The notes: generated by a model from the sequence alone, not told the origin. Counted from the stretch's first letter, positions 1 through 64,000 are shown. The stretch is DNA of 64,000 nt from an uncultured Fodinibius sp. (GCA_913057775.1 CAJXOG010000002.1:310001-374000); one strand, 5' to 3'. Made by a program: numbers and translations.

Positions 1-45
1 GATGGTCTGTGAGACAAAAATATCACCAAATAAAATACAATTGCC

Positions 46-1944
46 ATGTGGTTAAATATTGATTCGTTTGAAGAGTACAAAGAAGTCTATAACGATAGTA
101 TCAAAAATCCTGAGAAATTTTGGGAGCATGAAGCAGGAACGTTTTATTGGCGCGAACGATGGGATGAAACCCATAGTGGAAGTTTCGAGGATGGAAATGT
201 AAAATGGTTTGAAGGCGGTAAGCTGAATATTACCGAAAATTGCCTGGATCGCCACCTGAATACCATCGGTAATAAAACGGCATTTATCTTTGAACCTAAT
301 CACCCGGATTCTTTTCGACGGACAATCACTTATCGGCAGTTGCATGAGGATGTCTGCCGTTTTGCCAATGTGCTGAAAAACAAAGGGATTGAAAAGGGCG
401 ACCGTGTGGCAATTTATATGGCTATGACGCCGGAGTTGATGATTGCAGCCCTGGCATGCGCACGCATTGGAGCTGTGCACTCTATTGTTTTTGCTGGATT
501 TTCTGCTCAGGCACTAGCCGGTCGAATTCAAGATTGCGATGCGAAAATGCTCATCACTAATGATGGGTTGCGCCGTGGTGAAAAACATGTGCCTCTTAAA
601 GATATTTCTGATGAAGCACTGGAAGAATGTCCTACAGTTGAAAAAGTGATCGTGTGTCAGCGTACGAATCGTGATATCAATTGGGTTGAAGGCCGTGATG
701 AATGGTGGCACTTGTTAATTCGAAACGCATCCAAAGAGCATGAAGCCGTAGAGATGGATGCAGAAGACCCACTGTTTATTCTCTATACCTCGGGATCGAC
801 CGGCAAGCCCAAAGGGCAGGTTCATACCTGTGGGGGATATATGGTATACACAAGTTATACCTTCCGCAATGTGTTTCAGGTCGAAGAGGATTCGGTGTAT
901 TGGTGTACGGCTGATGCGGGTTGGATTACCGGGCACTCCTATATTTTATATGGCCCGCTGTTAAATGGTGCAACCGGTATCATTTTTGAGGGGACACCAA
1001 CTTATCCCGATCCCGGTCGTTTGTGGGAGGTCTGCGAGAAGTATAACGTAACGCACTTCTATACATCTCCTACAGCTATCCGCGCGCTGATGAAAGAGGA
1101 TATTGAGTATGTCAATAAGTACGATCTTAGTTCGCTCGATGTGCTTGGAACGGTAGGTGAACCGATAAACGAAGAGGCTTGGCATTGGTATCACGATAAG
1201 ATTGGAAACGGGAAGTGTCCGATTGTGGATACTTGGTGGCAGACTGAGACGGGCGGCATTATGATTTCCCCGCTGGCGGGAGTAACGCCGACCAAACCGG
1301 GATTTGCTACTTTGCCATTACCCGGCATTGAGCCTGCTTTGATGGACGATGATGGCAAGGAGGTTAGTGGCAATGGTGTTCAAGGAAATCTTGTGATCAA
1401 ACAGCCATGGCCGGGCATGACACGCGGAATATGGGGCAATCAGGAGCGTTATATGAAAACCTATTTTGAGGATTATCCCGGGTATTATTTTACGGGGGAT
1501 GGTTGTCGCCGTGACGAGGACGGCTACTATCGTATTACCGGTCGTGTTGATGACGTGCTTAATGTTTCTGGCCACAGGTTGGGAACGGCTGAAATCGAGA
1601 ATGCTATTGACGAACATCCTAAAGTGGTAGAAGCGGCCATTGTGGGATATCCGCACGATGTTAAAGGGGAAGGTGTTTTCGCTTTTATGACTTGCGACGA
1701 TGGTGTTTCGGAACCGGAAACGTTTAAAAAGGAAATCGATGACTTGGTTTCAAAAATAATTAGTCCGATTGCCAAACCGGATAAAATTCAGATTGTTGAA
1801 GGATTACCAAAGACGCGATCAGGTAAAATTATGCGCCGTATTTTACGAAAAATTGCTGCCGGGGAAACCGATGATATGGGGGACACCTCAACGTTGCTCG
1901 ATCCCAGTGTGGTAGAAGAAATTATAGATGGAACCGCATACTGA
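46..1944 (+). CDS. acs: acetyl-CoA synthetase (acetate--CoA ligase, AMP-forming)
   Basis: Activates acetate to acetyl-CoA through an acetyl-adenylate in the cytoplasm. The 632 residues match the usual Acs length of about 640-650. The P-loop-like A3 motif YTSGSTGKPKG is at residues 247-257. The WWQTETGG segment near residue 397, whose tryptophan limits the acyl pocket to acetate in this family, is present. The C-terminal lid ends with SGKIMRR; Lys594 is the adenylation lysine that protein acetyltransferases modify in characterised Acs. An in-frame stop lies at 31-33, so the ATG at 46 is the only ATG start. The gene stands alone and is followed by a strong terminator. Very confident of family; acetate rather than propionate is inferred from the tryptophan. 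Confidence 0.96.
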   Translation: MWLNIDSFEEYKEVYNDSIKNPEKFWEHEAGTFYWRERWDETHSGSFEDGNVKWFEGGKLNITENCLDRHLNTIGNKTAFIFEPNHPDSFRRTITYRQLHEDVCRFANVLKNKGIEKGDRVAIYMAMTPELMIAALACARIGAVHSIVFAGFSAQALAGRIQDCDAKMLITNDGLRRGEKHVPLKDISDEALEECPTVEKVIVCQRTNRDINWVEGRDEWWHLLIRNASKEHEAVEMDAEDPLFILYTSGSTGKPKGQVHTCGGYMVYTSYTFRNVFQVEEDSVYWCTADAGWITGHSYILYGPLLNGATGIIFEGTPTYPDPGRLWEVCEKYNVTHFYTSPTAIRALMKEDIEYVNKYDLSSLDVLGTVGEPINEEAWHWYHDKIGNGKCPIVDTWWQTETGGIMISPLAGVTPTKPGFATLPLPGIEPALMDDDGKEVSGNGVQGNLVIKQPWPGMTRGIWGNQERYMKTYFEDYPGYYFTGDGCRRDEDGYYRITGRVDDVLNVSGHRLGTAEIENAIDEHPKVVEAAIVGYPHDVKGEGVFAFMTCDDGVSEPETFKKEIDDLVSKIISPIAKPDKIQIVEGLPKTRSGKIMRRILRKIAAGETDDMGDTSTLLDPSVVEEIIDGTAY

Positions 1945-1972
1945 TCGCCGAAATAATTCAGAAATGTTTCGG

Positions 1973-2003
1973 GGACACATCATTAAGTTGGTGTGTCCTT
2001 TTT
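1973..2003 (+). terminator. Rho-independent terminator of acs
   Basis: GGACACATCA (1973-1982) pairs with TGGTGTGTCC (1989-1998) as a ten-base stem with one G-U pair, a six-base loop and a run of seven Ts. It lies 28 bases after the acs stop and reaches the stop codon of the convergent membrane protein gene at 2004. Confidence 0.85.
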
Positions 2004-2372
2004 TTATATAGAGAGGAAAAATCCAACAATGAAGAGTAAGATACTTACTACTAAAAGGATGAGTCGAAATCGCGTTCGCATCATCATAGGATGAAAAAAT
2101 AAGCCGTATGTAAGCGGTTGATTGCTCAGCCAATCGTAATAGTGATGCCGATGTGCTTCACCCAGTGCCATCGTTACATGTCCGTGAAGAATGGTAATCA
2201 TAAACGGGATAGAGAAAAGACAGCAGCCCGCGTAAACGATAAACTGTTCAATACCTGACAAATTTGCTAAATACCAATAGGGCCATGCAAAAAGTAGAAA
2301 AAAAGGCACGCTTAGCATCCAGTTGATAATGCTAATGCGTTTAAAGTTCTTAGGGTTGAGTTCCTGGTTCAT
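2004..2372 (-). CDS. small polytopic membrane protein, unknown function
   Basis: I do not recognise the family. The 122-residue protein has three clear hydrophobic helices (about residues 17-36, 42-63 and 103-121). A His/Tyr-rich loop around residues 70-82 (EAHRHHYYDWL) could bind a metal or interact with lipid head groups, but that is speculation. Its start overlaps the end of the upstream membrane protein gene by 23 bases, so the two are almost certainly co-transcribed and translationally coupled. It may act with that partner in the inner membrane. Confidence 0.6.
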   Translation of the reverse strand: MNQELNPKNFKRISIINWMLSVPFFLLFAWPYWYLANLSGIEQFIVYAGCCLFSIPFMITILHGHVTMALGEAHRHHYYDWLSNQPLTYGLFFHPMMMRTRFRLILLVVSILLFIVGFFLSI

Positions 2373-2760
2373 AGTAGTTGCCAGTTAGGCCATCAGCTTT
2401 GTTTGCTTCAGAAGAATTGTTTTTCCAAATGTGGATATACCAATAAATTGGCATGGTAATACCACCCAATACGAACAATACAACAATCCATAAAATTCTT
2501 TTTTCATTGTCGAAATACTGGTTGCGAATAATATGGACAAGATAAAAGATATATAATCCCATTGAGAGGAAAATAATTGGAAAAAAATATGGTATTATAT
2601 AACTAAGGTATGAAAGGTACATCAACGGCATTGCCGGTTCTTGGTTAAAGAACATCGACAAGAAGTTAAAAATGACAAAGCCAATGATACTAATAGCTGC
2701 TAGTAGGGGTAGGCATGTTAATATGCCCAGCACAATTTTTGTAGGCTTATTTAGCTTCAT
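2350..2760 (-). CDS. small membrane protein, unknown function
   Basis: The 136-residue protein has three strongly hydrophobic segments (about residues 8-36, 47-77 and 88-109) and a short polar, acidic C-terminal tail rich in Asn and Glu. The third segment, ending in PIYWYIHIWK, resembles the membrane-anchor helix of PLDc_N-type proteins in spacing of aromatic residues, but the match is too weak for a call. It lies 17 bases after ald on the same strand and overlaps the next gene, so the three probably form one transcript. Confidence 0.6.
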   Translation of the reverse strand: MKLNKPTKIVLGILTCLPLLAAISIIGFVIFNFLSMFFNQEPAMPLMYLSYLSYIIPYFFPIIFLSMGLYIFYLVHIIRNQYFDNEKRILWIVVLFVLGGITMPIYWYIHIWKNNSSEANKADGLTGNYYEPGTQP

Positions 2761-2777
2761 AAAAGGGATGATGAGAA

Positions 2778-3992
2778 TTATATTTGACTGGCAATCAGCA
2801 TCTCAATTTCTCGGTAGGGCATATCAAAAATCTTAGAAAGGGATTTTTTGGTGAGATGTTTTTTATAAATGTAAGTACCGTTGCGCAGGGCGGTATTTGT
2901 CCAAAGACATTCCCGAATTCCTCCCGCATCACCGATAGCCAACAGGTAGGGTACAATCACATTGTTAAGGGCATAGGTGGCGGTACGGGCAACATTAGAT
3001 GGAATATTGGGCACGCAATAGTGAATTACATCGTGTGCCATAAATGTAGGTTTTGAATGTTTGGTAGCTCTGCTGGTGGCAATACAACCACCTTGATCAA
3101 TTACGGTATCCACTATAACGCTGCCAGGTTTCATGGAAGCAACCATGGGTTCAGTGACAAGTACAGGCGCGCGTTCACCCTCAAACATGGCCGCCCCAAT
3201 TACGACATCAGCATATTGCAGGGCTGAAGACAGGTATTGATAATTCGCTGTGGCAGTAATAATACGACGATCAAGTGCATTTTCGAGGTGACGGAGCTTT
3301 GCCAAGTCATTATCCATCACAAATACCTGAGCACCATAGCCCAAGGCTGTACGAGCTGCATATTCAGCCGTGATGCCAGCTCCCAGAATAACAACTGTTG
3401 CAGGGGGTATACCCGAAATGCCACCCAGCATAATACCCTGTCCGCCTTCTGTTTTTTCCAGGTAATGAGCCCCAATCTGTAAAGACATCGATCCGGTAAT
3501 TTCGTGCATCATGCGAACAATAGGAAACTCTTTGTCCTCTCCTTTGATAAATTCAAAGCCAATGGCGGTAATGTTCTTTTTGATTAAAAGATCGATAAAT
3601 TCTTCGGTAGTGTTGCCTAAATGCAGCGCAGAAAGAAGGGTTTGGTCTTTCTTAAGGAGTTCTAATTCTGAATCCGCTGGCGGTGCCACCTTGACAATCA
3701 TATCTGATTTTTTATACACCTCGTCGATACTAAGAGCAATTTCAGCGCCGGCGTCGGCAAACTCTTCATCGGTAAAGTTGGCTTCGGCACCGGCATCTTG
3801 CTCAATGAAAACTTCATGTCCATTGGCTATGAGTACTGAAGCACCGCCAGGGGTTAGACAAATTCGGCGCTCATCATTGGAGACTTCCTTTGGTACCCCT
3901 ATCTTTAGGGAGATATTGGATTCTGATTTCATCAGGCGCTTTTCCAGCGTCTGTATTCCAATTTGTTCTGTTTCCAGGGGATTAATATCCAT
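2778..3992 (-). CDS. ald: alanine dehydrogenase (NAD-dependent)
   Basis: Interconverts alanine and pyruvate plus ammonia with NAD. The AlaDh_PNT_N domain begins near residue 31 (IGVPKEVSNDERR). It carries the pyruvate-binding lysine in MIVKVAPP and the catalytic-type histidine in SALHLGN. The Rossmann domain shows VVILGAGITAEYAA and the conserved VIDQGG and AHDVIHYCVPNIPS blocks. The 404 residues exceed the Bacillus enzyme (about 370) because of a 30-residue N-terminal extension. Met21 is an alternative start, but longer N-termini are usual for this enzyme in Bacteroidota-type genomes. It is not a transhydrogenase alpha subunit, as no membrane segment follows. It probably leads a small operon with the two downstream membrane genes. 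Confidence 0.92.
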   Translation of the reverse strand: MDINPLETEQIGIQTLEKRLMKSESNISLKIGVPKEVSNDERRICLTPGGASVLIANGHEVFIEQDAGAEANFTDEEFADAGAEIALSIDEVYKKSDMIVKVAPPADSELELLKKDQTLLSALHLGNTTEEFIDLLIKKNITAIGFEFIKGEDKEFPIVRMMHEITGSMSLQIGAHYLEKTEGGQGIMLGGISGIPPATVVILGAGITAEYAARTALGYGAQVFVMDNDLAKLRHLENALDRRIITATANYQYLSSALQYADVVIGAAMFEGERAPVLVTEPMVASMKPGSVIVDTVIDQGGCIATSRATKHSKPTFMAHDVIHYCVPNIPSNVARTATYALNNVIVPYLLAIGDAGGIRECLWTNTALRNGTYIYKKHLTKKSLSKIFDMPYREIEMLIASQI

Positions 3993-4174
3993 AGGTATTT
4001 ATTTTACGAGGAATAACGTAGCTTAATTTAATCTACCTACTGACGCTAAGCAAAAAGACAATTTATTGTTATAAGAGTCGTAAAAGGGTTGCCGTAAAAA
4101 TTGGAATTATGGATTAGGATTTACCAGTAGGGGAAAGTAATCCTTAATTCTACATTCTTAATTTATTTTATTCA

Positions 4175-4951
4175 ATGAGTTTGCGACCAAAGAAAAGTTT
4201 AGGTCAGCATTTTTTGACCGACGAAAATATTATAGGTAAGATTGCCGATGCGATTCCTGCCAAAGCGGGAGATCGAGTGATCGAAATTGGTCCGGGTACG
4301 GGAGCTCTAACCGGTGCTTTGTTAAAACGGTTCGAAGATGTTATTGCTGTGGAATTGGATCAGCGGGCGATTGAAGTACTGGAACATAAATTTGATGATT
4401 TGGAGATCTATCACGAAAACGTGCTGGAAGTTGATTGGGAGGAGTTATCCATTGGAAAAGAGAAAACGCATGTGGTTGGGAACCTCCCGTATTATATTAC
4501 CAGCCAGATTTTGTTTTCATTGCTTGAAAGTCGCCACCTGATGGCCGATGCATTACTTATGATGCAGAAAGAAGTAGCCGAGCGATTAGTGTCCGATATC
4601 CGAACCAAAGATTATGGAATATTAAGTGTGCAAACACAGCTGATGTGCACTCCTGAAATTTTATTCCCTGTTTCTCGTCACTGCTTTAGTCCACAGCCCA
4701 ATGTAGAAAGTGCCATTGTCAAACTGACTTTTGATAAAGGGAGGCTAAACTGTTCGGATAAAAATCTGAAAACTGTTGTTCGTACTGCCTTTAATCAGCG
4801 GCGTAAAAAGTTAAGCAATGCCCTAAAGCCAGTGGTCAGTAAAGATAACCAGCCCAAAGAGTTCGACTTTGACAAACGCGCCGAAGCATGGGAGCCGTCT
4901 GAATATGAAAAGTTGACAGCACGACTGGTCGAAGATGGCATTTTGACCTGA
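4175..4951 (+). CDS. rsmA: 16S rRNA dimethyladenosine transferase RsmA (KsgA)
   Basis: Dimethylates the two adjacent adenines in the 3'-terminal helix of 16S rRNA late in small-subunit assembly, using SAM. The N-terminal SLGQHFLTD hallmark is at residues 8-16. SAM motif I is VIEIGPGTGAL at about residues 38-48, and the catalytic NLPYYI motif (the N6-adenine NPPY-type signature) is near residue 103. Length of 258 residues is typical. The small C-terminal domain is complete. The gene is divergent from ald, with 182 bases between, and has no close downstream partner before the groES leader. Confidence 0.96.
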   Translation: MSLRPKKSLGQHFLTDENIIGKIADAIPAKAGDRVIEIGPGTGALTGALLKRFEDVIAVELDQRAIEVLEHKFDDLEIYHENVLEVDWEELSIGKEKTHVVGNLPYYITSQILFSLLESRHLMADALLMMQKEVAERLVSDIRTKDYGILSVQTQLMCTPEILFPVSRHCFSPQPNVESAIVKLTFDKGRLNCSDKNLKTVVRTAFNQRRKKLSNALKPVVSKDNQPKEFDFDKRAEAWEPSEYEKLTARLVEDGILT

Positions 4952-5023
4952 AATTTCGACCACTCTTTTTCTCCGATTTGTCCCATCGAAATTAAAACTA
5001 TTGTTATTTAGCGATTTTAAGAC

Positions 5024-5083
5024 TTTTGACACCGTTTGAGAGATAAAAGCACATTTGTCTAAAAGTTTGGTATGGTACTTGCT
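5024..5083 (+). promoter_or_regulatory. candidate groESL promoter region (sigma-54-like -24/-12 element)
   Basis: At 5068-5083 there is TGG-TATGGTAC-TTGCT, which agrees with the sigma-54 consensus TGGCACG-N4-TTGCW at 13 or 14 positions. Exactly ten bases separate the invariant GG and GC pairs. It would start transcription near 5094 and give a leader of about 110 bases. A competing housekeeping candidate of Bacteroidota type lies just upstream: TTTTG at 5024-5028 and CACATTTG at 5050-5057 (consensus TAnnTTTG with one mismatch). No CIRCE element is present. Neither promoter is proven. Confidence 0.3.
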
Positions 5084-5097
5084 CACCTATAACCCTG

Positions 5098-5177
5098 TTG
5101 AAATTGATGTGATTTCAAACAGAGGATTTCAAAAGTATTAACAGCAAATTGCTGGATTTAAGAATTTCAAATTTCAA
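5098..5177 (+). repeat. ATTTCAA heptamer cluster and inverted repeats in the groES leader
   Basis: The heptamer ATTTCAA occurs four times on the plus strand (5112-5118, 5126-5132, 5164-5170, 5171-5177) and once inverted (TTGAAAT, 5098-5104). The inverted copy and the first direct copy form a perfect seven-base inverted repeat with a seven-base spacer. A second short palindrome, CAGCAA-A-TTGCTG, lies at 5142-5154. The cluster sits where CIRCE or another heat-shock operator would be expected. A role as operator or RNA structure is inference; the AT-rich context makes chance copies possible. Confidence 0.4.
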
Positions 5178-5205
5178 CTAATAACTAAAATTAGGAGTCA
5201 TACTT

Positions 5206-5499
5206 ATGGCTAAATCTAAGATTAAACCGTTAAGTGATCGTGTTTTGGTTCAGCCGAAACCTGCGGAAGAGAAGACAGAATCTGGAATTATTATTCCTGA
5301 TTCGGCAAAAGAAAAACCACAGGAAGGGACTGTCGTAGCTGCAGGTCCCGGCAAAGTAGAAAACGGAAACAAGATTGACATGTCGGTTACAGAAGGCGAC
5401 GAAGTGTTGTACGGAAAGTATTCTGGCACTGAAGTTACGCTGGATGGTGAAGAGTATCTGATTATGCGAGAATCCGACATTCTTGGAATCGTTTCCTAA
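5206..5499 (+). CDS. groES: co-chaperonin GroES
   Basis: Heptameric lid of the GroEL folding chamber. The 97 residues match the family. The N-terminal [13 protein letters not shown] strand, the mobile-loop region [21 protein letters not shown] and the C-terminal [16 protein letters not shown] are all canonical. The start is well supported by AGGAG (5191-5195) ten bases before the ATG, one of the clearest ribosome binding sites in the window. It is followed 54 bases later by groEL, the usual bicistronic order. Confidence 0.97.
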
Positions 5500-5553
5500 G
5501 CTATTCTTTCAATATTTTTTAAACAAAAACTCAAAAAAATTAAATAGGCAATT

Positions 5554-7242
5554 ATGTCTGCAAAATTAGTTCATTACGATATGGAAGCACGCGATGCTCT
5601 CAAGCAGGGCGTTGACAAGCTTGCGAATGCTGTCAAGGTCACCTTGGGACCGCGTGGACGAAACGTAGTAATCGAAAAATCTTTTGGTGCACCAACAGTT
5701 ACCAAAGATGGTGTTACTGTAGCAAAAGAGATTGAGCTGTCCAACAAGCGACAAAATATGGGCGCTCAAATGGTAAAAGAAGTTGCTTCTAAAACCAGTG
5801 ATAATGCTGGTGACGGAACAACGACGGCTACCGTTCTTGCTCAGTCCATCATTCAAACCGGTCTGAAAAATGTTACCGCCGGTGCTAATCCGATGGAATT
5901 GAAGCGAGGCATTGACATAGCAGTTAAAGCTATTGTCGAGGAGCTTCGTAAAACAAGTCAACCTGTTGGTGACAGCCTCGAAAGTATTAAGCAAATTGGT
6001 ACTATTTCTGCCAATGGTGATGAAGAAATTGGTCAGAACATTGCGGATGCAATGGAAAAAGTTGGTCAAGATGGTGTTATCACTGTTGAAGAAGCCAAAG
6101 GTACCGAAACCTATCTCGAGACTGTAGAAGGTATGCAGTTCGACCGCGGATATCTGTCACCATATTTCGTGACTGATTCCGAAAATATGGTTGCTGAGAT
6201 GGAAGAACCTTACATTCTGATCTTCGACAGCAAGATCAGTAATATGAAGGATCTGCTTCCTATCTTGGAAAAAGTTATTCAAACCAGCAAGCCTCTGCTC
6301 ATTATCGCCGAAGATATTGAAGGCGAAGCGCTGGCTACATTGGTTGTTAACAAGCTGCGCGGATCGCTTAAGATTGCAGCTGTTAAAGCGCCTGGATTTG
6401 GCGATCGTCGTAAGCAGATGTTGGAAGACATCGCGATCTTGACTGACGGTACTGTTATTTCTGAAGAGCGTGGATACAAGCTTGAAAATGCTACGCTTGA
6501 CTTCTTAGGTACCGCTGATCGTGTAAATATCACGAAAGATGACACTACGATTGTTGGCGGAAAAGGAAAAGAAAATGACATCCAAGCACGTGTAAATCAG
6601 ATTAAAGGACAGATTGAGTCCAGCACTTCTGATTATGATCGCGAAAAACTGCAAGAGCGTCTCGCTAAATTGAGCGGCGGTGTTGCAGTGCTTAACATTG
6701 GTGCTGCTTCTGAAGTAGAGATGAAAGAGAAGAAAGCCCGTGTTGAAGATGCACTCCATGCTACTCGTGCTGCTGTTGAAGAAGGCATTGTAGCAGGTGG
6801 TGGCGTTGCGCTGCTCCGTGCTCGCAAAGTACTGGATGAGTTAGAAGCTGAAGTGCCGGATCAGAAAGTTGGTTTTAATATAGTTCGTCGTGCGCTTGAA
6901 GAGCCGCTTCGAATTATTGCCAATAATGCCGGTGCGGAAGGTTCAATTGTTGTCCAGAAAGTCCTTGAAGGCGAAGGCGGCTTTGGATACAACGCACGAA
7001 CCGAGCAGTATGAAGATCTTATCGAAGCAGGCGTAATCGATCCTACGAAAGTAACGCGCACTGCTCTTGAAAACGCTGCTTCTGTTGCCGGCTTAATGCT
7101 GACAACTGAAGCTATCATCTCTGACAAGCCTACAAAAGGCGATGATGATGACGATGATGGCGGACCTGCCGGTGGCGGTATGCCAGGCGGCATGGGAGGT
7201 GGTATGCCCGGAGGAATGGGCGGAATGGGCGGCATGATGTAA
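5554..7242 (+). CDS. groEL: chaperonin GroEL (Hsp60)
   Basis: ATP-driven tetradecameric folding chamber in the cytoplasm. The equatorial ATP site LGPRGRN (about residues 31-37) and [11 protein letters not shown] (about residues 86-96) are intact, as is the late equatorial [12 protein letters not shown]. At 562 residues it is slightly longer than E. coli GroEL (548). The extra length is a run of six aspartates (near residue 530) followed by an extended Gly/Met tail with several GGM repeats. The GGM tail is the normal cavity-lining feature; the Asp run before it is more acidic than usual and would fit a salt-adapted proteome. Co-transcribed with groES and ended by a terminator. Confidence 0.97.
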
Positions 7243-7262
7243 GCCAACCGTTCTTAAGAAAC

Positions 7263-7317
7263 CGTCTTTCATAAGACGATTTAAAGCCTCGTCCCTATAT
7301 GGGGGCGGGGCTTTTTT
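7263..7317 (+). terminator. double-hairpin terminator after groEL
   Basis: A perfect six-base hairpin, CGTCTT-TCAT-AAGACG (7263-7278), is followed by a larger stem. In that stem AAGCCTCGTCCC (7284-7295) pairs with GGGGCGGGGCTT (7301-7312) through several G-U pairs, and a run of Ts follows. The second hairpin is the intrinsic terminator; the first may protect the 3' end of the mRNA. Confidence 0.8.
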
Positions 7318-7420
7318 ATTTGAAGATATTCAGAGTGAATAAATTCTCGTTGAGCATCTCAATAAAATTACGTTTGTTAGAGTGCTTTCACATGACAAAC
7401 CGTAATCTCAAAATCAAACT

Positions 7421-9238
7421 ATGATACTTGCTCCCATCGATTGGGCCATAATCGGAGCCTATCTACTGTTCTCTCTGCTCATCGGCGTATGGGTCATGCG
7501 AAAAGCGGGTAAGAACTCAGAGCAGTTTTTTGCAGCAGGAAAAAACATGCCTTGGTGGCTGTTGGGGATATCGATGGTAGCTACTACATTTTCAACGGAT
7601 ACTCCCAATCTTGTTGCCAATATTGTTCGTACTGATGGCGTGTCTGGAAATTGGGTGTGGTGGGCTTTCCTTCTTACAGGTATGCTGACCGTTTTTGTTT
7701 ATGCCAATCTTTGGAAGCGTTCGGGCGTATTGACTGATGTCGAATTTTATGAGCTACGTTACAGTGGAAAGATGGCTGCTTTTCTGCGCGGATTTCGTGC
7801 TGTATATCTTGGATTTATTTTCAATGTGGTAGTGATGGCAACAGTATCGCTTGCGGCAATAAAAATAAGTGGCGTACTAATGGGATTATCTCCCGTTGAA
7901 ACTGTAGTAATTGGCGGACTTATTACGGTTGTTTACAGTTCCCTCGGAGGACTACGCGGTGTATTGCTTACTGATTTTTTCCAGTTCTTTTTGGCCATTG
8001 GAGGAAGTTTAATTGCTGCCTATGTGGCATTAAATCATCCGGAGGTTGGCGGACTAAGTGGATTACTGGAACACAAAGAAGTAGTGAGCCAGCTCAATAT
8101 TTTGCCCGATTTCTCTGATCCTTCGCAGGCCATTGGCATCTTTATTATCCCTTTGGTTATCCAGTGGTGGAGCGTCTACTATCCGGGCGCTGAACCGGGA
8201 GGAGGTGGTTATATCGCACAGCGCATGTTTGCTGCTAAAGATGAAAATAACTCTATTGCTGCAGTGTTCTTTTTCAATGCGGCCCACTATGCCCTGCGTC
8301 CCTGGCCTTGGATTATTGTGGGATTATGTTCGATCATCGTTTTTCCAGAAGTCGCTGATTTAAAAGAGGCATTCCCTAATGCTTCCGGCGTAGCCGATCA
8401 CGATATGGGATATCCTGCAATGCTCACTTTTATCCCTACGGGTTGGTTGGGACTGGTAGTTGCCTCATTGACAGCAGCTTATATGTCTACCATTTCAACC
8501 CATCTAAACTGGGGATCTTCTTATTTGGTCAACGACTTTTATAAGCGGTTTGTGCGTCCTGAAAGCTCAGAAAAAGAACTTGTAACTGTTGGGCGTATCT
8601 CTACCGTGATTCTAATGATTGTAGCCGGTGCACTTGCGCTACTTTTGCAAAATGCACTCGACAGTTTTCAGATTATCTTACAGATTGGTGCTGGTACCGG
8701 GCTTTTGTTTATCCTGCGCTGGTTTTGGTGGCGTATTAATGCGGGGAGTGAAATCGCTGCCATGTTTATAGCTTTTGCCGTTGCATTATATTTCCAGTTC
8801 GCCCATTCCCACACGGGACTTCCGGAAGTTACCGGATGGGAAGAACTTATTATTGGGGTGATTGTCACAACTATCGGATGGCTTGGCGTTACGTTTGCCA
8901 CCCGTCCCACGAATAGGGAAACACTTATCAACTTCTGTAAAGTGGCACGACCAGGCGGACCCGGATGGCAAAAAGTTATTGAGGAAGCTCGTGAGGAGGA
9001 AAAAGATACCGAGCCGCTCGAAGATGAAGCATGGCGCGTTCCCCAGGGATTACTTTGTATGGTCTTGGGATGCGTTGCTGTTTACGGGGCCCTCTTTGCG
9101 ACCGGCTACTGGATTTACGGCAAGTGGGTGTTAGCTTCGATAATTACTGTTGTGGCTATTGTTTCATCCGGTTTGCTTTATAAGGCTTGGCGCAAGCTGA
9201 TAAAAATTCGGCCCGATGAGGAGTTGTTTGAAGAATAG
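7421..9238 (+). CDS. sodium:solute symporter (SSS/SLC5 family)
   Basis: Polytopic inner-membrane carrier expected to import a solute with Na+. The 605 residues give about 13 hydrophobic helices, beginning at residue 7 (WAIIGAYLLFSLLIGVW). Family hallmarks are the early GKNMPWWLLGISMVATTFS block, the SSLGGLRGVLLTDFFQF stretch in the middle, and AEPGGGGYIAQRMFAAKDE near residue 255, a loop conserved in this branch. The substrate (sugar, amino acid or other) cannot be read from the sequence. A charged cytoplasmic loop near residues 515-535 precedes the last two helices. It stands alone, with its own upstream region of 178 bases after the groEL terminator. Confidence 0.9.
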   Translation: MILAPIDWAIIGAYLLFSLLIGVWVMRKAGKNSEQFFAAGKNMPWWLLGISMVATTFSTDTPNLVANIVRTDGVSGNWVWWAFLLTGMLTVFVYANLWKRSGVLTDVEFYELRYSGKMAAFLRGFRAVYLGFIFNVVVMATVSLAAIKISGVLMGLSPVETVVIGGLITVVYSSLGGLRGVLLTDFFQFFLAIGGSLIAAYVALNHPEVGGLSGLLEHKEVVSQLNILPDFSDPSQAIGIFIIPLVIQWWSVYYPGAEPGGGGYIAQRMFAAKDENNSIAAVFFFNAAHYALRPWPWIIVGLCSIIVFPEVADLKEAFPNASGVADHDMGYPAMLTFIPTGWLGLVVASLTAAYMSTISTHLNWGSSYLVNDFYKRFVRPESSEKELVTVGRISTVILMIVAGALALLLQNALDSFQIILQIGAGTGLLFILRWFWWRINAGSEIAAMFIAFAVALYFQFAHSHTGLPEVTGWEELIIGVIVTTIGWLGVTFATRPTNRETLINFCKVARPGGPGWQKVIEEAREEEKDTEPLEDEAWRVPQGLLCMVLGCVAVYGALFATGYWIYGKWVLASIITVVAIVSSGLLYKAWRKLIKIRPDEELFEE

Positions 9239-9263
9239 TTAGTAACGTACTACAGCAGCGCCG

Positions 9264-10217
9264 TTAATTATTTTGCTTTTTTTCTTTCTCGCTCATTACC
9301 CAATCAATAAATAAAAACTCGAGTCCGGCGGCTTCGTATCCTTCCCAGTTTTTGATCATCTGCTGGAATTCTTCTTCGGAGGTATTATCAGGATCGCCCC
9401 CATAATTAAGTATAATCCACCGTCGGTGCCCTTTTTCCTTACCTTTCTTTTTGTTGCTCGGGAAAACAGCGTCCGGGCGTTCACGAAACAGCATCAGCTG
9501 CTGTGCAGAAGTGGGGCCAATACCTCGAACGTTAGATATGGTGTTATAAAACACTTCAGGTTGACAGGTTTCAAGATGACGCAGGTCACGTTCACCCGAA
9601 AGTAAATCTTCAGCAAAGCCAATAATAAATTCCCCTTTTCTTTTGGTGGGGCCGGGGTCAAGTTGTCGGATACTCATAGGCGTAGCTTTAATAAGTTGAT
9701 GCGGTCGCGGCCAGGCCGGAATGCTTTCTCCTTCTGCATTGATAAGCGATCCATAGTTTTCGCGTACATTATAGACCATCTTTTTGGCAGTAGGTTTGTG
9801 CGATAGCCGCATCTCAATAATGCGATTGATTGTATCCTCAAAAAGGTTGGCCCGGGCCATACGCTTAAATCCATAGTATTCGGTAAGTAAGGGGCCCAGC
9901 ACAGGATCATCAGCAGCTTGATCATATAAAGGACGAAGATCGATGTTGGTACCAAAAATGCGTACTAAACTTTTATTGGCTTCTTCAATTTCATCAGTGC
10001 TTAACGACTCATTACTTTCAAAGTGAAATTCGGGATTGTCCGGATCCCCATTGAAAAAAGAGGTAACAAGAATATCACGATCCTCCAATGGGATAGGTCG
10101 GGTAAATCCCTCTTCGAAAACTTTTTCAGGATCATGTTCATGGTCGAAATACTGATCGATATCTAAGCATAAAAACCAATCGTGCGGTGGTGTGGATTTA
10201 AGTGTCCAATTGCTCAT
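9264..10217 (-). CDS. HhH-GPD-type DNA glycosylase-like protein, possibly inactive
   Basis: Resembles the AlkA/3-methyladenine glycosylase branch of the helix-hairpin-helix base-excision family. A NLFEDTINRIIEMRLS helix (residues 124-139) aligns with the family's NLFE.LV..I..QQ.S helix. A WPRPHQLIKA block (169-178) matches the usual FPTPE.LA, and the hairpin GIGPTSAQQ is at 232-240. After the hairpin the family normally has D.FP..D with the catalytic aspartate; here the stretch is VFPSNKKKGK (251-260), so the aspartate seems replaced and a lysine-rich insert follows. Hairpin lysine of the OGG1/Nth type is also absent. It lies 45 bases after the DNA ligase gene. It may bind damaged DNA without cleaving, or use another residue. 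Fold call fairly sure, activity unsure. Confidence 0.65.
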   Translation of the reverse strand: MSNWTLKSTPPHDWFLCLDIDQYFDHEHDPEKVFEEGFTRPIPLEDRDILVTSFFNGDPDNPEFHFESNESLSTDEIEEANKSLVRIFGTNIDLRPLYDQAADDPVLGPLLTEYYGFKRMARANLFEDTINRIIEMRLSHKPTAKKMVYNVRENYGSLINAEGESIPAWPRPHQLIKATPMSIRQLDPGPTKRKGEFIIGFAEDLLSGERDLRHLETCQPEVFYNTISNVRGIGPTSAQQLMLFRERPDAVFPSNKKKGKEKGHRRWIILNYGGDPDNTSEEEFQQMIKNWEGYEAAGLEFLFIDWVMSEKEKKQNN

Positions 10218-10262
10218 AGTAAAATATTGGGAATTAAGAATGTAAAATTGATAAAAATTACT

Positions 10263-12008
10263 TCAGCCTTTATCATCGCGTGTTGTCTCAAGGTCTAGGC
10301 TTTCAATATAAAAAGATGGATTTTCTTCCTGTTTAAGACGCTCTCGACTTATTTTTTGTTGATACATGTGCTCCACATCCTTGAGTGTATCGGCATCATC
10401 GGGATTTAAATCCCAGCGAATGGCTTTAAACCGAGGCAGCCGCAGTGAATAGTTTGCCTTGGTACGTTTGTTTTCCTGGATGTCATCAAATTCGAGCTCA
10501 ATCACAATTTCGGGAATTAATCCTAAGGTAGGTCCGTATTTTTCGACGGTCAAATCTTTAATACGCTTGTTAAGTCGTTTCATTTCTTCATCTGTATAAC
10601 CGCCGTATGCCTTGCCAATAGGAATGAACTCTTCTTCGTAGCGCTCATCTTCCGCAACCCGGATACCAAGCGTGAAATCAGAATAGTAGCCCCCGCGTTT
10701 TCCGGACCCGGCATGGGCATACATCATAACCGTATCGAGCGTACCGCCCGGCTTTTTGACCTTGAGCCAGGATTTTCTGCGCTGACCGTATTCATAAGTG
10801 CTGTCCACTTTTTTGAGCATTAGCCCCTCATTGCCGTGAGCCAGAGCACGATCAAATAACTCATCAAGATGGTCACGGTCCGTGACTTCAAATTGATTAG
10901 TGATCGGGAGGTCATGGTTCTGCGATAATTTAGTAAGTAAATTGCGGCGCTTCCGGAGCTCTTTTTCGAAGATGGGACGGTTATCATGGTAAAGAAGATC
11001 ATAGGAGATGAATAAGACCGGGTATTTTTCAATGATCTCCTTACCTGGCTTTTTACGTCCCATCCTTTTTTGAAGTAGCTGGAATGGAAGGATCTCATCA
11101 TTTTTAAACACGCATATTTCGCCATCCAAGACTACATCGGACAAATTTCTTTTTATGAAAAACTGTACGATTTCGGGGAACGAATGGGTGATGTCATTGA
11201 GATCGCGAGAATAAAGCTCGACCTGTTGTCCACTGATGTGCGCCTGTGCCCGCATGCCATTAAACTTTTCTTCGGCTATGTATCCATCCAAATTTTCTAC
11301 AGCGCGACTCTCTATTGGGGAGGCGAGCATAAATGAAAGAGGATGAAAGAGTTTGAAGGTTGCTTCATCCAGATTATCATTTTTACAGAGTATGGCTGTT
11401 TTTCCAATACTGCCGGTAATCATGTGGGCATAACGGACTTCCTCAACGTTTTTACCAAAGGCTTCAGCTAGGGCAGAAACAACACTTTTGACTTCAAAAC
11501 CGATACGCAGAGATCCCCGCGTCATAATTCGGATAAAAAACTTGATCTCGACCGGTGTCATCTGTTTCCAGGCATTCCGAAGGATATGTTGTTTATCTGC
11601 CCGTGAGGAAACATTGTATATATCCTCGTAGATAGATTTGATTTCTCGAAGACTGAGTTGAGCCGGTTCGCGTTTTTTGCGTGCAACTTCAATATTATTC
11701 ATCAGCTTTTCTATAGCTTCGGAAGCGCTTCCCAGAGCTGTTTTACACGGTTTAAATACTTTTTCATAATCAATATCACAGAATTCGGCCGCACAGGTCG
11801 AGTAGGTGCGGCTTCCGATCGTTGCTCTTTTCCCGGAAACAGATGAGAAAGCGCCTTCACCCAAGAATTGAGCACCAAGTTTTAGGTTTTTATCATCCTC
11901 GAAAGACTGAAAGTATTGAGCGCAACAGGAGATCTTTGCGTTAGTGCTGCGCGTTTCGTTGATCTGCTGCGCTATTTCGGCCAGTTGTTGGAAGGAGTTC
12001 TCTGCCAT
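10263..12008 (-). CDS. ATP-dependent DNA ligase
   Basis: Seals nicks using ATP, as opposed to the NAD-dependent housekeeping LigA, which is not in this window. The 581 residues contain an N-terminal DNA-binding domain of the DNA_ligase_A_N type (about 1-215). The nucleotidyltransferase core follows: motif I EEKFNGMR (residues 246-253; Lys248 is the expected AMP-linked lysine), motif III FISYDLLY (333-340), motif IV EGLMLKK (394-400) and motif V WLKVKK (414-419). A C-terminal OB domain completes it. Motif I reads KxNG where nearly all ligases have KxDG. Starts two bases after the exonuclease stop, so the two are coupled. This matches the known ligase-associated exonuclease gene pair. Confidence 0.92.
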   Translation of the reverse strand: MAENSFQQLAEIAQQINETRSTNAKISCCAQYFQSFEDDKNLKLGAQFLGEGAFSSVSGKRATIGSRTYSTCAAEFCDIDYEKVFKPCKTALGSASEAIEKLMNNIEVARKKREPAQLSLREIKSIYEDIYNVSSRADKQHILRNAWKQMTPVEIKFFIRIMTRGSLRIGFEVKSVVSALAEAFGKNVEEVRYAHMITGSIGKTAILCKNDNLDEATFKLFHPLSFMLASPIESRAVENLDGYIAEEKFNGMRAQAHISGQQVELYSRDLNDITHSFPEIVQFFIKRNLSDVVLDGEICVFKNDEILPFQLLQKRMGRKKPGKEIIEKYPVLFISYDLLYHDNRPIFEKELRKRRNLLTKLSQNHDLPITNQFEVTDRDHLDELFDRALAHGNEGLMLKKVDSTYEYGQRRKSWLKVKKPGGTLDTVMMYAHAGSGKRGGYYSDFTLGIRVAEDERYEEEFIPIGKAYGGYTDEEMKRLNKRIKDLTVEKYGPTLGLIPEIVIELEFDDIQENKRTKANYSLRLPRFKAIRWDLNPDDADTLKDVEHMYQQKISRERLKQEENPSFYIESLDLETTRDDKG

Positions 12009-12010
12009 AG

Positions 12011-12994
12011 TTAATCGTCTTCTTCAATTTCCATGTCCAAAAATCGTGAGTCGATATTTCTTTCATCCAAATAATGCTGGACAACATCGGCATTGGGAGT
12101 ATGGGTGATGTGTACTTTTTGGGGGTCGAACTCTTCACATAAGCGAATGAGTTCAAAAAAATCGAGGTGGTCGGAAAGGGGAATAAGTTTATGTACAGTC
12201 AACTGACTGCGAGCCGCCTCACGGGTTGCCCAACCAGAGCAGTAAGCAATGCGTTTTTTTTGGACGTTAGATGCAAAGCCATTATTAAGCGCAGAGTTTG
12301 TTGTGATTAAGATGTTACCTTCACAAGTATCCCGATCATAAGATTCGTAGTTACCCAGATCGATACCGGCTTCTTCATACACATCGCACATCTTATATCC
12401 TGCGCCATGGATTTGCACTTGCTGTCCCAGCGGTGCCAGCAGGTGCATAACTTCTTGTGCCTTACCTAAATTGTAGGCTAAAAATATTGGAGTATATCCA
12501 TACTTCAGGGATTTTGAGGCAAAAGATCGAATTTCCTGCCCGAGGTTTTCGTGGGAATCCCATTTATAGATCGGCAGCCCAAAAGTTGCTTCGGTAATAA
12601 AGTGGTCGACTTGATCGGGTATGGAAAATCCCTCTGAAGCTGGAGAGGGCGGTGTGCGATAGTCGCCGGTATAGAGCAAAGAACCTTCATCAGATTCTAC
12701 ATACACCATCGCCGAGCCGAGGATATGTCCCGCCTGATAAAGGGTGATTCGAGCCTTTTCAGTCTCGAATGAGTCGCCAAAATCCATAATCGTTGCATCG
12801 CCCTTGTAACCGCGGCGCTGCATCAGCTTTAGCGTGTTGGGTGTACAGTAAACGCTGCTTTTGCGATTACGCGGCATGTGGTCGGCATGGGCGTGCGAGA
12901 TAAAGGTATACTGGGTATCAGTGCCGCTGTAGTCAAAACCGATGTTAAGATCCGGGAGCAGAATACCGTGATATCCTGCCTTGGTGATTTTCAT
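12011..12994 (-). CDS. ligase-associated MBL-fold DNA exonuclease (SNM1/CPSF-like)
   Basis: Metallo-beta-lactamase-fold nuclease of the group found beside bacterial ATP-dependent DNA ligases. The metal motif HAHADH is at residues 34-39; further ligands are in AGHILGSA (about residue 92), YTGDYR (about 112) and the late LSDHLDF block (about 274), the last being characteristic of the beta-CASP relatives. The 327 residues agree with this family. It overlaps the upstream membrane gene by four bases (ATGA type) and is two bases from the ligase. By analogy with SNM1 enzymes it may trim damaged or crosslinked ends before ligation; this is inference. Confidence 0.88.
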   Translation of the reverse strand: MKITKAGYHGILLPDLNIGFDYSGTDTQYTFISHAHADHMPRNRKSSVYCTPNTLKLMQRRGYKGDATIMDFGDSFETEKARITLYQAGHILGSAMVYVESDEGSLLYTGDYRTPPSPASEGFSIPDQVDHFITEATFGLPIYKWDSHENLGQEIRSFASKSLKYGYTPIFLAYNLGKAQEVMHLLAPLGQQVQIHGAGYKMCDVYEEAGIDLGNYESYDRDTCEGNILITTNSALNNGFASNVQKKRIAYCSGWATREAARSQLTVHKLIPLSDHLDFFELIRLCEEFDPQKVHITHTPNADVVQHYLDERNIDSRFLDMEIEEDD

Positions 12995-13434
12995 GACATT
13001 GGGTGTCGGATGATTACTAAGTATGCCAGCAGGAATATAGCTGATCCCACTGCCACCATAATGGCACCGCTCTTTTTAATGATGTTGGGCAGCTGTTGGT
13101 TGGCTTTAATGAGCGTTCGACTTTGCTCCCACCGCACCAGTTGAAGTCCTGCTATGTACACAACGAATAAACCCCAAATCGTAAAGAGAAGTTCAATCCA
13201 TGAAAAAGGCGTGAATGAAAGTACGAGCCCGGGAAGAGTGAAAAAAAAGAGATATTTTAAAATCCTGATTAACAATGCCGGTGGCTTCTCATGATCTGTT
13301 TTATCAATTAAGTAGTTAGCAATTTTATCCTTTTTGAGGATGATATACCCCCCCGTTCCAACCAAAGAAATAGCCAGTGCCGAGTAGTAAAGGGCAAACC
13401 ATTTTGTAGAAAAGCTTTCCAAATCCATAAGCAA
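12991..13434 (-). CDS. four-helix membrane protein, unknown, in the repair operon
   Basis: Not recognised. The 147 residues hold four hydrophobic segments (about 12-33, 55-78, 80-104 and 121-144) with charged loops between, and no signal peptide or catalytic motif stands out. Its stop overlaps the start of the exonuclease by four bases and its start lies two bases after the TerC-family gene, so it is embedded in the operon. It may work with the TerC protein or simply be carried along. Confidence 0.6.
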   Translation of the reverse strand: MLMDLESFSTKWFALYYSALAISLVGTGGYIILKKDKIANYLIDKTDHEKPPALLIRILKYLFFFTLPGLVLSFTPFSWIELLFTIWGLFVVYIAGLQLVRWEQSRTLIKANQQLPNIIKKSGAIMVAVGSAIFLLAYLVIIRHPMS

Positions 13435-13436
13435 AA

Positions 13437-14384
13437 TTATTCGTCTGGAAGGTTCTCGGCTTCGACTGGATCTTCCTCTTTAGGATATAAGATGGAAGCA
13501 ATAATAGATAGTGCAAGTGCGCCGCCAATAAACGCTAATGCATATGGGGTTGGTATGTGGTAAAAGTCTGAAAGTAGCATTTTAACTCCAACAAAAACAA
13601 GAATGAGCGAGAGTCCATAGTGCAGGTAGTGGAAAAGACGCATGATTCCAGAGACAGCAAAATAGAGTGCTCGAAGTCCCAATATCGCAAAGGCATTGGA
13701 ACTATAGATGATAAACTCATCGCGTGTAATGGCTAAGATGGCGGGAATGGAGTCGAGGGCAAAAACGAGATCTGTTGTTTCAATAACCACTAAAACGATG
13801 AACAGGGGGGTGGCAATAAGACGACCCATTTTTCGAATAAAAAATTTAGAGCCGTGATAGTTCTTGGTAGTGGGGAAAAAGCGCCGAACTAATTTTAAGA
13901 TCGGATTCCGTTCGGGGTGGACTTCTTTATCTTTTTCCATGGCCAGTTTAATACCGGTAAAAACGAGGAATCCGCCGAAGACATAGATGATCCAGTGGAA
14001 ACGTTCTATAAGTGCTACACCGGTAAAGATAAAGATCAGACGCATGACAAGAGCTCCGAAGATCCCCCAGAAAAGCACCTTGTGCTGGAATTCGTCCGGA
14101 ACTTTGAAATAGGTAAACACCAGCAGAAAGACGAATATATTATCAACGCTGAGTGATTTCTCAATCAGGTAGCCCGTATAGTAATCAAGGGCCGTTTGGG
14201 ATCCCATATAGTAATACACCCCAATGCCAAAGACTAGGGCCAGGACTATCCAAGCCCCCGTCCAGTAGAGGGCTTCTTTGATGCTGACGGCCTCATCCTC
14301 TTTGTGAAGCACAACGAGGTCGACAATGAGCATCGCTAGGATAAACACATTGAATACCGACCAAAGTAAGAAGGAGTGATCCAA
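13437..14384 (-). CDS. TerC/Alx-family integral membrane protein (putative Mn2+ exporter)
   Basis: TerC-family protein with about nine helices in 315 residues. The family signatures EKSLSVDNIFVFLLVF (about residues 74-89) and ETTDLVFALDSIPAIL (about 202-217) carry the conserved intramembrane aspartates proposed to bind metal. Characterised relatives (Alx, MntX/TerC homologues) export manganese; tellurite resistance is a historical label. The only start in the right place is TTG (14382-14384); an in-frame stop lies upstream and the next ATG (Met18) would cut off the first helix. The 5' leader holds a nine-base hairpin. Placed directly after oxyR, consistent with managing Mn during oxidative stress. 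Confidence 0.85.
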   Translation of the reverse strand: MDHSFLLWSVFNVFILAMLIVDLVVLHKEDEAVSIKEALYWTGAWIVLALVFGIGVYYYMGSQTALDYYTGYLIEKSLSVDNIFVFLLVFTYFKVPDEFQHKVLFWGIFGALVMRLIFIFTGVALIERFHWIIYVFGGFLVFTGIKLAMEKDKEVHPERNPILKLVRRFFPTTKNYHGSKFFIRKMGRLIATPLFIVLVVIETTDLVFALDSIPAILAITRDEFIIYSSNAFAILGLRALYFAVSGIMRLFHYLHYGLSLILVFVGVKMLLSDFYHIPTPYALAFIGGALALSIIASILYPKEEDPVEAENLPDE

Positions 14385-14393
14385 ACCTGAATA

Positions 14394-14426
14394 ACTTTTG
14401 AGAGTTTAAAAATAAGCCTCAAAAGT
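14394..14426 (-). promoter_or_regulatory. perfect 9-bp inverted repeat before the TerC gene
   Basis: ACTTTTGAG (14394-14402) and CTCAAAAGT (14418-14426) are perfect inverted arms with a 15-base loop. The structure sits ten bases before the TTG start of the TerC gene and about 40 bases after the oxyR stop. On the minus strand it is followed by TATTCAGG rather than a T run, so it is not a standard terminator. It may act as an operator or an RNA hairpin that tunes translation or processing between oxyR and the TerC gene. The known yybP-ykoY manganese riboswitch fold is not evident. Confidence 0.45.
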
Positions 14427-14467
14427 AGCTAATATTTAACAAAATTAATAGCTGAGTAGCGCACAAA

Positions 14468-15406
14468 CTATTCAACCAAAAATCCGTCTTCCTCTTTCTT
14501 GAGCACATCGGGGATGGATGCCATCACCTCTTCTTTGAACGCCTCAATGATATTCTTCTTCAGGTATTCGCGTCCATATACAATGCGTACTTTTCGACGT
14601 GGAACCGGATCGTCAAACTCTCGTAAATGAGCTTTAGCGCATTGTTCATTGATCTGATTTTTTGCAAGGTAAGGCAAAAGTGTCATTCCAAAATTTTGTT
14701 CAACAAGCTGTTTCAATGTTTCCAGATTGCCGCTTTCAAACTCAATTTTAGGGTTATCAAGCTTATTTTTTCTGAATTTCTTGCATAGCTTAACGGTTTG
14801 ATCGCGAAAGCAATGTCCCTCGTTAAGTAGCCACAGATTGGTGACTTCCAAATCATCCACCGAAAGACGATCTTTCTTTGCAAGGGGATGATCCTCCGAT
14901 ACATATCCTAAAAAGGGTTCGTAATAGAGATCTTCCTCGAAAATATTTCCGCGATCGGCCGGTGTGGCTATAATGCCGATATCAAGATGATCTTGGTTAA
15001 GCAGATCGAGCAGTTCATCGGTTACCACCTCTTCGAATATGAGTCGAACATCAGGATGTTTTTTTCGAAAGTTGCGTAAAAAGAGAGGGAGCAGATAGGG
15101 GGCAACAGTGGGGATAATTCCGATCCGAAAAGTGCCCCGAAGCTCATCCTCATTTAGAGCGGCCAGATCTTCAATATGTTTAGACTGTTTAATAATTTTT
15201 TTCGCTTCTGCAATAATTTTTTCGCCAATCTCGGTGGGTATAACGGGGGATTTAGATCGATCAAAAATGGTAATTCCGAGTTCTTCTTCCAGCTTGTGAA
15301 TTTGCATGCTGAGAGTCGGCTGGGTGACGTATGATTTTTCTGCAGCAGTGGCAAAATGGCGGTACCGGTCGACGGCAATAATATATTTGAGTTGCGTGAG
15401 AGTCAT
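14468..15406 (-). CDS. oxyR: peroxide-sensing LysR-type regulator OxyR
   Basis: Transcription factor that turns on antioxidant genes when hydrogen peroxide forms an intramolecular disulfide. The N-terminal winged helix (residues 1-60, MTLTQLKYIIAVDRYRHF then TQPTLSMQIHKLEEELG) is followed by a substrate-binding fold. The two redox cysteines fall at Cys199 and Cys208 in GHCFRDQTVKLC, the same positions and spacing as in E. coli OxyR. That makes this a peroxide sensor rather than a generic LysR protein. The 312 residues are normal. It heads a minus-strand gene run (TerC, membrane protein, exonuclease, ligase, glycosylase) and is divergent from acyP across 172 bases, where autoregulation would be expected. 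Confidence 0.92.
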   Translation of the reverse strand: MTLTQLKYIIAVDRYRHFATAAEKSYVTQPTLSMQIHKLEEELGITIFDRSKSPVIPTEIGEKIIAEAKKIIKQSKHIEDLAALNEDELRGTFRIGIIPTVAPYLLPLFLRNFRKKHPDVRLIFEEVVTDELLDLLNQDHLDIGIIATPADRGNIFEEDLYYEPFLGYVSEDHPLAKKDRLSVDDLEVTNLWLLNEGHCFRDQTVKLCKKFRKNKLDNPKIEFESGNLETLKQLVEQNFGMTLLPYLAKNQINEQCAKAHLREFDDPVPRRKVRIVYGREYLKKNIIEAFKEEVMASIPDVLKKEEDGFLVE

Positions 15407-15578
15407 AATAAATCTATTTCAGAGCAATAAATTGTAACAAATTGTTTGACGGAATTATACAAACTTTAGAACTTTAATTCGTGAAAGTTCGAGATTTCCT
15501 TTCAGATTAGTACATTAGCCGTGAATCACTAAACAACTGAGAGTTAACGATTTAATAAAAAGCATAGAAATAACAATT
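15407..15578. promoter_or_regulatory. divergent oxyR / acyP promoter region
   Basis: This 172-base AT-rich interval must carry promoters in both directions. Two small palindromes lie close to the oxyR start: CAAT-AA-ATTG (15425-15434) and AACAA-A-TTGTT (15436-15446). LysR proteins usually bind imperfect dyads in such positions, so these are plausible autoregulatory sites. The classical E. coli OxyR ATAG-tetrad arrangement is not visible. Confidence 0.35.
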
Positions 15579-15854
15579 ATGCAACAGGCGCATGTATTTA
15601 TCGAAGGACGTGTACAAGGAGTAGGATTTCGTCATTTTGCAAAAGTGAATGCCGAAGAAGTAGGAGTTTTTGGGTGGGTTAAAAATCTGCCAGATGGACG
15701 TGTTGAAGCTATTTTTGCAGGCCCACTGGATCATATCAGAGAGATGGTAAACCGTTGTGAACAAGGGCCGGGGGCCAGCCGCGTTGACAATATTGACGTT
15801 ACGGTTGAAGACGCTGATGAGGATTATGAGGAATTTGAGGTCCGCTACCATTAA
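15579..15854 (+). CDS. acyP: acylphosphatase
   Basis: Hydrolyses acyl phosphates such as acetyl phosphate or 1,3-bisphosphoglycerate. The 91 residues match the small alpha/beta acylphosphatase fold. The phosphate-binding loop GRVQGVGFR ends in the catalytic arginine (Arg18), and the catalytic asparagine is in GWVKNLPDG (Asn36). The gene opens a plus-strand set in which the next gene starts nine bases later. Physiological substrate is not indicated by the context. Confidence 0.95.
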   Translation: MQQAHVFIEGRVQGVGFRHFAKVNAEEVGVFGWVKNLPDGRVEAIFAGPLDHIREMVNRCEQGPGASRVDNIDVTVEDADEDYEEFEVRYH

Positions 15855-15863
15855 CACTTTACC

Positions 15864-16406
15864 ATGCGTTTATTTATCGCTATTCCTCTGCCAAAGGGTA
15901 TAAAACAACAATTACTGGATTTACAGCAGCCTATTGATGGGATGCGATGGCAGCCTCAAGAGCAGATGCACCTGACGCTAAAATTTGTGGGAGAGGTTGA
16001 TAAAACGACTGCTAGTGAGTTACAGGAAGAGTTGGATAAAATTGATCATCCGGAATTTTCCATAACGATAGCAGGAATTGGATACTTCCCGGAAAGCAAA
16101 CAACCCAAAGTGGTTTGGGCAGGAATTAACCAAAATACGGACCTCCAGGAGCTTCATAAAAAAGTGGAGGACCGCTGCGAGAAAATAGGAATTGCTCCGG
16201 AAAACCGGCCTTATAAACCGCATGTTACCATCGCGCGAATAAAAAGTACGTCCAAACGAGCGGTCACTTCATTTATCAATAAGCATAAAAAATTTGCTCT
16301 TCCGGATATCTCGGTTAATGAATTTGTTCTTTATGAGAGCAAGTTGCACCCCGATGGGGCTAGCCATCACCAATTGCAAACCTATTTACTGAAGTCGAAT
16401 CAATAG
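15864..16406 (+). CDS. thpR: RNA 2',3'-cyclic phosphodiesterase (LigT/ThpR)
   Basis: Member of the 2H phosphoesterase family that opens 2',3'-cyclic phosphates at RNA ends. Both catalytic HxT motifs are present: HLTLKFVG near residue 34 and HVTIARI near residue 120. The 180 residues and the N-terminal MRLFIAIPLP strand are typical. It directly follows acyP with nine bases between, so both are probably in one transcript; no RNA-repair ligase such as RtcB is adjacent. Confidence 0.92.
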   Translation: MRLFIAIPLPKGIKQQLLDLQQPIDGMRWQPQEQMHLTLKFVGEVDKTTASELQEELDKIDHPEFSITIAGIGYFPESKQPKVVWAGINQNTDLQELHKKVEDRCEKIGIAPENRPYKPHVTIARIKSTSKRAVTSFINKHKKFALPDISVNEFVLYESKLHPDGASHHQLQTYLLKSNQ

Positions 16407-16448
16407 TTTTGTTATCTTTGGATCAATTAATTCCAATTCACCTAACTA

Positions 16449-17279
16449 ATGTTGCGAATTGTGCAGTCATTTTTATGGATTCTGTTAAGTGCGGCTGTTG
16501 GATACCTTTTATTGGTTGTCTTGATGTACTTCTTGCAGTCGCAAATGGTGTATCATCCTCAAAAATCGATTACATACACGCCAAATGATATTGGTTTATC
16601 GTATGAAGATACCACATTTACAACAGAGGATGGGATAAGTCTGCACGGATGGTATATCCCAACCGATAGCAATATTACTGTCTTATATTTTCATGGTAAT
16701 GCAGGTAATATTTCGGGACGACTACAAACGATTCAACTCTTGCACAACTTGGGACTTAACGTTTTTATTTTTGACTATCGGGGATATGGAAAAAGCGAAG
16801 GACGTCCAAGCGAACAGGGAACGTACAAAGATGCCCGAGCGGCTTGGAAATATTTAGTATCAGAGAAAGATATTGAAAATGAGCAAATCATTATCATGGG
16901 CCGTTCACTGGGCGGAGCAGTGGCATCGTGGCTTGCAGTACATAAACAGCCGGGTGCTACCATTCTCGAATCCACGTTCACTTCAGCTGCTGATTTGGGA
17001 GCTGATTTATACCCCTGGCTGCCGGTGCGCTCCATCATACAATATAATTATAACACGCTTGAATATGTCAAGAAGATTGAATCGCCACTATTCATGGCGC
17101 ACAGCAGGGATGATGAAATTGTTCCGTATCAGCACGGGAAAACATTGTTTGGAGCGGCCAATGATCCCAAAACATTCGTGGAGCTTCGCGGATCTCATGG
17201 TTCCGGATTTTGGGAAACGGGAGAAAAGTATCGCAAAGCACTGCAGGAGTTTTTAAACAATAACATAAGGAATCAGTGA
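16449..17279 (+). CDS. membrane-anchored alpha/beta hydrolase (BEM46/ABHD13 type)
   Basis: A serine hydrolase of unknown substrate held at the inner membrane by an N-terminal helix (residues 8-30). The oxyanion loop YFHGNAGN is near residue 80, the nucleophile elbow GRSLGG near residue 151, the acid in HSRDDEIVP near residue 220, and the catalytic histidine in RGSHGSGF near residue 250. Architecture and length (276) match the BEM46/ABHD13 branch, often proposed to act on lipids or acyl groups. The stop is one base from the next start, so it is coupled to yjbQ. Confidence 0.88.
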   Translation: MLRIVQSFLWILLSAAVGYLLLVVLMYFLQSQMVYHPQKSITYTPNDIGLSYEDTTFTTEDGISLHGWYIPTDSNITVLYFHGNAGNISGRLQTIQLLHNLGLNVFIFDYRGYGKSEGRPSEQGTYKDARAAWKYLVSEKDIENEQIIIMGRSLGGAVASWLAVHKQPGATILESTFTSAADLGADLYPWLPVRSIIQYNYNTLEYVKKIESPLFMAHSRDDEIVPYQHGKTLFGAANDPKTFVELRGSHGSGFWETGEKYRKALQEFLNNNIRNQ

Positions 17280-17280
17280 G

Positions 17281-17700
17281 ATGGATATAGTTAGCAAAGA
17301 GATTACGATTGGAGCTGAGGGATTTTCGGGTATCAAAAATATTACGGAAGAAGTGAGGCATTTTGCTGAAGAAAGCGGGTTTTCGGATGGTATCATCCAT
17401 ATTTTTCCAATTGGCTCTACCGCTTCGATATCAACGATAGAATTTGAGCCTGCGCTGGTGCAAGATATGAAAGATAAACTGGAAGAATTTGCTCCACACG
17501 ATCAGACTACGCGCCATGGCGAAACCTGGGGTGATGACAACGGCTTTTCGCACATGCGTGCTACCATGATGGGACCGGGAATAACGGTGCCGTTGCATGA
17601 TGGTAAGCCGGTACTGGGAACTTGGCAGCAGGTTGTGATTTTAAATCACGATAATAAATCGAGGGATCGCAGGATCTTTTTGCAGGTAATGGGGAAATAG
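17281..17700 (+). CDS. YjbQ/UPF0047 family protein
   Basis: Small trimeric protein of the UPF0047 family, 139 residues. Conserved blocks are GIIHIFPIGSTASIST near residues 37-52, the RHGETWGDDNGFSHMRA stretch (about 79-95) with its metal-binding-type histidines, and the C-terminal LGTWQQVV. Members have been reported to have weak thiamine-phosphate synthase activity, but the true role is unsettled. It begins one base after the hydrolase stop. Confidence 0.88.
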   Translation: MDIVSKEITIGAEGFSGIKNITEEVRHFAEESGFSDGIIHIFPIGSTASISTIEFEPALVQDMKDKLEEFAPHDQTTRHGETWGDDNGFSHMRATMMGPGITVPLHDGKPVLGTWQQVVILNHDNKSRDRRIFLQVMGK

Positions 17701-17712
17701 TCCGGCGAAGTA

Positions 17713-18597
17713 CTAATCTGTTGTACTGTTTAAATGATAGCTTTGCACGACAGATTTCAGGAGGTCTGGTTTGTTAGTAAAGATGCCGGTGACACCACCC
17801 GCAATAAGCTTTTGCATTCGTCTTTTACTATCCACAGTGTAGATAAAAGTTGGGATGTTGTGCTTGTTGAGGTTAGCCATCCATTTCCTTTTTAGTTGCC
17901 GATAGCTACAGTTAAAAGCATCAACATTATATTTTTTAACGAGCTGGTGTGGCAGTAATCGGTTTGATTGATTCCTTTCATAGAGCAATGCTACAGCCAC
18001 ATTGGGATCTAGTTTTTTTAAATGACGAACGGCCCGATAGTCAAAACTGGAAAATAGCACGTGCTTTTCCATCCCATACTTTTTGACAAGCTGAAGTACT
18101 TTCTCTTCTATTCCGTTTTTAATCTGATTAGAAACAGCTTCGGTTTTAATTTCGATATTAAGGGCAATATTCCCTGACGCAAATTGCAGCGCTTCTTCCA
18201 GCGTGGGTATTTCCTGATCGGAGAATTTAGGGTTGAACCAGGAACCCGCATCTAATTTCTTGAGCTCTTTGAGTGTATAATGCTTTACATAGCTATTGCC
18301 GTTGGTATGCTTGTTAAGCTTGGCATCATGAAAAACAATTGGAATGCCGTCTTTGCTCATCATGACATCCAGCTCAATCATCTCGGCACCCATTTCCACT
18401 GCTTTTTCAAAAGCGATCATCGTATTTTCGGGATAATAAGCACTGGCACCACGGTGGGCGATGATGATAAAGTCGTCTCCATCATCGTTATAAAGTGCAG
18501 GTAAATTATACTGTTGCATCATAGATGACTGTGCTAGGCAGTTAACAGTTGCAATAGAGCCAAAAGCCAAGATAAGACAGAGGCACTTAATTCTCAT
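17713..18597 (-). CDS. exported glycerophosphodiester phosphodiesterase
   Basis: Hydrolyses glycerophosphodiesters to glycerol-3-phosphate and an alcohol. The TIM-barrel catalytic motifs are complete: AHRGASAYYPENT and the metal-binding ELDV and VFHD segments (within about residues 47-93 of the protein counted from 18597). Later EIKTE and the terminal GIFTNKP also fit. I chose the ATG at 18597 (MRIKCLCLILAFGS, a clean signal peptide ending near LAQ) over an upstream start at 18636, which adds an implausible Cys-rich leader. With this start the gene overlaps the upstream membrane protein gene by 11 bases. About 294 residues, periplasmic. Confidence 0.93.
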   Translation of the reverse strand: MRIKCLCLILAFGSIATVNCLAQSSMMQQYNLPALYNDDGDDFIIIAHRGASAYYPENTMIAFEKAVEMGAEMIELDVMMSKDGIPIVFHDAKLNKHTNGNSYVKHYTLKELKKLDAGSWFNPKFSDQEIPTLEEALQFASGNIALNIEIKTEAVSNQIKNGIEEKVLQLVKKYGMEKHVLFSSFDYRAVRHLKKLDPNVAVALLYERNQSNRLLPHQLVKKYNVDAFNCSYRQLKRKWMANLNKHNIPTFIYTVDSKRRMQKLIAGGVTGIFTNKPDLLKSVVQSYHLNSTTD

Positions 18598-18919
18598 GCT
18601 GTATTTTCCATTGCAGGTATTCCAACAGCTCATCAATTTGATTCTTTTGATAGAATATTAATCCTACGTTGATTGCAAAAACAGCAAAAATGATAATGAA
18701 AAAGGTTTGGCCGAGCTGGGTGATATCAAAATAAAAGGAGTAACCAAAAAACAGGATAGCCGCAATATTTACTGCAAGTTGAATCCACTTATTCCTTTTT
18801 TTCTTTTGAAGGGCATCTATTTGTCCGCTTTCGGGCAATGACAACTCGTCTTTCTTGAGGTGTATGGTAAGGTAAGATTGAAGTCGTTCCTGTGTGTCAG
18901 AATCGCTAAAATCCGTCAT
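18587..18919 (-). CDS. small two-helix membrane protein, unknown
   Basis: Not recognised. From the ATG at 18919 it has 110 residues: a polar acidic N-terminus, two adjacent transmembrane helices (about residues 45-62 and 66-87), then a charged helical tail likely facing the cytoplasm. A longer reading from 19018 exists but adds a stretch with odd Cys/His content that overlaps the upstream gene, so I reject it. TAA of the upstream gene and this ATG are separated by one base, and the next gene overlaps its end, so three genes are coupled. Confidence 0.6.
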   Translation of the reverse strand: MTDFSDSDTQERLQSYLTIHLKKDELSLPESGQIDALQKKKRNKWIQLAVNIAAILFFGYSFYFDITQLGQTFFIIIFAVFAINVGLIFYQKNQIDELLEYLQWKIQHEN

Positions 18920-18920
18920 A

Positions 18921-19268
18921 TTAGTTTTTGTGTTGCATGATCCGCTGCATAGCGTTGCGCAACAATGAATTATGATTATTTTTCTTTGCAACGGTAATAT
19001 ACAGAAGATAAAGACCAATCATAGTGGTTACACTGGCAACCATTATTAACGAGGTGGAAAGCCATTGCGGTTGGATAAGTCCCAGGACGGCAACTGTAAC
19101 GACCGCCAATCCCAAAAAGATCTGTGATACTGAAGCAATCATATAGAATGTTGAAAGTGAGTGGGTTTCCGCTACATAATGAGAAATAGCAGAATTATGT
19201 ATGGAATCCTTTATATTGGATGATTCGGAGGATGGAAACGAATCATCTTCTGGGTTCTTATTTTTCAT
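18921..19268 (-). CDS. small two-helix membrane protein, unknown
   Basis: The 115 residues start with a Ser/Asp/Glu-rich soluble segment (1-40), then two transmembrane helices (about 43-64 and 72-92) and a basic tail. Overall shape resembles the next gene downstream, suggesting that the two may pair or be distant duplicates. No function can be assigned. It is the first gene of the minus-strand set ending with the glycerophosphodiesterase. Confidence 0.55.
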   Translation of the reverse strand: MKNKNPEDDSFPSSESSNIKDSIHNSAISHYVAETHSLSTFYMIASVSQIFLGLAVVTVAVLGLIQPQWLSTSLIMVASVTTMIGLYLLYITVAKKNNHNSLLRNAMQRIMQHKN

Positions 19269-19347
19269 GGTTATACCCTTTTTTAATGAACCGTTAAGTA
19301 CTTATAAGTTAAACGAAATTATTAATATTTCAATTCCCTGATTTATC

Positions 19348-20103
19348 ATGACAGAAAGTGATACAAATATTTATGTCTATGGTCGCAACTCTATTGAAGA
19401 AGCATTGAGGAACGAAGCCGAACGCATGCAAAAGATTTTTGTGCGCGATTCACTGCACGACTCTCAACTCTCAGAGATCTTTAATTTAGCATCCCAACAT
19501 CGTATACCTATTTCTCATGTCCCGGGATCTAAACTTAATGATCTTGTAGGAAGCGTAAATGACCAGGGTATAGTAGCACTGATGAGCCAGATATCGTATC
19601 AGGATTTTGGAAATTGGCTCGATACCGTTGACACATCTGATTACCCGGCTGTTCTGTTGCTGGATGAGATTGAAGATCCAGGGAATCTTGGTGCTATGCT
19701 CCGAACAGCTGCGGCAGCGGGAATATCGGCTGTCTTGGTTCCTAAACATCGACAGGCGCCGATAAATGCTACTGTTCATAAGACATCGGCAGGTACAGCG
19801 GGTCGTATCCCTATTGTTCGTGTTGGCAATCTCAATCAATCCATAATGAAGCTAAAAGATGAGGGATTTTGGATCGGAGGCCTGGATATGGAAGGAGATA
19901 AAGAACTGTGGGATTTGGTAGTCGATCGGCCAATGGCATTTGTCGTTGGCAATGAAGGCAGCGGCATCAGCCAGAAAACATTGGAGCACTGCGATTATAA
20001 ATTTCGTATTCCTATGGAAAACAATGTAGAATCGCTGAATGCATCCGTTAGCGCTGCGTTGATGTGCTACGAATGGCGGCGAAAAAGTAACCAAAACAAT
20101 TAG
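19348..20103 (+). CDS. rlmB: 23S rRNA 2'-O-methyltransferase, TrmH/RlmB family (SpoU)
   Basis: SAM-dependent ribose methyltransferase; RlmB modifies G2251 in the 23S rRNA P loop. An N-terminal substrate-binding domain (YGRNSIEEALR, residues 11-21) precedes the SPOUT knot. Knot motifs are EIEDPGNLGAMLRTAAAAG (about 107-125), VVGNEGSGI (about 195-203) and IPMENNVESLNASVSAAL (about 217-234). The length of 251 suits RlmB. Assignment among SpoU paralogues rests on the N-terminal domain, so the exact target is less sure than the family. Confidence 0.9.
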   Translation: MTESDTNIYVYGRNSIEEALRNEAERMQKIFVRDSLHDSQLSEIFNLASQHRIPISHVPGSKLNDLVGSVNDQGIVALMSQISYQDFGNWLDTVDTSDYPAVLLLDEIEDPGNLGAMLRTAAAAGISAVLVPKHRQAPINATVHKTSAGTAGRIPIVRVGNLNQSIMKLKDEGFWIGGLDMEGDKELWDLVVDRPMAFVVGNEGSGISQKTLEHCDYKFRIPMENNVESLNASVSAALMCYEWRRKSNQNN

Positions 20104-20134
20104 ATTTGCAATCTGATAGGCAAGCAGCTTTTAT

Positions 20135-20866
20135 ATGCCACAGAACCTCGTGATAATTGTTTTAGTCCAAGCCGTAATATTTGGCGTTATTCGGCTTTTG
20201 CCCCAAACGCATTCCATTTCACTCAAACAGTGGGGCAAAATAGCAATGGTGGGACTCGTTTATGGTGTTTCGATGGACATACTGCTTGGGATGGCCGGGA
20301 TTTTCGCTTATCTACCCGCTGGACCGGAATCAACGGCTGTTGAAGCTATAAATCTACCTATTTTTCTACTGATACTTAACGCTTTCGTTTCGTACGGGTT
20401 AGCCGTCGCTACCACAGCGTTGATTGCAGATTTCGTAGTTGGGAAAAATCATTCTCCGAATTTCCCCAAATATTTTACCGGTGCAATAATTGCAATTGGC
20501 GCGATGGGCATTTTCTTTTCAGCGCCAACAAGCTTTTTCATGATGATATCGTGTGGAGCTGTGCTGGTAGCAAGCGGAGAATTAGTTCTAACTTACACAA
20601 AAAAGTGCGGACCGTTGGTCTTACTACTTTCGGAGAAATCTGTCCTTCCCTTCTTGAAACTTTGGGCTTTTAGTATGATTATAGGCGCCAGTTACGAAAT
20701 TGCCAACTTGTTCTTTCCATTTTGGGTGTGGTCGCCCAGCGCCGAAATTCCAGATTCTTGGATTAGGATTTTGGTAATTGTGTTTGGCTATTTTGCTCTT
20801 TTCCACTCCATAGCTGTAATTTGGCATCTCATCAATCCTGAAAGCCAAAAGGATGGTAGTAAATAA
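20135..20866 (+). CDS. polytopic membrane protein of unknown function
   Basis: Not recognised. The 243 residues contain about seven hydrophobic helices, starting at residue 4 with no signal peptide. Conserved-looking elements are SMDILLGMAG (about residue 48), a central loop with Pro and Glu (AYLPAGPESTAVEA) and a YEIANLFFPFWVWSP segment near residue 190, which has the aromatic/acidic pattern of an enzymatic membrane pocket. Membrane lycopene-cyclase-like folds share such patterns, but I cannot claim homology. It follows rlmB by 31 bases and converges on namZ with only four bases between. Confidence 0.55.
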   Translation: MPQNLVIIVLVQAVIFGVIRLLPQTHSISLKQWGKIAMVGLVYGVSMDILLGMAGIFAYLPAGPESTAVEAINLPIFLLILNAFVSYGLAVATTALIADFVVGKNHSPNFPKYFTGAIIAIGAMGIFFSAPTSFFMMISCGAVLVASGELVLTYTKKCGPLVLLLSEKSVLPFLKLWAFSMIIGASYEIANLFFPFWVWSPSAEIPDSWIRILVIVFGYFALFHSIAVIWHLINPESQKDGSK

Positions 20867-20870
20867 CTGT

Positions 20871-22100
20871 TTAGTCGTATAGCAAGTAGGGTTCTCGAAA
20901 CTGAGAAAATTGTTCGGCAGTTTCGGTCCAATTTTGAGAATAGGAATCATTTTTGACTTGGTCTAAAAACGAAGATTTATCGATTCCGGTCAGTTTTTCG
21001 ATATAATCGTTGACGGATGCGTCCGGCGTAGCCTCCAGCATAATTACAAAAAGCTCAATGCCAAATTTAACCGGATCAAAACCTTTGGGATTGGTCACCT
21101 GAATTTGCACGCCGTGGCAACGCTCCCCCTCAAAATCGGGATTCGGTGCCTTACCGAGGATGGATTTTGGTTTAAAGGTGATACGCTCGACGTTAATGCC
21201 CGAGAAATTTCTGCGAAGATGGGCAATGTGGTTGGTCGTCAGCTCTGTACTTGGCGCTCCAATCATCAGAAATGGGTCGGGTGTGCCCCTTCCTTCTGAA
21301 ATATTTATTCCCTCAAACAAGACGGTGCCTAAATAGACATAAGCGTGATAAAAGCTGGGCAGGTTGGGAGAGGGTGGAATCCAATCGAGACCTGTTTGGG
21401 GCCACTTCATTGAGCGGTTCCACCCCTGCATTGGGATTACCCGGACCGTTGCTTGCCCGGCATTATCAATCCATTGTTCCCCAATCATCATTTTTACTAA
21501 TTCGCCAAGCGTCATCCCGTGTACCATGGGAATGGGGTATTTGCCCACAAACGAGCGGTGTTTGTTTTGTATCATCCATCCTGAAATCAAGTCGCCGGCG
21601 GGATTAGGTCGGTCTAAAATCCAGACGGGAATATCTTGGCCAGCCGCTGCTTCGATGATATTACCCAGTGTAGCATTGTAGGTATAGAATCGAGCTCCAA
21701 CATCCTGAATATCGAAAAGCAGGATATCTATTTTTTCGAGCATTTTGGGAGTAGGAGTACGGGTTCTGCCGTAGAGCGAAAAAACGGGCAGGCCGGTGGA
21801 TTGGTCAATGCCATCTTTAATAGTTTCTCCTGCTCCAACATCTCCACGGAAACCGTGTTCGGGAGCAAAAAGTGCGGTGATATTAATATCACGAGCAAGT
21901 AAGGTGTCAAGCATATGCGAGCCGTCGACGCGGGCGGTGGGATTCATAACCAGACCCACGCGTTTGCCTTCCAGCTCATCAAGGTGATTGTCGAGCAACA
22001 CTTGAGCACCTACTTTTACCGTTGGCTGTGATTGGGTTAGGCTACAGCCCATAATGATTAAACATGCGCAAACGGTAAGCAGGGCAGTAATAGCTCGCAT
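20871..22100 (-). CDS. namZ: exo-beta-N-acetylmuramidase NamZ-like lipoprotein (DUF1343)
   Basis: DUF1343 protein; characterised NamZ removes terminal MurNAc from peptidoglycan fragments. A lipoprotein signal with lipobox IMGCS places Cys19 as the lipidated residue. The family blocks LVMNPTARVDG, LFAPEHGFRGD (about 77-87), the SLYGRTRTP loop, LFDIQDVGARFYTY (about 128-141) and WILDRPNP (about 159-166) are all present. The 409 residues are standard. It would act in the periplasm or at the outer membrane in cell-wall recycling. It lies 15 bases after ndk on the same strand. Confidence 0.88.
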   Translation of the reverse strand: MRAITALLTVCACLIIMGCSLTQSQPTVKVGAQVLLDNHLDELEGKRVGLVMNPTARVDGSHMLDTLLARDINITALFAPEHGFRGDVGAGETIKDGIDQSTGLPVFSLYGRTRTPTPKMLEKIDILLFDIQDVGARFYTYNATLGNIIEAAAGQDIPVWILDRPNPAGDLISGWMIQNKHRSFVGKYPIPMVHGMTLGELVKMMIGEQWIDNAGQATVRVIPMQGWNRSMKWPQTGLDWIPPSPNLPSFYHAYVYLGTVLFEGINISEGRGTPDPFLMIGAPSTELTTNHIAHLRRNFSGINVERITFKPKSILGKAPNPDFEGERCHGVQIQVTNPKGFDPVKFGIELFVIMLEATPDASVNDYIEKLTGIDKSSFLDQVKNDSYSQNWTETAEQFSQFREPYLLYD

Positions 22101-22115
22101 ATCCTCGAAATTTGA

Positions 22116-22547
22116 TTAGGCTTTATTAGCCACTACTTCAGCTTCAGAAAAGAAATATGCGGCTTCTTTTTGGCCGTTTGCAACAGAGTCGGAGCCGTGG
22201 ATGATATTTTCGCCTACGCTGTCTGCAAAGTCGGCGCGAATGGTTCCTTCTTCAGCTTCACTGGGATCAGTAGCACCAATAAATTCGCGGAAATCTTCGA
22301 TAGCGTTTTCTTTTTCGAGAATCATGGGCACACAGGGACCACTGCTCATGAATTCAACAAGCTCATCAAAAAATGGGCGTTCTTTGTGAACGGCATAAAA
22401 TCCGCCTGCAGTATCTTTGGTCAGACGAGTCATTTTCATCGCAACAATGCGAAAGCCGGCTTCTTGAATGCGGCGGGTAACTTCCCCAATTAGATTTTTT
22501 CGTACGCAATCTGGTTTTAGGATCGTGAGAGTTCGTTCTACTGCCAT
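22116..22547 (-). CDS. ndk: nucleoside diphosphate kinase
   Basis: Transfers phosphate from ATP to other NDPs through a phosphohistidine. The 143 residues match the family; the N-terminal [15 protein letters not shown] and the active-site NIIHGSDS with His117 are intact. The upstream side (134 bases) separates it from the divergent adenylate cyclase gene, so each has its own promoter. namZ follows after 15 bases. Confidence 0.97.
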
Positions 22548-22681
22548 AAAATGAATTTAATGATTTGTAACAGATTAGTGTTTCTATGCTCTTTTAAATA
22601 AAGGACATAAATATAACGCTTACTGCACTAATTCACGAAGTCAATTGTGCAGAACTTTTGCTTATAAATAGGTTTAAATAA

Positions 22682-24529
22682 ATGGTTAATCATAAGACAG
22701 TACAATTATCTTGGAGCTGGCAGCTCAACGCTCTGCCAGAAGAGATTTGGCCATTTATTACGGATACTAATCGCTTGTTTAAGGATCTGAAACAGCCGAG
22801 CATTCAGAAAGTTCATATTACACAGTCGGTAGATCAGGATTTAATTCAGCTCTCTTATAATGGGATTAACCGTTATGAGGTTTGGGAAGAAGAGCCTTTT
22901 GAATGGGAATATCCATTTCGCTTTGGTGTAGTTCGACATTACCAGTCGGGGGCGTTTAAGGATTTGAAAATCCAGGTTGACTTAAAGGAAAATGGAAAGG
23001 GAAGCCGGTTAATTGTTAAGCTTTGGGCCATCCCTCGTAATAAACTCCTTTCGTTTTGGACCACGCTAAAACTCAAAACGATGGTAAGGGGACGTTTTAA
23101 AAATGTAATTGCTACCTATGATCAGTTAGCAATAAGTGATCGCCAGCATTATCAGATTGCTAATAATAAAGGATTGGTCCGCGGGGGTGAAAAGCGACTT
23201 CGCCAAATTAAAGAAGAGCTGTACAATAGCCAGGTTGATGGCGCTGTATTGGAGCGATTGATTGATTTTATTCGTCGTGCAGATGATTTGGAACTACAGC
23301 ATATTTCTCCACTGAAACTTGCAGAGCAGTGGAATTTGTCTAAGGAGAAGGTTTTTGATGTTTTTATCCATGCGGCAAAAGCCAACCTGTTAAATTTTAA
23401 CTGGGATTTGTATTGCCCTTCTTGTAGAAGCATTCAGGAATCGGTAAAAACGTTAAACCAGATTCATGAGCCGATTTATTGCGATCATTGTGAGCAGGAA
23501 TTCAAGGTCAATTTCAATAAAACAGTTCAGCTCAGTTTTACTCCTCATCCGTTAATCCGCAAAATAAATAGGGGTCAATATTGTATTCGGGGACCACAGC
23601 AGAAGTCACACGTGGTGTTGCAGCAGTATCTTAAACCCGGACAAAAGCGTTATTTGATGACGGATTTAAAATCCGGAGAATTTATTTTGCGATCGACTCA
23701 GTCAAAAGGTGCGGCAATGGTGCATGTGGATCAGGATGGAGATGATACGGTTCATGTAAATATTAGCCCATCGGGACTTACCGGTGAAGAGGTTCATGTT
23801 GCAAACAGCCCCAATTTAAGTATTGAAAATACGACTGATAAAAATCAGCTGATTACTCTCGAGCGCAAGAGCTGGTCTCTGCACGGAGTGAGTGCTGCTC
23901 GGGCAACATCGTCGCAGCTGTTTCGCAATCTTTTTGCGAATGAAGTACTGCGCAAGGGTGAAAAGATATCAGTCGATAACCTGACATTGATGTTTACTGA
24001 TTTGTTTGATTCAGCGGGTATGTATAACGAGGAAGGAGATGACAAGGCTGTGGGACAGGTCATCGATCACTTTGAGATCCTGCATAAGGTTGTTTCCAAA
24101 GAGAATGGTGCTATTGTTAAAACAATTGGCGATTCGGTAATGGCGGTATTTTGTGAGCCCGACCAAGCCTTACGAGCGTATCTGAGGGCTCAGAAAATCA
24201 TATCGGATGACGAACGCTTTACCGATGACTTTCAGCTTAAGGCCGGTATTCATCAGGGGAGCTGTGTGGCTGTTAATCTCAATAGTCGTATCGATTATTT
24301 TGGTTCTACAGTTAATATTGCTTCCCGGTTTGTGGATTATGCATCAGAAAACGAGCTCATTGTTTCCCAGAAAGTATTTAGCAAGTATAACTTGCAAGAA
24401 ATGCTTGAGGAATCTGACAATAAAGGGAGAGTTGAGGACATGAATATTCGTCTTAAGGGATTTGATAAAGAATCTTTTTCCATCAAGAGAATTCAAATAA
24501 GTGATTCTCCACTTCGACTTGCAATATAG
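22682..24529 (+). CDS. multidomain class III adenylate cyclase
   Basis: Expected to make cyclic AMP. The first 150 residues look like an SRPBCC/START-type fold (W.LNALPEEIWPFITDTNR opening, then repeated beta strands). A helical region follows (170-240). A zinc-ribbon-like CPSC (245-248) ... CDHC (267-270) comes next, then a beta-rich segment (280-400). The cyclase domain covers about 433-600. Metal aspartates are Asp440 (FTDLFDS) and Asp484 (KTIGDS). The adenine-selecting pair is Lys480 and Asp538, and the transition-state pair Asn545 and Arg549 in GSTVNIASR. All key residues are present, so it should be active. No membrane segment. The arrangement resembles DUF5939-cyclases. Confidence 0.85.
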   Translation: MVNHKTVQLSWSWQLNALPEEIWPFITDTNRLFKDLKQPSIQKVHITQSVDQDLIQLSYNGINRYEVWEEEPFEWEYPFRFGVVRHYQSGAFKDLKIQVDLKENGKGSRLIVKLWAIPRNKLLSFWTTLKLKTMVRGRFKNVIATYDQLAISDRQHYQIANNKGLVRGGEKRLRQIKEELYNSQVDGAVLERLIDFIRRADDLELQHISPLKLAEQWNLSKEKVFDVFIHAAKANLLNFNWDLYCPSCRSIQESVKTLNQIHEPIYCDHCEQEFKVNFNKTVQLSFTPHPLIRKINRGQYCIRGPQQKSHVVLQQYLKPGQKRYLMTDLKSGEFILRSTQSKGAAMVHVDQDGDDTVHVNISPSGLTGEEVHVANSPNLSIENTTDKNQLITLERKSWSLHGVSAARATSSQLFRNLFANEVLRKGEKISVDNLTLMFTDLFDSAGMYNEEGDDKAVGQVIDHFEILHKVVSKENGAIVKTIGDSVMAVFCEPDQALRAYLRAQKIISDDERFTDDFQLKAGIHQGSCVAVNLNSRIDYFGSTVNIASRFVDYASENELIVSQKVFSKYNLQEMLEESDNKGRVEDMNIRLKGFDKESFSIKRIQISDSPLRLAI

Positions 24530-24624
24530 GGCTGATTTCATATCTAAATTATAGCTTGAGAGCCACCTCTACTTACCGTAGCTTATCTGCTGAACACATT
24601 ATTTTTAAAAATTATATATCTGAT

Positions 24625-25119
24625 ATGAGCGCAAAAGAAGATTCCCATCAGCCTGTTGCACCCGGAGCAAAAAAGATGAAAAAAAAGAAGAATATTGCAC
24701 TTATTGCCCACGATAACCGCAAAAAAGATTTAATCGACTGGTGCGATTTTAACAGGGGATCGCTTTCAAAACATAACTTGTTCGGAACGGGTACGACAGG
24801 TAAAATGATTGCCGACAAGGTAGGATTGGATGTAAATCGCTTTAATAGTGGGCCGCTGGGGGGCGACTTGCAAATTGGAGCTGCCATTGCAGAAAATAAG
24901 ATTGAGATGATGATTTTTTTCTGGGATCCGCTACAGGCCCAGCCACACGATGTGGATGTAAAAGCACTGCTGCGGATTGGAGTGCTTTATAACATTCCGA
25001 TGGCGTGCAACCGCTCGTCAGCCGACTTCATGATTTCAACCGATCTGATTGACGAGGAGTACGACCGCTTTATCGTAGATTACAGCGAACGTTTTTCAAA
25101 AGATGTAGATAAAAAATAG
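24625..25119 (+). CDS. mgsA: methylglyoxal synthase
   Basis: Converts dihydroxyacetone phosphate to methylglyoxal, bypassing lower glycolysis when phosphate is short. The core motifs are GTGTTGKMIADK, SGPLGGDLQIGA with the catalytic aspartate, and the FFWDPLQAQPHDVDVKALLR block with the active-site histidine. I use the ATG at 24625 (MSAKEDSHQ), giving 164 residues; an earlier TTG at 24556 only adds non-conserved sequence. A lysine-rich linker (KKMKKKK) precedes the fold. Its stop is directly followed by the next start, so it is coupled to the SPATA20-like gene. Confidence 0.94.
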   Translation: MSAKEDSHQPVAPGAKKMKKKKNIALIAHDNRKKDLIDWCDFNRGSLSKHNLFGTGTTGKMIADKVGLDVNRFNSGPLGGDLQIGAAIAENKIEMMIFFWDPLQAQPHDVDVKALLRIGVLYNIPMACNRSSADFMISTDLIDEEYDRFIVDYSERFSKDVDKK

Positions 25120-27210
25120 ATGACCGATTCTTCTGATAACAATCAAAATCGTTTGGCTGATGAATCCAGTCCATATTTGCTGCAGCATGCCGACAATCCG
25201 GTGGATTGGTATCCATGGGGCGAAGAAGCATTTGAAAAGGCAAAGCAAGAAGACAAACCGGTGCTGGTATCCATCGGCTATGCGACCTGCCATTGGTGCC
25301 ATGTGATGGCACATGAGTCGTTTGAAGACGAAGAGGTCGCAGAATTGATGAATCGTGCTTTTGTGAATATCAAGGTGGATCGCGAAGAGCGCCCCGATAT
25401 TGACAATACCTATATGTTGGTTTGTCAGATGCTTACCGGTAGCGGCGGATGGCCCCTTAATGTTTTTTTAACGCCGGATAAAAAGCCTTTTTATGCGGCA
25501 ACGTACATTCCGAAAGCCGGGCGACAGGGTCGTCCGGGGATGCGCGAGCTGATTCCCTGGATTTCTGAACTTTGGCAAAATGATCGGGAGAAAATTATTA
25601 AGTCTACAGATGAAATTGTCACGGCTTTTCAGAAGTCGAATGTATTTGCGCCCTCAGATCGTTTAGGAAGTGATATTTTAGATGATGCGTACCATCAGTA
25701 CGAGCAACAGTTTGATGAAGAATATGGTGGTTTTGGTTCATCCCCCAAATTTCCGAGTCCGCATAACCTAATGTTTTTACTTCGCTATGCGGATCATCAT
25801 CAGGATTCAAAAGCACTGGAGATGGTGGAGAAAACACTAACCAAAATGCGCATGGGTGGACTTTTTGATCACATTGGAGGAGGCTTTCACCGCTATTCAA
25901 CAGATCAGAAATGGTTGGTACCACATTTTGAGAAAATGCTTTATGATCAGGCGATGTTGCTGATGACTTATACTGAAGGTTGGCAATGCACTAAGAACGA
26001 TCTATTCAAGCAGACGGCGGATGAAATTTGTAGTTATCTGGTTCGAAAGATTCAGGATGACAATGGCGGCTTTTATTCTGCCGAAGATGCAGACAGTGAA
26101 GAGGAAGAAGGAAAGTTTTATGTGTGGAGTACCACCGAAATCCGAGAACTATTGCCGTTGGCTGAGGCAGAGCTTTTTATCGAAGTCTATAATCTGACCG
26201 ATGAAGGGAATTACCATGATGAGGCTTCAGGTCGAAAAACGGGCAAGAATATTCCGCATCTTCAAAAGTCGTTTGAAGAGCTTGCCCAAGAGCGGGATAT
26301 GGAGCCTGAAAAACTCCGTTCTAAGTTGGCATCAATTCGAGAAAAATTATTGGAGGAACGAAAAAAACGAGTACATCCGCTTCTTGATGACAAGATTCTC
26401 ACCGATTGGAATGGATTGATGATAGCGGCATTGGCCAAGGCGGGATCGGCTTTTGAAAATGAGAATTATATTACACAAGCTGAACGTTGCTGGAGGTTTA
26501 TCCATAATGAGATGGTAACTGATAAAGCAACGCTAAAGCACCGTTATCGCAAGGGGGATGTAGCTATTGATGGTCATGCCGATGATTATGCATTTGTAAT
26601 ATGGGGCCTTTTGGAGCTGTATGAAGCTACATTTAAAACGGAATACCTGCGGGAGGCGGTTTCGTTGAATGAACAATTTGTGGACCAATTTTGGGATGAC
26701 GATAACGGTGGTTTTTACTTTACGGATGAATCTGCTGAAGAGCTGCTGGGACGTAAGAAAGAGATTTATGATGGGGCGATGCCTTCCGGGAATTCTATTG
26801 CCATGATGAATCTGCTGCGGTTGGGACGAATGACGTCAAATACCGAATGGGAACAGATGGCTGATAAATCGCTAAAGTTATTCGGTAAAAGTATCGAAAA
26901 AGCACCGACGAGCTTTGGAGCAGCACTGCAAAGTGTGGATTTTGTAGAAGGAAATTCTCAGGAAATTGTGATCGCCGGATCTCAAGATGATTCTGAGATT
27001 GAACAATTTATACGTCTGTTGCACGACCAATTTTTGCCCCGAGCGGTTATTATTCTTGATGATCCGGAGGATAACACGATTCGGAATTTAGTACCCTATC
27101 TTTCTGATTTTGGAATGAAAGATGGTAAGCCTACTGCCTATGTCTGTCAGAATTATGCATGTGAATTGCCAACAAATGATCCTGATAAAATGATGGAGTT
27201 GATCAAATAA
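25120..27210 (+). CDS. SPATA20/YyaL-like protein with thioredoxin fold (DUF255)
   Basis: The 696-residue protein has an N-terminal DUF255 thioredoxin-like domain (about 8-165) with the hallmark [18 protein letters not shown] and the CxxC of [10 protein letters not shown] (Cys57, Cys60). A long alpha/alpha-barrel region resembling N-acylglucosamine epimerase-like folds covers the rest. The family is widespread, but its bacterial function is unknown, so redox and carbohydrate roles both remain possible. It begins on the base after the mgsA stop, suggesting a link to carbonyl or sugar stress. Confidence 0.88.
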
Positions 27211-27266
27211 TTAGCATTAAGCATGAGTACTTGGTGCTACTGTGGATGAGATAGCGGTGCAAATAT

Positions 27267-27343
27267 AGATCTCTCCCTGTTGTCGAGATGACAGGAAAAT
27301 TAGATTTGTCATTTCGAATTGAGCATTCGGAAATGAGAAATCT
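27267..27343. repeat. degenerate REP-like inverted repeat
   Basis: The left arm begins AGATCTCTC and ends TCGAGATGACA (27267-27292). The right arm reads TGTCATTTCGA and ends GAGAAATCT (27307-27343). Reverse-complementing the right arm gives AGATTTCTC ... TCGAAATGACA, so both arms are divergent copies of one element in opposite orientation. Elements of this kind (TGTCATTTCGA...GAGAAATCT) are dispersed in intergenic regions of many Bacteroidota-type genomes. It lies in the 189-base gap between two convergent genes, where it may also act as a bidirectional terminator. Confidence 0.55.
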
Positions 27344-27399
27344 TTCTTTCACTTTCGGTACATTCCGTTGATAAGGAGAATTATTACTTTAGGGTTCAC

Positions 27400-28596
27400 C
27401 TATCTTATAACTGATGGATTGCTCGACTCTTTTTGTAGCGTGATGACGGAAATGTTAGGCGGAGCTTCGTATCGAATGGGAGACAGTGTGAATCCCAGCC
27501 CGTTATTCACGTTAATTGGCAAACCATTTTTCCGGTAAAGTCCCTGAACATATTCGGTTTCTTGTTGGGATGCAGAAAAATTCATACCCATGAATGGCAC
27601 ATGTATTTGTCCACCGTGGGTGTGCCCGGATAGCATAAGGTCGTAGTTCTGTTGTTGTGTTTCGGCTATCAATTTATCGTTGACCTGATGGGAGGCAAAT
27701 ACTTTTAGCGCACTGCCGGCAGTGCTTTTCGTCAATGAATCAACTACGGCGGGATCGGACTGCTTGCTATACACCTCCGTGACACCCGTAATAGTAACAT
27801 TGTTGGTACTGTCAATTTGGATAGTGTAATTTTCATTCTGCAACAGTGGGATATTTTGTTGGCTTAATGCTTCTTCAACATAAGGTACGCCAGCCCAGTA
27901 ATCATGATCGCCTACGATAGCAATGGTTCCGTATTTTGATTCTGCTTTGCCTAATTCTTGTGCTGACATCTCAATAAAGTCTGTGCCGTAAGAGATAAGA
28001 TCTCCTGTAAAGATAATGAGGTCTGGGTTTTGGGTGTTTACTTGCCGGATGTAATTCTGGATCTTGTCTCGGCCGGTATATTCATCCCCCTGAATATCAG
28101 TAATATGAACGATTTTAAGTCCGTGGAGTGGCTCGGATAGGTTTTTTATGGAAATGGTATGATGCTCTGCTTGCACTTGGGTTGTATGGAGGTGGGTTTT
28201 TGTTACGGTAAACAGGAAGATAGCTGCGAATAGTGCCACGATTAGGTGAGGATGCCACCGGTTAATTACGTTTTTATCCCTAATAAAATAGTTCGTGCCC
28301 ACTTTGATGAGGTCGGCGATTATGACCCAGGTTGCAAGTTGAAAAATGAATATGAGTCCAAACCAAAACCAGTAAGCCAGGGCTTGGGGATAGCCGAGCA
28401 GATCGATGGTTCCGGTGGTGTAAAAGTCGATCAGCGCAATGAGTGGATAGGCGTAGAATGTGAGTAGTATGATGGGAATGATTACCCGTTGTTGGGATCG
28501 GGATTTGAGGTTTGCGTAATAGCTAAATGATAGGTAAAGTTGAACGGGTAGCATGAGCAGTGCTACCACGATTGTCATTCTAAGGAGCCAGGGCAC
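27400..28596 (-). CDS. membrane metallophosphoesterase (YkuE/YaeI-like)
   Basis: Calcineurin-like phosphoesterase attached to the membrane by four N-terminal helices (about residues 5-28, 38-58, 72-97 and 117-133). The catalytic domain starts near residue 145. Metal-site motifs are HITDIQ (164-169), FTGDL (196-200), VGDHDYW (228-234), ASHQ (His303) and GHTHGG (324-329). Two positions differ from the usual form: DxH reads D-I-Q and GNHD reads GDHD. Such variants occur in this membrane subgroup. YkuE/YaeI relatives act on membrane lipids; the substrate here is unknown. The start codon is GTG (28594-28596); ATG at Met7 is an alternative. Confidence 0.85.
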   Translation of the reverse strand: MPWLLRMTIVVALLMLPVQLYLSFSYYANLKSRSQQRVIIPIILLTFYAYPLIALIDFYTTGTIDLLGYPQALAYWFWFGLIFIFQLATWVIIADLIKVGTNYFIRDKNVINRWHPHLIVALFAAIFLFTVTKTHLHTTQVQAEHHTISIKNLSEPLHGLKIVHITDIQGDEYTGRDKIQNYIRQVNTQNPDLIIFTGDLISYGTDFIEMSAQELGKAESKYGTIAIVGDHDYWAGVPYVEEALSQQNIPLLQNENYTIQIDSTNNVTITGVTEVYSKQSDPAVVDSLTKSTAGSALKVFASHQVNDKLIAETQQQNYDLMLSGHTHGGQIHVPFMGMNFSASQQETEYVQGLYRKNGLPINVNNGLGFTLSPIRYEAPPNISVITLQKESSNPSVIR

Positions 28597-28682
28597 GTTC
28601 TAATGGTTTTTAGTTCTGGTTTCTTTTAATATCGACTGTGTGATAATGACTTCCGTAATATTCATCAAATATACATTTTGCG

Positions 28683-29549
28683 ATGGCTAAACAACAAGGG
28701 AATAGGAGAACGTTCAAACAACTTTGTGCTGATTATGTGTTAAATATTCTGGATCAGGATGAGCGCATGCGGTTTGAGGAGATGCTGGATGAGGCAACGG
28801 AAGAGGAACGCGAATTGTATCAGCAGATGCGCACGAAGGGGAATGAGTTGTTATTCTCTGACAAGGATGATCCTTCGCCGGAGGAGATGAGAGAGCAGTT
28901 GCTTGCAGAGGTGGAGGATTCGGATGAGCAGAAGCCGGATCGTTCTTTGGAACATACTGAGGTACCATCGGATGACGAAATTGTAGATGAAGATGCCGAT
29001 AATGGGGAAACCCGTGTATCTCTTACATTGGTTATATCAATTGTTTTGGGTTTTATTTGTCTAAGCTTGGTTTTTTATGCTTTTTCATTACGGTCGGAGA
29101 TTAGTGTCCAAAAAAGTACTATCGTTGACCAAGAAGAGCAGATAGCGGATCTTAAAAATGAGATGAATGAGCTGCAGGAGATGCTTGCGGTGATTGATTC
29201 TCGTCAGCTTCATGTGGTGAGGTTGTTGGGTATGGAGGCGAATCCCTTTGGTTATGGCAATGTGGTTTGGGATTCGCAGAATAACAGAGCAGTTGTGCGA
29301 CTGGCCGAGCTTCCGGACCCGGGAGAGGATGGGCAATACCAATTTTGGGCAATTCTTGATAATAAAGCTATTGATATTCGCTCATTTTCGGTGGATGCCA
29401 GTGGAAATGCTTTGTTTTTGGCTGATAATTTGAATGGTTTGGATAACCGCAAGGATTTTTCTTTTGCCGTTACGCTGGAGTCTGATGGGAGATCATCGCA
29501 GCCGGATGGTGAAATGCACCTTATGGGAAGCTTTAGTGGCAATGATTAG
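28683..29549 (+). CDS. anti-sigma factor of the RskA type, no adjacent sigma factor
   Basis: The 288 residues form a cytoplasmic N-terminal segment (about 1-108), one transmembrane helix (about 112-135), a coiled coil (137-172) and a periplasmic RskA-type domain (about 172-286; WDSQNNRAVVRLAELPDP then YQFWAIL). The N-terminus FKQLCADYVLNILDQDERMRFEEML has the Y.L..L...ER..FE pattern of sigma-binding anti-sigma domains. RskA proteins hold an ECF sigma factor inactive at the membrane until proteolysis. No ECF sigma gene lies within this window, so the partner must be elsewhere. Confidence 0.8.
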   Translation: MAKQQGNRRTFKQLCADYVLNILDQDERMRFEEMLDEATEEERELYQQMRTKGNELLFSDKDDPSPEEMREQLLAEVEDSDEQKPDRSLEHTEVPSDDEIVDEDADNGETRVSLTLVISIVLGFICLSLVFYAFSLRSEISVQKSTIVDQEEQIADLKNEMNELQEMLAVIDSRQLHVVRLLGMEANPFGYGNVVWDSQNNRAVVRLAELPDPGEDGQYQFWAILDNKAIDIRSFSVDASGNALFLADNLNGLDNRKDFSFAVTLESDGRSSQPDGEMHLMGSFSGND

Positions 29550-29557
29550 TAATAAGT

Positions 29558-29640
29558 AATGAGTAGAAAGTAGTGAACAAAGAATCATGCTACTCACTAC
29601 TCAAATCTAAGTACTATTTCTACTGCTTACTCATTTTTTG
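29558..29640 (+). terminator. possible terminator built of GAGTA/TACTC inverted repeats
   Basis: AATGAGTA (29558-29565) is the exact inverse of TACTCATT (29628-29635), which runs into TTTT. Inside it GTAGTGA (29570-29576) pairs with TCACTAC (29594-29600). The nested dyads follow the anti-sigma gene by nine bases and overlap the last codons of the convergent DUF4412 gene. The structure is simple in sequence and only partly paired, so the call is tentative. Confidence 0.35.
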
Positions 29641-30375
29641 AAAGAGGTAATCTTGAAAACTGAGTACTTTCACACCTGAAGGAACCTGAACCATGGCTCT
29701 GGCAACGGATGAGGTATTTACCTCGGTAGTCTCAAGCTTTGATACCAGTTGATTGTTTTCAAATACCTCTACTTTGAGGGGAAAATATTTTTCTTGGAAC
29801 ACGAGGTTTGTTGGCAGACTGCTAATAATAGTTTCAGCACTACCACTCCAGGATTCTGCCAGCATACCCCAGTTTACATCGAGCTGATTGGTCATCCATA
29901 CTTCGGTATGTTCATTGGGTTCTTCCTGATCCCGAAAGATAAACTTGTCTGCTTGATATCCGTGAATGGTAGCTGATTCACCGGTACGTTCGTAATTAAC
30001 ATCATTGGCTTCACCAGCTGCTTTATTTGCACTCTGCCCATTTCCAAACATATTCATCATGGAAGTGATATCAGATTTTGAAATTTTAAGGGCTTCATTA
30101 TCTCCGGTCAGAAAGACAAAATCTTCAAAATCGAGGCGAACCAGTACCCCTTCTGTTTGGATGGATTCCATGAACCCGTATTCCTTTTCACCCTGCAAGA
30201 GAATACGGTCTTGTGTTATATACAGGGTAAAGTTATCGTCTTTTTGTTCAACTCCTTCTGATGAATAGTTATAGCTGTTATAGGTTATTTTGCCCTCGAA
30301 TTGTGCCGAAGCAGGCTGTTGACTAAAAGAAGCAACCAAGAGCATGGCCGATAGATAATAGGACGCTTTTTTCAT
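29620..30375 (-). CDS. exported DUF4412 protein
   Basis: A periplasmic or outer-membrane-associated protein with an N-terminal signal peptide (MKKASYYLSAMLLVASFSQ, cleavage near ASAQF). The mature part is beta-rich, with FEGKITYNSY and repeated paired strands, and resembles DUF4412 proteins, a LolA-like beta-sheet family common in Bacteroidota-type genomes. About 251 residues from the ATG at 30375; the TTG two codons earlier is less likely. A low-complexity Met/Asn/Gly segment (MMNMFGNGQSANKAAG) interrupts the middle. Function unknown. Confidence 0.72.
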   Translation of the reverse strand: MKKASYYLSAMLLVASFSQQPASAQFEGKITYNSYNYSSEGVEQKDDNFTLYITQDRILLQGEKEYGFMESIQTEGVLVRLDFEDFVFLTGDNEALKISKSDITSMMNMFGNGQSANKAAGEANDVNYERTGESATIHGYQADKFIFRDQEEPNEHTEVWMTNQLDVNWGMLAESWSGSAETIISSLPTNLVFQEKYFPLKVEVFENNQLVSKLETTEVNTSSVARAMVQVPSGVKVLSFQDYLFQKMSKQ

Positions 30376-30447
30376 GATCAAAAAAGTTTAGGTAAATAAT
30401 TGGCTTATGCTTTCTTACCTCAAAAACAAATAGAAAGTTTCGTTAAA

Positions 30448-30480
30448 ATAAAAAGCCTGCCCAAATGAACGAGCAGGCTA
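30448..30480 (-). terminator. Rho-independent terminator of mnmA
   Basis: Read on the minus strand, AGCCTGC (30479-30473) pairs with GCAGGCT (30460-30454) across a 12-base loop and is followed by TTTTATTTT. It lies 26 bases past the mnmA stop. Confidence 0.85.
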
Positions 30481-30505
30481 TCTAACGTTTATTAACAGCA
30501 AAAGA

Positions 30506-31636
30506 TTATGCTTCTTGCAGAACGTTGGTATCCACATTTACTTTATGGATCCAACCTCCGCCGATAACATCATCACCTTCGTAACAGACTACTGCCTGCC
30601 CGGGCGTAATTGCTTCTCGTCCGGTGGGGAAGGTGACCTCAATTTCGTCATCGCCCAACTGTTTTAACTGTCCAACAACGCCGTCATCGTTATAGCGAAT
30701 TTTACCGGTAATTTCCATTTCGCCGCCGGGCACTTTGCCATACTTGCTCAAATTGACGTTTTTGGCTTTACAAGTAGTAGCTACCAGATCCTCTTTTTCA
30801 CCAATGGTGATGACATTGGTATCAGGATTGATATCGGTGACGTAAACACGCTTGCCAAGTGCCAGATCTAAACCACGGCGCTGGCCAATAGTGTAAAAGG
30901 GATACCCTTCGTGTTCGCCTACGATGTTTCCATCCTGATCGACAAACTTACCGCCTTTGACGCGTTCTTCAAGTCCGTCTACCCGATCTTTTAAGAACCG
31001 TCGATAGTCATCATCAGGGACGAAGCAGATCTCGTAGGAGTCGGGTTTGTCAGCTACTTTTGTAAGACCAAACTCTTCTGCTAAATCGCGAATTTCAGTC
31101 TTTTCGTAGCTTCCCAACGGAAATATGGTACGCGCTAAATGTTTTTGTTCGACGCCCCAAAGTGCATATGACTGATCTTTTTTGGGATCAAGCCCCTTGG
31201 AAATAACGTATCGTCCGTTTTCTTCACGGACGTTGGCGTAGTGTCCGGTAGCGATATAATCGCATCCCAGATTGTCGGCGCGGCGCAGCAGTGCCGCCCA
31301 CTTAATATGCGTATTACATAGCACGCATGGATTGGGCGTGCGCCCATTCATATAGTCATCCACAAAACGATCGATAACCCAATCGCCGAATTCATCACGG
31401 ATATCAACGATAAAATGTTTGAATCCATGGTTGACAGCAATCTGGCGTGCATCGTTCATGGATTCCAGGGTACAGCAACCTGTTTCTTTATCAGATTTGC
31501 CGCCTACACGGGAATAGTCCCATGTTTTCATCGTAATTCCGATGACATCATATCCTTGTTCTTTGAGCATAACAGCTGCAACAGAGGAGTCTACGCCTCC
31601 GCTCATAGCTACTAATACTCGTCCTTTGCTACTCAT
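30506..31636 (-). CDS. mnmA: tRNA-specific 2-thiouridylase MnmA
   Basis: Places sulfur on U34 of tRNA-Lys, -Glu and -Gln in the cytoplasm. The PP-loop SGGVDSS is at residues 12-18. The two catalytic cysteines are Cys104 (NPCVLCN) and Cys204 (YEICFVP). The tRNA-recognition TGHYANV and YTIGQRRGL blocks are intact, and the length of 376 is standard. The usual SQDICF reads DSYEICF here, a mild variation around the catalytic cysteine. Preceded by the HNH gene on the same strand with a 109-base gap, and ended by its own terminator. Confidence 0.96.
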   Translation of the reverse strand: MSSKGRVLVAMSGGVDSSVAAVMLKEQGYDVIGITMKTWDYSRVGGKSDKETGCCTLESMNDARQIAVNHGFKHFIVDIRDEFGDWVIDRFVDDYMNGRTPNPCVLCNTHIKWAALLRRADNLGCDYIATGHYANVREENGRYVISKGLDPKKDQSYALWGVEQKHLARTIFPLGSYEKTEIRDLAEEFGLTKVADKPDSYEICFVPDDDYRRFLKDRVDGLEERVKGGKFVDQDGNIVGEHEGYPFYTIGQRRGLDLALGKRVYVTDINPDTNVITIGEKEDLVATTCKAKNVNLSKYGKVPGGEMEITGKIRYNDDGVVGQLKQLGDDEIEVTFPTGREAITPGQAVVCYEGDDVIGGGWIHKVNVDTNVLQEA

Positions 31637-31745
31637 GGTACTGGTTGAATTCTGTAAAGTGTGAATGAACCTCGAAGATAAGGTTTTTTTATGTATTTCT
31701 TATGAAGAGAATTTAGGGTTCCTTAACGGAGGTATTCCTAACATA

Positions 31746-32252
31746 TTACATGTACAGATAGGGTTTCCAATCCTCCTGTACTCCACCAAGAATAGATTGT
31801 AAAAAAGTAATATGGATGGGACGGAAAGGTTTTTGGGTTAATGGCATTTTCGCTTCTTCGGGAGTGCGGTTTCCCTTTTCAACATTACATGCATTACAGG
31901 CCGTTACGAGGTTTTCCCACGTGTCTTTGCCGCCACGACTTTTTGGTAATACATGATCAATCGTAAGATTTTTTGATGAACCGCAGTATTGACAGGTTTT
32001 ATGGTCTCGTTTCATAATGTTATGGCGAGACAAGACGATCTTGTTATAGGGAATGTTAATGTAACGACGCAGTCTGATTACGGAAGGATAGGAAAAATCC
32101 TCTGAAACGGTACTGATGGTTCGCTCGGGATAGTCATGAACCATTTCGGCCTTATCCAAGAACAGAAGTTTTACCGATCGGTGTACCGAGCAAATACTTA
32201 ACGGTTGGTAATCTTTATTTAATACCAGAACATTCGCGTCCATAGCATTCAT
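31746..32252 (-). CDS. stand-alone HNH endonuclease family protein
   Basis: The 168-residue protein has an N-terminal beta-rich segment ([23 protein letters not shown]) and an HNH domain at about residues 85-130. Two zinc-binding pairs, CQYC and CNAC, flank the catalytic [21 protein letters not shown]. This is a conserved chromosomal family often found in Bacteroidota and cyanobacteria, with no known target. It is not inside an intron or a phage. Met4 is a possible alternative start. It is divergent from gdhA across 310 bases. Confidence 0.85.
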
Positions 32253-32562
32253 TTTATTATTACAGCAATGAAATTAAAATCAAAAAGGCGTTATAACGTC
32301 TGTCTGCATGTTTAATGTGTAGAATCAACATTAAATTTTATTCAAATGCAACATGCCGTTATGTATCAATGAGGGAATGATGTTATATTATTTATAGTGA
32401 AATGGCAGAAAGTATTTTCATATGCTTCTCAAATCTTACCTATATCATCTAATAATTTTTTTATACCTTTCTGTCTTTTAAAAATTACTATCAGGCAATC
32501 AATATCATAAAAGATTTATAGTACTTAACAGTAACAAGACCAGATTTTTTTAATCTCAATTT
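32253..32562. other. 310-base intergenic region with two palindromes
   Basis: AT-rich gap between the HNH gene (minus) and gdhA (plus), so it should hold promoters in both directions. It contains a perfect ten-base palindrome CGTTATAACG (32289-32298) and an inverted repeat TTTAATGT / ACATTAAA (32311-32318 and 32328-32335, nine-base loop). A partial copy GCCGTTATG follows at 32355-32363. I see no open frame or RNA gene here. Confidence 0.4.
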
Positions 32563-33870
32563 ATGCCTTACAATAAAAATATGTACACCACCGGTTACTA
32601 TAAAGAACCGGGGCCCAAGCTTGATGAAGAATCTCCTTTTGAATCGATGTTAGAGCGTTTCCGTTTTGCTGCGGAAGTGCTTGAGCTTGATGAAGGAATG
32701 TTTCAGTATTTGGCTAGTCCCGTTAAGCAAGTTACCGTTTCTATTCCCATTGTTATGGACAGTGGAGATATTCGTGTTTTTGAAGGATATCGTGTTATTC
32801 ATAACAACTTGCTGGGTCCTTCTAAAGGTGGTATTCGATATGCACCGGATGTAACGCTTGAAGAAGTAAACGCATTAGCCGCGTGGATGACTTGGAAGTG
32901 TGCTATTGTTAATGTGCCCTTTGGTGGAGCCAAAGGTGGTGTTCGTGTTGATCCCAAGCAACTATCCGACGGTGAGTTGGAGCGGTTGACACGTCGTTAT
33001 ACAGCAAACCTCCTTGAGGTATTTGGTCCCGATCGTGATATTCCTGCCCCTGATATGAATACAAACGAGCAGGTTATGGCTTGGGTGATGGATACCTATA
33101 GCATGAATGCTCATAAAACGGAAACGGCGGTAGTAACCGGTAAGCCTATTATATTAGGCGGTTCTCACGGACGTAAAGAAGCTACAGGCCGTGGTGTGGT
33201 AACGGTTACACTGGCCGCACTTAATAAAGTGGGTATCTTACCCAATAAATGTACTGTTGCTGTTCAAGGATTTGGTAATGTAGGTTCCGTTAGTGCAAAG
33301 TTAATGTATGAGCAGGGCGCGAAGGTTATTGCTATCAGTGATATCTCTGGTGGCTATTACAATGAAAACGGAATCGATATTCCAGCTGCAATAGAGTATG
33401 CGAAAAATAACGACAATTCGCTTGAGGGATATCCTGAAGCCGAGAAGATATCTAACGACGAGCTGTTACAGATGGAGTGCGATGTATTGATTCCGGCTGC
33501 TAAAGAAGATCAGATTAATAAAAAGAACGCATCCGATATTAACGCTAAAATTATTTCTGAAGGGGCAAACGGTCCGGTGACGGCTAATGCCGATTCCATT
33601 CTTGAAGATAAAGGCATTATGGTAGTGCCTGATATTCTTGCCAATGCAGGCGGAGTTACAGTTTCCTACTTCGAGTGGGTACAGGATCGCCAAGGATATT
33701 TCTGGACTGAAGAGCGCGTAAATCGTCGCCTTAACAGGATGATGCGCAATGCCTTTGATAACCTCTTTGAAGTACGTAATCAATATGATATTACGCTGCG
33801 CCAAGCTGCTTATGTATTTGGAATTAATAAAGTAGCAATGACGTTGAAACTGCGCGGTTTATACGCTTAG
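32563..33870 (+). CDS. gdhA: glutamate dehydrogenase
   Basis: Interconverts glutamate and 2-oxoglutarate plus ammonia. The 435 residues match the hexameric GDH group. The substrate domain shows GPSKGGIRY (about 86-94) and the catalytic-lysine region VPFGGAKGGV (about 119-128). The cofactor domain has the Rossmann motif VQGFGNVGS (about 230-238), with ANAGGVTVSYFEW later. Cofactor preference cannot be fixed by eye. With ald in the same window, this suggests active amino-acid/ammonia interconversion. It has its own upstream region and precedes the RsbW-like gene by 57 bases. Confidence 0.95.
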   Translation: MPYNKNMYTTGYYKEPGPKLDEESPFESMLERFRFAAEVLELDEGMFQYLASPVKQVTVSIPIVMDSGDIRVFEGYRVIHNNLLGPSKGGIRYAPDVTLEEVNALAAWMTWKCAIVNVPFGGAKGGVRVDPKQLSDGELERLTRRYTANLLEVFGPDRDIPAPDMNTNEQVMAWVMDTYSMNAHKTETAVVTGKPIILGGSHGRKEATGRGVVTVTLAALNKVGILPNKCTVAVQGFGNVGSVSAKLMYEQGAKVIAISDISGGYYNENGIDIPAAIEYAKNNDNSLEGYPEAEKISNDELLQMECDVLIPAAKEDQINKKNASDINAKIISEGANGPVTANADSILEDKGIMVVPDILANAGGVTVSYFEWVQDRQGYFWTEERVNRRLNRMMRNAFDNLFEVRNQYDITLRQAAYVFGINKVAMTLKLRGLYA

Positions 33871-33927
33871 CAGTTTTTGCACTAGGGATGTTTTAATGAA
33901 AGACATTCCTCCTTATATCTTTCGTTT

Positions 33928-34347
33928 ATGTCAAAACCTGATACAAAAAAACTTGTTTTGGATTCCAAGTTTGAGGAGATGGAACGGTTAGAGCCGTTTA
34001 TCAATGAGCTTAAGGGGTGGGCTGATGTTGATGATGAAAATTCCAGCCGCATTATGCTCGCGCTTAGCGAAGCCGTAAATAATGCTATTATACATGGTAA
34101 TAATGAGGATCCAAAGAAACAGGTAGTTGTGCTTTCAACTTTCGATGAGGAAAATCGAGTACTTACTATCAGTGTTGAGGATGAAGGCGAAGGATTTGAT
34201 CCTGAAGAAATTCCCGATCCTCTAAAAGAAGAGAACTTATTAAATGAGAGTGGAAGAGGCGTTTATCTGATCAAGCAGTATGCCGATGAGTTGCAATTTT
34301 CGAAAGGAGGCTCCAAAGCTACAATTATTTTTCAGTTAGAAAGTTGA
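33928..34347 (+). CDS. RsbW-like anti-sigma/serine kinase (HATPase_c)
   Basis: A small GHKL ATPase of the anti-sigma/serine-kinase group, 139 residues. The N box SEAVNNAIIHGN (about residues 46-57), G1 box VEDEGEGFDP (about 87-96) and G2 region GRGVYLIKQY (about 108-117) are all present. Such proteins phosphorylate an anti-anti-sigma partner or bind a sigma factor. No STAS-domain antagonist, PP2C phosphatase or sigma gene is adjacent, so its partner is elsewhere. It ends just before a bidirectional terminator. Confidence 0.88.
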   Translation: MSKPDTKKLVLDSKFEEMERLEPFINELKGWADVDDENSSRIMLALSEAVNNAIIHGNNEDPKKQVVVLSTFDEENRVLTISVEDEGEGFDPEEIPDPLKEENLLNESGRGVYLIKQYADELQFSKGGSKATIIFQLES

Positions 34348-34366
34348 GAACAGATTGTAAAAAAAT

Positions 34367-34405
34367 AAAAGGGTGGTGAGGCAGCAAAGCCTCACCACCC
34401 TTTTT
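34367..34405. terminator. strong bidirectional terminator
   Basis: GGGTGGTGAGGC (34371-34382) and GCCTCACCACCC (34389-34400) form a perfect 12-base stem with a six-base loop. AAAA precedes and TTTTT follows, so it can stop transcription from both sides. It separates the RsbW-like gene from the convergent trxA. Confidence 0.93.
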
Positions 34406-34429
34406 AAATGGAGTAATTCGTTGAAACTG

Positions 34430-34765
34430 TTAGTTCGTAACTTGAGCTTCCAGCTGCTTTTTAAGCTGTGCTTTTGGTACCGCTCCAACAATTTGATCAA
34501 CCACTTCACCGTTCTTGAAAATCAACAGCGATGGAATGCTTCGGATACCATATTTTGTAGATGTTTCGGGATTTGAATCAACATCTACTTTGCCAACCTT
34601 TGCTTTCCCTTCAAACTCTTCGGCCAGCTCTTCAACAACAGGTCCAACCATTTTACAAGGGCCACACCATTCTGCCCAGAAATCTACCAATACGGGTTTC
34701 TCAGCGTCGGCATTAATGACTTCATTTTCGAAAGAGTCGTCTGTAAGTTCAATTGCTTTACTCAT
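34430..34765 (-). CDS. trxA: thioredoxin
   Basis: Cytoplasmic dithiol reductant. The active site WCGPC gives Cys34 and Cys37, the conserved cis-proline follows in RSIPSLLIF, and the 111 residues are typical. No signal peptide, so it is the general thioredoxin rather than an exported one. It lies after dnaE on the same strand only by orientation: dnaE is upstream in coordinate terms but is transcribed toward it, ending 124 bases before the trxA start, and trxA has its own terminator. Confidence 0.95.
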   Translation of the reverse strand: MSKAIELTDDSFENEVINADAEKPVLVDFWAEWCGPCKMVGPVVEELAEEFEGKAKVGKVDVDSNPETSTKYGIRSIPSLLIFKNGEVVDQIVGAVPKAQLKKQLEAQVTN

Positions 34766-34889
34766 AATATTTCTTTCATGTTCATTAATTGTTATTTAAA
34801 TATCCTTCAATTCAACAATGTTAATATCGGATAATATCATCCAATTATCACATCGTTTCTTATTATAGAATACATTATCAAAACTTATC

Positions 34890-37800
34890 TTACCTCCCGT
34901 TACCATTATAACGGTTTAGTGCAACGGCTTCTTTACCAACAATAGATCTTAGTCCATCGAGTAATTCTTCGTTGGGATCTATAACAAACTTGCGGACGTG
35001 CATAGCAAAAGGCCGTTTCGCTTCACTGCTTAACACGTTGAAGCGTACATTTGTTTCTCCCTGATTTTCACTAAAGAGTTTTGCCATCTGCTCCAGATCA
35101 TCTTCATCAACATAATTAGTATCGATATCAAGTTTTAGTTCAATCTGATCCTGATATTTCTCGCGCATACTTTCTATGCGTTCAAATCCATTGGCAATAA
35201 TCTGTAATTTGCCCCGGGATGAATCGAAGCTGCCATCGACTACAACACGCGTATCTTCCTGAATCATACCCAAACAGCGATCATAAACTTCATTAAAGAC
35301 AACGACCTCCACATGTCCATGGCGATCTTCCATCTCCAGGAAAGCAAAGGGGCGTCCCTTTTTATCCGTAACACGATTTACCTTAGTGATGATACCGGCA
35401 ACGCGTACGTCTGTTCCATCGTTAAGCCGATTTAGTTTTTCAGCATCCAACGTATGTGAGCAAAAAATACGTACATCTTCTTGGTACTTGTCCAGCGGAT
35501 GGCCGCTCAGATAAAAACCGATGAGTTCCCTTTCCTTGTTGAGTCGCTCAATGTTTGACCATTGATCAACCGGTTCCAGCTGGGGTTCGTCAATGGCAGA
35601 TGAATTGTCGCCACCATCACCAAACAGATCTGACTGGTTAGAGTTTTCCATCTCCTGCACGCGCGATCCATAACTGAGCAGAACTTCCATGTGTTGCAAA
35701 AGCTGTCGACGATTGGAATTCAGCTCATCAAAAGCTCCGGCCTGGAAAAGGCTCTCCAGCGTTCGTTTGTTACAGACGCTGGAATCCACACGGCGCGCGA
35801 AATCATAAATGGAATCAAACTTTTCGTTTTCCTCACGCTCCTTTACAATTTCTTCAACTACATTCGACCCTACGCCTTTAATTGCTTCCATACCGTATTG
35901 AATACGTCCGTCAACGGCCACAAATTTTCCTTGACCCGTGTTGATGTTAGGCGGATCCACCGTGATGCCCATGCGGTTACATTCCTCAATAAACTTCGAC
36001 ACTTTGTCGATGTCACCCATGTTATGGCTAAGGACAGCCGCCATGTATTCCGCGGGGTAGTTGGCTTTGAAAAAAGCCGTCTGGTATGCTACTACCGAAT
36101 AAGCCGCCGAGTGCGATTTGTTAAAGCCGTAATTGGCAAACTCAGCCATGATGTCGAAAAGTTCTTCGGCTTTTTCTTCGGAGACTCCGTTATCAATAGC
36201 GCGTTTGGTAAAGATTTCGCGCTGCTCATCCATCACCTTTTTCTTCTTTTTACCCATAGCCCGACGTAACAAATCCGCTTCACCGAGTGAGTAATTGGCA
36301 ATTTTCTGAGCCGCCTTCATAATCTGCTCCTGGTAAATCATAATGCCGTAGGTCGGCTTCAGGAGCTCTTCCAAATCAGGATGTGGGTATTCCACTTCCG
36401 AACGTCCGTGCTTGCGGTCGATATACTCCGGAATAAACTGCATGGGGCCCGGACGATAGAGGGCGTTCATGGCGATCAAGTCATCCAGCTCGGTTGGCTT
36501 AAGCTGCTTGAGGTACTTGCGCATACCATCCGATTCAAACTGAAAGGTGCCGATGGTATTTCCCTTCTGATACAACTCGAAGGTCTTTTCATCATTTTCA
36601 GGAATCTCATCTAGCTCGTAGTGAATGCCGTGATTTTTCTCGACATATTTTATGGATGTTTTGAGGATGGACAATGTTTTGAGTCCAAGGAAATCCATTT
36701 TAAGCAAGCCGCACTCCTCGGCGTGCGGACCATCGTACTGCGTGATCAATTCCTTGTCTTTGGACAGCGCAACCGGCACATATTCGCTGATTTCACCCGG
36801 TGCAATAATAACCCCGGCTGCATGCACTCCCGTCTGTCTAGCTGAACCTTCCAGCGTGCGGGCAAATCGCATCATCTTTTGAATCTGTGGGTCAGGATGT
36901 TCAAACAACTGCTGGATGTCATTAGCCGACTCTGGATTCCTCGATTTATCCAATACCTTATCAAAAGTATTAAGACCGGGCTGATCCGGAAACATTTTCG
37001 TAATTCGATTCACTTCCTGCAGCGGTACTCCCAGCACGCGGCCTACATCGCGAATGGCCGTTTTGGCTTTCATTGTGCCATAGGTTACAATCTGCGCCAC
37101 ATTCTGGCGGCCGTATTCTTCAACAACGTAGTCAATTACTTCCTGTCGGCCGCTGTCATCAAAGTCGATATCAATATCAGGCGGACTTACGCGCTCGGGA
37201 TTTAGAAAGCGCTCAAAAAGCAGGTCGTGTCGCATGGGATCCACATTGATAATTCCCAAACAGTAGGCCACCACCGAGCCTGCAGCCGAGCCACGTCCTG
37301 GTCCAACGAAAACATCACGCTTGCGAGCTTCGGTTGTAAAGTCCTGCGTGATTAGAAAATAGCCGGAAAAATCCATCCGACTTATAATGCCGAGTTCTTG
37401 TTCAATGCGTTCACTAATTTCCTGAGTGATTTCCCCATAGCGTTTTTTTGCTCCCTCATACGTCAAATGACGCAAGTATTTGTCCATGGAATCGAATTGG
37501 TCCGGGATGCTATAATGCGGAAGAAGGAGCTCAGAACTAAGGTCGATATTTTCGACCTTTTCAATAATTTCGTTGGTATTGTCAATAGCCTGCGGGAGAT
37601 CACTAAAGAGCTCCTCCATTTCCTCAGGCGTTTTCAGATAGAAATCGGTATTCAGGTTGTTGTTATCATCCGTAAATCGAAAACGGTTGGGATCATTGAT
37701 GTCGGCATTTGTTTGCAGGGCAAGCAAAATATCATGGGCTTCCGAATCCTCCTCATTCACATAGTGGCAGTCGTTTGTAGCCACCATTTTCACATTGTAT

Positions 37801-38372
37801 TCTTTCGACCATTTTACAAGGATTTCATTACAGCGGTCTTGGTCATTCAGTCCGTGACGCTGCAGCTCGATGTAGTAATCATCTCCAAAAAGGTTGAGAT
37901 ACCATTCAAAAATGGCGCGTGCTTCTCTCTCACTTTTATTAATAATTGTTTGATTAATCTCACTGGCAATACAGCAGGTTGTAGCAATAAGTCCTTCAGC
38001 ATGTTCGGCCAGTGTTTTTTTATCAATGCGCGGTTTGTAATATAAGCCTTCGGTATATCCAAGCGAACACAGTTTAGACAGGTTTTTATAGCCCGTCATA
38101 TTTTTGGCCAACAGCACTTGGTGATATCGGGTACGATCTTTTTTGTCTTCCATCCCCGAGGGGGTCACATAAAACTCACATCCAATAATAGGTTTAACAT
38201 CGTGTTTATTGGCCGTGTTGACGAATTCCGGTACCCCAAACATATTACCATGATCGGTTATGGCGATCCCGGACATGCCATGTTTTTTGGATTTTTTGAT
38301 GAGCTGATTGATGCTCGCGGCACCGTCGAGCATACTAAACTGCGTGTGGTTATGGAGGTGTGAGAAATTCAT
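34890..38372 (-). CDS. dnaE: DNA polymerase III alpha subunit
   Basis: Replicative polymerase. The 1160 residues cover an N-terminal PHP domain (1-270), palm, thumb and fingers, a tandem HhH region and a C-terminal OB domain (DVRVAGIITKVNRVTDKKGRP). The catalytic aspartates are Asp399/401/403 in PDIDIDF, with the third in MDFLGLKTL. The PHP metal-site motifs HLHNHT (5-10), TDHG (39-42), CEFYV (65-69), YHQVLLA, CCIASE and NDCHY (200-204) appear intact, which in other bacteria goes with an active PHP proofreading nuclease. Divergent from pyrG. Confidence 0.96.
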   Translation of the reverse strand: MNFSHLHNHTQFSMLDGAASINQLIKKSKKHGMSGIAITDHGNMFGVPEFVNTANKHDVKPIIGCEFYVTPSGMEDKKDRTRYHQVLLAKNMTGYKNLSKLCSLGYTEGLYYKPRIDKKTLAEHAEGLIATTCCIASEINQTIINKSEREARAIFEWYLNLFGDDYYIELQRHGLNDQDRCNEILVKWSKEYNVKMVATNDCHYVNEEDSEAHDILLALQTNADINDPNRFRFTDDNNNLNTDFYLKTPEEMEELFSDLPQAIDNTNEIIEKVENIDLSSELLLPHYSIPDQFDSMDKYLRHLTYEGAKKRYGEITQEISERIEQELGIISRMDFSGYFLITQDFTTEARKRDVFVGPGRGSAAGSVVAYCLGIINVDPMRHDLLFERFLNPERVSPPDIDIDFDDSGRQEVIDYVVEEYGRQNVAQIVTYGTMKAKTAIRDVGRVLGVPLQEVNRITKMFPDQPGLNTFDKVLDKSRNPESANDIQQLFEHPDPQIQKMMRFARTLEGSARQTGVHAAGVIIAPGEISEYVPVALSKDKELITQYDGPHAEECGLLKMDFLGLKTLSILKTSIKYVEKNHGIHYELDEIPENDEKTFELYQKGNTIGTFQFESDGMRKYLKQLKPTELDDLIAMNALYRPGPMQFIPEYIDRKHGRSEVEYPHPDLEELLKPTYGIMIYQEQIMKAAQKIANYSLGEADLLRRAMGKKKKKVMDEQREIFTKRAIDNGVSEEKAEELFDIMAEFANYGFNKSHSAAYSVVAYQTAFFKANYPAEYMAAVLSHNMGDIDKVSKFIEECNRMGITVDPPNINTGQGKFVAVDGRIQYGMEAIKGVGSNVVEEIVKEREENEKFDSIYDFARRVDSSVCNKRTLESLFQAGAFDELNSNRRQLLQHMEVLLSYGSRVQEMENSNQSDLFGDGGDNSSAIDEPQLEPVDQWSNIERLNKERELIGFYLSGHPLDKYQEDVRIFCSHTLDAEKLNRLNDGTDVRVAGIITKVNRVTDKKGRPFAFLEMEDRHGHVEVVVFNEVYDRCLGMIQEDTRVVVDGSFDSSRGKLQIIANGFERIESMREKYQDQIELKLDIDTNYVDEDDLEQMAKLFSENQGETNVRFNVLSSEAKRPFAMHVRKFVIDPNEELLDGLRSIVGKEAVALNRYNGNGR

Positions 38373-38530
38373 TCAGGGGGCTTTTCTTTTGATCCTTTAA
38401 TTGAAATAATAATACTATTCCTGACCGACAATATTAAGACGTATTTTGGGATAAATCTTTAAAAAATATTCATTCCGGTTTGAATGGTGAGCGGAAACAT
38501 TCTATTTTTAATTTTACCTAATCAAACTGA

Positions 38531-40189
<1,659 letters not shown>

Positions 40190-40200
40190 TCGGACACGCC

Positions 40201-40662
40201 ATGTCACCGGATCAGACGTTTGCTAATAAAATAAGAGTACGAGTTTGCGGGGTATTGATCCAGAATGACGAAATACTGCTGGCACAAATCCATTCTCCTA
40301 TTTCTGAAAAATTGGTTTGGATGCCGCCGGGCGGTGGACTTATGTTTGGAGAATCGATGAAGCATTGTCTCAAACGAGAATTTAAAGAAGAGACTAGTCT
40401 TTCAGTTAAAGTCCAGGAGTTGGTGCATGTTAATGAGCTTTTACGCAAACCGTACCATGCTGTGGAATGTTTCTTTGATGTTAAAAAAATGAGTGGAACA
40501 GAAAAGTTAGGCAAAGATCCCGAGCTGACTTGGGATCGTCAGCTCTTGCACGATTTACAATGGATACCTATTGACAAACTGCGTGAATTAGATTTTGCTC
40601 CTTCCAGTCTTATAGAGAAAGTACAAGATTGGGACCGACGGTTTAACTATCCTGTATTTTAA
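40201..40662 (+). CDS. NUDIX hydrolase
   Basis: Hydrolyses a nucleoside diphosphate linked to another group. The NUDIX box runs from GGGLMFGE through the REFKEETS segment at about residues 46-68. It keeps the metal-binding glutamates, although the final glycine of the box is serine. The 153 residues are a single domain. It follows pyrG by 11 bases, so a house-cleaning role on pyrimidine or dinucleotide compounds is possible; the exact substrate is not indicated. Confidence 0.9.
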   Translation: MSPDQTFANKIRVRVCGVLIQNDEILLAQIHSPISEKLVWMPPGGGLMFGESMKHCLKREFKEETSLSVKVQELVHVNELLRKPYHAVECFFDVKKMSGTEKLGKDPELTWDRQLLHDLQWIPIDKLRELDFAPSSLIEKVQDWDRRFNYPVF

Positions 40663-40754
40663 CAGCTTCTTACATGTAGGATAACAATCTATTTTTTAAT
40701 CCTAATGTGATTGTCATAAATTTAGAAGCTTAATTTTTAACCACATCTATTCTT

Positions 40755-42431
40755 ATGTATAATCTTCGACTTTCAGTTATAGTTATTTTGTGTGTGGCTT
40801 TTATAGGTTATTCTTGCCAGAGTGATCAAAGTTCGAAAACAACGGTAATCCAAAATATTAAGGGATACACCTTTTATGATGGCGATTTGATTCAGTTTGG
40901 TGTGCTTGAATTCAAAGATGGTAAAGTCGTAGATGTTTATGGTGATACCACATTCACTGCTGATGCTTCTACTAAAGTGATCGATGGTGAAGGAAAGGTT
41001 ATGCTTCCTGGTCTGATTGACGCTCATGCTCATGTAATGGGGTTAGGAACTATGCTCATGAATATAGATTTGATGGGTATTAAATCATTAGATTCGGCGT
41101 TGACACATATCGAAAAATACGCATCCAAAAATCCTGATCTAAAGTGGATCGAAGGTCGAGGTTGGAATAATACGCATTGGGGAGATGGTGATTTCCCTAC
41201 AGCAGAAGATCTTGACGACGTGGTTAGTGATCGTCCCGTTTGGTTGAGCCGGGTTGATGGCCATGCCGGTTGGGCGAATAGCAAGGCGATGGAAATGGCA
41301 GGTATCACTGCTGAAACGGAAGCACCGGAAGGTGGAAAAATTATCCGCGATGAAAATGGTGAGCCAACCGGTGTGTTTATAGACGAGGCAGAACAACTTA
41401 TTGCCTCACATATCCCTGAGCCGACAGATGAAGAGCAACAAATGGCATTAAAAAATGCACTTCAGCAAATGCGCAGCAAAGGATTGACAAGTGTTCACGA
41501 TGCTGGGATTTCTGAAGATACTTGGGATCTTTATAAAAAGTTTGCTGACGAAGGAAAATTATCCACACGCATTTATGCAATGATCGGCGGCGCCGGTGAT
41601 ACCTTTGATAAGCTTGGTAAAAATGGTCCTATTACTTCATATGCGGATGATCTATTAGCACTGCGCAGCGTTAAAATTTATGGCGACGGCGCACTGGGCA
41701 GTCGTGGGGCAGCTATGTTGGAACCTTATTCTGATGATCCTGATAATACGGGTTTGCTGTTCCACACCCAGGAGGAAATGAATCAGATGGTGTTAAAGAC
41801 AATGGCGAATGAATTTCAGACAAATATTCATGCGATCGGAGATGCCGCTAATCGTCAGGTGTTAAATGCCTTTGAGAATGCCAAGGACAGTCTTGGTGAA
41901 CAGGGATTGAGAAACAGGGTCGAACACGCACAAATTGTTTCTCAGCAAGATATTCCTCGTTTTAATGAGCTTAATATTATCGCTTCCATGCAGCCTACCC
42001 ATGCTACCAGTGATATGAACATGGCAGAAGATCGCGTGGGTCCGGAACGTATTAAAGGTGGTTATGCCTGGAAAACGTTTGTTAATCAAGGTACGACCTT
42101 GGCTTCCGGTTCAGACTTTCCGGTGGAACATGTGAACCCGTTTTACGGTCTATACTCAGCGGTAACACGGCAAGATCATCAAGGGAATCCCGATGGCGGT
42201 TGGTATCCATCCGAAAGCTTGAATCGTGAACAGGCGCTTCGCTCTTTTACGCTGGATGCTGCTTACGCTGCACATCAGGAAGATATGCTTGGCAGTTTAG
42301 AGCCGGGAAAGTGGGCTGATTTTATTCTCGTAGATCGCGACTATTTCGAAGTTCCGGAAAACGAGATTTGGCAAACCAAAGTGCTCCAGACTTGGATGGG
42401 CGGTGAAAAAGTATACTCTGCAGACGAATAA
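40755..42431 (+). CDS. exported amidohydrolase lipoprotein (YtcJ-like)
   Basis: Metal-dependent hydrolase of the amidohydrolase superfamily, YtcJ/TIM-barrel group (Amidohydro_3). A lipoprotein signal ends in the lipobox GYSC with Cys21 as the lipidated residue, so it is anchored in the envelope. Metal ligands are in DAHAHVMG (about 91-98), the NIHAIGD block (about 358) and the ASGSDFPVE stretch (about 454-462). The C-terminus GSLEPGKWADFILVDRD is typical. The 558 residues are normal. Substrates of the family are diverse (N-acyl amides), so none is assigned. Confidence 0.88.
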   Translation: MYNLRLSVIVILCVAFIGYSCQSDQSSKTTVIQNIKGYTFYDGDLIQFGVLEFKDGKVVDVYGDTTFTADASTKVIDGEGKVMLPGLIDAHAHVMGLGTMLMNIDLMGIKSLDSALTHIEKYASKNPDLKWIEGRGWNNTHWGDGDFPTAEDLDDVVSDRPVWLSRVDGHAGWANSKAMEMAGITAETEAPEGGKIIRDENGEPTGVFIDEAEQLIASHIPEPTDEEQQMALKNALQQMRSKGLTSVHDAGISEDTWDLYKKFADEGKLSTRIYAMIGGAGDTFDKLGKNGPITSYADDLLALRSVKIYGDGALGSRGAAMLEPYSDDPDNTGLLFHTQEEMNQMVLKTMANEFQTNIHAIGDAANRQVLNAFENAKDSLGEQGLRNRVEHAQIVSQQDIPRFNELNIIASMQPTHATSDMNMAEDRVGPERIKGGYAWKTFVNQGTTLASGSDFPVEHVNPFYGLYSAVTRQDHQGNPDGGWYPSESLNREQALRSFTLDAAYAAHQEDMLGSLEPGKWADFILVDRDYFEVPENEIWQTKVLQTWMGGEKVYSADE

Positions 42432-42441
42432 TTGTTATTTT

Positions 42442-44112
42442 ATGATCATCCGTTTAGAACAGTTAAATCCTACTATCGGCGATATCAGCGGTAATATATC
42501 CCTGATTGAGCAGGCTATGGCTAATGCCGAAGCAGATAAGGTGGATTTGCTGGTACTGCCGGAATTAGTGGTTTGTGGATATCCACCGATGGATTTAATT
42601 GAACGCCAGACGTTTTTGGATACTATCTATCAGGCGAATGACAGAATCATAACAAATTCGGGTGACACTGCAGTGTTGTTTGGAACGGCAACACCCAATA
42701 ATAGTACTGGACGCAAATGTTTTAACAGCGCACTGTTGGCTCAAAATGGAGATAAGGTTACCGAAGTGCATAAAACATTACTGCCTACCTATGATGTGTA
42801 TGACGAGCTCCGGTATTTTGAACCCAATGATGCTTTTGAATGTATAGAGTTTAAAGGGGCAAAAATTGGGATTACGGTGTGTGAAGATATCTGGCATAAT
42901 TTTGAGCTTCCGTATTTGACGTATGATGTAAATCCTGCAAAGGAGTTAGTGGAAAAAGGGGCAGAAGCAATTTTCAACCTCTCGGCATCACCGTACACTC
43001 GAAACAAGCCACGAAGTCGGCAAGAAATGTTGCAGCAGCATGTTGAGTGTTTGGAGGTTCCTATATTTTATGCGAATCAGGTAGGGGGGAATACAGAGTT
43101 GGTTTCAGATGGTGATTCAATGGCTATCAACAGTGATGCTGAGGTAGTGGGTCGAGCTCCGCTTTTTGAAGAGAGCTATATTGATCTCAAGTGGCAGCCC
43201 GAAGCAGATACCTTAGAAAATATAGGACCTATGCCTGTAGAAATTTCGGAGAAAATTGCTCAGATGTTCAGTGCTTTGAAATTGGGATTGCAGGACTATC
43301 TTAATAAAACAGGTATCGCTGATGATGTTGTTTTGGGATTGAGTGGAGGAATTGATTCTGCTTTAGTTGCTGCGATTGCAACGGAAGCGTTAGGAGCAGA
43401 AAATGTAGTTGGAATTACCATGCCTTCAGAATTTTCATCGGAAGGAAGTGTTACTCATTCACAACAACTGGCACAAAATCTCGGAATAGAGCTGCATGAG
43501 ATAGCAGTCAAAAATCTGTATGATCAGTTTAATACTGCTTTAAATCCGATATTTAAAGGTGCTGATTTTGGAGTAGCTGAGGAAAATTTGCAACCACGCA
43601 TTCGGGGGACATTGTTGATGGCATACTCCAACAAATTTGGTAATATGCTGTTAAATACCGGTAATAAATCTGAGCTGGCTACCGGTTACTGTACGTTATA
43701 TGGTGATATGGCCGGGGGGCTGGGAGTAATAGCGGATTTATATAAGGTTGAAGTGTATGAAATGGCTCGTTGGCTGAATGAAGAATATTATGGTGAAGAA
43801 ATCATTCCTTCAGCAATAATTAATAAGTCGCCAAGTGCCGAGTTGCGTCCCGATCAAAAAGATGCTGATAGTTTGCCGAAATATGATATCTTAGATCCTA
43901 TTCTGGAGTCTTATATTGAAAAGCAGCTCTCCGTTGCAGAAATTGCCGAACGGGGCTTTGATATTGATCTTGTTCAAGAAATTGTCGAACTGGTTGATCG
44001 TAATGAGTATAAGCGTTTTCAGGCGGTTCCTGCACTTAAAGTTAGCGACAAGGCTTTCGGGACGGGCAGGCGCTGGCCGTTGGTACAGCGTTGGACAAAT
44101 AATCGAAATTGA
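42442..44112 (+). CDS. nadE: glutamine-dependent NAD+ synthetase
   Basis: Converts nicotinate adenine dinucleotide to NAD+ using ammonia from glutamine. The N-terminal nitrilase-fold glutaminase (1-260) carries the Glu in LPELVVCGYPP, the Lys in HKTLLPTYDV and the Cys in VCEDIWH. The NAD synthase domain has the PP-loop LGLSGGIDSA (about 300-309). I use the ATG at 42442 (MIIRLEQLNP), not the GTG at 42403, which overlaps the previous gene; this gives 556 residues. Ten bases separate it from the amidohydrolase stop. Confidence 0.95.
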   Translation: MIIRLEQLNPTIGDISGNISLIEQAMANAEADKVDLLVLPELVVCGYPPMDLIERQTFLDTIYQANDRIITNSGDTAVLFGTATPNNSTGRKCFNSALLAQNGDKVTEVHKTLLPTYDVYDELRYFEPNDAFECIEFKGAKIGITVCEDIWHNFELPYLTYDVNPAKELVEKGAEAIFNLSASPYTRNKPRSRQEMLQQHVECLEVPIFYANQVGGNTELVSDGDSMAINSDAEVVGRAPLFEESYIDLKWQPEADTLENIGPMPVEISEKIAQMFSALKLGLQDYLNKTGIADDVVLGLSGGIDSALVAAIATEALGAENVVGITMPSEFSSEGSVTHSQQLAQNLGIELHEIAVKNLYDQFNTALNPIFKGADFGVAEENLQPRIRGTLLMAYSNKFGNMLLNTGNKSELATGYCTLYGDMAGGLGVIADLYKVEVYEMARWLNEEYYGEEIIPSAIINKSPSAELRPDQKDADSLPKYDILDPILESYIEKQLSVAEIAERGFDIDLVQEIVELVDRNEYKRFQAVPALKVSDKAFGTGRRWPLVQRWTNNRN

Positions 44113-44162
44113 CGTTATTATAGGAGCGTATCAAAAAATTTAACTCTAGATCGAAGAATTCT

Positions 44163-46163
44163 ATGCAGAATAAGCTACAGCTTTTACTTGTTTTTGTTTT
44201 AATCATAGGTGTTGCTCCCGCATTGGCACAGCAACAGGATGAAGATATTAAGTTGGAGGAAAGCCCTATGCCTGCCAAGCTGCTTCCCTATAATAACCCT
44301 ATGATATCGGGTGATGATGATTTTGCGGCGGAAGAAACCCGACCGAAAGAAAAGCTGGATAACTTTCAAAAAGATTTGATGCGCCGTATCGCTGATATAT
44401 ATCGCATGCACGTAAATGCAATTGAAGCACAAATTCAGGATGACCCGCTAAGTGCTGAGACCCATATCACCGATGCTCTTAATGCCATGCAAAACCTCTT
44501 GGACACTTATCCTGAAGTACAATCTAACAAACGCTTTAGTGCATTATATCGATCGGTAATGACCGAATACCGAGAGTTTTATGGTGTAGAAGATTCTTCG
44601 AAACAGGTTAAGGGGGAAATTTTTGCCATCCAGAAAGAGCTATACTCAAAAGAGGATGACTGGATGAATGAAAATGAGGAGTACGTACTGCCGGATAATA
44701 TTACAACCCCCAAGACCGAAGTACCACTGGTTCAAAACCGTCAGGTCAATCGTCATCTGATGTACTACACGCTTAAACGTCCGGAAGTAATGGAAACGTG
44801 GTTGCAGCGTACCAAGAAGTATTTTCCGATGATGGAAAAGATATTTAAAGATGAAGGTGTGCCAACCGAGTTAATTCACCTTGCTATGGTAGAAAGTGGA
44901 TTAAATCCCGAGGCAAGAAGCTGGGCTTCGGCCGTTGGAATGTGGCAGTTTATTCGGGCAACCGGCTCCATGTATGGGCTGGAAGTTAACTGGTGGATTG
45001 ATGAGCGACGCGATCCCGAAAAGGCCACACGAGCAGCAGCCCGTCATTTAAAGGATTTATATAATATTTGGGGCGACTGGCACTTGGCAATGGCGGGTTA
45101 TAATATTAGTCCCCGTGGATTGAAGCGTGCTATCAGAGCAGCAGGTAAAAAAGACTATTGGGCTGCGCTGCCTTATTTGCCGCGTGAAACACAGGGATAT
45201 GTCCCTGGTTTTATTGCAGCGACTATGATTGAGATGAATCCCGAACAGTTTGGATTTTCAGGGACGTATGAGGCCGATGAATATAATTACGAAGTTTTTG
45301 AGGTAGCCCCCCTAATGCCGCTTGATGCTTTAGCCGATGCTGCAGGTATTACCACAGAAAAATTGAAAGAGTATAATCCTGAGTTGCTGCGATGGGCAAC
45401 ACCGCCAGGAAAAAGTTATCCGTTAAAATTGCCAACAGGCACGAAAGAGCAATTTGCTGCGAATTACGAAGACATCCCAAAAGAAGAACGTAGCCAGAAT
45501 GTAGCTATGCACACTGTGAACAGAGGGGAGACATTAGGATATATCGCCCGGAAATACGGTACTTCAGTAAGGGCCCTTTATGAGACGAATGAAAGTCTTT
45601 CAAATACCATTTATCCGGGTCAAAAAATTGTAGTGCCACTGGCACCGGGAAGCAGTGAAAAGATTGCTGTTAACAAACCTACTCATCAACCCAGAGGTAA
45701 TACTTCCACAAGACAAGGACGATCTAAATCAAAAGCGCCGGCTAATTCAGCCCAGCTTAGTTACAATGTAAAAAAAGGTGATACGATTGGTCATATCGCA
45801 GAATGGTATGATGTTCGGGCTTGGCAAATACGGTCCTGGAATGGGATTTCTAACTATATCCGTCCGGGACAGGATTTAACCATCTATGTACCCCAGTCTA
45901 AGCAATCGTATTACGGCCAGATCAATAGCATGTCGTTTAGTAAGAAACAGAAGCTGGAACGTGAGCAGCGGTCAGGCAAAGATATCACTGAAGCCTATTT
46001 GGCATCGGCTGATGATGGGGAAGATATTACATACACCGTCCAATCTAATGATACACTTATTCAAATTGCTAATTCTTTTGGCGTTTCAGTAAATCAAATA
46101 AAGCGCTTAAATAATCTTAATGGATCAAGAATTTTTGTTGGTCAGCAGTTGAAGATTAAATAA
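44163..46163 (+). CDS. LysM-containing lytic murein transglycosylase (MltD-like)
   Basis: Periplasmic enzyme cleaving peptidoglycan glycan strands. The signal peptide ends near residue 22 (PALAQ). The transglycosylase domain (about 215-360) has the catalytic glutamate at Glu244 in AMVESGLNPEA, then the AVGMWQFI block and AGYNISPRGL. Three LysM domains follow (about 451-495, 535-580 and 622-666), each with the GDT or DTL start and the PGQ or VGQ end. MltD-type proteins usually have one to three. A basic Arg/Ser/Thr-rich linker separates LysM 1 and 2. CtpA-type protease follows 11 bases later. Confidence 0.92.
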   Translation: MQNKLQLLLVFVLIIGVAPALAQQQDEDIKLEESPMPAKLLPYNNPMISGDDDFAAEETRPKEKLDNFQKDLMRRIADIYRMHVNAIEAQIQDDPLSAETHITDALNAMQNLLDTYPEVQSNKRFSALYRSVMTEYREFYGVEDSSKQVKGEIFAIQKELYSKEDDWMNENEEYVLPDNITTPKTEVPLVQNRQVNRHLMYYTLKRPEVMETWLQRTKKYFPMMEKIFKDEGVPTELIHLAMVESGLNPEARSWASAVGMWQFIRATGSMYGLEVNWWIDERRDPEKATRAAARHLKDLYNIWGDWHLAMAGYNISPRGLKRAIRAAGKKDYWAALPYLPRETQGYVPGFIAATMIEMNPEQFGFSGTYEADEYNYEVFEVAPLMPLDALADAAGITTEKLKEYNPELLRWATPPGKSYPLKLPTGTKEQFAANYEDIPKEERSQNVAMHTVNRGETLGYIARKYGTSVRALYETNESLSNTIYPGQKIVVPLAPGSSEKIAVNKPTHQPRGNTSTRQGRSKSKAPANSAQLSYNVKKGDTIGHIAEWYDVRAWQIRSWNGISNYIRPGQDLTIYVPQSKQSYYGQINSMSFSKKQKLEREQRSGKDITEAYLASADDGEDITYTVQSNDTLIQIANSFGVSVNQIKRLNNLNGSRIFVGQQLKIK

Positions 46164-46174
46164 GATATTCTTCA

Positions 46175-47824
46175 ATGAGTAAAATGAGGAAATTTATAGT
46201 CGCCGGGTTTCTGGCGCTAACATCTTTGGCGCTATTAGGTGTGGTACGTAACCCGGATATTTATTTCCTCATCAAAAAGAACTTCACCATTTTCAGTGAA
46301 GTATATCGCACGGTTTCTCTGGAGTATGTGGATGAAGTGGATCCCGAAAAATTGATGCGTAAAGGGATTGATGCAATGTTGGAATCACTTGATCCCTATA
46401 CCGTGATGGTCGATGAAGCGCAACAGCAAAACATGGAGATTATCAGTCGTGGTAGTTATGGTGGGGTAGGTTTAGACGTGGGATTCCGGGGCGGTCAAAT
46501 CGTAGTTGTTGCACCTATAGAAGGATATTCGGCACACCGAAAAGGTATTCGTGCGGGTGATGTTATTAGAAAGGTTGATGGCGTATCGGTTGAGGATTTG
46601 ATGCCAGAGGAAGTGCAGGAATTGATAGATGGAGAGCTTGGTTCCACAGTTACATTAACTATAAAACGGTATGGCATAGACAGTCCCATAAAGTTTGAGT
46701 TGGAACGCCAGCGTGTTGAGGTGAAAAATGTGGGATATGCAGGGTTGGTGGGAGATGCTAATAATATGGGTTATATCCTGTTAAATCGCTTCTCAAAAGG
46801 CACGGCAGACGAAGTTCGAAAAGCGATTGAAGATCTCACCACAAATAATCAGCTTGATGGAATAATTTTGGATCTTCGTAATAATCCCGGTGGATTGTTA
46901 GAAGAGGCTGTGGGTATTGTTGATAAATTCATTCCACAAAACCAGATGGTTGTTGAAACACGGGGGCGTCAAAGTAAGCACAACAACATATTTGCAACCG
47001 AAGAAACACCCGTTTTACCGGATATGCCTCTGGCGGTACTGCAAAACGGAGGTAGTGCCAGTGCCTCAGAAATTGTGGCCGGAGCTTTTCAGGATTACGA
47101 TAGAGCTGTGATTATGGGAGAACAAAGTTTTGGGAAAGGGTTAGTGCAAACTGTGACCCAGCTTTCATATAATACAGCTCTCAAAATGACAATTTCGAGA
47201 TATTACATTCCCAGCGGGCGCAGTATCCAATCTATTACTTATACCCACGATGATGCTAACAGTGCTGTAGTGAAACCCGACTCACTTCGCAAGGAATTTA
47301 AAACACGTAATGGCAGAACGGTTTATGATGGCAACGGTATTGCTCCGGATATCAAAGTGGATAATAAGGAACCATCGCTGTTGGAAACTTCTCTTTTAAG
47401 GGAGAATCTGTTTTTTGATTTTGCCAATCAATATGCGGCAACGCATGACAGTTTAAGTGAGCCTTTTGGTTCTGATGCTCTATATGATGAATTTACGGCA
47501 TTTGTTTCCGAGAAAGATTTCCAATACCAAACCCCATCCGAGAAGCATTTGGCAAAAATTGATTCGCTGCTCAATGGCATAGAGGGTGAGGGCAAGGAGC
47601 ATATTCAAGAATTGGAAAGCGTTATTGGAGAAAAAAAGGAGCAACAGTTTATCCGAAAACGGTCTGATCTTGAAAAAAGATTATATCTGGAATTGATAGC
47701 GCGTTATAAAGGCCAGCAAGGACAAACGGCCGCATGGCTGCCACATGATAAAGCAGTAAATGAGGCAATTTCGATGTTACAGGATAATGAACAATATAAC
47801 AGTATTTTAGCAGGATCTAATTAG
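46175..47824 (+). CDS. C-terminal processing peptidase (S41 family)
   Basis: Serine protease of the Prc/CtpA group, anchored by an N-terminal hydrophobic segment (residues 6-24). A PDZ domain (about 100-175, GSYGGVGLDVGFRGGQIVVVAPIEG) precedes the catalytic core. The Ser/Lys dyad lies in NGGSASASEI and GEQSFGKGLVQ. A C-terminal helical extension of about 150 residues is longer than in small CtpA proteins. Members process exported proteins or peptidoglycan hydrolases, which fits the adjacent transglycosylase. The next gene begins two bases after its stop. Confidence 0.93.
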   Translation: MSKMRKFIVAGFLALTSLALLGVVRNPDIYFLIKKNFTIFSEVYRTVSLEYVDEVDPEKLMRKGIDAMLESLDPYTVMVDEAQQQNMEIISRGSYGGVGLDVGFRGGQIVVVAPIEGYSAHRKGIRAGDVIRKVDGVSVEDLMPEEVQELIDGELGSTVTLTIKRYGIDSPIKFELERQRVEVKNVGYAGLVGDANNMGYILLNRFSKGTADEVRKAIEDLTTNNQLDGIILDLRNNPGGLLEEAVGIVDKFIPQNQMVVETRGRQSKHNNIFATEETPVLPDMPLAVLQNGGSASASEIVAGAFQDYDRAVIMGEQSFGKGLVQTVTQLSYNTALKMTISRYYIPSGRSIQSITYTHDDANSAVVKPDSLRKEFKTRNGRTVYDGNGIAPDIKVDNKEPSLLETSLLRENLFFDFANQYAATHDSLSEPFGSDALYDEFTAFVSEKDFQYQTPSEKHLAKIDSLLNGIEGEGKEHIQELESVIGEKKEQQFIRKRSDLEKRLYLELIARYKGQQGQTAAWLPHDKAVNEAISMLQDNEQYNSILAGSN

Positions 47825-47826
47825 GA

Positions 47827-48666
47827 GTGGCTAAAGCAGATCTACATATTCATACAACGGCATCCGACGGACATTCAACGCCGAAACAGATTATAAAAAA
47901 TGCAGAAAAGCATAACCTGGATGTTATATCTATCACTGACCATGATACCATTCGCGGCTATAGAAAGGCGGTGGCAGTAGCTGAAGAAACAAATGTAACA
48001 TTGCTCCCGGGGGTCGAGATAACATCAGATTTCAATGACCGTGAGTGCCACTTGTTGGCCTATTGTTTTGAGCCGGATCATCGAGTTATTACTCAGTTAT
48101 TAGTTCAGCATTATCGCTCCCGGTTGAAACGCGGGAAATGGATTGTCAATGAGCTTACCAAAAAGGGGCTTGACATAGATATTGAAGAGGTGAAGGCTGA
48201 GGCGAATGGTAGTAATATTGGACGTCCGCACATTGCCTCTGTGCTTATTGACAAGGGATATGTTGCTTCTTTTAAGGAAGCATTTATTCGCTATCTGAGT
48301 GATCAGTCACTTGGTAGTATTTATAATGAGTATTATTCGCATCACAAGGTTATTGAAAGTGTAAAAGAGGCCGGCGGGGCCGTTGTTCTTGCCCATCCAG
48401 GGAATTTATATTCTGAAGACGAACTCGAAGAACTTGTTGAGGCTGGAATAGACGGTATTGAGTTTATCCATCCCAGCCACGATTACGAGCGTCAAAAACA
48501 GATAGAGGGATTTGCCGAAAAACACAATCTTCTTAAGACTGGTGGTAGCGATTTTCATGGTGGGGATAAAGAATATCAGAAATTTTTTGGAGTCGTCACT
48601 ATTAATACCAAGTATGTGCACCGATTGGTTAGGTTGACTGATCAGCGAAAAGCACTCAAAGTTTAG
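47827..48666 (+). CDS. PHP-domain phosphoesterase (RNase AM/3',5'-bisphosphatase type)
   Basis: A three-metal PHP phosphoesterase of 279 residues. The metal motifs are DLHIHTTASDG (about 5-15), ITDHDT (about 37-42), the GVEITSD segment, RPHIA, AHPGN and the C-terminal SDFHG. Relatives degrade short RNA or 3',5'-bisphosphate nucleotides. The start codon is GTG at 47827, two bases after the previous stop; AGGAG of the TAATTAGGAG run directly abuts it, with another AGGA further upstream. ribH follows after three bases. Confidence 0.88.
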   Translation: MAKADLHIHTTASDGHSTPKQIIKNAEKHNLDVISITDHDTIRGYRKAVAVAEETNVTLLPGVEITSDFNDRECHLLAYCFEPDHRVITQLLVQHYRSRLKRGKWIVNELTKKGLDIDIEEVKAEANGSNIGRPHIASVLIDKGYVASFKEAFIRYLSDQSLGSIYNEYYSHHKVIESVKEAGGAVVLAHPGNLYSEDELEELVEAGIDGIEFIHPSHDYERQKQIEGFAEKHNLLKTGGSDFHGGDKEYQKFFGVVTINTKYVHRLVRLTDQRKALKV

Positions 48667-48669
48667 GTT

Positions 48670-49146
48670 ATGGCAGATAACATATTACAGGGTGATACCG
48701 ATAGTAACGAGTTCAGGATTGGTATTGCCATTGCAAAATGGAATTCTTTTATCACGGATGAGTTGTTAGAAGGGGCACTAAATACACTCAAGAGTAAAGG
48801 GTTTAGTGGCGAACAAATATTGATAGCTCGCTGCCCCGGCGCATACGAATTGCCATTCACAGCCCGAAAATTAATGGACCATACCGATGGCGTAATAACG
48901 CTTGGAGCTGTTATAAGAGGAGATACCCCGCATTTTGACTATGTTTGTGATGCCGTAAATCGCGGTGTGACTGATCTCAATTTAGAGGGTAATAAGCCAG
49001 TGGTTTTTGGCGTTTTAACAACAGATAATGTAGCTCAGGCACAGGAACGTGCTGGGCTCAAAGGGGATAAAGGAAATAAAGGAGCAGAAGCTGCGCTTGC
49101 CCTTATTGAAATGATTTCATTGACTAAAAAATTTGAGAAATTATAA
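48670..49146 (+). CDS. ribH: 6,7-dimethyl-8-ribityllumazine synthase
   Basis: Penultimate enzyme of riboflavin synthesis, forming lumazine from the ribityl pyrimidine and a four-carbon phosphate. The 158 residues match the family. Conserved parts are AKWNSFITDELLEGA (about 23-37), GAYELP (about 57-62), the GAVIRGDTPHFDYV block with the catalytic histidine (about 81-94), and FGVLTTDN. No other rib gene is nearby, so the pathway is dispersed. It follows the PHP gene by three bases. Confidence 0.96.
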   Translation: MADNILQGDTDSNEFRIGIAIAKWNSFITDELLEGALNTLKSKGFSGEQILIARCPGAYELPFTARKLMDHTDGVITLGAVIRGDTPHFDYVCDAVNRGVTDLNLEGNKPVVFGVLTTDNVAQAQERAGLKGDKGNKGAEAALALIEMISLTKKFEKL

Positions 49147-49217
49147 TTCTTATTAGCTTGAAATAACGGGTATAAAACTCTAATATTGATAGCTTAATAA
49201 AACACTGATACTACGCA

Positions 49218-50045
49218 TTGGAACCAATTTCGCTCACAAATAAAGAACAGAATAGCAGTGACAAGAAGTCACAGTCCACGCTGATAGAACAGGGGGCAGT
49301 CCCTGAGCATATCGCTATTATTATGGATGGCAATGGACGTTGGGCTAAAAGTCGTGGCAATATCCGTTCTTACGGGCATAAAGTTGGTGTTGATTCTGTT
49401 CGTGATGTGACCGAAGCTTGCGCACAAATTGGCGTTAAGTATTTGACACTCTATGCGTTCTCGACTGAAAATTGGGGTCGTCCCAAGATGGAAGTCAGTG
49501 CCCTGATGCGTTTACTGGCTCGATCACTGCGAAATGAAGCAGAAAACCTGAATGAAAATAATATTAAGCTTGAAACAATCGGACAGATCGATCGGTTTCC
49601 CAAAAACTGTCAGCGAGAATTAGGTGAAGCTATTGATCTGACCAAAGATAACGACCGGCTACAACTCTGTCTTGCACTCAGCTACTCGGGCCGTTGGGAT
49701 ATTACCGAAGCGGTTAAAAAGCTGGCGCAATCTGTGAAAGAAGGCGAAATTGATCCCGATGAAATTGACGATGAGATGATAAGTGCTCATTTATCAACGG
49801 CTGATATCCCCGATCCTGAGCTAATTATTCGCACAAGCGGCGAATATCGAATCAGTAACTTTTTGCTGTGGCAGTTGGCTTATTCAGAATTATATATAAC
49901 TGAAACATGCTGGCCGGATTTTCGCCGTGAGGAGTTATATAAAGCTATTCAATCATTTCAACAACGAGAACGTAGATTTGGCAAAGTTTCTAAGAATTCA
50001 CAAAAGAAATCTTCAGGTCTATACGTTCAAGAGCTGACACCCTAA
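49218..50045 (+). CDS. uppS: isoprenyl transferase (undecaprenyl diphosphate synthase)
   Basis: Makes the C55 lipid carrier for cell wall precursors from IPP and FPP. The HIAIIMDGNGRWAK signature with the catalytic aspartate is at about residues 31-44. The conserved FSTENWGRP and RTSGEYRISNFLLWQ stretches follow. The only start giving the full fold is TTG at 49218, because an in-frame TGA lies at 49206-49208 with no ATG between. At 275 residues there is an extra polar N-terminus of about 30. bamA follows. Confidence 0.94.
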   Translation: MEPISLTNKEQNSSDKKSQSTLIEQGAVPEHIAIIMDGNGRWAKSRGNIRSYGHKVGVDSVRDVTEACAQIGVKYLTLYAFSTENWGRPKMEVSALMRLLARSLRNEAENLNENNIKLETIGQIDRFPKNCQRELGEAIDLTKDNDRLQLCLALSYSGRWDITEAVKKLAQSVKEGEIDPDEIDDEMISAHLSTADIPDPELIIRTSGEYRISNFLLWQLAYSELYITETCWPDFRREELYKAIQSFQQRERRFGKVSKNSQKKSSGLYVQELTP

Positions 50046-50095
50046 CCTTTCATACAAATATCGTAAGCTCAATTTTGTTTCAACAACGAACCCAC

Positions 50096-52576
50096 GTGAA
50101 GAAATTATTAGTTACTCTTTTCGTCCTCTGTTTCATCTATAATCCTGGTTTTTCTCAGGATACCTCTATTAATATCGAAAATCCGATGAATAATCGCCCC
50201 CAGCAGTACGAAGTGCTGGGAGTAGAAGTGGAGGGCTTAACAACTTCGCGAGAGGATTTTGTAATTGGTACCAGCGGCTTACAAGTTGGTACACAAATCA
50301 CTATTCCGGGGCAGGATTTGTCAAGAGCCATTAAAAGTCTGCACAGAACAGGATTGTTTTCTGATGTTGAAATTATTGAGACCGATCGTGAGCCTGGTGG
50401 CATTTATCTGAAAATTGTTGTACAAGAACAGCCGCGGTTAGAAGGTTTTGAGATACACGGGACAAAGCGATCGCATCGTAAAGATCTAGAAGAAGAGATT
50501 ACCTTACTAAGGGGCTATGCCGTTACTGAATCATCGTTAGCGCAGGCTACAAATACCATACAGCGATATTATGACGATAAAGGATATTGGTATACCGAAA
50601 TCGAAGTTGAGAAATCCCAGCCCGATACAGTTCGTAACCGCGTAACGGTTCATTTTAATATTGATCCCGGTGAACGCTTGGAGGTAAAGGAGATTTCGTT
50701 TGATGGTAATGAGGAGTTCAGCGACCGAAAACTCCGAAAAAAACTAGGGGAAATTAATGAAGATCGCTGGTGGAAGTTTTTCTCCAAAAAGCTCTTCAAA
50801 GAAGAAGATTTTGAAACAGCTAAAGAAAATTTACGAGATTTTTATGGCGAACATGGGTTCCTTGATTTTCGCGTAACGAGTGACACTGTTTATACCTTTT
50901 CTTATACACAACACAGGTTACTACTTCTAGAAACCCCTGCGGAAGGTATAAAAGTAAATCTCACGGTTGATGAGGGGCCGCAGTACAAGGTCCGGGATAT
51001 AACATGGGAAGGTAACACCGTTTACGAAGATGATCGGCTAACCCAAGTGTTAGGCTTTCAAAAGGGAGATATATTCGATCAGAAAAAATTTCAGGATAAG
51101 ATGCAATTCTCCCAGGAAGGTACCGATATTACCAGTCTCTATCGAGATATTGGATATTTGTTTTTTAGAGTTGAGCCTGAGATTGAAGTTGTTGGCGAAG
51201 ACTCCGTGGATTTAAATATGAGCATATATGAAGACGAAATTGCATATATCGAAGAAGTATCCTTTTCGGGCAATAACAAGACCCACGATGATGTAGTGCG
51301 AAGAACCTTGCGAACAGTGCCGGGTCAAAAATACAGTCAGCAAGCCATTGTACGTACTATCCGTGAGCTGGGGCAGTTGGGGTACTTCAGACCCCAAGCA
51401 ATTACTCCAAACCTGTCGCCTGATCGCGAAAATCACACTGTAGATATTAATTATCAGCTTGATGAATCACAGAGTACTGATAACTTTGAATTCTCCGGTG
51501 GTTTTGGAGGACAAGGTATCGGACTGATTTTATCAGCGCGTTTGAATTTCAACAACTTCTCTATCCAACGTGCTCTTAAAGGTCAAGGATGGAACCCCAT
51601 TCCTTCAGGAGACGGTCAAAAACTATCGCTTGGGGTGCAGGTTACCGGCAGTGGATATCAAAGTTATAGTCTTGGATTTCAAGAGCCGTGGTTAGGCGGT
51701 AGGCCATTGTCGTTGGGTGTTAATATGAGTTATGATTTAATCAGTTATCGAGGCAGATCATCCCGGAATGAATTGCTTTCGAGTAGTGTATCTCTTGGGA
51801 GGCGATTGAACTGGCCTGATGACTATTTCACTCATCGTTCCGTAATTTCTTATCAGCTGTATGATGTGGCAGGTGGAGCATCATTTTTGGCCGAAGGGAC
51901 GTCCAGCATTCTTAGTATACGCCAGGTGTTGGAGCGTAATTCTGTGGATAATCCTATTGCACCCTCAACAGGTTCAAAGTTTAGCATTTCGGGTGAAGTT
52001 GCACCACCTTTTCCCGGCTTTTCACAGTTTTACAAGTTGAAGACAAAGTATCAAAATCACACAACAATTGTCGGTAAACTGGTAATGACTAATACTGTTG
52101 AGTATGGTTACTTGGGTTATCTGAGCGATAGCCAGCGTAGTGATTTCCAACGTTTTAAGCTGGGTGGTACGCAGATGCAGCAACGGCAGAGCTTTTTGGA
52201 CGATAACATAGATCTTCGTGGTTTCCCTGGTGGACGTAATGGCTCCATTTCCCCAATTCAAAATGGAGAACCCGTAGGTGGACGTTTGTATACCAAGTAC
52301 TCGTTTGAGCTCCGTTATCCTGCAATAACTGAACAACAGGCACAGGTCCATCCATATATGTTTTTGGATTCTGGGAATGCATTTGCTAATACACGAGAAT
52401 TTTCACCATTTGATGTAAAACGTTCTGTTGGTTTCGGGACACGCATTTACTTGCCTATACTTGGATTGGTTGATCTTAGTTACGGTTATCGTCTTGATGG
52501 TATTCCAATTCCGAATAATCCAATCCGGCCGGGCGAATGGCAGTTTTTGTTTAATATTGGAGCTCCTTTTGAATAG
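50096..52576 (+). CDS. bamA: outer membrane protein assembly factor BamA
   Basis: Core of the BAM machine that inserts beta-barrel proteins. Signal peptide (about 1-20 from the GTG at 50096, VKKLLVTLFVLCFIYNPGFSQ), then five POTRA domains (about 35-430) and a 16-stranded barrel (about 455-826). Barrel hallmarks are the late LGGTQMQQ region and a conserved LRGFPGGRNG (L6-like VRGF/Y) motif. I chose GTG 50096 because it gives a clean signal peptide; a TTG at 50075 adds seven residues. The protein ends in ...FLFNIGAPFE, with one glutamate after the usual terminal aromatic. It is followed at once by ompH genes. Confidence 0.93.
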   Translation: MKKLLVTLFVLCFIYNPGFSQDTSINIENPMNNRPQQYEVLGVEVEGLTTSREDFVIGTSGLQVGTQITIPGQDLSRAIKSLHRTGLFSDVEIIETDREPGGIYLKIVVQEQPRLEGFEIHGTKRSHRKDLEEEITLLRGYAVTESSLAQATNTIQRYYDDKGYWYTEIEVEKSQPDTVRNRVTVHFNIDPGERLEVKEISFDGNEEFSDRKLRKKLGEINEDRWWKFFSKKLFKEEDFETAKENLRDFYGEHGFLDFRVTSDTVYTFSYTQHRLLLLETPAEGIKVNLTVDEGPQYKVRDITWEGNTVYEDDRLTQVLGFQKGDIFDQKKFQDKMQFSQEGTDITSLYRDIGYLFFRVEPEIEVVGEDSVDLNMSIYEDEIAYIEEVSFSGNNKTHDDVVRRTLRTVPGQKYSQQAIVRTIRELGQLGYFRPQAITPNLSPDRENHTVDINYQLDESQSTDNFEFSGGFGGQGIGLILSARLNFNNFSIQRALKGQGWNPIPSGDGQKLSLGVQVTGSGYQSYSLGFQEPWLGGRPLSLGVNMSYDLISYRGRSSRNELLSSSVSLGRRLNWPDDYFTHRSVISYQLYDVAGGASFLAEGTSSILSIRQVLERNSVDNPIAPSTGSKFSISGEVAPPFPGFSQFYKLKTKYQNHTTIVGKLVMTNTVEYGYLGYLSDSQRSDFQRFKLGGTQMQQRQSFLDDNIDLRGFPGGRNGSISPIQNGEPVGGRLYTKYSFELRYPAITEQQAQVHPYMFLDSGNAFANTREFSPFDVKRSVGFGTRIYLPILGLVDLSYGYRLDGIPIPNNPIRPGEWQFLFNIGAPFE

Positions 52577-53124
52577 TGAAAAAGCTTTTTTCACATAGCG
52601 CGATTACTTGTTGTTTGCTGATGGTTTGTGTCAGCATTAGTACTGCCCAAGATCAAAAAATTGGGTATGTGAACACTGATCAAATTTTGGCCCAAATGTC
52701 GGAATATCAGGGAATCGAGGAACAGTTGAGTACGCTCAGTTCTGAGTGGAATAAACAGCTGGATAAAATGGAGCAGGAGATTGAACAACTGAAGGAAGAT
52801 TTTGAAGCAAAAGAGATTTTATATACTGAAGAGCTCAAAAAGCAGAAACAGCAGGAAATCCAAAATAAAGTTCAACAGCGTCAACAGTACTTAGATGAAA
52901 AATTTGGAGCCGAAGGCGAATATTTTCAAAAACAGAAAGAGCTTCTTGAACCGATTCAACGCAAAGTGTTTGAAGCTATAAATAAGGTGGCTAATGACCA
53001 GAATTTTGATTTTGTTTTTGATCGTGCACAAAATTCCAACATGCTGTTCGGCGAACAAGAATGGAATTTAAATAATGAGGTACTACAAGAGCTTGGTATT
53101 ACGTTAAATGAAGCAAGCAATTGA
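52576..53124 (+). CDS. OmpH/Skp-family periplasmic chaperone (copy 1)
   Basis: Skp-like holdase that escorts unfolded outer-membrane proteins. It has a signal peptide (about 1-24), the QKIGYVNTDQILAQM opening strand, and a long charged coiled coil (about 50-140). The GTG start overlaps the last base of the bamA stop (TAGTG), so it is translationally coupled to bamA. The 182 residues are typical. Among the three tandem copies this has the most charged arm and a distinct C-terminus (EQEWNLNNEVLQELG). Confidence 0.9.
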   Translation: MKKLFSHSAITCCLLMVCVSISTAQDQKIGYVNTDQILAQMSEYQGIEEQLSTLSSEWNKQLDKMEQEIEQLKEDFEAKEILYTEELKKQKQQEIQNKVQQRQQYLDEKFGAEGEYFQKQKELLEPIQRKVFEAINKVANDQNFDFVFDRAQNSNMLFGEQEWNLNNEVLQELGITLNEASN

Positions 53125-53183
53125 TAAAAATAGTTTTTATACTCACAGGCCGAATAATTGAACCCCAAAGATAAATTGATCTG

Positions 53184-53720
53184 ATGTTTAGAAAGTTAGC
53201 AAGTTTATTTTTCCTATTTCTTTTTGTTATAAGCACATCGGCATTTGGACAACTTAATATAGGGTATCTAAATACCCAGGAAGTAATAAGCCAGATGCCT
53301 GAGCGTTCACAAGTAGAGCAGGAATTGAATAATTTTATCCAGGAAAAACGAGAAGAACTACAACAGCGGACAACAGAATTTCAGGATGCTGTTGCTGAAT
53401 TCCAGCAGAATCAAGCAAATATGTCTGATTCTGAGATCCAGAAGAGAGAAAAGCAGCTTGCACAAATGGAAACTGAAATGACGCAATTTCAGCAGGGACT
53501 TCAGCAGCAGATTCAACAGCGCAGGGCTACGCTGTTAGAACCTTTGTACAATAAGATGAATGAGGCTATTAGTACTGTTGCGGAAAGGAATGATCTCGAT
53601 TTTGTAATTAACGAGGCTACCAGTAATGGTGAAAATGTCGTTTACTACGCTGCCAGCGAGAAAATGGATATTACTAAGCAAGTATTACAATACATCAACG
53701 AAACATCTGACCAGAATTAA
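53184..53720 (+). CDS. OmpH/Skp-family periplasmic chaperone (copy 2)
   Basis: Second tandem copy. The signal peptide (about 1-22, ending near AFGQ) precedes LNIGYLNTQEVISQM and a Gln/Glu-rich coiled coil (about 45-125). The 178-residue sequence differs clearly from copy 1 outside the family pattern, so these are old duplicates rather than a recent repeat. It begins 59 bases after copy 1 and ends directly before the copy 3 leader. Same expected periplasmic role, possibly with different clients. Confidence 0.9.
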   Translation: MFRKLASLFFLFLFVISTSAFGQLNIGYLNTQEVISQMPERSQVEQELNNFIQEKREELQQRTTEFQDAVAEFQQNQANMSDSEIQKREKQLAQMETEMTQFQQGLQQQIQQRRATLLEPLYNKMNEAISTVAERNDLDFVINEATSNGENVVYYAASEKMDITKQVLQYINETSDQN

Positions 53721-53738
53721 TTGAAAACACATCATACT

Positions 53739-54290
53739 ATGTTAAAACGAATACTATCTATATCACTACTTTGTTTTTTGGCTGTTGGCTTTACAGGCCT
53801 TTCTACTGCACAAGCACAGGGGCAGCAAATGGAAATAGGTTATGTTGATCCCCAGGCAATTTTAAATAAAATGCCGGAAATGAAGGCGGTTCAGCAGCGT
53901 TTGCAAAATTTTATCGAACGAAAGCGTGAAGAATTCACTACCAAGCAGCAAGATTTTCAGCAGCAGCTCACTGAATATCAACAGAAAGCTGATGTTATTA
54001 ATGAGTCAGCTCGTCAACGCGAAGAAGAACGCCTAGGTAAGTTGAATGCCGAGTTGCAGCAGTATCAAACACAAATTCAGCAGGAGATACAGCAGAAACA
54101 GCAGGAATTGGTAGGTCCGCTTCTGGATCAGATTGACAATGCTGTTGGTACAGTTGCTGAAGATATGGAACTGACATATGTGATCAATACTACTACCAGC
54201 CAGGGAGATATGATCATTCTTTACGCTTCTGATGAAGCCCAGGAGAAATATAATATTACCGACCAGGTGATGCAGGAGTTGGGCATTTAA
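53739..54290 (+). CDS. OmpH/Skp-family periplasmic chaperone (copy 3)
   Basis: Third tandem copy, 183 residues from the ATG at 53739, which yields a clean signal peptide (MLKRILSISLLCFLAVGF, ending near AQAQ). A TTG at 53721 right after the previous stop is a possible but poorer start. After MEIGYVDPQAILNKM comes a very Gln-rich coiled coil (about 60-130). Copy 3 is closest to copy 2 in its C-terminal layout (TYVINTTTSQGD against DFVINEATSNGE). The gene ends the long plus-strand run and is followed by a terminator. Confidence 0.9.
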   Translation: MLKRILSISLLCFLAVGFTGLSTAQAQGQQMEIGYVDPQAILNKMPEMKAVQQRLQNFIERKREEFTTKQQDFQQQLTEYQQKADVINESARQREEERLGKLNAELQQYQTQIQQEIQQKQQELVGPLLDQIDNAVGTVAEDMELTYVINTTTSQGDMIILYASDEAQEKYNITDQVMQELGI

Positions 54291-54317
54291 GGTAGCAAAC
54301 GTTATTAGATTTTTTTG

Positions 54318-54347
54318 AGGCAGCTCGTGACGGGCTGCCTTTTTTTA
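54318..54347 (+). terminator. Rho-independent terminator after the ompH genes
   Basis: AGGCAGCTCG (54318-54327) pairs with CGGGCTGCCT (54331-54340) as a ten-base stem with one G-U pair and a three-base loop, followed by seven Ts. The T run overlaps the stop codon of the convergent VWA gene at 54345. Confidence 0.9.
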
Positions 54348-55454
54348 TTTTACTCTTCGCTTACGGTTTTTAATGTAATCCTCAAAAATATAACCGCCCA
54401 GGTTATCAAGGGATGCAAAGTAAGCCCGTCCTTTATTTGCTTCGCTGAGTTCGCGAACAAAATCTTGCAGATAAGGATCTCTGGCAATCATAAATGTTGT
54501 GATGTCAATATCATCACGTCGACATTTAACAGCTTCATCCAAGACCCTGTTCACAATTTTTCGGTCCAGTCCAAAACTATTTTTATACATTTTTCCATTC
54601 TCAATAATGCAGGATGGTTTACCATCAGTGATCATAAAAATCTGTTTATTGGCAAACTTGCGCCGGTGCAGGGTGTGGCGAGCCAGTTCGAGTGCCTGCT
54701 GGGTATTTGTGTGATAGGGTCCTACTTTAAGATAAGGAAGATCTTCGATATCTACTTTCCAGGCTTCATTACCAAAGGCAACGATATCCAGCGAATCTTT
54801 GGCGTAATTATTTAGGATGAGTTCCGAAAGTGCCATGGCTACCTTTTTGGCTGGAGTGATACGGTCTTCGCCATAAAGCACCATAGAGTGGCTTAAATCA
54901 ATCAGTAATACCGTAGCTACTGATGTGTAGTGATCGGTGTCATGAACACGTATGTCATCTTCGTGCAGCTGCATCTGATCAATGTTACTGTGCCGCAGCA
55001 TATTCATCATGGTACCCACACTGTCGATATTGGCAATGTCATCACCCTGCTGCCACTTGCGCGTTTCGGGTTGACGTTCTAAGCCTTTACCGGTATGATC
55101 AGTCTGGTGATTTCCGGCAGCACCCTTTTTGAGATTGTTAAATATTTCTTCCAGCGACCGCTGGCGCAGACTTCGCTCTGTTTTGCGTGTGATTACATAT
55201 ATTTGTTGTTTTTCATCTTGCTCGATGTAACCTCGTTCTTTCAGTTCATCGACAAAATCACCAATGTCATAATCGTCAAACTGATCGGTAAGGTCATAAT
55301 CATTGTCAAGCTCTGTAAGCCAGCGCAAGGCTTGTTGAACGTCACTACTGGCAATAGTTAGTAGCTCTTGAAAAGTATCCCAAAGGGAGTCAAAAGGGGA
55401 TTGCCCCTTAGATTTTGAAAATCGTTCATCCCACTGTTGGTACTTGAAATGCAT
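54345..55454 (-). CDS. von Willebrand factor A domain protein
   Basis: Cytoplasmic by appearance, with no signal peptide or membrane helix. A helical N-terminal region (1-165) is followed by a VWA domain (about 178-365) with a complete metal-ion-dependent adhesion site: DLSHS (about 186-190), the conserved threonine region, and MITDGKPS (about 274-281). Such VWA proteins usually pair with a MoxR or magnesium-chelatase-type AAA ATPase; none is next to it here. The 369 residues end in a very basic tail (KNRKRRVK). Divergent from rnhB. Confidence 0.82.
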   Translation of the reverse strand: MHFKYQQWDERFSKSKGQSPFDSLWDTFQELLTIASSDVQQALRWLTELDNDYDLTDQFDDYDIGDFVDELKERGYIEQDEKQQIYVITRKTERSLRQRSLEEIFNNLKKGAAGNHQTDHTGKGLERQPETRKWQQGDDIANIDSVGTMMNMLRHSNIDQMQLHEDDIRVHDTDHYTSVATVLLIDLSHSMVLYGEDRITPAKKVAMALSELILNNYAKDSLDIVAFGNEAWKVDIEDLPYLKVGPYHTNTQQALELARHTLHRRKFANKQIFMITDGKPSCIIENGKMYKNSFGLDRKIVNRVLDEAVKCRRDDIDITTFMIARDPYLQDFVRELSEANKGRAYFASLDNLGGYIFEDYIKNRKRRVK

Positions 55455-55518
55455 AGTAAAAAGATTGACTTTAGCCTGAGTAATCCTAACGCTTTAAAAA
55501 TCCTTTTAATTCATTGTA

Positions 55519-56166
55519 ATGAATAATTCGAGTAATTTAAATGACACCGAATCCACAGATCGGATTATGTTCGAACGCCAGCTTTGGGGAGAGGAATATG
55601 AGCGAGTAATGGGATTGGATGAAGTGGGTCGGGGATGTCTTTCAGGACCGGTGGTAGCGGCGGGCGTTATTTTTGAGCCGGGAACTTTTGTTGAGGCGAT
55701 TCGTGACAGTAAAAAACTCACCCTTGGTGAGCGCAAACAACTAAAAGAGCAAATCAAAAAAGAGGCATTGTATTGGACTATCCAATGGTGTAGCCCTACC
55801 GAGATTGACGAGCTAAATATCTTGCATGCATCTATTAAAGCGATGACAAAATGTGCCGAAGCTGACGGTGCCAATCCGGATTACCTGCTTGTTGATGGGA
55901 ATCGGTTTAGTTCTGGTTTATGCCCGCACAAATGTATTGTTGGGGGAGATGACCGGTCGATGAGTATTGCCGCGGCCTCAATCATTGCAAAGGTATATCG
56001 TGATGAGTTGATGATTGAACTGCACCAAGAATATCCTCATTATGGCTGGGATACAAATGTAGGGTATCCCACCGCCAAGCATTTCGAGGGCTTAAAGAAG
56101 CACGGAGCCACAAAATTTCATCGACAGAGTTTCAACTTGCGAACTGATAAGCAGTTAGATGATTAA
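55519..56166 (+). CDS. rnhB: ribonuclease HII
   Basis: Removes RNA from RNA/DNA hybrids and single ribonucleotides from DNA. The 215 residues show the catalytic GLDEVGRG (about 32-39), the SKKL motif, LLVDGN with the second aspartate, and the DDRSMSIAAASIIAKV block with the third acidic residue. It is the type 2 enzyme. It lies between the divergent VWA gene and the convergent rodA, with its stop two bases before the rodA stop codon. Confidence 0.96.
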   Translation: MNNSSNLNDTESTDRIMFERQLWGEEYERVMGLDEVGRGCLSGPVVAAGVIFEPGTFVEAIRDSKKLTLGERKQLKEQIKKEALYWTIQWCSPTEIDELNILHASIKAMTKCAEADGANPDYLLVDGNRFSSGLCPHKCIVGGDDRSMSIAAASIIAKVYRDELMIELHQEYPHYGWDTNVGYPTAKHFEGLKKHGATKFHRQSFNLRTDKQLDD

Positions 56167-56168
56167 AC

Positions 56169-57419
56169 TTATCGGTAGATGCTGAACTGCCGCTTGTAGA
56201 AATCGAGATTTAAACAAATCCCCAACATCAGGGTGTTGGTGATGAGCGCGGAACCTCCATAGCTAATAAAAGGCAGGGGAATACCAATAACGGGTAATAA
56301 GCCGGTGGCCGATCCCACATTGATAAAGAAATGAGCGAAGAAAACAGTTAGGACTCCCACCATCACCAGCTGGGCAAAGGGATGCCTATGGACCGCTGCC
56401 ATTTGCAGTAATCGTAATGTAAGCGCAAGTAGTAGCAGAACAGTAAATCCAGCGCCAATAAAGCCGAACTCCTCTCCAATCACGCAGAAAATAAAGTCGG
56501 TCCACTGCTCGGGTAAAAAGCGAAGCTGGGTTTGAGTACCCTCAAGGAAACCTTTGCCGTAAATTCCGCCTGATCCTATTGCTGTTTTGGCTTGGATGAC
56601 GTTCCAGCCTGCGCCCTGGGGATCAAAAGAAGGATTTGTAAACGCTTCTATCCGGGCACGCTGATGCGGCTGCAATACTTGATTTAGGGCAACCTGAATA
56701 CCAATGACAAGTAAAACTCCGGTAACAAATGAGGTGAATGTTAACCATGTTCGCCGCTGGATCATAAAAATTGCCAGTGTGATAATTATTGCGGCAACAA
56801 GCCCCCAGTACCATGATATAATAGTGAGGTACCCTATGATGGCCGGAGAAATTATAAATAATGAAATGCCGTAAGGCAGTCCTGACCAAAAAAGTACTAC
56901 CGGTATTAATGCAAAAAAGATAATAGCCGTACCCATATCGTTTTGAAGAATAACCAGAAAGGCTGGTACGACGATAAGGGAAACAGCAATAATTGCAGAT
57001 TTTAAATTTTCTGCTGATATATTACGGCGGCTGGTCAAATAATTAGCTACGGCAAGTATAGTGGCGATTTTCATCACTTCACTCACTTGCAAGTTAAACG
57101 GTCCCAGTACAAGCCAGCTTCTGGCACCGTTTACTTCCTTTCCGATTAAGAGCGTGAGTATCATTAACAAGATACCCAGTCCGTAAAATACGTAGGATCC
57201 CTCCTGAAAGGTGCGTGGGTTTATAAATTGAAGTCCTATTAAAAGTAATACAGCAATGCCAAAAGAGATCAGTTGTTTGTAAAAATTAAATTGGATATAG
57301 CTGGGTAGAAACTCAGCCACAGGACCTTGCGTAGCACTGTAGATAGCTACCAATCCCACGGCAATAAGGCTTGCCCATATTAAAACCAGCGACCAGCTAA
57401 GTTCCTTGAGATTGATCAT
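56169..57419 (-). CDS. rodA: peptidoglycan glycosyltransferase RodA (SEDS)
   Basis: SEDS-family polymerase of glycan strands during elongation, with about ten membrane helices in 416 residues. Signatures are NDMGTAIIFFALIPVVLFWSG (about 160-180), the LRFLPEQWTDFIFCVIGEEFG block (about 294-314) and the final PFISYGGSALI. It overlaps the mrdA end by 23 bases, so polymerase and its transpeptidase partner are made together. Last gene of the mre cluster. Confidence 0.95.
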   Translation of the reverse strand: MINLKELSWSLVLIWASLIAVGLVAIYSATQGPVAEFLPSYIQFNFYKQLISFGIAVLLLIGLQFINPRTFQEGSYVFYGLGILLMILTLLIGKEVNGARSWLVLGPFNLQVSEVMKIATILAVANYLTSRRNISAENLKSAIIAVSLIVVPAFLVILQNDMGTAIIFFALIPVVLFWSGLPYGISLFIISPAIIGYLTIISWYWGLVAAIIITLAIFMIQRRTWLTFTSFVTGVLLVIGIQVALNQVLQPHQRARIEAFTNPSFDPQGAGWNVIQAKTAIGSGGIYGKGFLEGTQTQLRFLPEQWTDFIFCVIGEEFGFIGAGFTVLLLLALTLRLLQMAAVHRHPFAQLVMVGVLTVFFAHFFINVGSATGLLPVIGIPLPFISYGGSALITNTLMLGICLNLDFYKRQFSIYR

Positions 57420-59268
57420 CTATATTTTCTTCCTCTTCTTCATCGGTTGTTTGTTTTCTGGGCTCAAAAGTTTTCACATAGTTGTACACATACGATCGAT
57501 CTATTTCTCCGGTCAAGTATTGTTCAATTAGGAGAGAGGCAATCGGGGCAGCAGAAATGGAACCATAGCCTCCGTTTTCAACGAGAACAGCAATAGCAAT
57601 TTTAGGATCATCTACTGGGGCAAAACTAATAAACCAGCCATGATCCTGCCCATGCGGATTTTGGGCCGTCCCTGTTTTTCCAGCAACTTTAACGCTGTCC
57701 AGATCCGCATAATAACGACCACTGCCATCGGTAACAACTCTTCGCATACCATTTTTTACAACTGCTATTTCGTCACGATCGACCCAGTTAATTTTTTCTT
57801 TTTTGGGATTGGTTAACATCATCGTCCCATCATTTTCTCGAATTGCACTAACAAAGTGGGGTTGGATCTTATATCCGCCATTTCCAATTTGTGCAGCTAC
57901 TAATGCCATTTGCAGTGGAGATACGGCTACAAATCCTTGACCAACACCCAAGCTAAGTTGATCGCCAATTCCCCATTGGCCCTCTCCCAGCACACGATTT
58001 AAAAAAGTACTGTCCGGAATGGTCCCTGTTACTTCGTTGGGAATATCGATGTTATTGTACTGTCCCAATCCAAACGATGTAGCTAATTCGTGCCATTTAT
58101 CAAGACCTTTTTGGGTAGCAATTTTATCCATCAGCCAAAAGAAAAAGGTATTGCTGGATTCTTGGAGTGCCTTACCCACGTTATATTTACCGGGATCGGC
58201 CAAGTCGTTATATCGGCGTCCACGGGAGTAGTATCCTGGATTATTAATTTCTGTTTCCGGTGTGATAATTCCGAGCTCCAATCCCATCAGGGCCATAAGC
58301 GGTTTAAAGGTAGAGCCGGGTGGTTGTTTGCCTGATACTGCACGATTGTATAGCGGATTGGTAGTGTCGGCATTGATGCTATCCCAATATGTTTTATCGA
58401 GACGTCCTGATAGTTTTCTAATATCATACTCTGGAGCACTTACCATGCTTAGTACAGCCCCGTTATCCGGATTTAATGCTACAACGGCGCCCTGTTTGCC
58501 TTGCATAAGATCCTCAGCCAATAGCTGTAGTTCGGTATCAATGGTTGTGTATAAATCTGATCCTTTCTTAGGACTCTCATCTATAGCACCATCCTGATAC
58601 GATCCCATATTTTGTCCCATGGCATTAACTTGGATAAACTTGGTACCAAGGGTGCCTCGCAGCTGTTCTTCGTAGGCCATTTCAAGACCACTTTTGCCAG
58701 TTTTATCACCAAGATGATAACTTTGTGTTCTCAGATATTCTTCTTTGGATACTTCCCGCAAATATCCCAAAATGTGAGAAGCCTGAAGGCTGTCTACTGG
58801 ATAATCGCGTTTGCTCTCGATTTGGTGACCTACACCCGGGAGCTGCCAAATACTTTCTTGAATGATGGAAAATGTTTCAAAATTGACTTCAGTAAAAATA
58901 CGGGATGATCGATAATAGGAATAGTCTCGGGCCTCTTGTACTCTTTTTTCAACCTCTTCTACCGGCACATCCATAAGTTCAGCCAGAATGGGGGTATTTT
59001 TGGGATCGTAACTGGCCGGGGTTACGGTTATGGTATAAATTGGTTGGTTATCAACGATCAGGTTGCCATTGCGATCGTAGATCAATCCCCGGGCGGGATT
59101 GATAACTTCTTGCCGAAGCGAGTTTTCTCGACTGAGGGGATTATAGGTATCATAGTCAAGTATTTGTAGCTGGAATAGCCGACCTAAAATGATAATTCCC
59201 AAAACAATAATACATACCTGTAGTACCCGGAGGGAGGTCTTGGTACGAATTTTTTTTCGGGATTGCAT
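57397..59268 (-). CDS. mrdA: penicillin-binding protein 2
   Basis: Transpeptidase of the elongasome. One N-terminal anchor helix (about 13-34), a dimerisation/pedestal region, then the transpeptidase domain. The active-site SxxK is Ser319-Thr-Phe-Lys322 (PPGSTFKPL), the SxN is at 371-373 (ESSNTFF), and the KTG triad follows in VAGKTGTAQNP. The 623 residues are standard. A short acidic tail follows (EEEEENIDD). Four bases separate it from mreD. All catalytic motifs are intact. Confidence 0.95.
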   Translation of the reverse strand: MQSRKKIRTKTSLRVLQVCIIVLGIIILGRLFQLQILDYDTYNPLSRENSLRQEVINPARGLIYDRNGNLIVDNQPIYTITVTPASYDPKNTPILAELMDVPVEEVEKRVQEARDYSYYRSSRIFTEVNFETFSIIQESIWQLPGVGHQIESKRDYPVDSLQASHILGYLREVSKEEYLRTQSYHLGDKTGKSGLEMAYEEQLRGTLGTKFIQVNAMGQNMGSYQDGAIDESPKKGSDLYTTIDTELQLLAEDLMQGKQGAVVALNPDNGAVLSMVSAPEYDIRKLSGRLDKTYWDSINADTTNPLYNRAVSGKQPPGSTFKPLMALMGLELGIITPETEINNPGYYSRGRRYNDLADPGKYNVGKALQESSNTFFFWLMDKIATQKGLDKWHELATSFGLGQYNNIDIPNEVTGTIPDSTFLNRVLGEGQWGIGDQLSLGVGQGFVAVSPLQMALVAAQIGNGGYKIQPHFVSAIRENDGTMMLTNPKKEKINWVDRDEIAVVKNGMRRVVTDGSGRYYADLDSVKVAGKTGTAQNPHGQDHGWFISFAPVDDPKIAIAVLVENGGYGSISAAPIASLLIEQYLTGEIDRSYVYNYVKTFEPRKQTTDEEEEENIDDQSQGT

Positions 59269-59272
59269 TGGA

Positions 59273-59743
59273 TTAGTTTGTTCTAAATAATTGAATAAAA
59301 CTTGCTACAAAAGCAGTATACAGGCTACTGCCAATTAGGTGCCGCCAGAAATACTGTTCTCCGGTATAACTTTGAATAGCAACATTGAGCCCAAGAAATA
59401 TGAGATTATGGATCAAAGCTGCAATAGCAATAGTTAAAAAAACCTGTCCAATCAGTAATTGTTTTTTTGATCCCCTTGGGATAAAATTATAGCTCATGAA
59501 TACTAACAACGTTTTTGAAAACATATTTAGTCCCCATAAATCGAGCATGGCATCTTGTAAAAATCCCAATCCTGCAGCCATAAGTAAAGCAGCTGTTCGG
59601 TCTTTGCGGGCCATATACCACACCAAAAATATAAGTACCAGATCGGGCTGGACCTGCATGATTTTAAGATGCCGAAAAAGCATAACTTGAATCAAGAGGA
59701 AGGCAAACCCAATGCCAAAATTTTTAAAACGTTCAGGACTCAT
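59273..59743 (-). CDS. mreD: rod shape-determining protein MreD
   Basis: Small inner-membrane subunit of the elongasome. The 156 residues contain four to five hydrophobic helices with the MreD pattern QPDLVLIFLVWYMARKDRTAALLMAAGLGFLQDA. Sequence similarity in this family is low, so position between mreC and mrdA is the main support. It overlaps mreC by four bases (ATGA). Confidence 0.9.
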   Translation of the reverse strand: MSPERFKNFGIGFAFLLIQVMLFRHLKIMQVQPDLVLIFLVWYMARKDRTAALLMAAGLGFLQDAMLDLWGLNMFSKTLLVFMSYNFIPRGSKKQLLIGQVFLTIAIAALIHNLIFLGLNVAIQSYTGEQYFWRHLIGSSLYTAFVASFIQLFRTN

Positions 59744-60582
59744 TGTAAAAGATTTTCATAATCTTCATTCAGTTTTTTGATGGTAGTATCAGGCTTAAAT
59801 TTTACAATAAAGCCTTCGGCAATCTCAAACAGGTTTACAAATGGCTCAATATACACACGTTGGGTTTCTTTACCTTCCTGTGGTTCGGTTCGCAGTACTT
59901 TCCCGATGGGAATATCAGGCGGAAATTGGTTACTGTATCCTGAAGTAACCACAACTTCGCCAGTGTCAACATCAGTGGTTTGAGGAACATAATTAAGCTG
60001 TAGCTCTTTTTTGCTTTCACCATCCCAGGAAACTATACCGTAGGCATTGGATTGCTGGAGTTTGGCACTAACCCGAAACAGCGTATTATAATAGGGCATT
60101 ATTTGTGAATAGCCGTTCGCTGTTAAGATTACTTTGCCGACAAGGCCTTCGGATGATACCATTGGCATGCCATTGGTAATTCCTTCTTCTTTTCCAGCAT
60201 CTACGGTAAGAGAGTTGGTAACCTGATTAAGTTCTTTGCCCACTATTTGAACCGGATATAGACTCAAGTTACTCTCACTGCTGAATTGCAGTAACTCCCG
60301 AAGCTGTTCGTTACGCTGCTCTGCTGCTCTGAGACGGCTCAGCTCATCTAAAAGTAATACATTTTGTTTCCGAAGATAGGTGTTCGTTTTTAGAGCCTGT
60401 CGATATACCCGAACATTTGAGAGAGGTTCTTCCAGATAGCTAAAAATTGTTATTGATGCTTTGCGCAGGTTATTGAGCCCACCTTGGTATCGTCCAATCA
60501 TCAACGCAACAGCAAAAATCAGAATGAGCGCTGTTATTATATGATCTTTCGCATCAGCTATGCTGGGAAGTTTGAATCGCAT
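59740..60582 (-). CDS. mreC: rod shape-determining protein MreC
   Basis: Periplasmic scaffold linking MreB, PBP2 and RodA. An N-terminal anchor helix (about 14-32) is followed by a coiled coil (about 60-100) and paired beta-barrel domains (about 110-260). The GKELNQVTNSLTVDAGKEEGI and GLVGKVILTANGYSQIMP segments are diagnostic. The 280 residues are typical. It starts 15 bases after mreB. Confidence 0.95.
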   Translation of the reverse strand: MRFKLPSIADAKDHIITALILIFAVALMIGRYQGGLNNLRKASITIFSYLEEPLSNVRVYRQALKTNTYLRKQNVLLLDELSRLRAAEQRNEQLRELLQFSSESNLSLYPVQIVGKELNQVTNSLTVDAGKEEGITNGMPMVSSEGLVGKVILTANGYSQIMPYYNTLFRVSAKLQQSNAYGIVSWDGESKKELQLNYVPQTTDVDTGEVVVTSGYSNQFPPDIPIGKVLRTEPQEGKETQRVYIEPFVNLFEIAEGFIVKFKPDTTIKKLNEDYENLLQ

Positions 60583-60597
60583 TCACCTTCTCTGGGT

Positions 60598-61650
60598 TTA
60601 AGAAATGACAGTTCTGTAATATTCGATATCTTCAAGAATCGCTCCCGTTCCGCGTACTACCGCCGTCAGTGGATCTTCGGCAATATGAACAGGAAGGTCA
60701 GTAGTTTCTATAATTAATTTATCCAGATTTTTGAGTTTGGCACCTCCACCGGTTAGCATAATACCACGATCAAGGATATCAGCTGAAAGTTCGGGAGGAG
60801 TTTGCTCGAGCGATTTTGTGATAGATTCTACAATAGTGTTAACGGATTCTGAAATTGCTTCCCGAACGTCTTTCGAAGAAACGTGACGAATTCGGGGAAC
60901 ACCGTTGACTAGATCACGTCCTTTGGTTTCCATATCCAGCTCCTCATCTAACGGAGCCGCAGAACCAATTTCACACTTTATCTTTTCTGCTGTACGTTCG
61001 CCAATTAGCAGGTTATGATTGCGCCGGAAGTAATTGATGATATCGTCATTAAGCTCATCACCGCCCAGGCGGACAGATTGGGCATATACAATACCTGAAA
61101 GGGCTATGACGGCAATTTCGGTAGTACCGCCGCCGATATCCACAATCATATTCCCAATGGGTTCATGGACATTGAGGCCAATTCCAATGGCGGCTGCCAT
61201 CGGTTCGTCAACCAAGTGAACTTCTTTGGCTCCGGCATGTTCGGCACTGTCACGAACGGCTCTCCGTTCTACTTCAGTAATGCCGCTGGGCACGCATACA
61301 ACCATCTGGCGCGTGCTTGAATACCATTTCATTTTAACCTTGTCAATCATCCCTCGGATCATCTGTTCGGCTACTTCGAAATCGGCAATGACTCCATCGC
61401 GGAGCGGGCGAACAGTACGAATATTTTTGTGCGTTTTTTCGTGCATCAGTCGGGCTTCGTGACCTGTTGCTACCGGCTCATTTTGTGAGTTCAGTGCTAC
61501 GATAGAAGGTTCGTTTAGTACAATACCTTCGCCGCGCGAGTAGATGAGTGTGTTAGCAGTTCCGAGGTCAATAGCAATATCAGTATATAGCCAATCAAAC
61601 CAGCCTGCATTTTGCTGATCTTTCTTCTTTTTAGATGCGTGTTTATCCAT
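60598..61650 (-). CDS. mreB: cell-shape actin homologue MreB
   Basis: Bacterial actin that guides side-wall synthesis. The phosphate-1 loop AIDLGTANTLIY is at about residues 26-37, phosphate 2 in VDIGGGTTEIAVI near 170, and the adenosine motif MLTGGGAKLKNLD near 301. The 350 residues include a basic, polar N-terminal extension of about 20 (MDKHASKKKKDQQNA) before the membrane-binding amphipathic part FDWLYTDI. First gene of the five-gene shape operon; purH lies 133 bases upstream on the same strand. Confidence 0.97.
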   Translation of the reverse strand: MDKHASKKKKDQQNAGWFDWLYTDIAIDLGTANTLIYSRGEGIVLNEPSIVALNSQNEPVATGHEARLMHEKTHKNIRTVRPLRDGVIADFEVAEQMIRGMIDKVKMKWYSSTRQMVVCVPSGITEVERRAVRDSAEHAGAKEVHLVDEPMAAAIGIGLNVHEPIGNMIVDIGGGTTEIAVIALSGIVYAQSVRLGGDELNDDIINYFRRNHNLLIGERTAEKIKCEIGSAAPLDEELDMETKGRDLVNGVPRIRHVSSKDVREAISESVNTIVESITKSLEQTPPELSADILDRGIMLTGGGAKLKNLDKLIIETTDLPVHIAEDPLTAVVRGTGAILEDIEYYRTVIS

Positions 61651-61783
61651 GATTATGTTGTGTAGATGAGCTAATTGTAATCAAGTTGATCGCCTGAATA
61701 ATTTCAAAGAATGAAAATACAATTTTGTACGTCTATTTGCGAATTAATCAGGATTAAAAGTAAAAACCAAATTGTTGATTATT

Positions 61784-63364
61784 TTAGTGTCTGAAATGTC
61801 TGTTGCCGGTAAAGACCATAGCCATATTTAGCTTGTCAGCAGCTTCAATTACTTCTTCATCGCGAATACTGCCACCCGGTTGGATTACACAGCTTGCACC
61901 TGCTTTGGCCGCAGCTTCAACACCGTCTGCAAATGGGAAAAAGGCATCTGAGGCAATGGCTGTGCCTTCCAGTGAAAGCCCTTCTTGCTTAGCTTTAGAA
62001 ATTGCAATTTCTGATGCTTCGACGCGGCTTGTTTGTCCTGTGCCTATGCCAATTGTTTGCCCATCTCTTGCATATACAATGGCATTCGATTTAACATGTT
62101 TTACAACTTTCCAGGAAAATAGCAGGTCTTCGATTTCTTGGTCTGTTGGTTTTCTTTCCGTAACGGTTTTTAAGTCTTCTCTACCGATAGTTTTAATATC
62201 TGCATATTGGCTTAATGCTCCACCAAAAATCGATTTGAACCGAATATTTTGGTCAGTATTCGGAAGCTTTTTGATTCGTATGAGTCTTCGGTTTTTCTTT
62301 TGCTGAAGCAGTTCTAACGCTTCTGGGCTAAAAGATGGGGCAATAATGATTTCGGTAAAGATTTCATTGATTTTTTGGGCTATATCGATATCTAACTCCT
62401 TATTTACTATTACAATACCGCCAAAAGGAGACATGGTATCAGTAGCAAAAGCTTTGTCCCAGGTATTATTAAGTTTATCGGAGACTGCTACGCCACAGGG
62501 GACTGTGTGCTTGAAAATTGCACATGCTGGCTTATCATTCCAAAAGTCGCTGATGAGATTCAAGGCAGCATCGACATCCGTAAAGTTATTATAGCTAAGC
62601 TGCTTCCCGTGAAAACAGTCAATAAACTCGTTTTGTTTGCCGTACACTGCTGCTTTTTGATGCGGATTCTCACCGTATCTAAGCGTTTGTGACTTTGGCA
62701 GTGAAATATTTAGCTGTTGAGGTAATTCTTCATCATTGGCTTCCAGATTGTTAAAATAGTTGCCAATTGTTGCATCATAATGGGCTGTATGATTAAATGC
62801 TGTAGTAGCCCACTGCCGGCGTTTTTTAAATGAAATTTCTGCGTGTTCTGTAAGTTCTTTGGAAAACTCGTTGTATTGTTTTGGGGATGTCAATACACAA
62901 ACATGTGCAAAATTTTTAGCTGCTGCACGAATCATCGTTGGTCCGCCAATATCAATATTTTCAGTCGCAATAGCAGGGTTGCAATCGGGATCTGAAATTG
63001 TTTCTTCAAAAGGATATAAGTTGACTACAACTAATTCAATGGGATCAATATTTAAGCGATTCATCTCATCCACATCGGATTGATGACTGGTTCGCCCCAA
63101 TATTCCTCCATGAATGATGGGATGAAGCGTTTTGACCCGTCCGTCGAGGCACTCCTCAAAACCGGTAATGTTACTGACATCGGTTACAGGAATCTCAGCC
63201 TCACGAATTTTCTTTGCCGTTCCTCCGGTAGAAATAATTTCTACATCTGATTGATGTAACTGCCGTGCAAGTTTAATAATGCCTGTTTTATTTGAAACAG
63301 AGAGAATTGCTCTTTTAACTTTTAGTGGGTTTTTGGGGAGAGAGTCGAGGGGTTGTAGTGCCAC
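61784..63364 (-). CDS. purH: bifunctional AICAR formyltransferase / IMP cyclohydrolase
   Basis: Last two steps of purine synthesis. The N-terminal IMP cyclohydrolase (about 1-200, RAILSVSNKTGIIKLARQL then STGGTAKKI) is followed by the AICAR transformylase (about 215-526). Diagnostic parts are LRYGENPHQKAAVYG, the AIFKHTVPCGVA loop with the catalytic Lys-His pair, and SDAFFPFADGVEAAAKAG. The C-terminus NRHFRH is complete. Length 526 is typical. purN lies 14 bases upstream, so they are co-transcribed. Confidence 0.97.
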   Translation of the reverse strand: MALQPLDSLPKNPLKVKRAILSVSNKTGIIKLARQLHQSDVEIISTGGTAKKIREAEIPVTDVSNITGFEECLDGRVKTLHPIIHGGILGRTSHQSDVDEMNRLNIDPIELVVVNLYPFEETISDPDCNPAIATENIDIGGPTMIRAAAKNFAHVCVLTSPKQYNEFSKELTEHAEISFKKRRQWATTAFNHTAHYDATIGNYFNNLEANDEELPQQLNISLPKSQTLRYGENPHQKAAVYGKQNEFIDCFHGKQLSYNNFTDVDAALNLISDFWNDKPACAIFKHTVPCGVAVSDKLNNTWDKAFATDTMSPFGGIVIVNKELDIDIAQKINEIFTEIIIAPSFSPEALELLQQKKNRRLIRIKKLPNTDQNIRFKSIFGGALSQYADIKTIGREDLKTVTERKPTDQEIEDLLFSWKVVKHVKSNAIVYARDGQTIGIGTGQTSRVEASEIAISKAKQEGLSLEGTAIASDAFFPFADGVEAAAKAGASCVIQPGGSIRDEEVIEAADKLNMAMVFTGNRHFRH

Positions 63365-63378
63365 GATTGAAAGTGTAA

Positions 63379-63981
63379 TTAAGAATTAGATTTATTATTG
63401 ATCTGTCTAGCTAATTTTGCAATTATTTTGGGAAATAATTTATGCTCTTCTTTTAAAATTCGTTTGGCCAAGGTCTCGGCGTCATCTGATTTTTTTACCG
63501 GAACTTTTCGTTGTCCCAAAATGGGTCCCTGATCATATTCTTCGGTAACGATATGTACTGTGCAACCCGATGTTGTTTCTTTATTATCAATTACTGCTCT
63601 GTGCACTTTCATCCCATAAAATCCTTTACCTCCATACTTCGGTAATAGGGAAGGGTGGATATTTACAATGCGATTCTTGTACTCATCAATTATTTCTACC
63701 GGGATTTTGATCATATAACCTGCCAGGACAATAAGCTGTGTATCCCATTTTTTAAGCTGGCTGAGCAGGGCTTCAACATATTTGAGATGGGAGGAAAAGT
63801 CGGAGGGAGTTAAATATTTGTGATCAATACTGTGTGTTTGAGCGCGTTCAATGGCTTGGATGCCTTTTTTATTAGTGATAAGACCGGCAATGCGTCCATT
63901 AATCTGGCCGCTTTCGACAGCATCTATAAGAGCTTGAAAATTTGTACCCGATCCCGAGGCAAATACTACAATATTAATCAA
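63379..63981 (-). CDS. purN: phosphoribosylglycinamide formyltransferase
   Basis: Formylates GAR in purine synthesis using 10-formyl-THF. The phosphate loop FASGSGTNFQ (about 7-16), the catalytic NIHPSLLPKYGGKG stretch with Asn and His (about 107-120), and the DQGPILGQ region with the aspartate (about 149-156) are all present. The start codon read here is TTG (63979-63981), two codons before where the E. coli protein begins. The gene is complete at 200 residues and sits 19 bases from the window edge, so further upstream pur genes cannot be seen. Confidence 0.94.
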   Translation of the reverse strand: MINIVVFASGSGTNFQALIDAVESGQINGRIAGLITNKKGIQAIERAQTHSIDHKYLTPSDFSSHLKYVEALLSQLKKWDTQLIVLAGYMIKIPVEIIDEYKNRIVNIHPSLLPKYGGKGFYGMKVHRAVIDNKETTSGCTVHIVTEEYDQGPILGQRKVPVKKSDDAETLAKRILKEEHKLFPKIIAKLARQINNKSNS

Positions 63982-64000
63982 GATAAAGGAGCAAAATAGT

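Follow-up and report, generated by a model that had tools for sequence, protein, structure and literature searches.

A known DNA repair gene set in an unusual, conserved place beside oxyR in Fodinibius-type Balneolaceae

Introduction

The window that we analyzed, a stretch of 64,000 nucleotides from the genome of a salt-loving Fodinibius-type member of the Balneolaceae, carries on its minus strand a run of six genes in which a peroxide sensor (OxyR) precedes a metal membrane protein, a small membrane protein, an exonuclease, a DNA ligase and a glycosylase-like protein. A sequence-only reading of this DNA had proposed that the run is a six-gene repair module under peroxide control. The literature that we searched holds no account of an oxyR-terC-exo-lig locus, and none of the six proteins matched a PADLOC model of anti-phage defence at E≤0.01. 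Is the sensor the switch of the repair genes beside it, or does the locus have another explanation?

Results and Discussion

The open reading frames, read directly, and searches of Pfam and NCBIfam placed all six genes where the sequence-only reading had located them and agreed with the products it had named, GLY appearing in these searches as a weak AlkA match. The first gene, oxyR (14468..15406, minus strand), encodes a LysR-type peroxide sensor with Pfam LysR domains. Its best PDB match is OxyR 4x6g (E 1.6e-56), and its score against the NCBIfam model PRK11151, at 217.3 below the cutoff of 329, is still the best of all NCBIfam models. The redox cysteine pair, GHCFRDQTVKLC (GHC-N8-C), is retained as well. 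The LysR architecture and the cysteines thus identify a genuine OxyR, as had been claimed from the conserved Cys199/Cys208 pair. The next gene, terC (13437..14384, minus strand), starts with TTG and encodes a membrane protein that belongs to the TerC/Alx family by its TIGR03718 score (418.7 bits, cutoff 246.4). This places it in the same subfamily as TerC/Alx proteins linked to manganese (PMC10550928, PMC13274385). In contrast to those systems, an Rfam search of the region returned no match, including to yybP-ykoY, so the region has no manganese riboswitch. Manganese as the metal of this TerC protein, and export as its direction, are putative.

Downstream of terC lies MEM (12991..13428, minus strand), a small membrane protein of four helices that belongs to no named family. 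Its homologues stand upstream of exo across the Balneolales (24–81% identity), and no Pfam family fits the homologue set. The gap noted earlier corresponds to a TTG start at 13434, but relatives share an ATG at 13428, which is most likely the true start judging from this conservation. Because the start is placed at that ATG, the gap between terC and MEM is 8 bases rather than the 2 noted earlier; otherwise the gaps are as noted. The spacing is therefore 8 bases from terC to MEM, −4 from MEM to EXO and 2 from EXO to LIG.

EXO (12011..12994, minus strand) is a ligase-associated exonuclease of the MBL fold (SNM1/Apollo-like). Its best NCBIfam family is TIGR04122, at a score below the curated cutoff (220.5 versus 325 bits). 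It matches the Apollo 5' exonuclease (E 1.3e-8) and contains the motifs HxHxDH, AGHILGS, TGDYR and SDHLD. LIG (10263..12008, minus strand) is an ATP-dependent DNA ligase of the LigB type with DNA-binding, adenylation and OB domains (Pfam A_N, A_M and A_C). It also scores below the cutoffs of TIGR04120, its second-best NCBIfam family (339.7 versus 400 bits), and PRK09247 (359.5 versus 543 bits). An exonuclease and a ligase of these kinds form half of a cluster with the helicase Lhr-Core and the endonuclease MPE (PdeM), described by Ejaz and Shuman (2018), as cited in PMC8301817 and PMC10140301, and represented by the NCBIfam models TIGR04120-04123. The pair was thus rightly recognized as a known association. 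What the Lhr-MPE-Exo-Lig pathway does in the cell is given as unknown (PMC10140301).

The helicase and PdeM had been reported as absent, which holds for the window and not for the genome. Both genes lie in C2:306690-309893, and the window starts at C2:310001, so its edge excludes them. The Lhr-Core helicase matches TIGR04121 with 1156 bits (cutoff 850) at C2:307437-309866, within a gene at C2:307428-309893, and PdeM matches TIGR04123 with 220.8 bits (cutoff 150) at C2:306690-307313. As in the known cluster, all four protein types are encoded in the genome on one strand, with exo next to lig and lhr next to pdeM. The four genes are not contiguous, however: the two pairs stand ~9.4 kb apart, exo-lig follows oxyR-terC-mem, and EXO and LIG fall below the curated cutoffs. 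Among the five loci examined in other Rhodothermia, four have EXO-LIG-LHR as a contiguous block, three of these with PDEM as well. Some Balneolaceae (L119, L120 and L170) carry LHR-PDEM-x-x-OXYR-EXO-LIG-GLY within ~10 kb, and some relatives differ from the known cluster further in having exo-lig without lhr-pdeM.

These arrangements point, with moderate confidence, to a locus that is half of the known Lhr-MPE(PdeM)-Exo-Lig repair cluster, split and rearranged in the Balneolales, with oxyR as a unit of its own and terC-mem-exo-lig on a second promoter. The Exo-Lig pair would have parted from Lhr-PdeM and landed behind the sole oxyR, the TerC/Alx protein and the small membrane protein. The scores of EXO and LIG under the TIGR04122 and TIGR04120 cutoffs count against this reading, as does the scan for a terminator between oxyR and terC, in which none was found.

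The run has promoter-like elements at two places. Upstream of oxyR is a promoter-like stretch, TAAAGTTTGTATAATT (15453..15468, minus strand), conserved in most of 14 Fodinibius-clade loci and distinct from an OxyR box of the katG type. Beside it, the inverted repeat GAACTTT-N8-AAAGTTC (15469..15490, minus strand), partly kept in relatives, is predicted as a possible LysR-type operator. Inside the run, ~35 bases upstream of terC, we found the motif TAnnTTTG (TACTTTTG; 14420..14427, minus strand), which is kept in all 14 aligned loci and has the form of a Bacteroidota −7 box. Because TAnnTTTG is only weakly enriched upstream of genes across the window, its role as a promoter rests on conservation. 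Scans for sigma70-type promoters and for terminators gave results at background.

An alternative is that the run is a peroxide-induced operon in which OxyR couples manganese handling to the repair of DNA ends. The short gaps in this genome agree with such an operon, but the search for OxyR sites does not. In all 12 congeners the region upstream of katG contains ATAG-N7-CTAT or a close variant of it, preceded by a further half-site 22 bases away, and this box agrees with the established consensus for OxyR. We built a palindrome-symmetrised matrix from the 12 katG sites, which score 16–37 bits (37.5 for the katG site of this genome); the values are inflated by training on the same sites. By comparison, no katG-type box stands near the start of any of oxyR, terC, mem, exo and lig: across 19 relatives these places score at most 7 bits, and the maximum for the window as a whole is 9.8. 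With a first katG matrix the oxyR start codon carried a 14-bit outlier, which disappeared with the symmetrised, site-corrected one. The loci of ferritin and Dps share no OxyR box, and a short OxyR half-site pattern was counted across the genome less often than its reversed control, which makes that count uninformative. The matrix covers sites of the katG type, and a weak or divergent OxyR site at the cluster is possible. The genus therefore has an OxyR with its redox cysteines and an OxyR-type box at katG, as expected of an OxyR regulon, whereas the genes of this cluster lack such a box in our search. Furthermore, the genome has no second OxyR ortholog (E≤1e-70), so OxyR is most likely the general peroxide regulator of the cell.

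The order of the genes is conserved beyond close relatives, which was the test set by the sequence-only reading. The named relatives in which the locus recurs are Fodinibius and Aliifodinibius. In Balneolaceae genomes with both genes, OXYR precedes EXO on one strand in 55 of 66, the other 11 having the two on different contigs. The two are within 1.8 kb of each other in 38 genomes from 11 genera, and no other orientation occurs on a shared contig. The order is thus more than chance. OXYR-TERC-MEM-EXO-LIG is kept throughout the genus and in neighboring genera, L045 and L068 have OXYR-MEM-EXO-LIG with no TERC, and MEM-EXO-LIG reaches other families of the order. In L068, which belongs to another family, oxyR, mem, exo and lig are closely packed, with overlaps of 4 bases or gaps of no more than 46. 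Together with the gaps of 8, −4 and 2 bases, the linkage in 55 of 66 genomes would also fit an operon linked to OxyR, and to that extent it speaks against the split cluster. Yet in several genera (L041, L043, L044, L046, L048 and L049) genes on the other strand come between oxyR and exo, which means that co-transcription is not conserved. In a congener (G007), OXYR-TERC-MEM is followed by 903 bases without a recognizable EXO or LIG and then by GLY, so that the repair pair is lost while the others stay. With these losses and interruptions, the promoter-like site before terC and the lack of a katG-type box at any start of the cluster, the claim of a peroxide-controlled module is not supported, and an OxyR operon appears improbable. 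That OxyR stands next to exo-lig is not in itself a sign of control.

The same losses could be read as a conserved neighborhood without functional coupling, in which oxyR, terC and mem are housekeeping genes and exo-lig stay among them only because Balneolaceae genomes are slow to rearrange here. Indeed, close relatives also keep the block from ABH, LIGT and ACYP to SSS and GroEL, several loci (L045 and L068) have no terC in the run, and a second genome (G062) resembles G007 in having retained the neighbors with exo-lig gone. Against this, the intervening genes vary and yet oxyR and exo keep one strand and one order in 55 of 55 cases on a shared contig, and the overlap or close spacing of mem and exo recurs across several families of the order. 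We regard this neighborhood as unlikely, if still a serious contender.

For the split repair cluster, the arrangement suggests how the genes might work. OxyR would form its own transcription unit, and the second promoter, in the gap between oxyR and terC, would read terC-mem-exo-lig. Exo and Lig would then be made together and act with Lhr and PdeM in the repair of nicks, gaps or ends. In such a pathway PdeM would cut single strands, Lhr would unwind, the SNM1-like Exo would trim 5' ends, and Lig would clamp and seal. OxyR would be a conserved neighbor of exo-lig rather than a demonstrated local switch, and GLY a separate gene for an AlkA-fold protein outside the repair pair. Gene content, synteny, motifs, folds and the conserved promoter-like site are what we observed of this scheme; its transcripts and its biochemistry are inferred.

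GLY (9264..10217, minus strand) had been counted as the sixth member of the module. Its structure model (pLDDT 94.7) has a full-length AlkA fold with the HhH motif, aligning to AlkA over 275 residues (Z 25.6, rmsd 2.8) and to OGG1 with Z ~22. Unlike in those glycosylases, the catalytic aspartate of the FPxD motif before the helix is not conserved, and the aligned columns vary (N/S/K). A glutamate (E261) is invariant instead, within an insertion ahead of the next helix; R265 is also conserved and G263 nearly always so, and the N-terminus has the invariant motifs PHD and YFDxEH (conserved H12, D13, D25, E27 and H28). From its position before the helix, E261 may take the place of the catalytic aspartate. 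GLY may bind damaged bases or may use the invariant E261 instead of the aspartate. The gene occurs in 102 of 128 Balneolales genomes, some of which have no EXO, and its linkage to exo-lig is loose. As GLY is retained where exo-lig is absent, in G007 as across the order, we dropped it as a member of a module.

The ligase itself has a history of loss in the order. In a survey of motifs in 95 ligases, 82 had them intact and 10 lacked the catalytic lysine, one of these (G126) being truncated where its contig ends. Five genomes (G006, G011 (Fodinibius roseus), G054, G103 and G124) have another residue in place of the lysine. In four others (G036, G046, G049 and G117) the protein has no adenylation domain: its DNA-binding domain is followed directly by the OB domain, and the frame is open. 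Pfam likewise found A_N and A_C without A_M in L067 and A_N alone in L069 and L071. Ligases without the lysine are confined to genomes without Lhr (10 of 44, including the one cut by the contig end, versus 0 of 51 with Lhr; Fisher p 0.00025, a value from which relatedness is not removed and to which some incomplete genomes contribute). Some of the relatives with exo-lig and no lhr-pdeM thus carry a dead ligase. On the Exo tree the dead-ligase label has to change at least five times, and the catalytic lysine has been lost in at least five lineages, which is a new observation. The motifs of Exo remain intact beside the dead ligases, on long branches of the Exo tree. The LIG of the window keeps its lysine, its motif I reading KFNG where relatives have KFDG, a single-base difference.

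We do not favor the view that the dead ligases are plain pseudogenes: their frames are open, and in the Fodinibius group dN (~0.4) is far below a dS near saturation, although constraint is clearly relaxed. These rates indicate that constraint there has weakened without vanishing. The recurrent loss of chemistry in a gene that is kept suggests a non-catalytic role for the ligase. We tentatively propose, while leaning somewhat against it ourselves, that the Balneolales LIG paired with the MBL Exo has a conserved job free of ligation, in which it would serve Exo as a clamp on DNA or as a loader. After the loss of Lhr-PdeM the adenylation chemistry would have been shed repeatedly, through point loss of the lysine or clean excision of the domain, to leave a DNA-binding and OB protein coupled to an intact exo gene. 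A DNA ligase that works without ligation has a precedent in the catalytically inactive Lig4, which has a structural role in NHEJ (PMC11754673). That protein is an engineered mouse mutant, whereas the ligases described here are natural, recurrent and bacterial, and adjoin an MBL nuclease.

Conclusions

The locus is part of a known repair set, at a position that is both unusual and conserved, and we found no evidence for peroxide control. The negative result for the OxyR box removes a story of a peroxide switch that is tempting and unsupported. The Balneolales offer natural experiments instead: some of their genomes have no helicase half, some have no exo-lig, and some have a ligase that lacks the lysine or the adenylation domain beside a nuclease with intact motifs. 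With these variants one can test directly how the partners depend on each other and whether the ligase serves as a clamp.

The ligase of the window carries KFNG in place of KFDG at motif I (11256–11267, minus strand), a variant common to the ligase of F. sediminis (L052). The catalytic lysine of this motif is absent from full-length ligases of Fodinibius roseus (L050/L087) and of four other relatives (L042 in genome G006, L070 in G054, L150/L253 in G103 and L255 in G124), and every one of these genomes lacks the Lhr helicase. Three further loci have, immediately 3′ of the exonuclease gene (exo), a ligase gene (lig) without the adenylation domain that encodes the DNA-binding and OB domains in a single open frame (L067, 8978–10072; L069, 9064–10152; L071, 8951–9817). 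Genome G117 contains a fourth such gene.

Upstream of oxyR in the window is an inverted repeat, GAACTTT-N8-AAAGTTC (15469–15490), which is possibly an autoregulatory operator. This candidate is unlike the OxyR-type box (ATAG-N7-CTAT) that precedes katG in congeners.

Genome G024 harbors an intact oxyR-exo-lig copy on contig C13 and a second copy of this block on contig C5 (306876–311835), degraded, with stop codons and frame breaks. At loci L158, L161 and L169, oxyR, the gene for the small membrane protein and exo are still grouped, although lig occupies the opposite strand, 2–3 kb from exo. Thus, the exo-lig pair is itself breakable.
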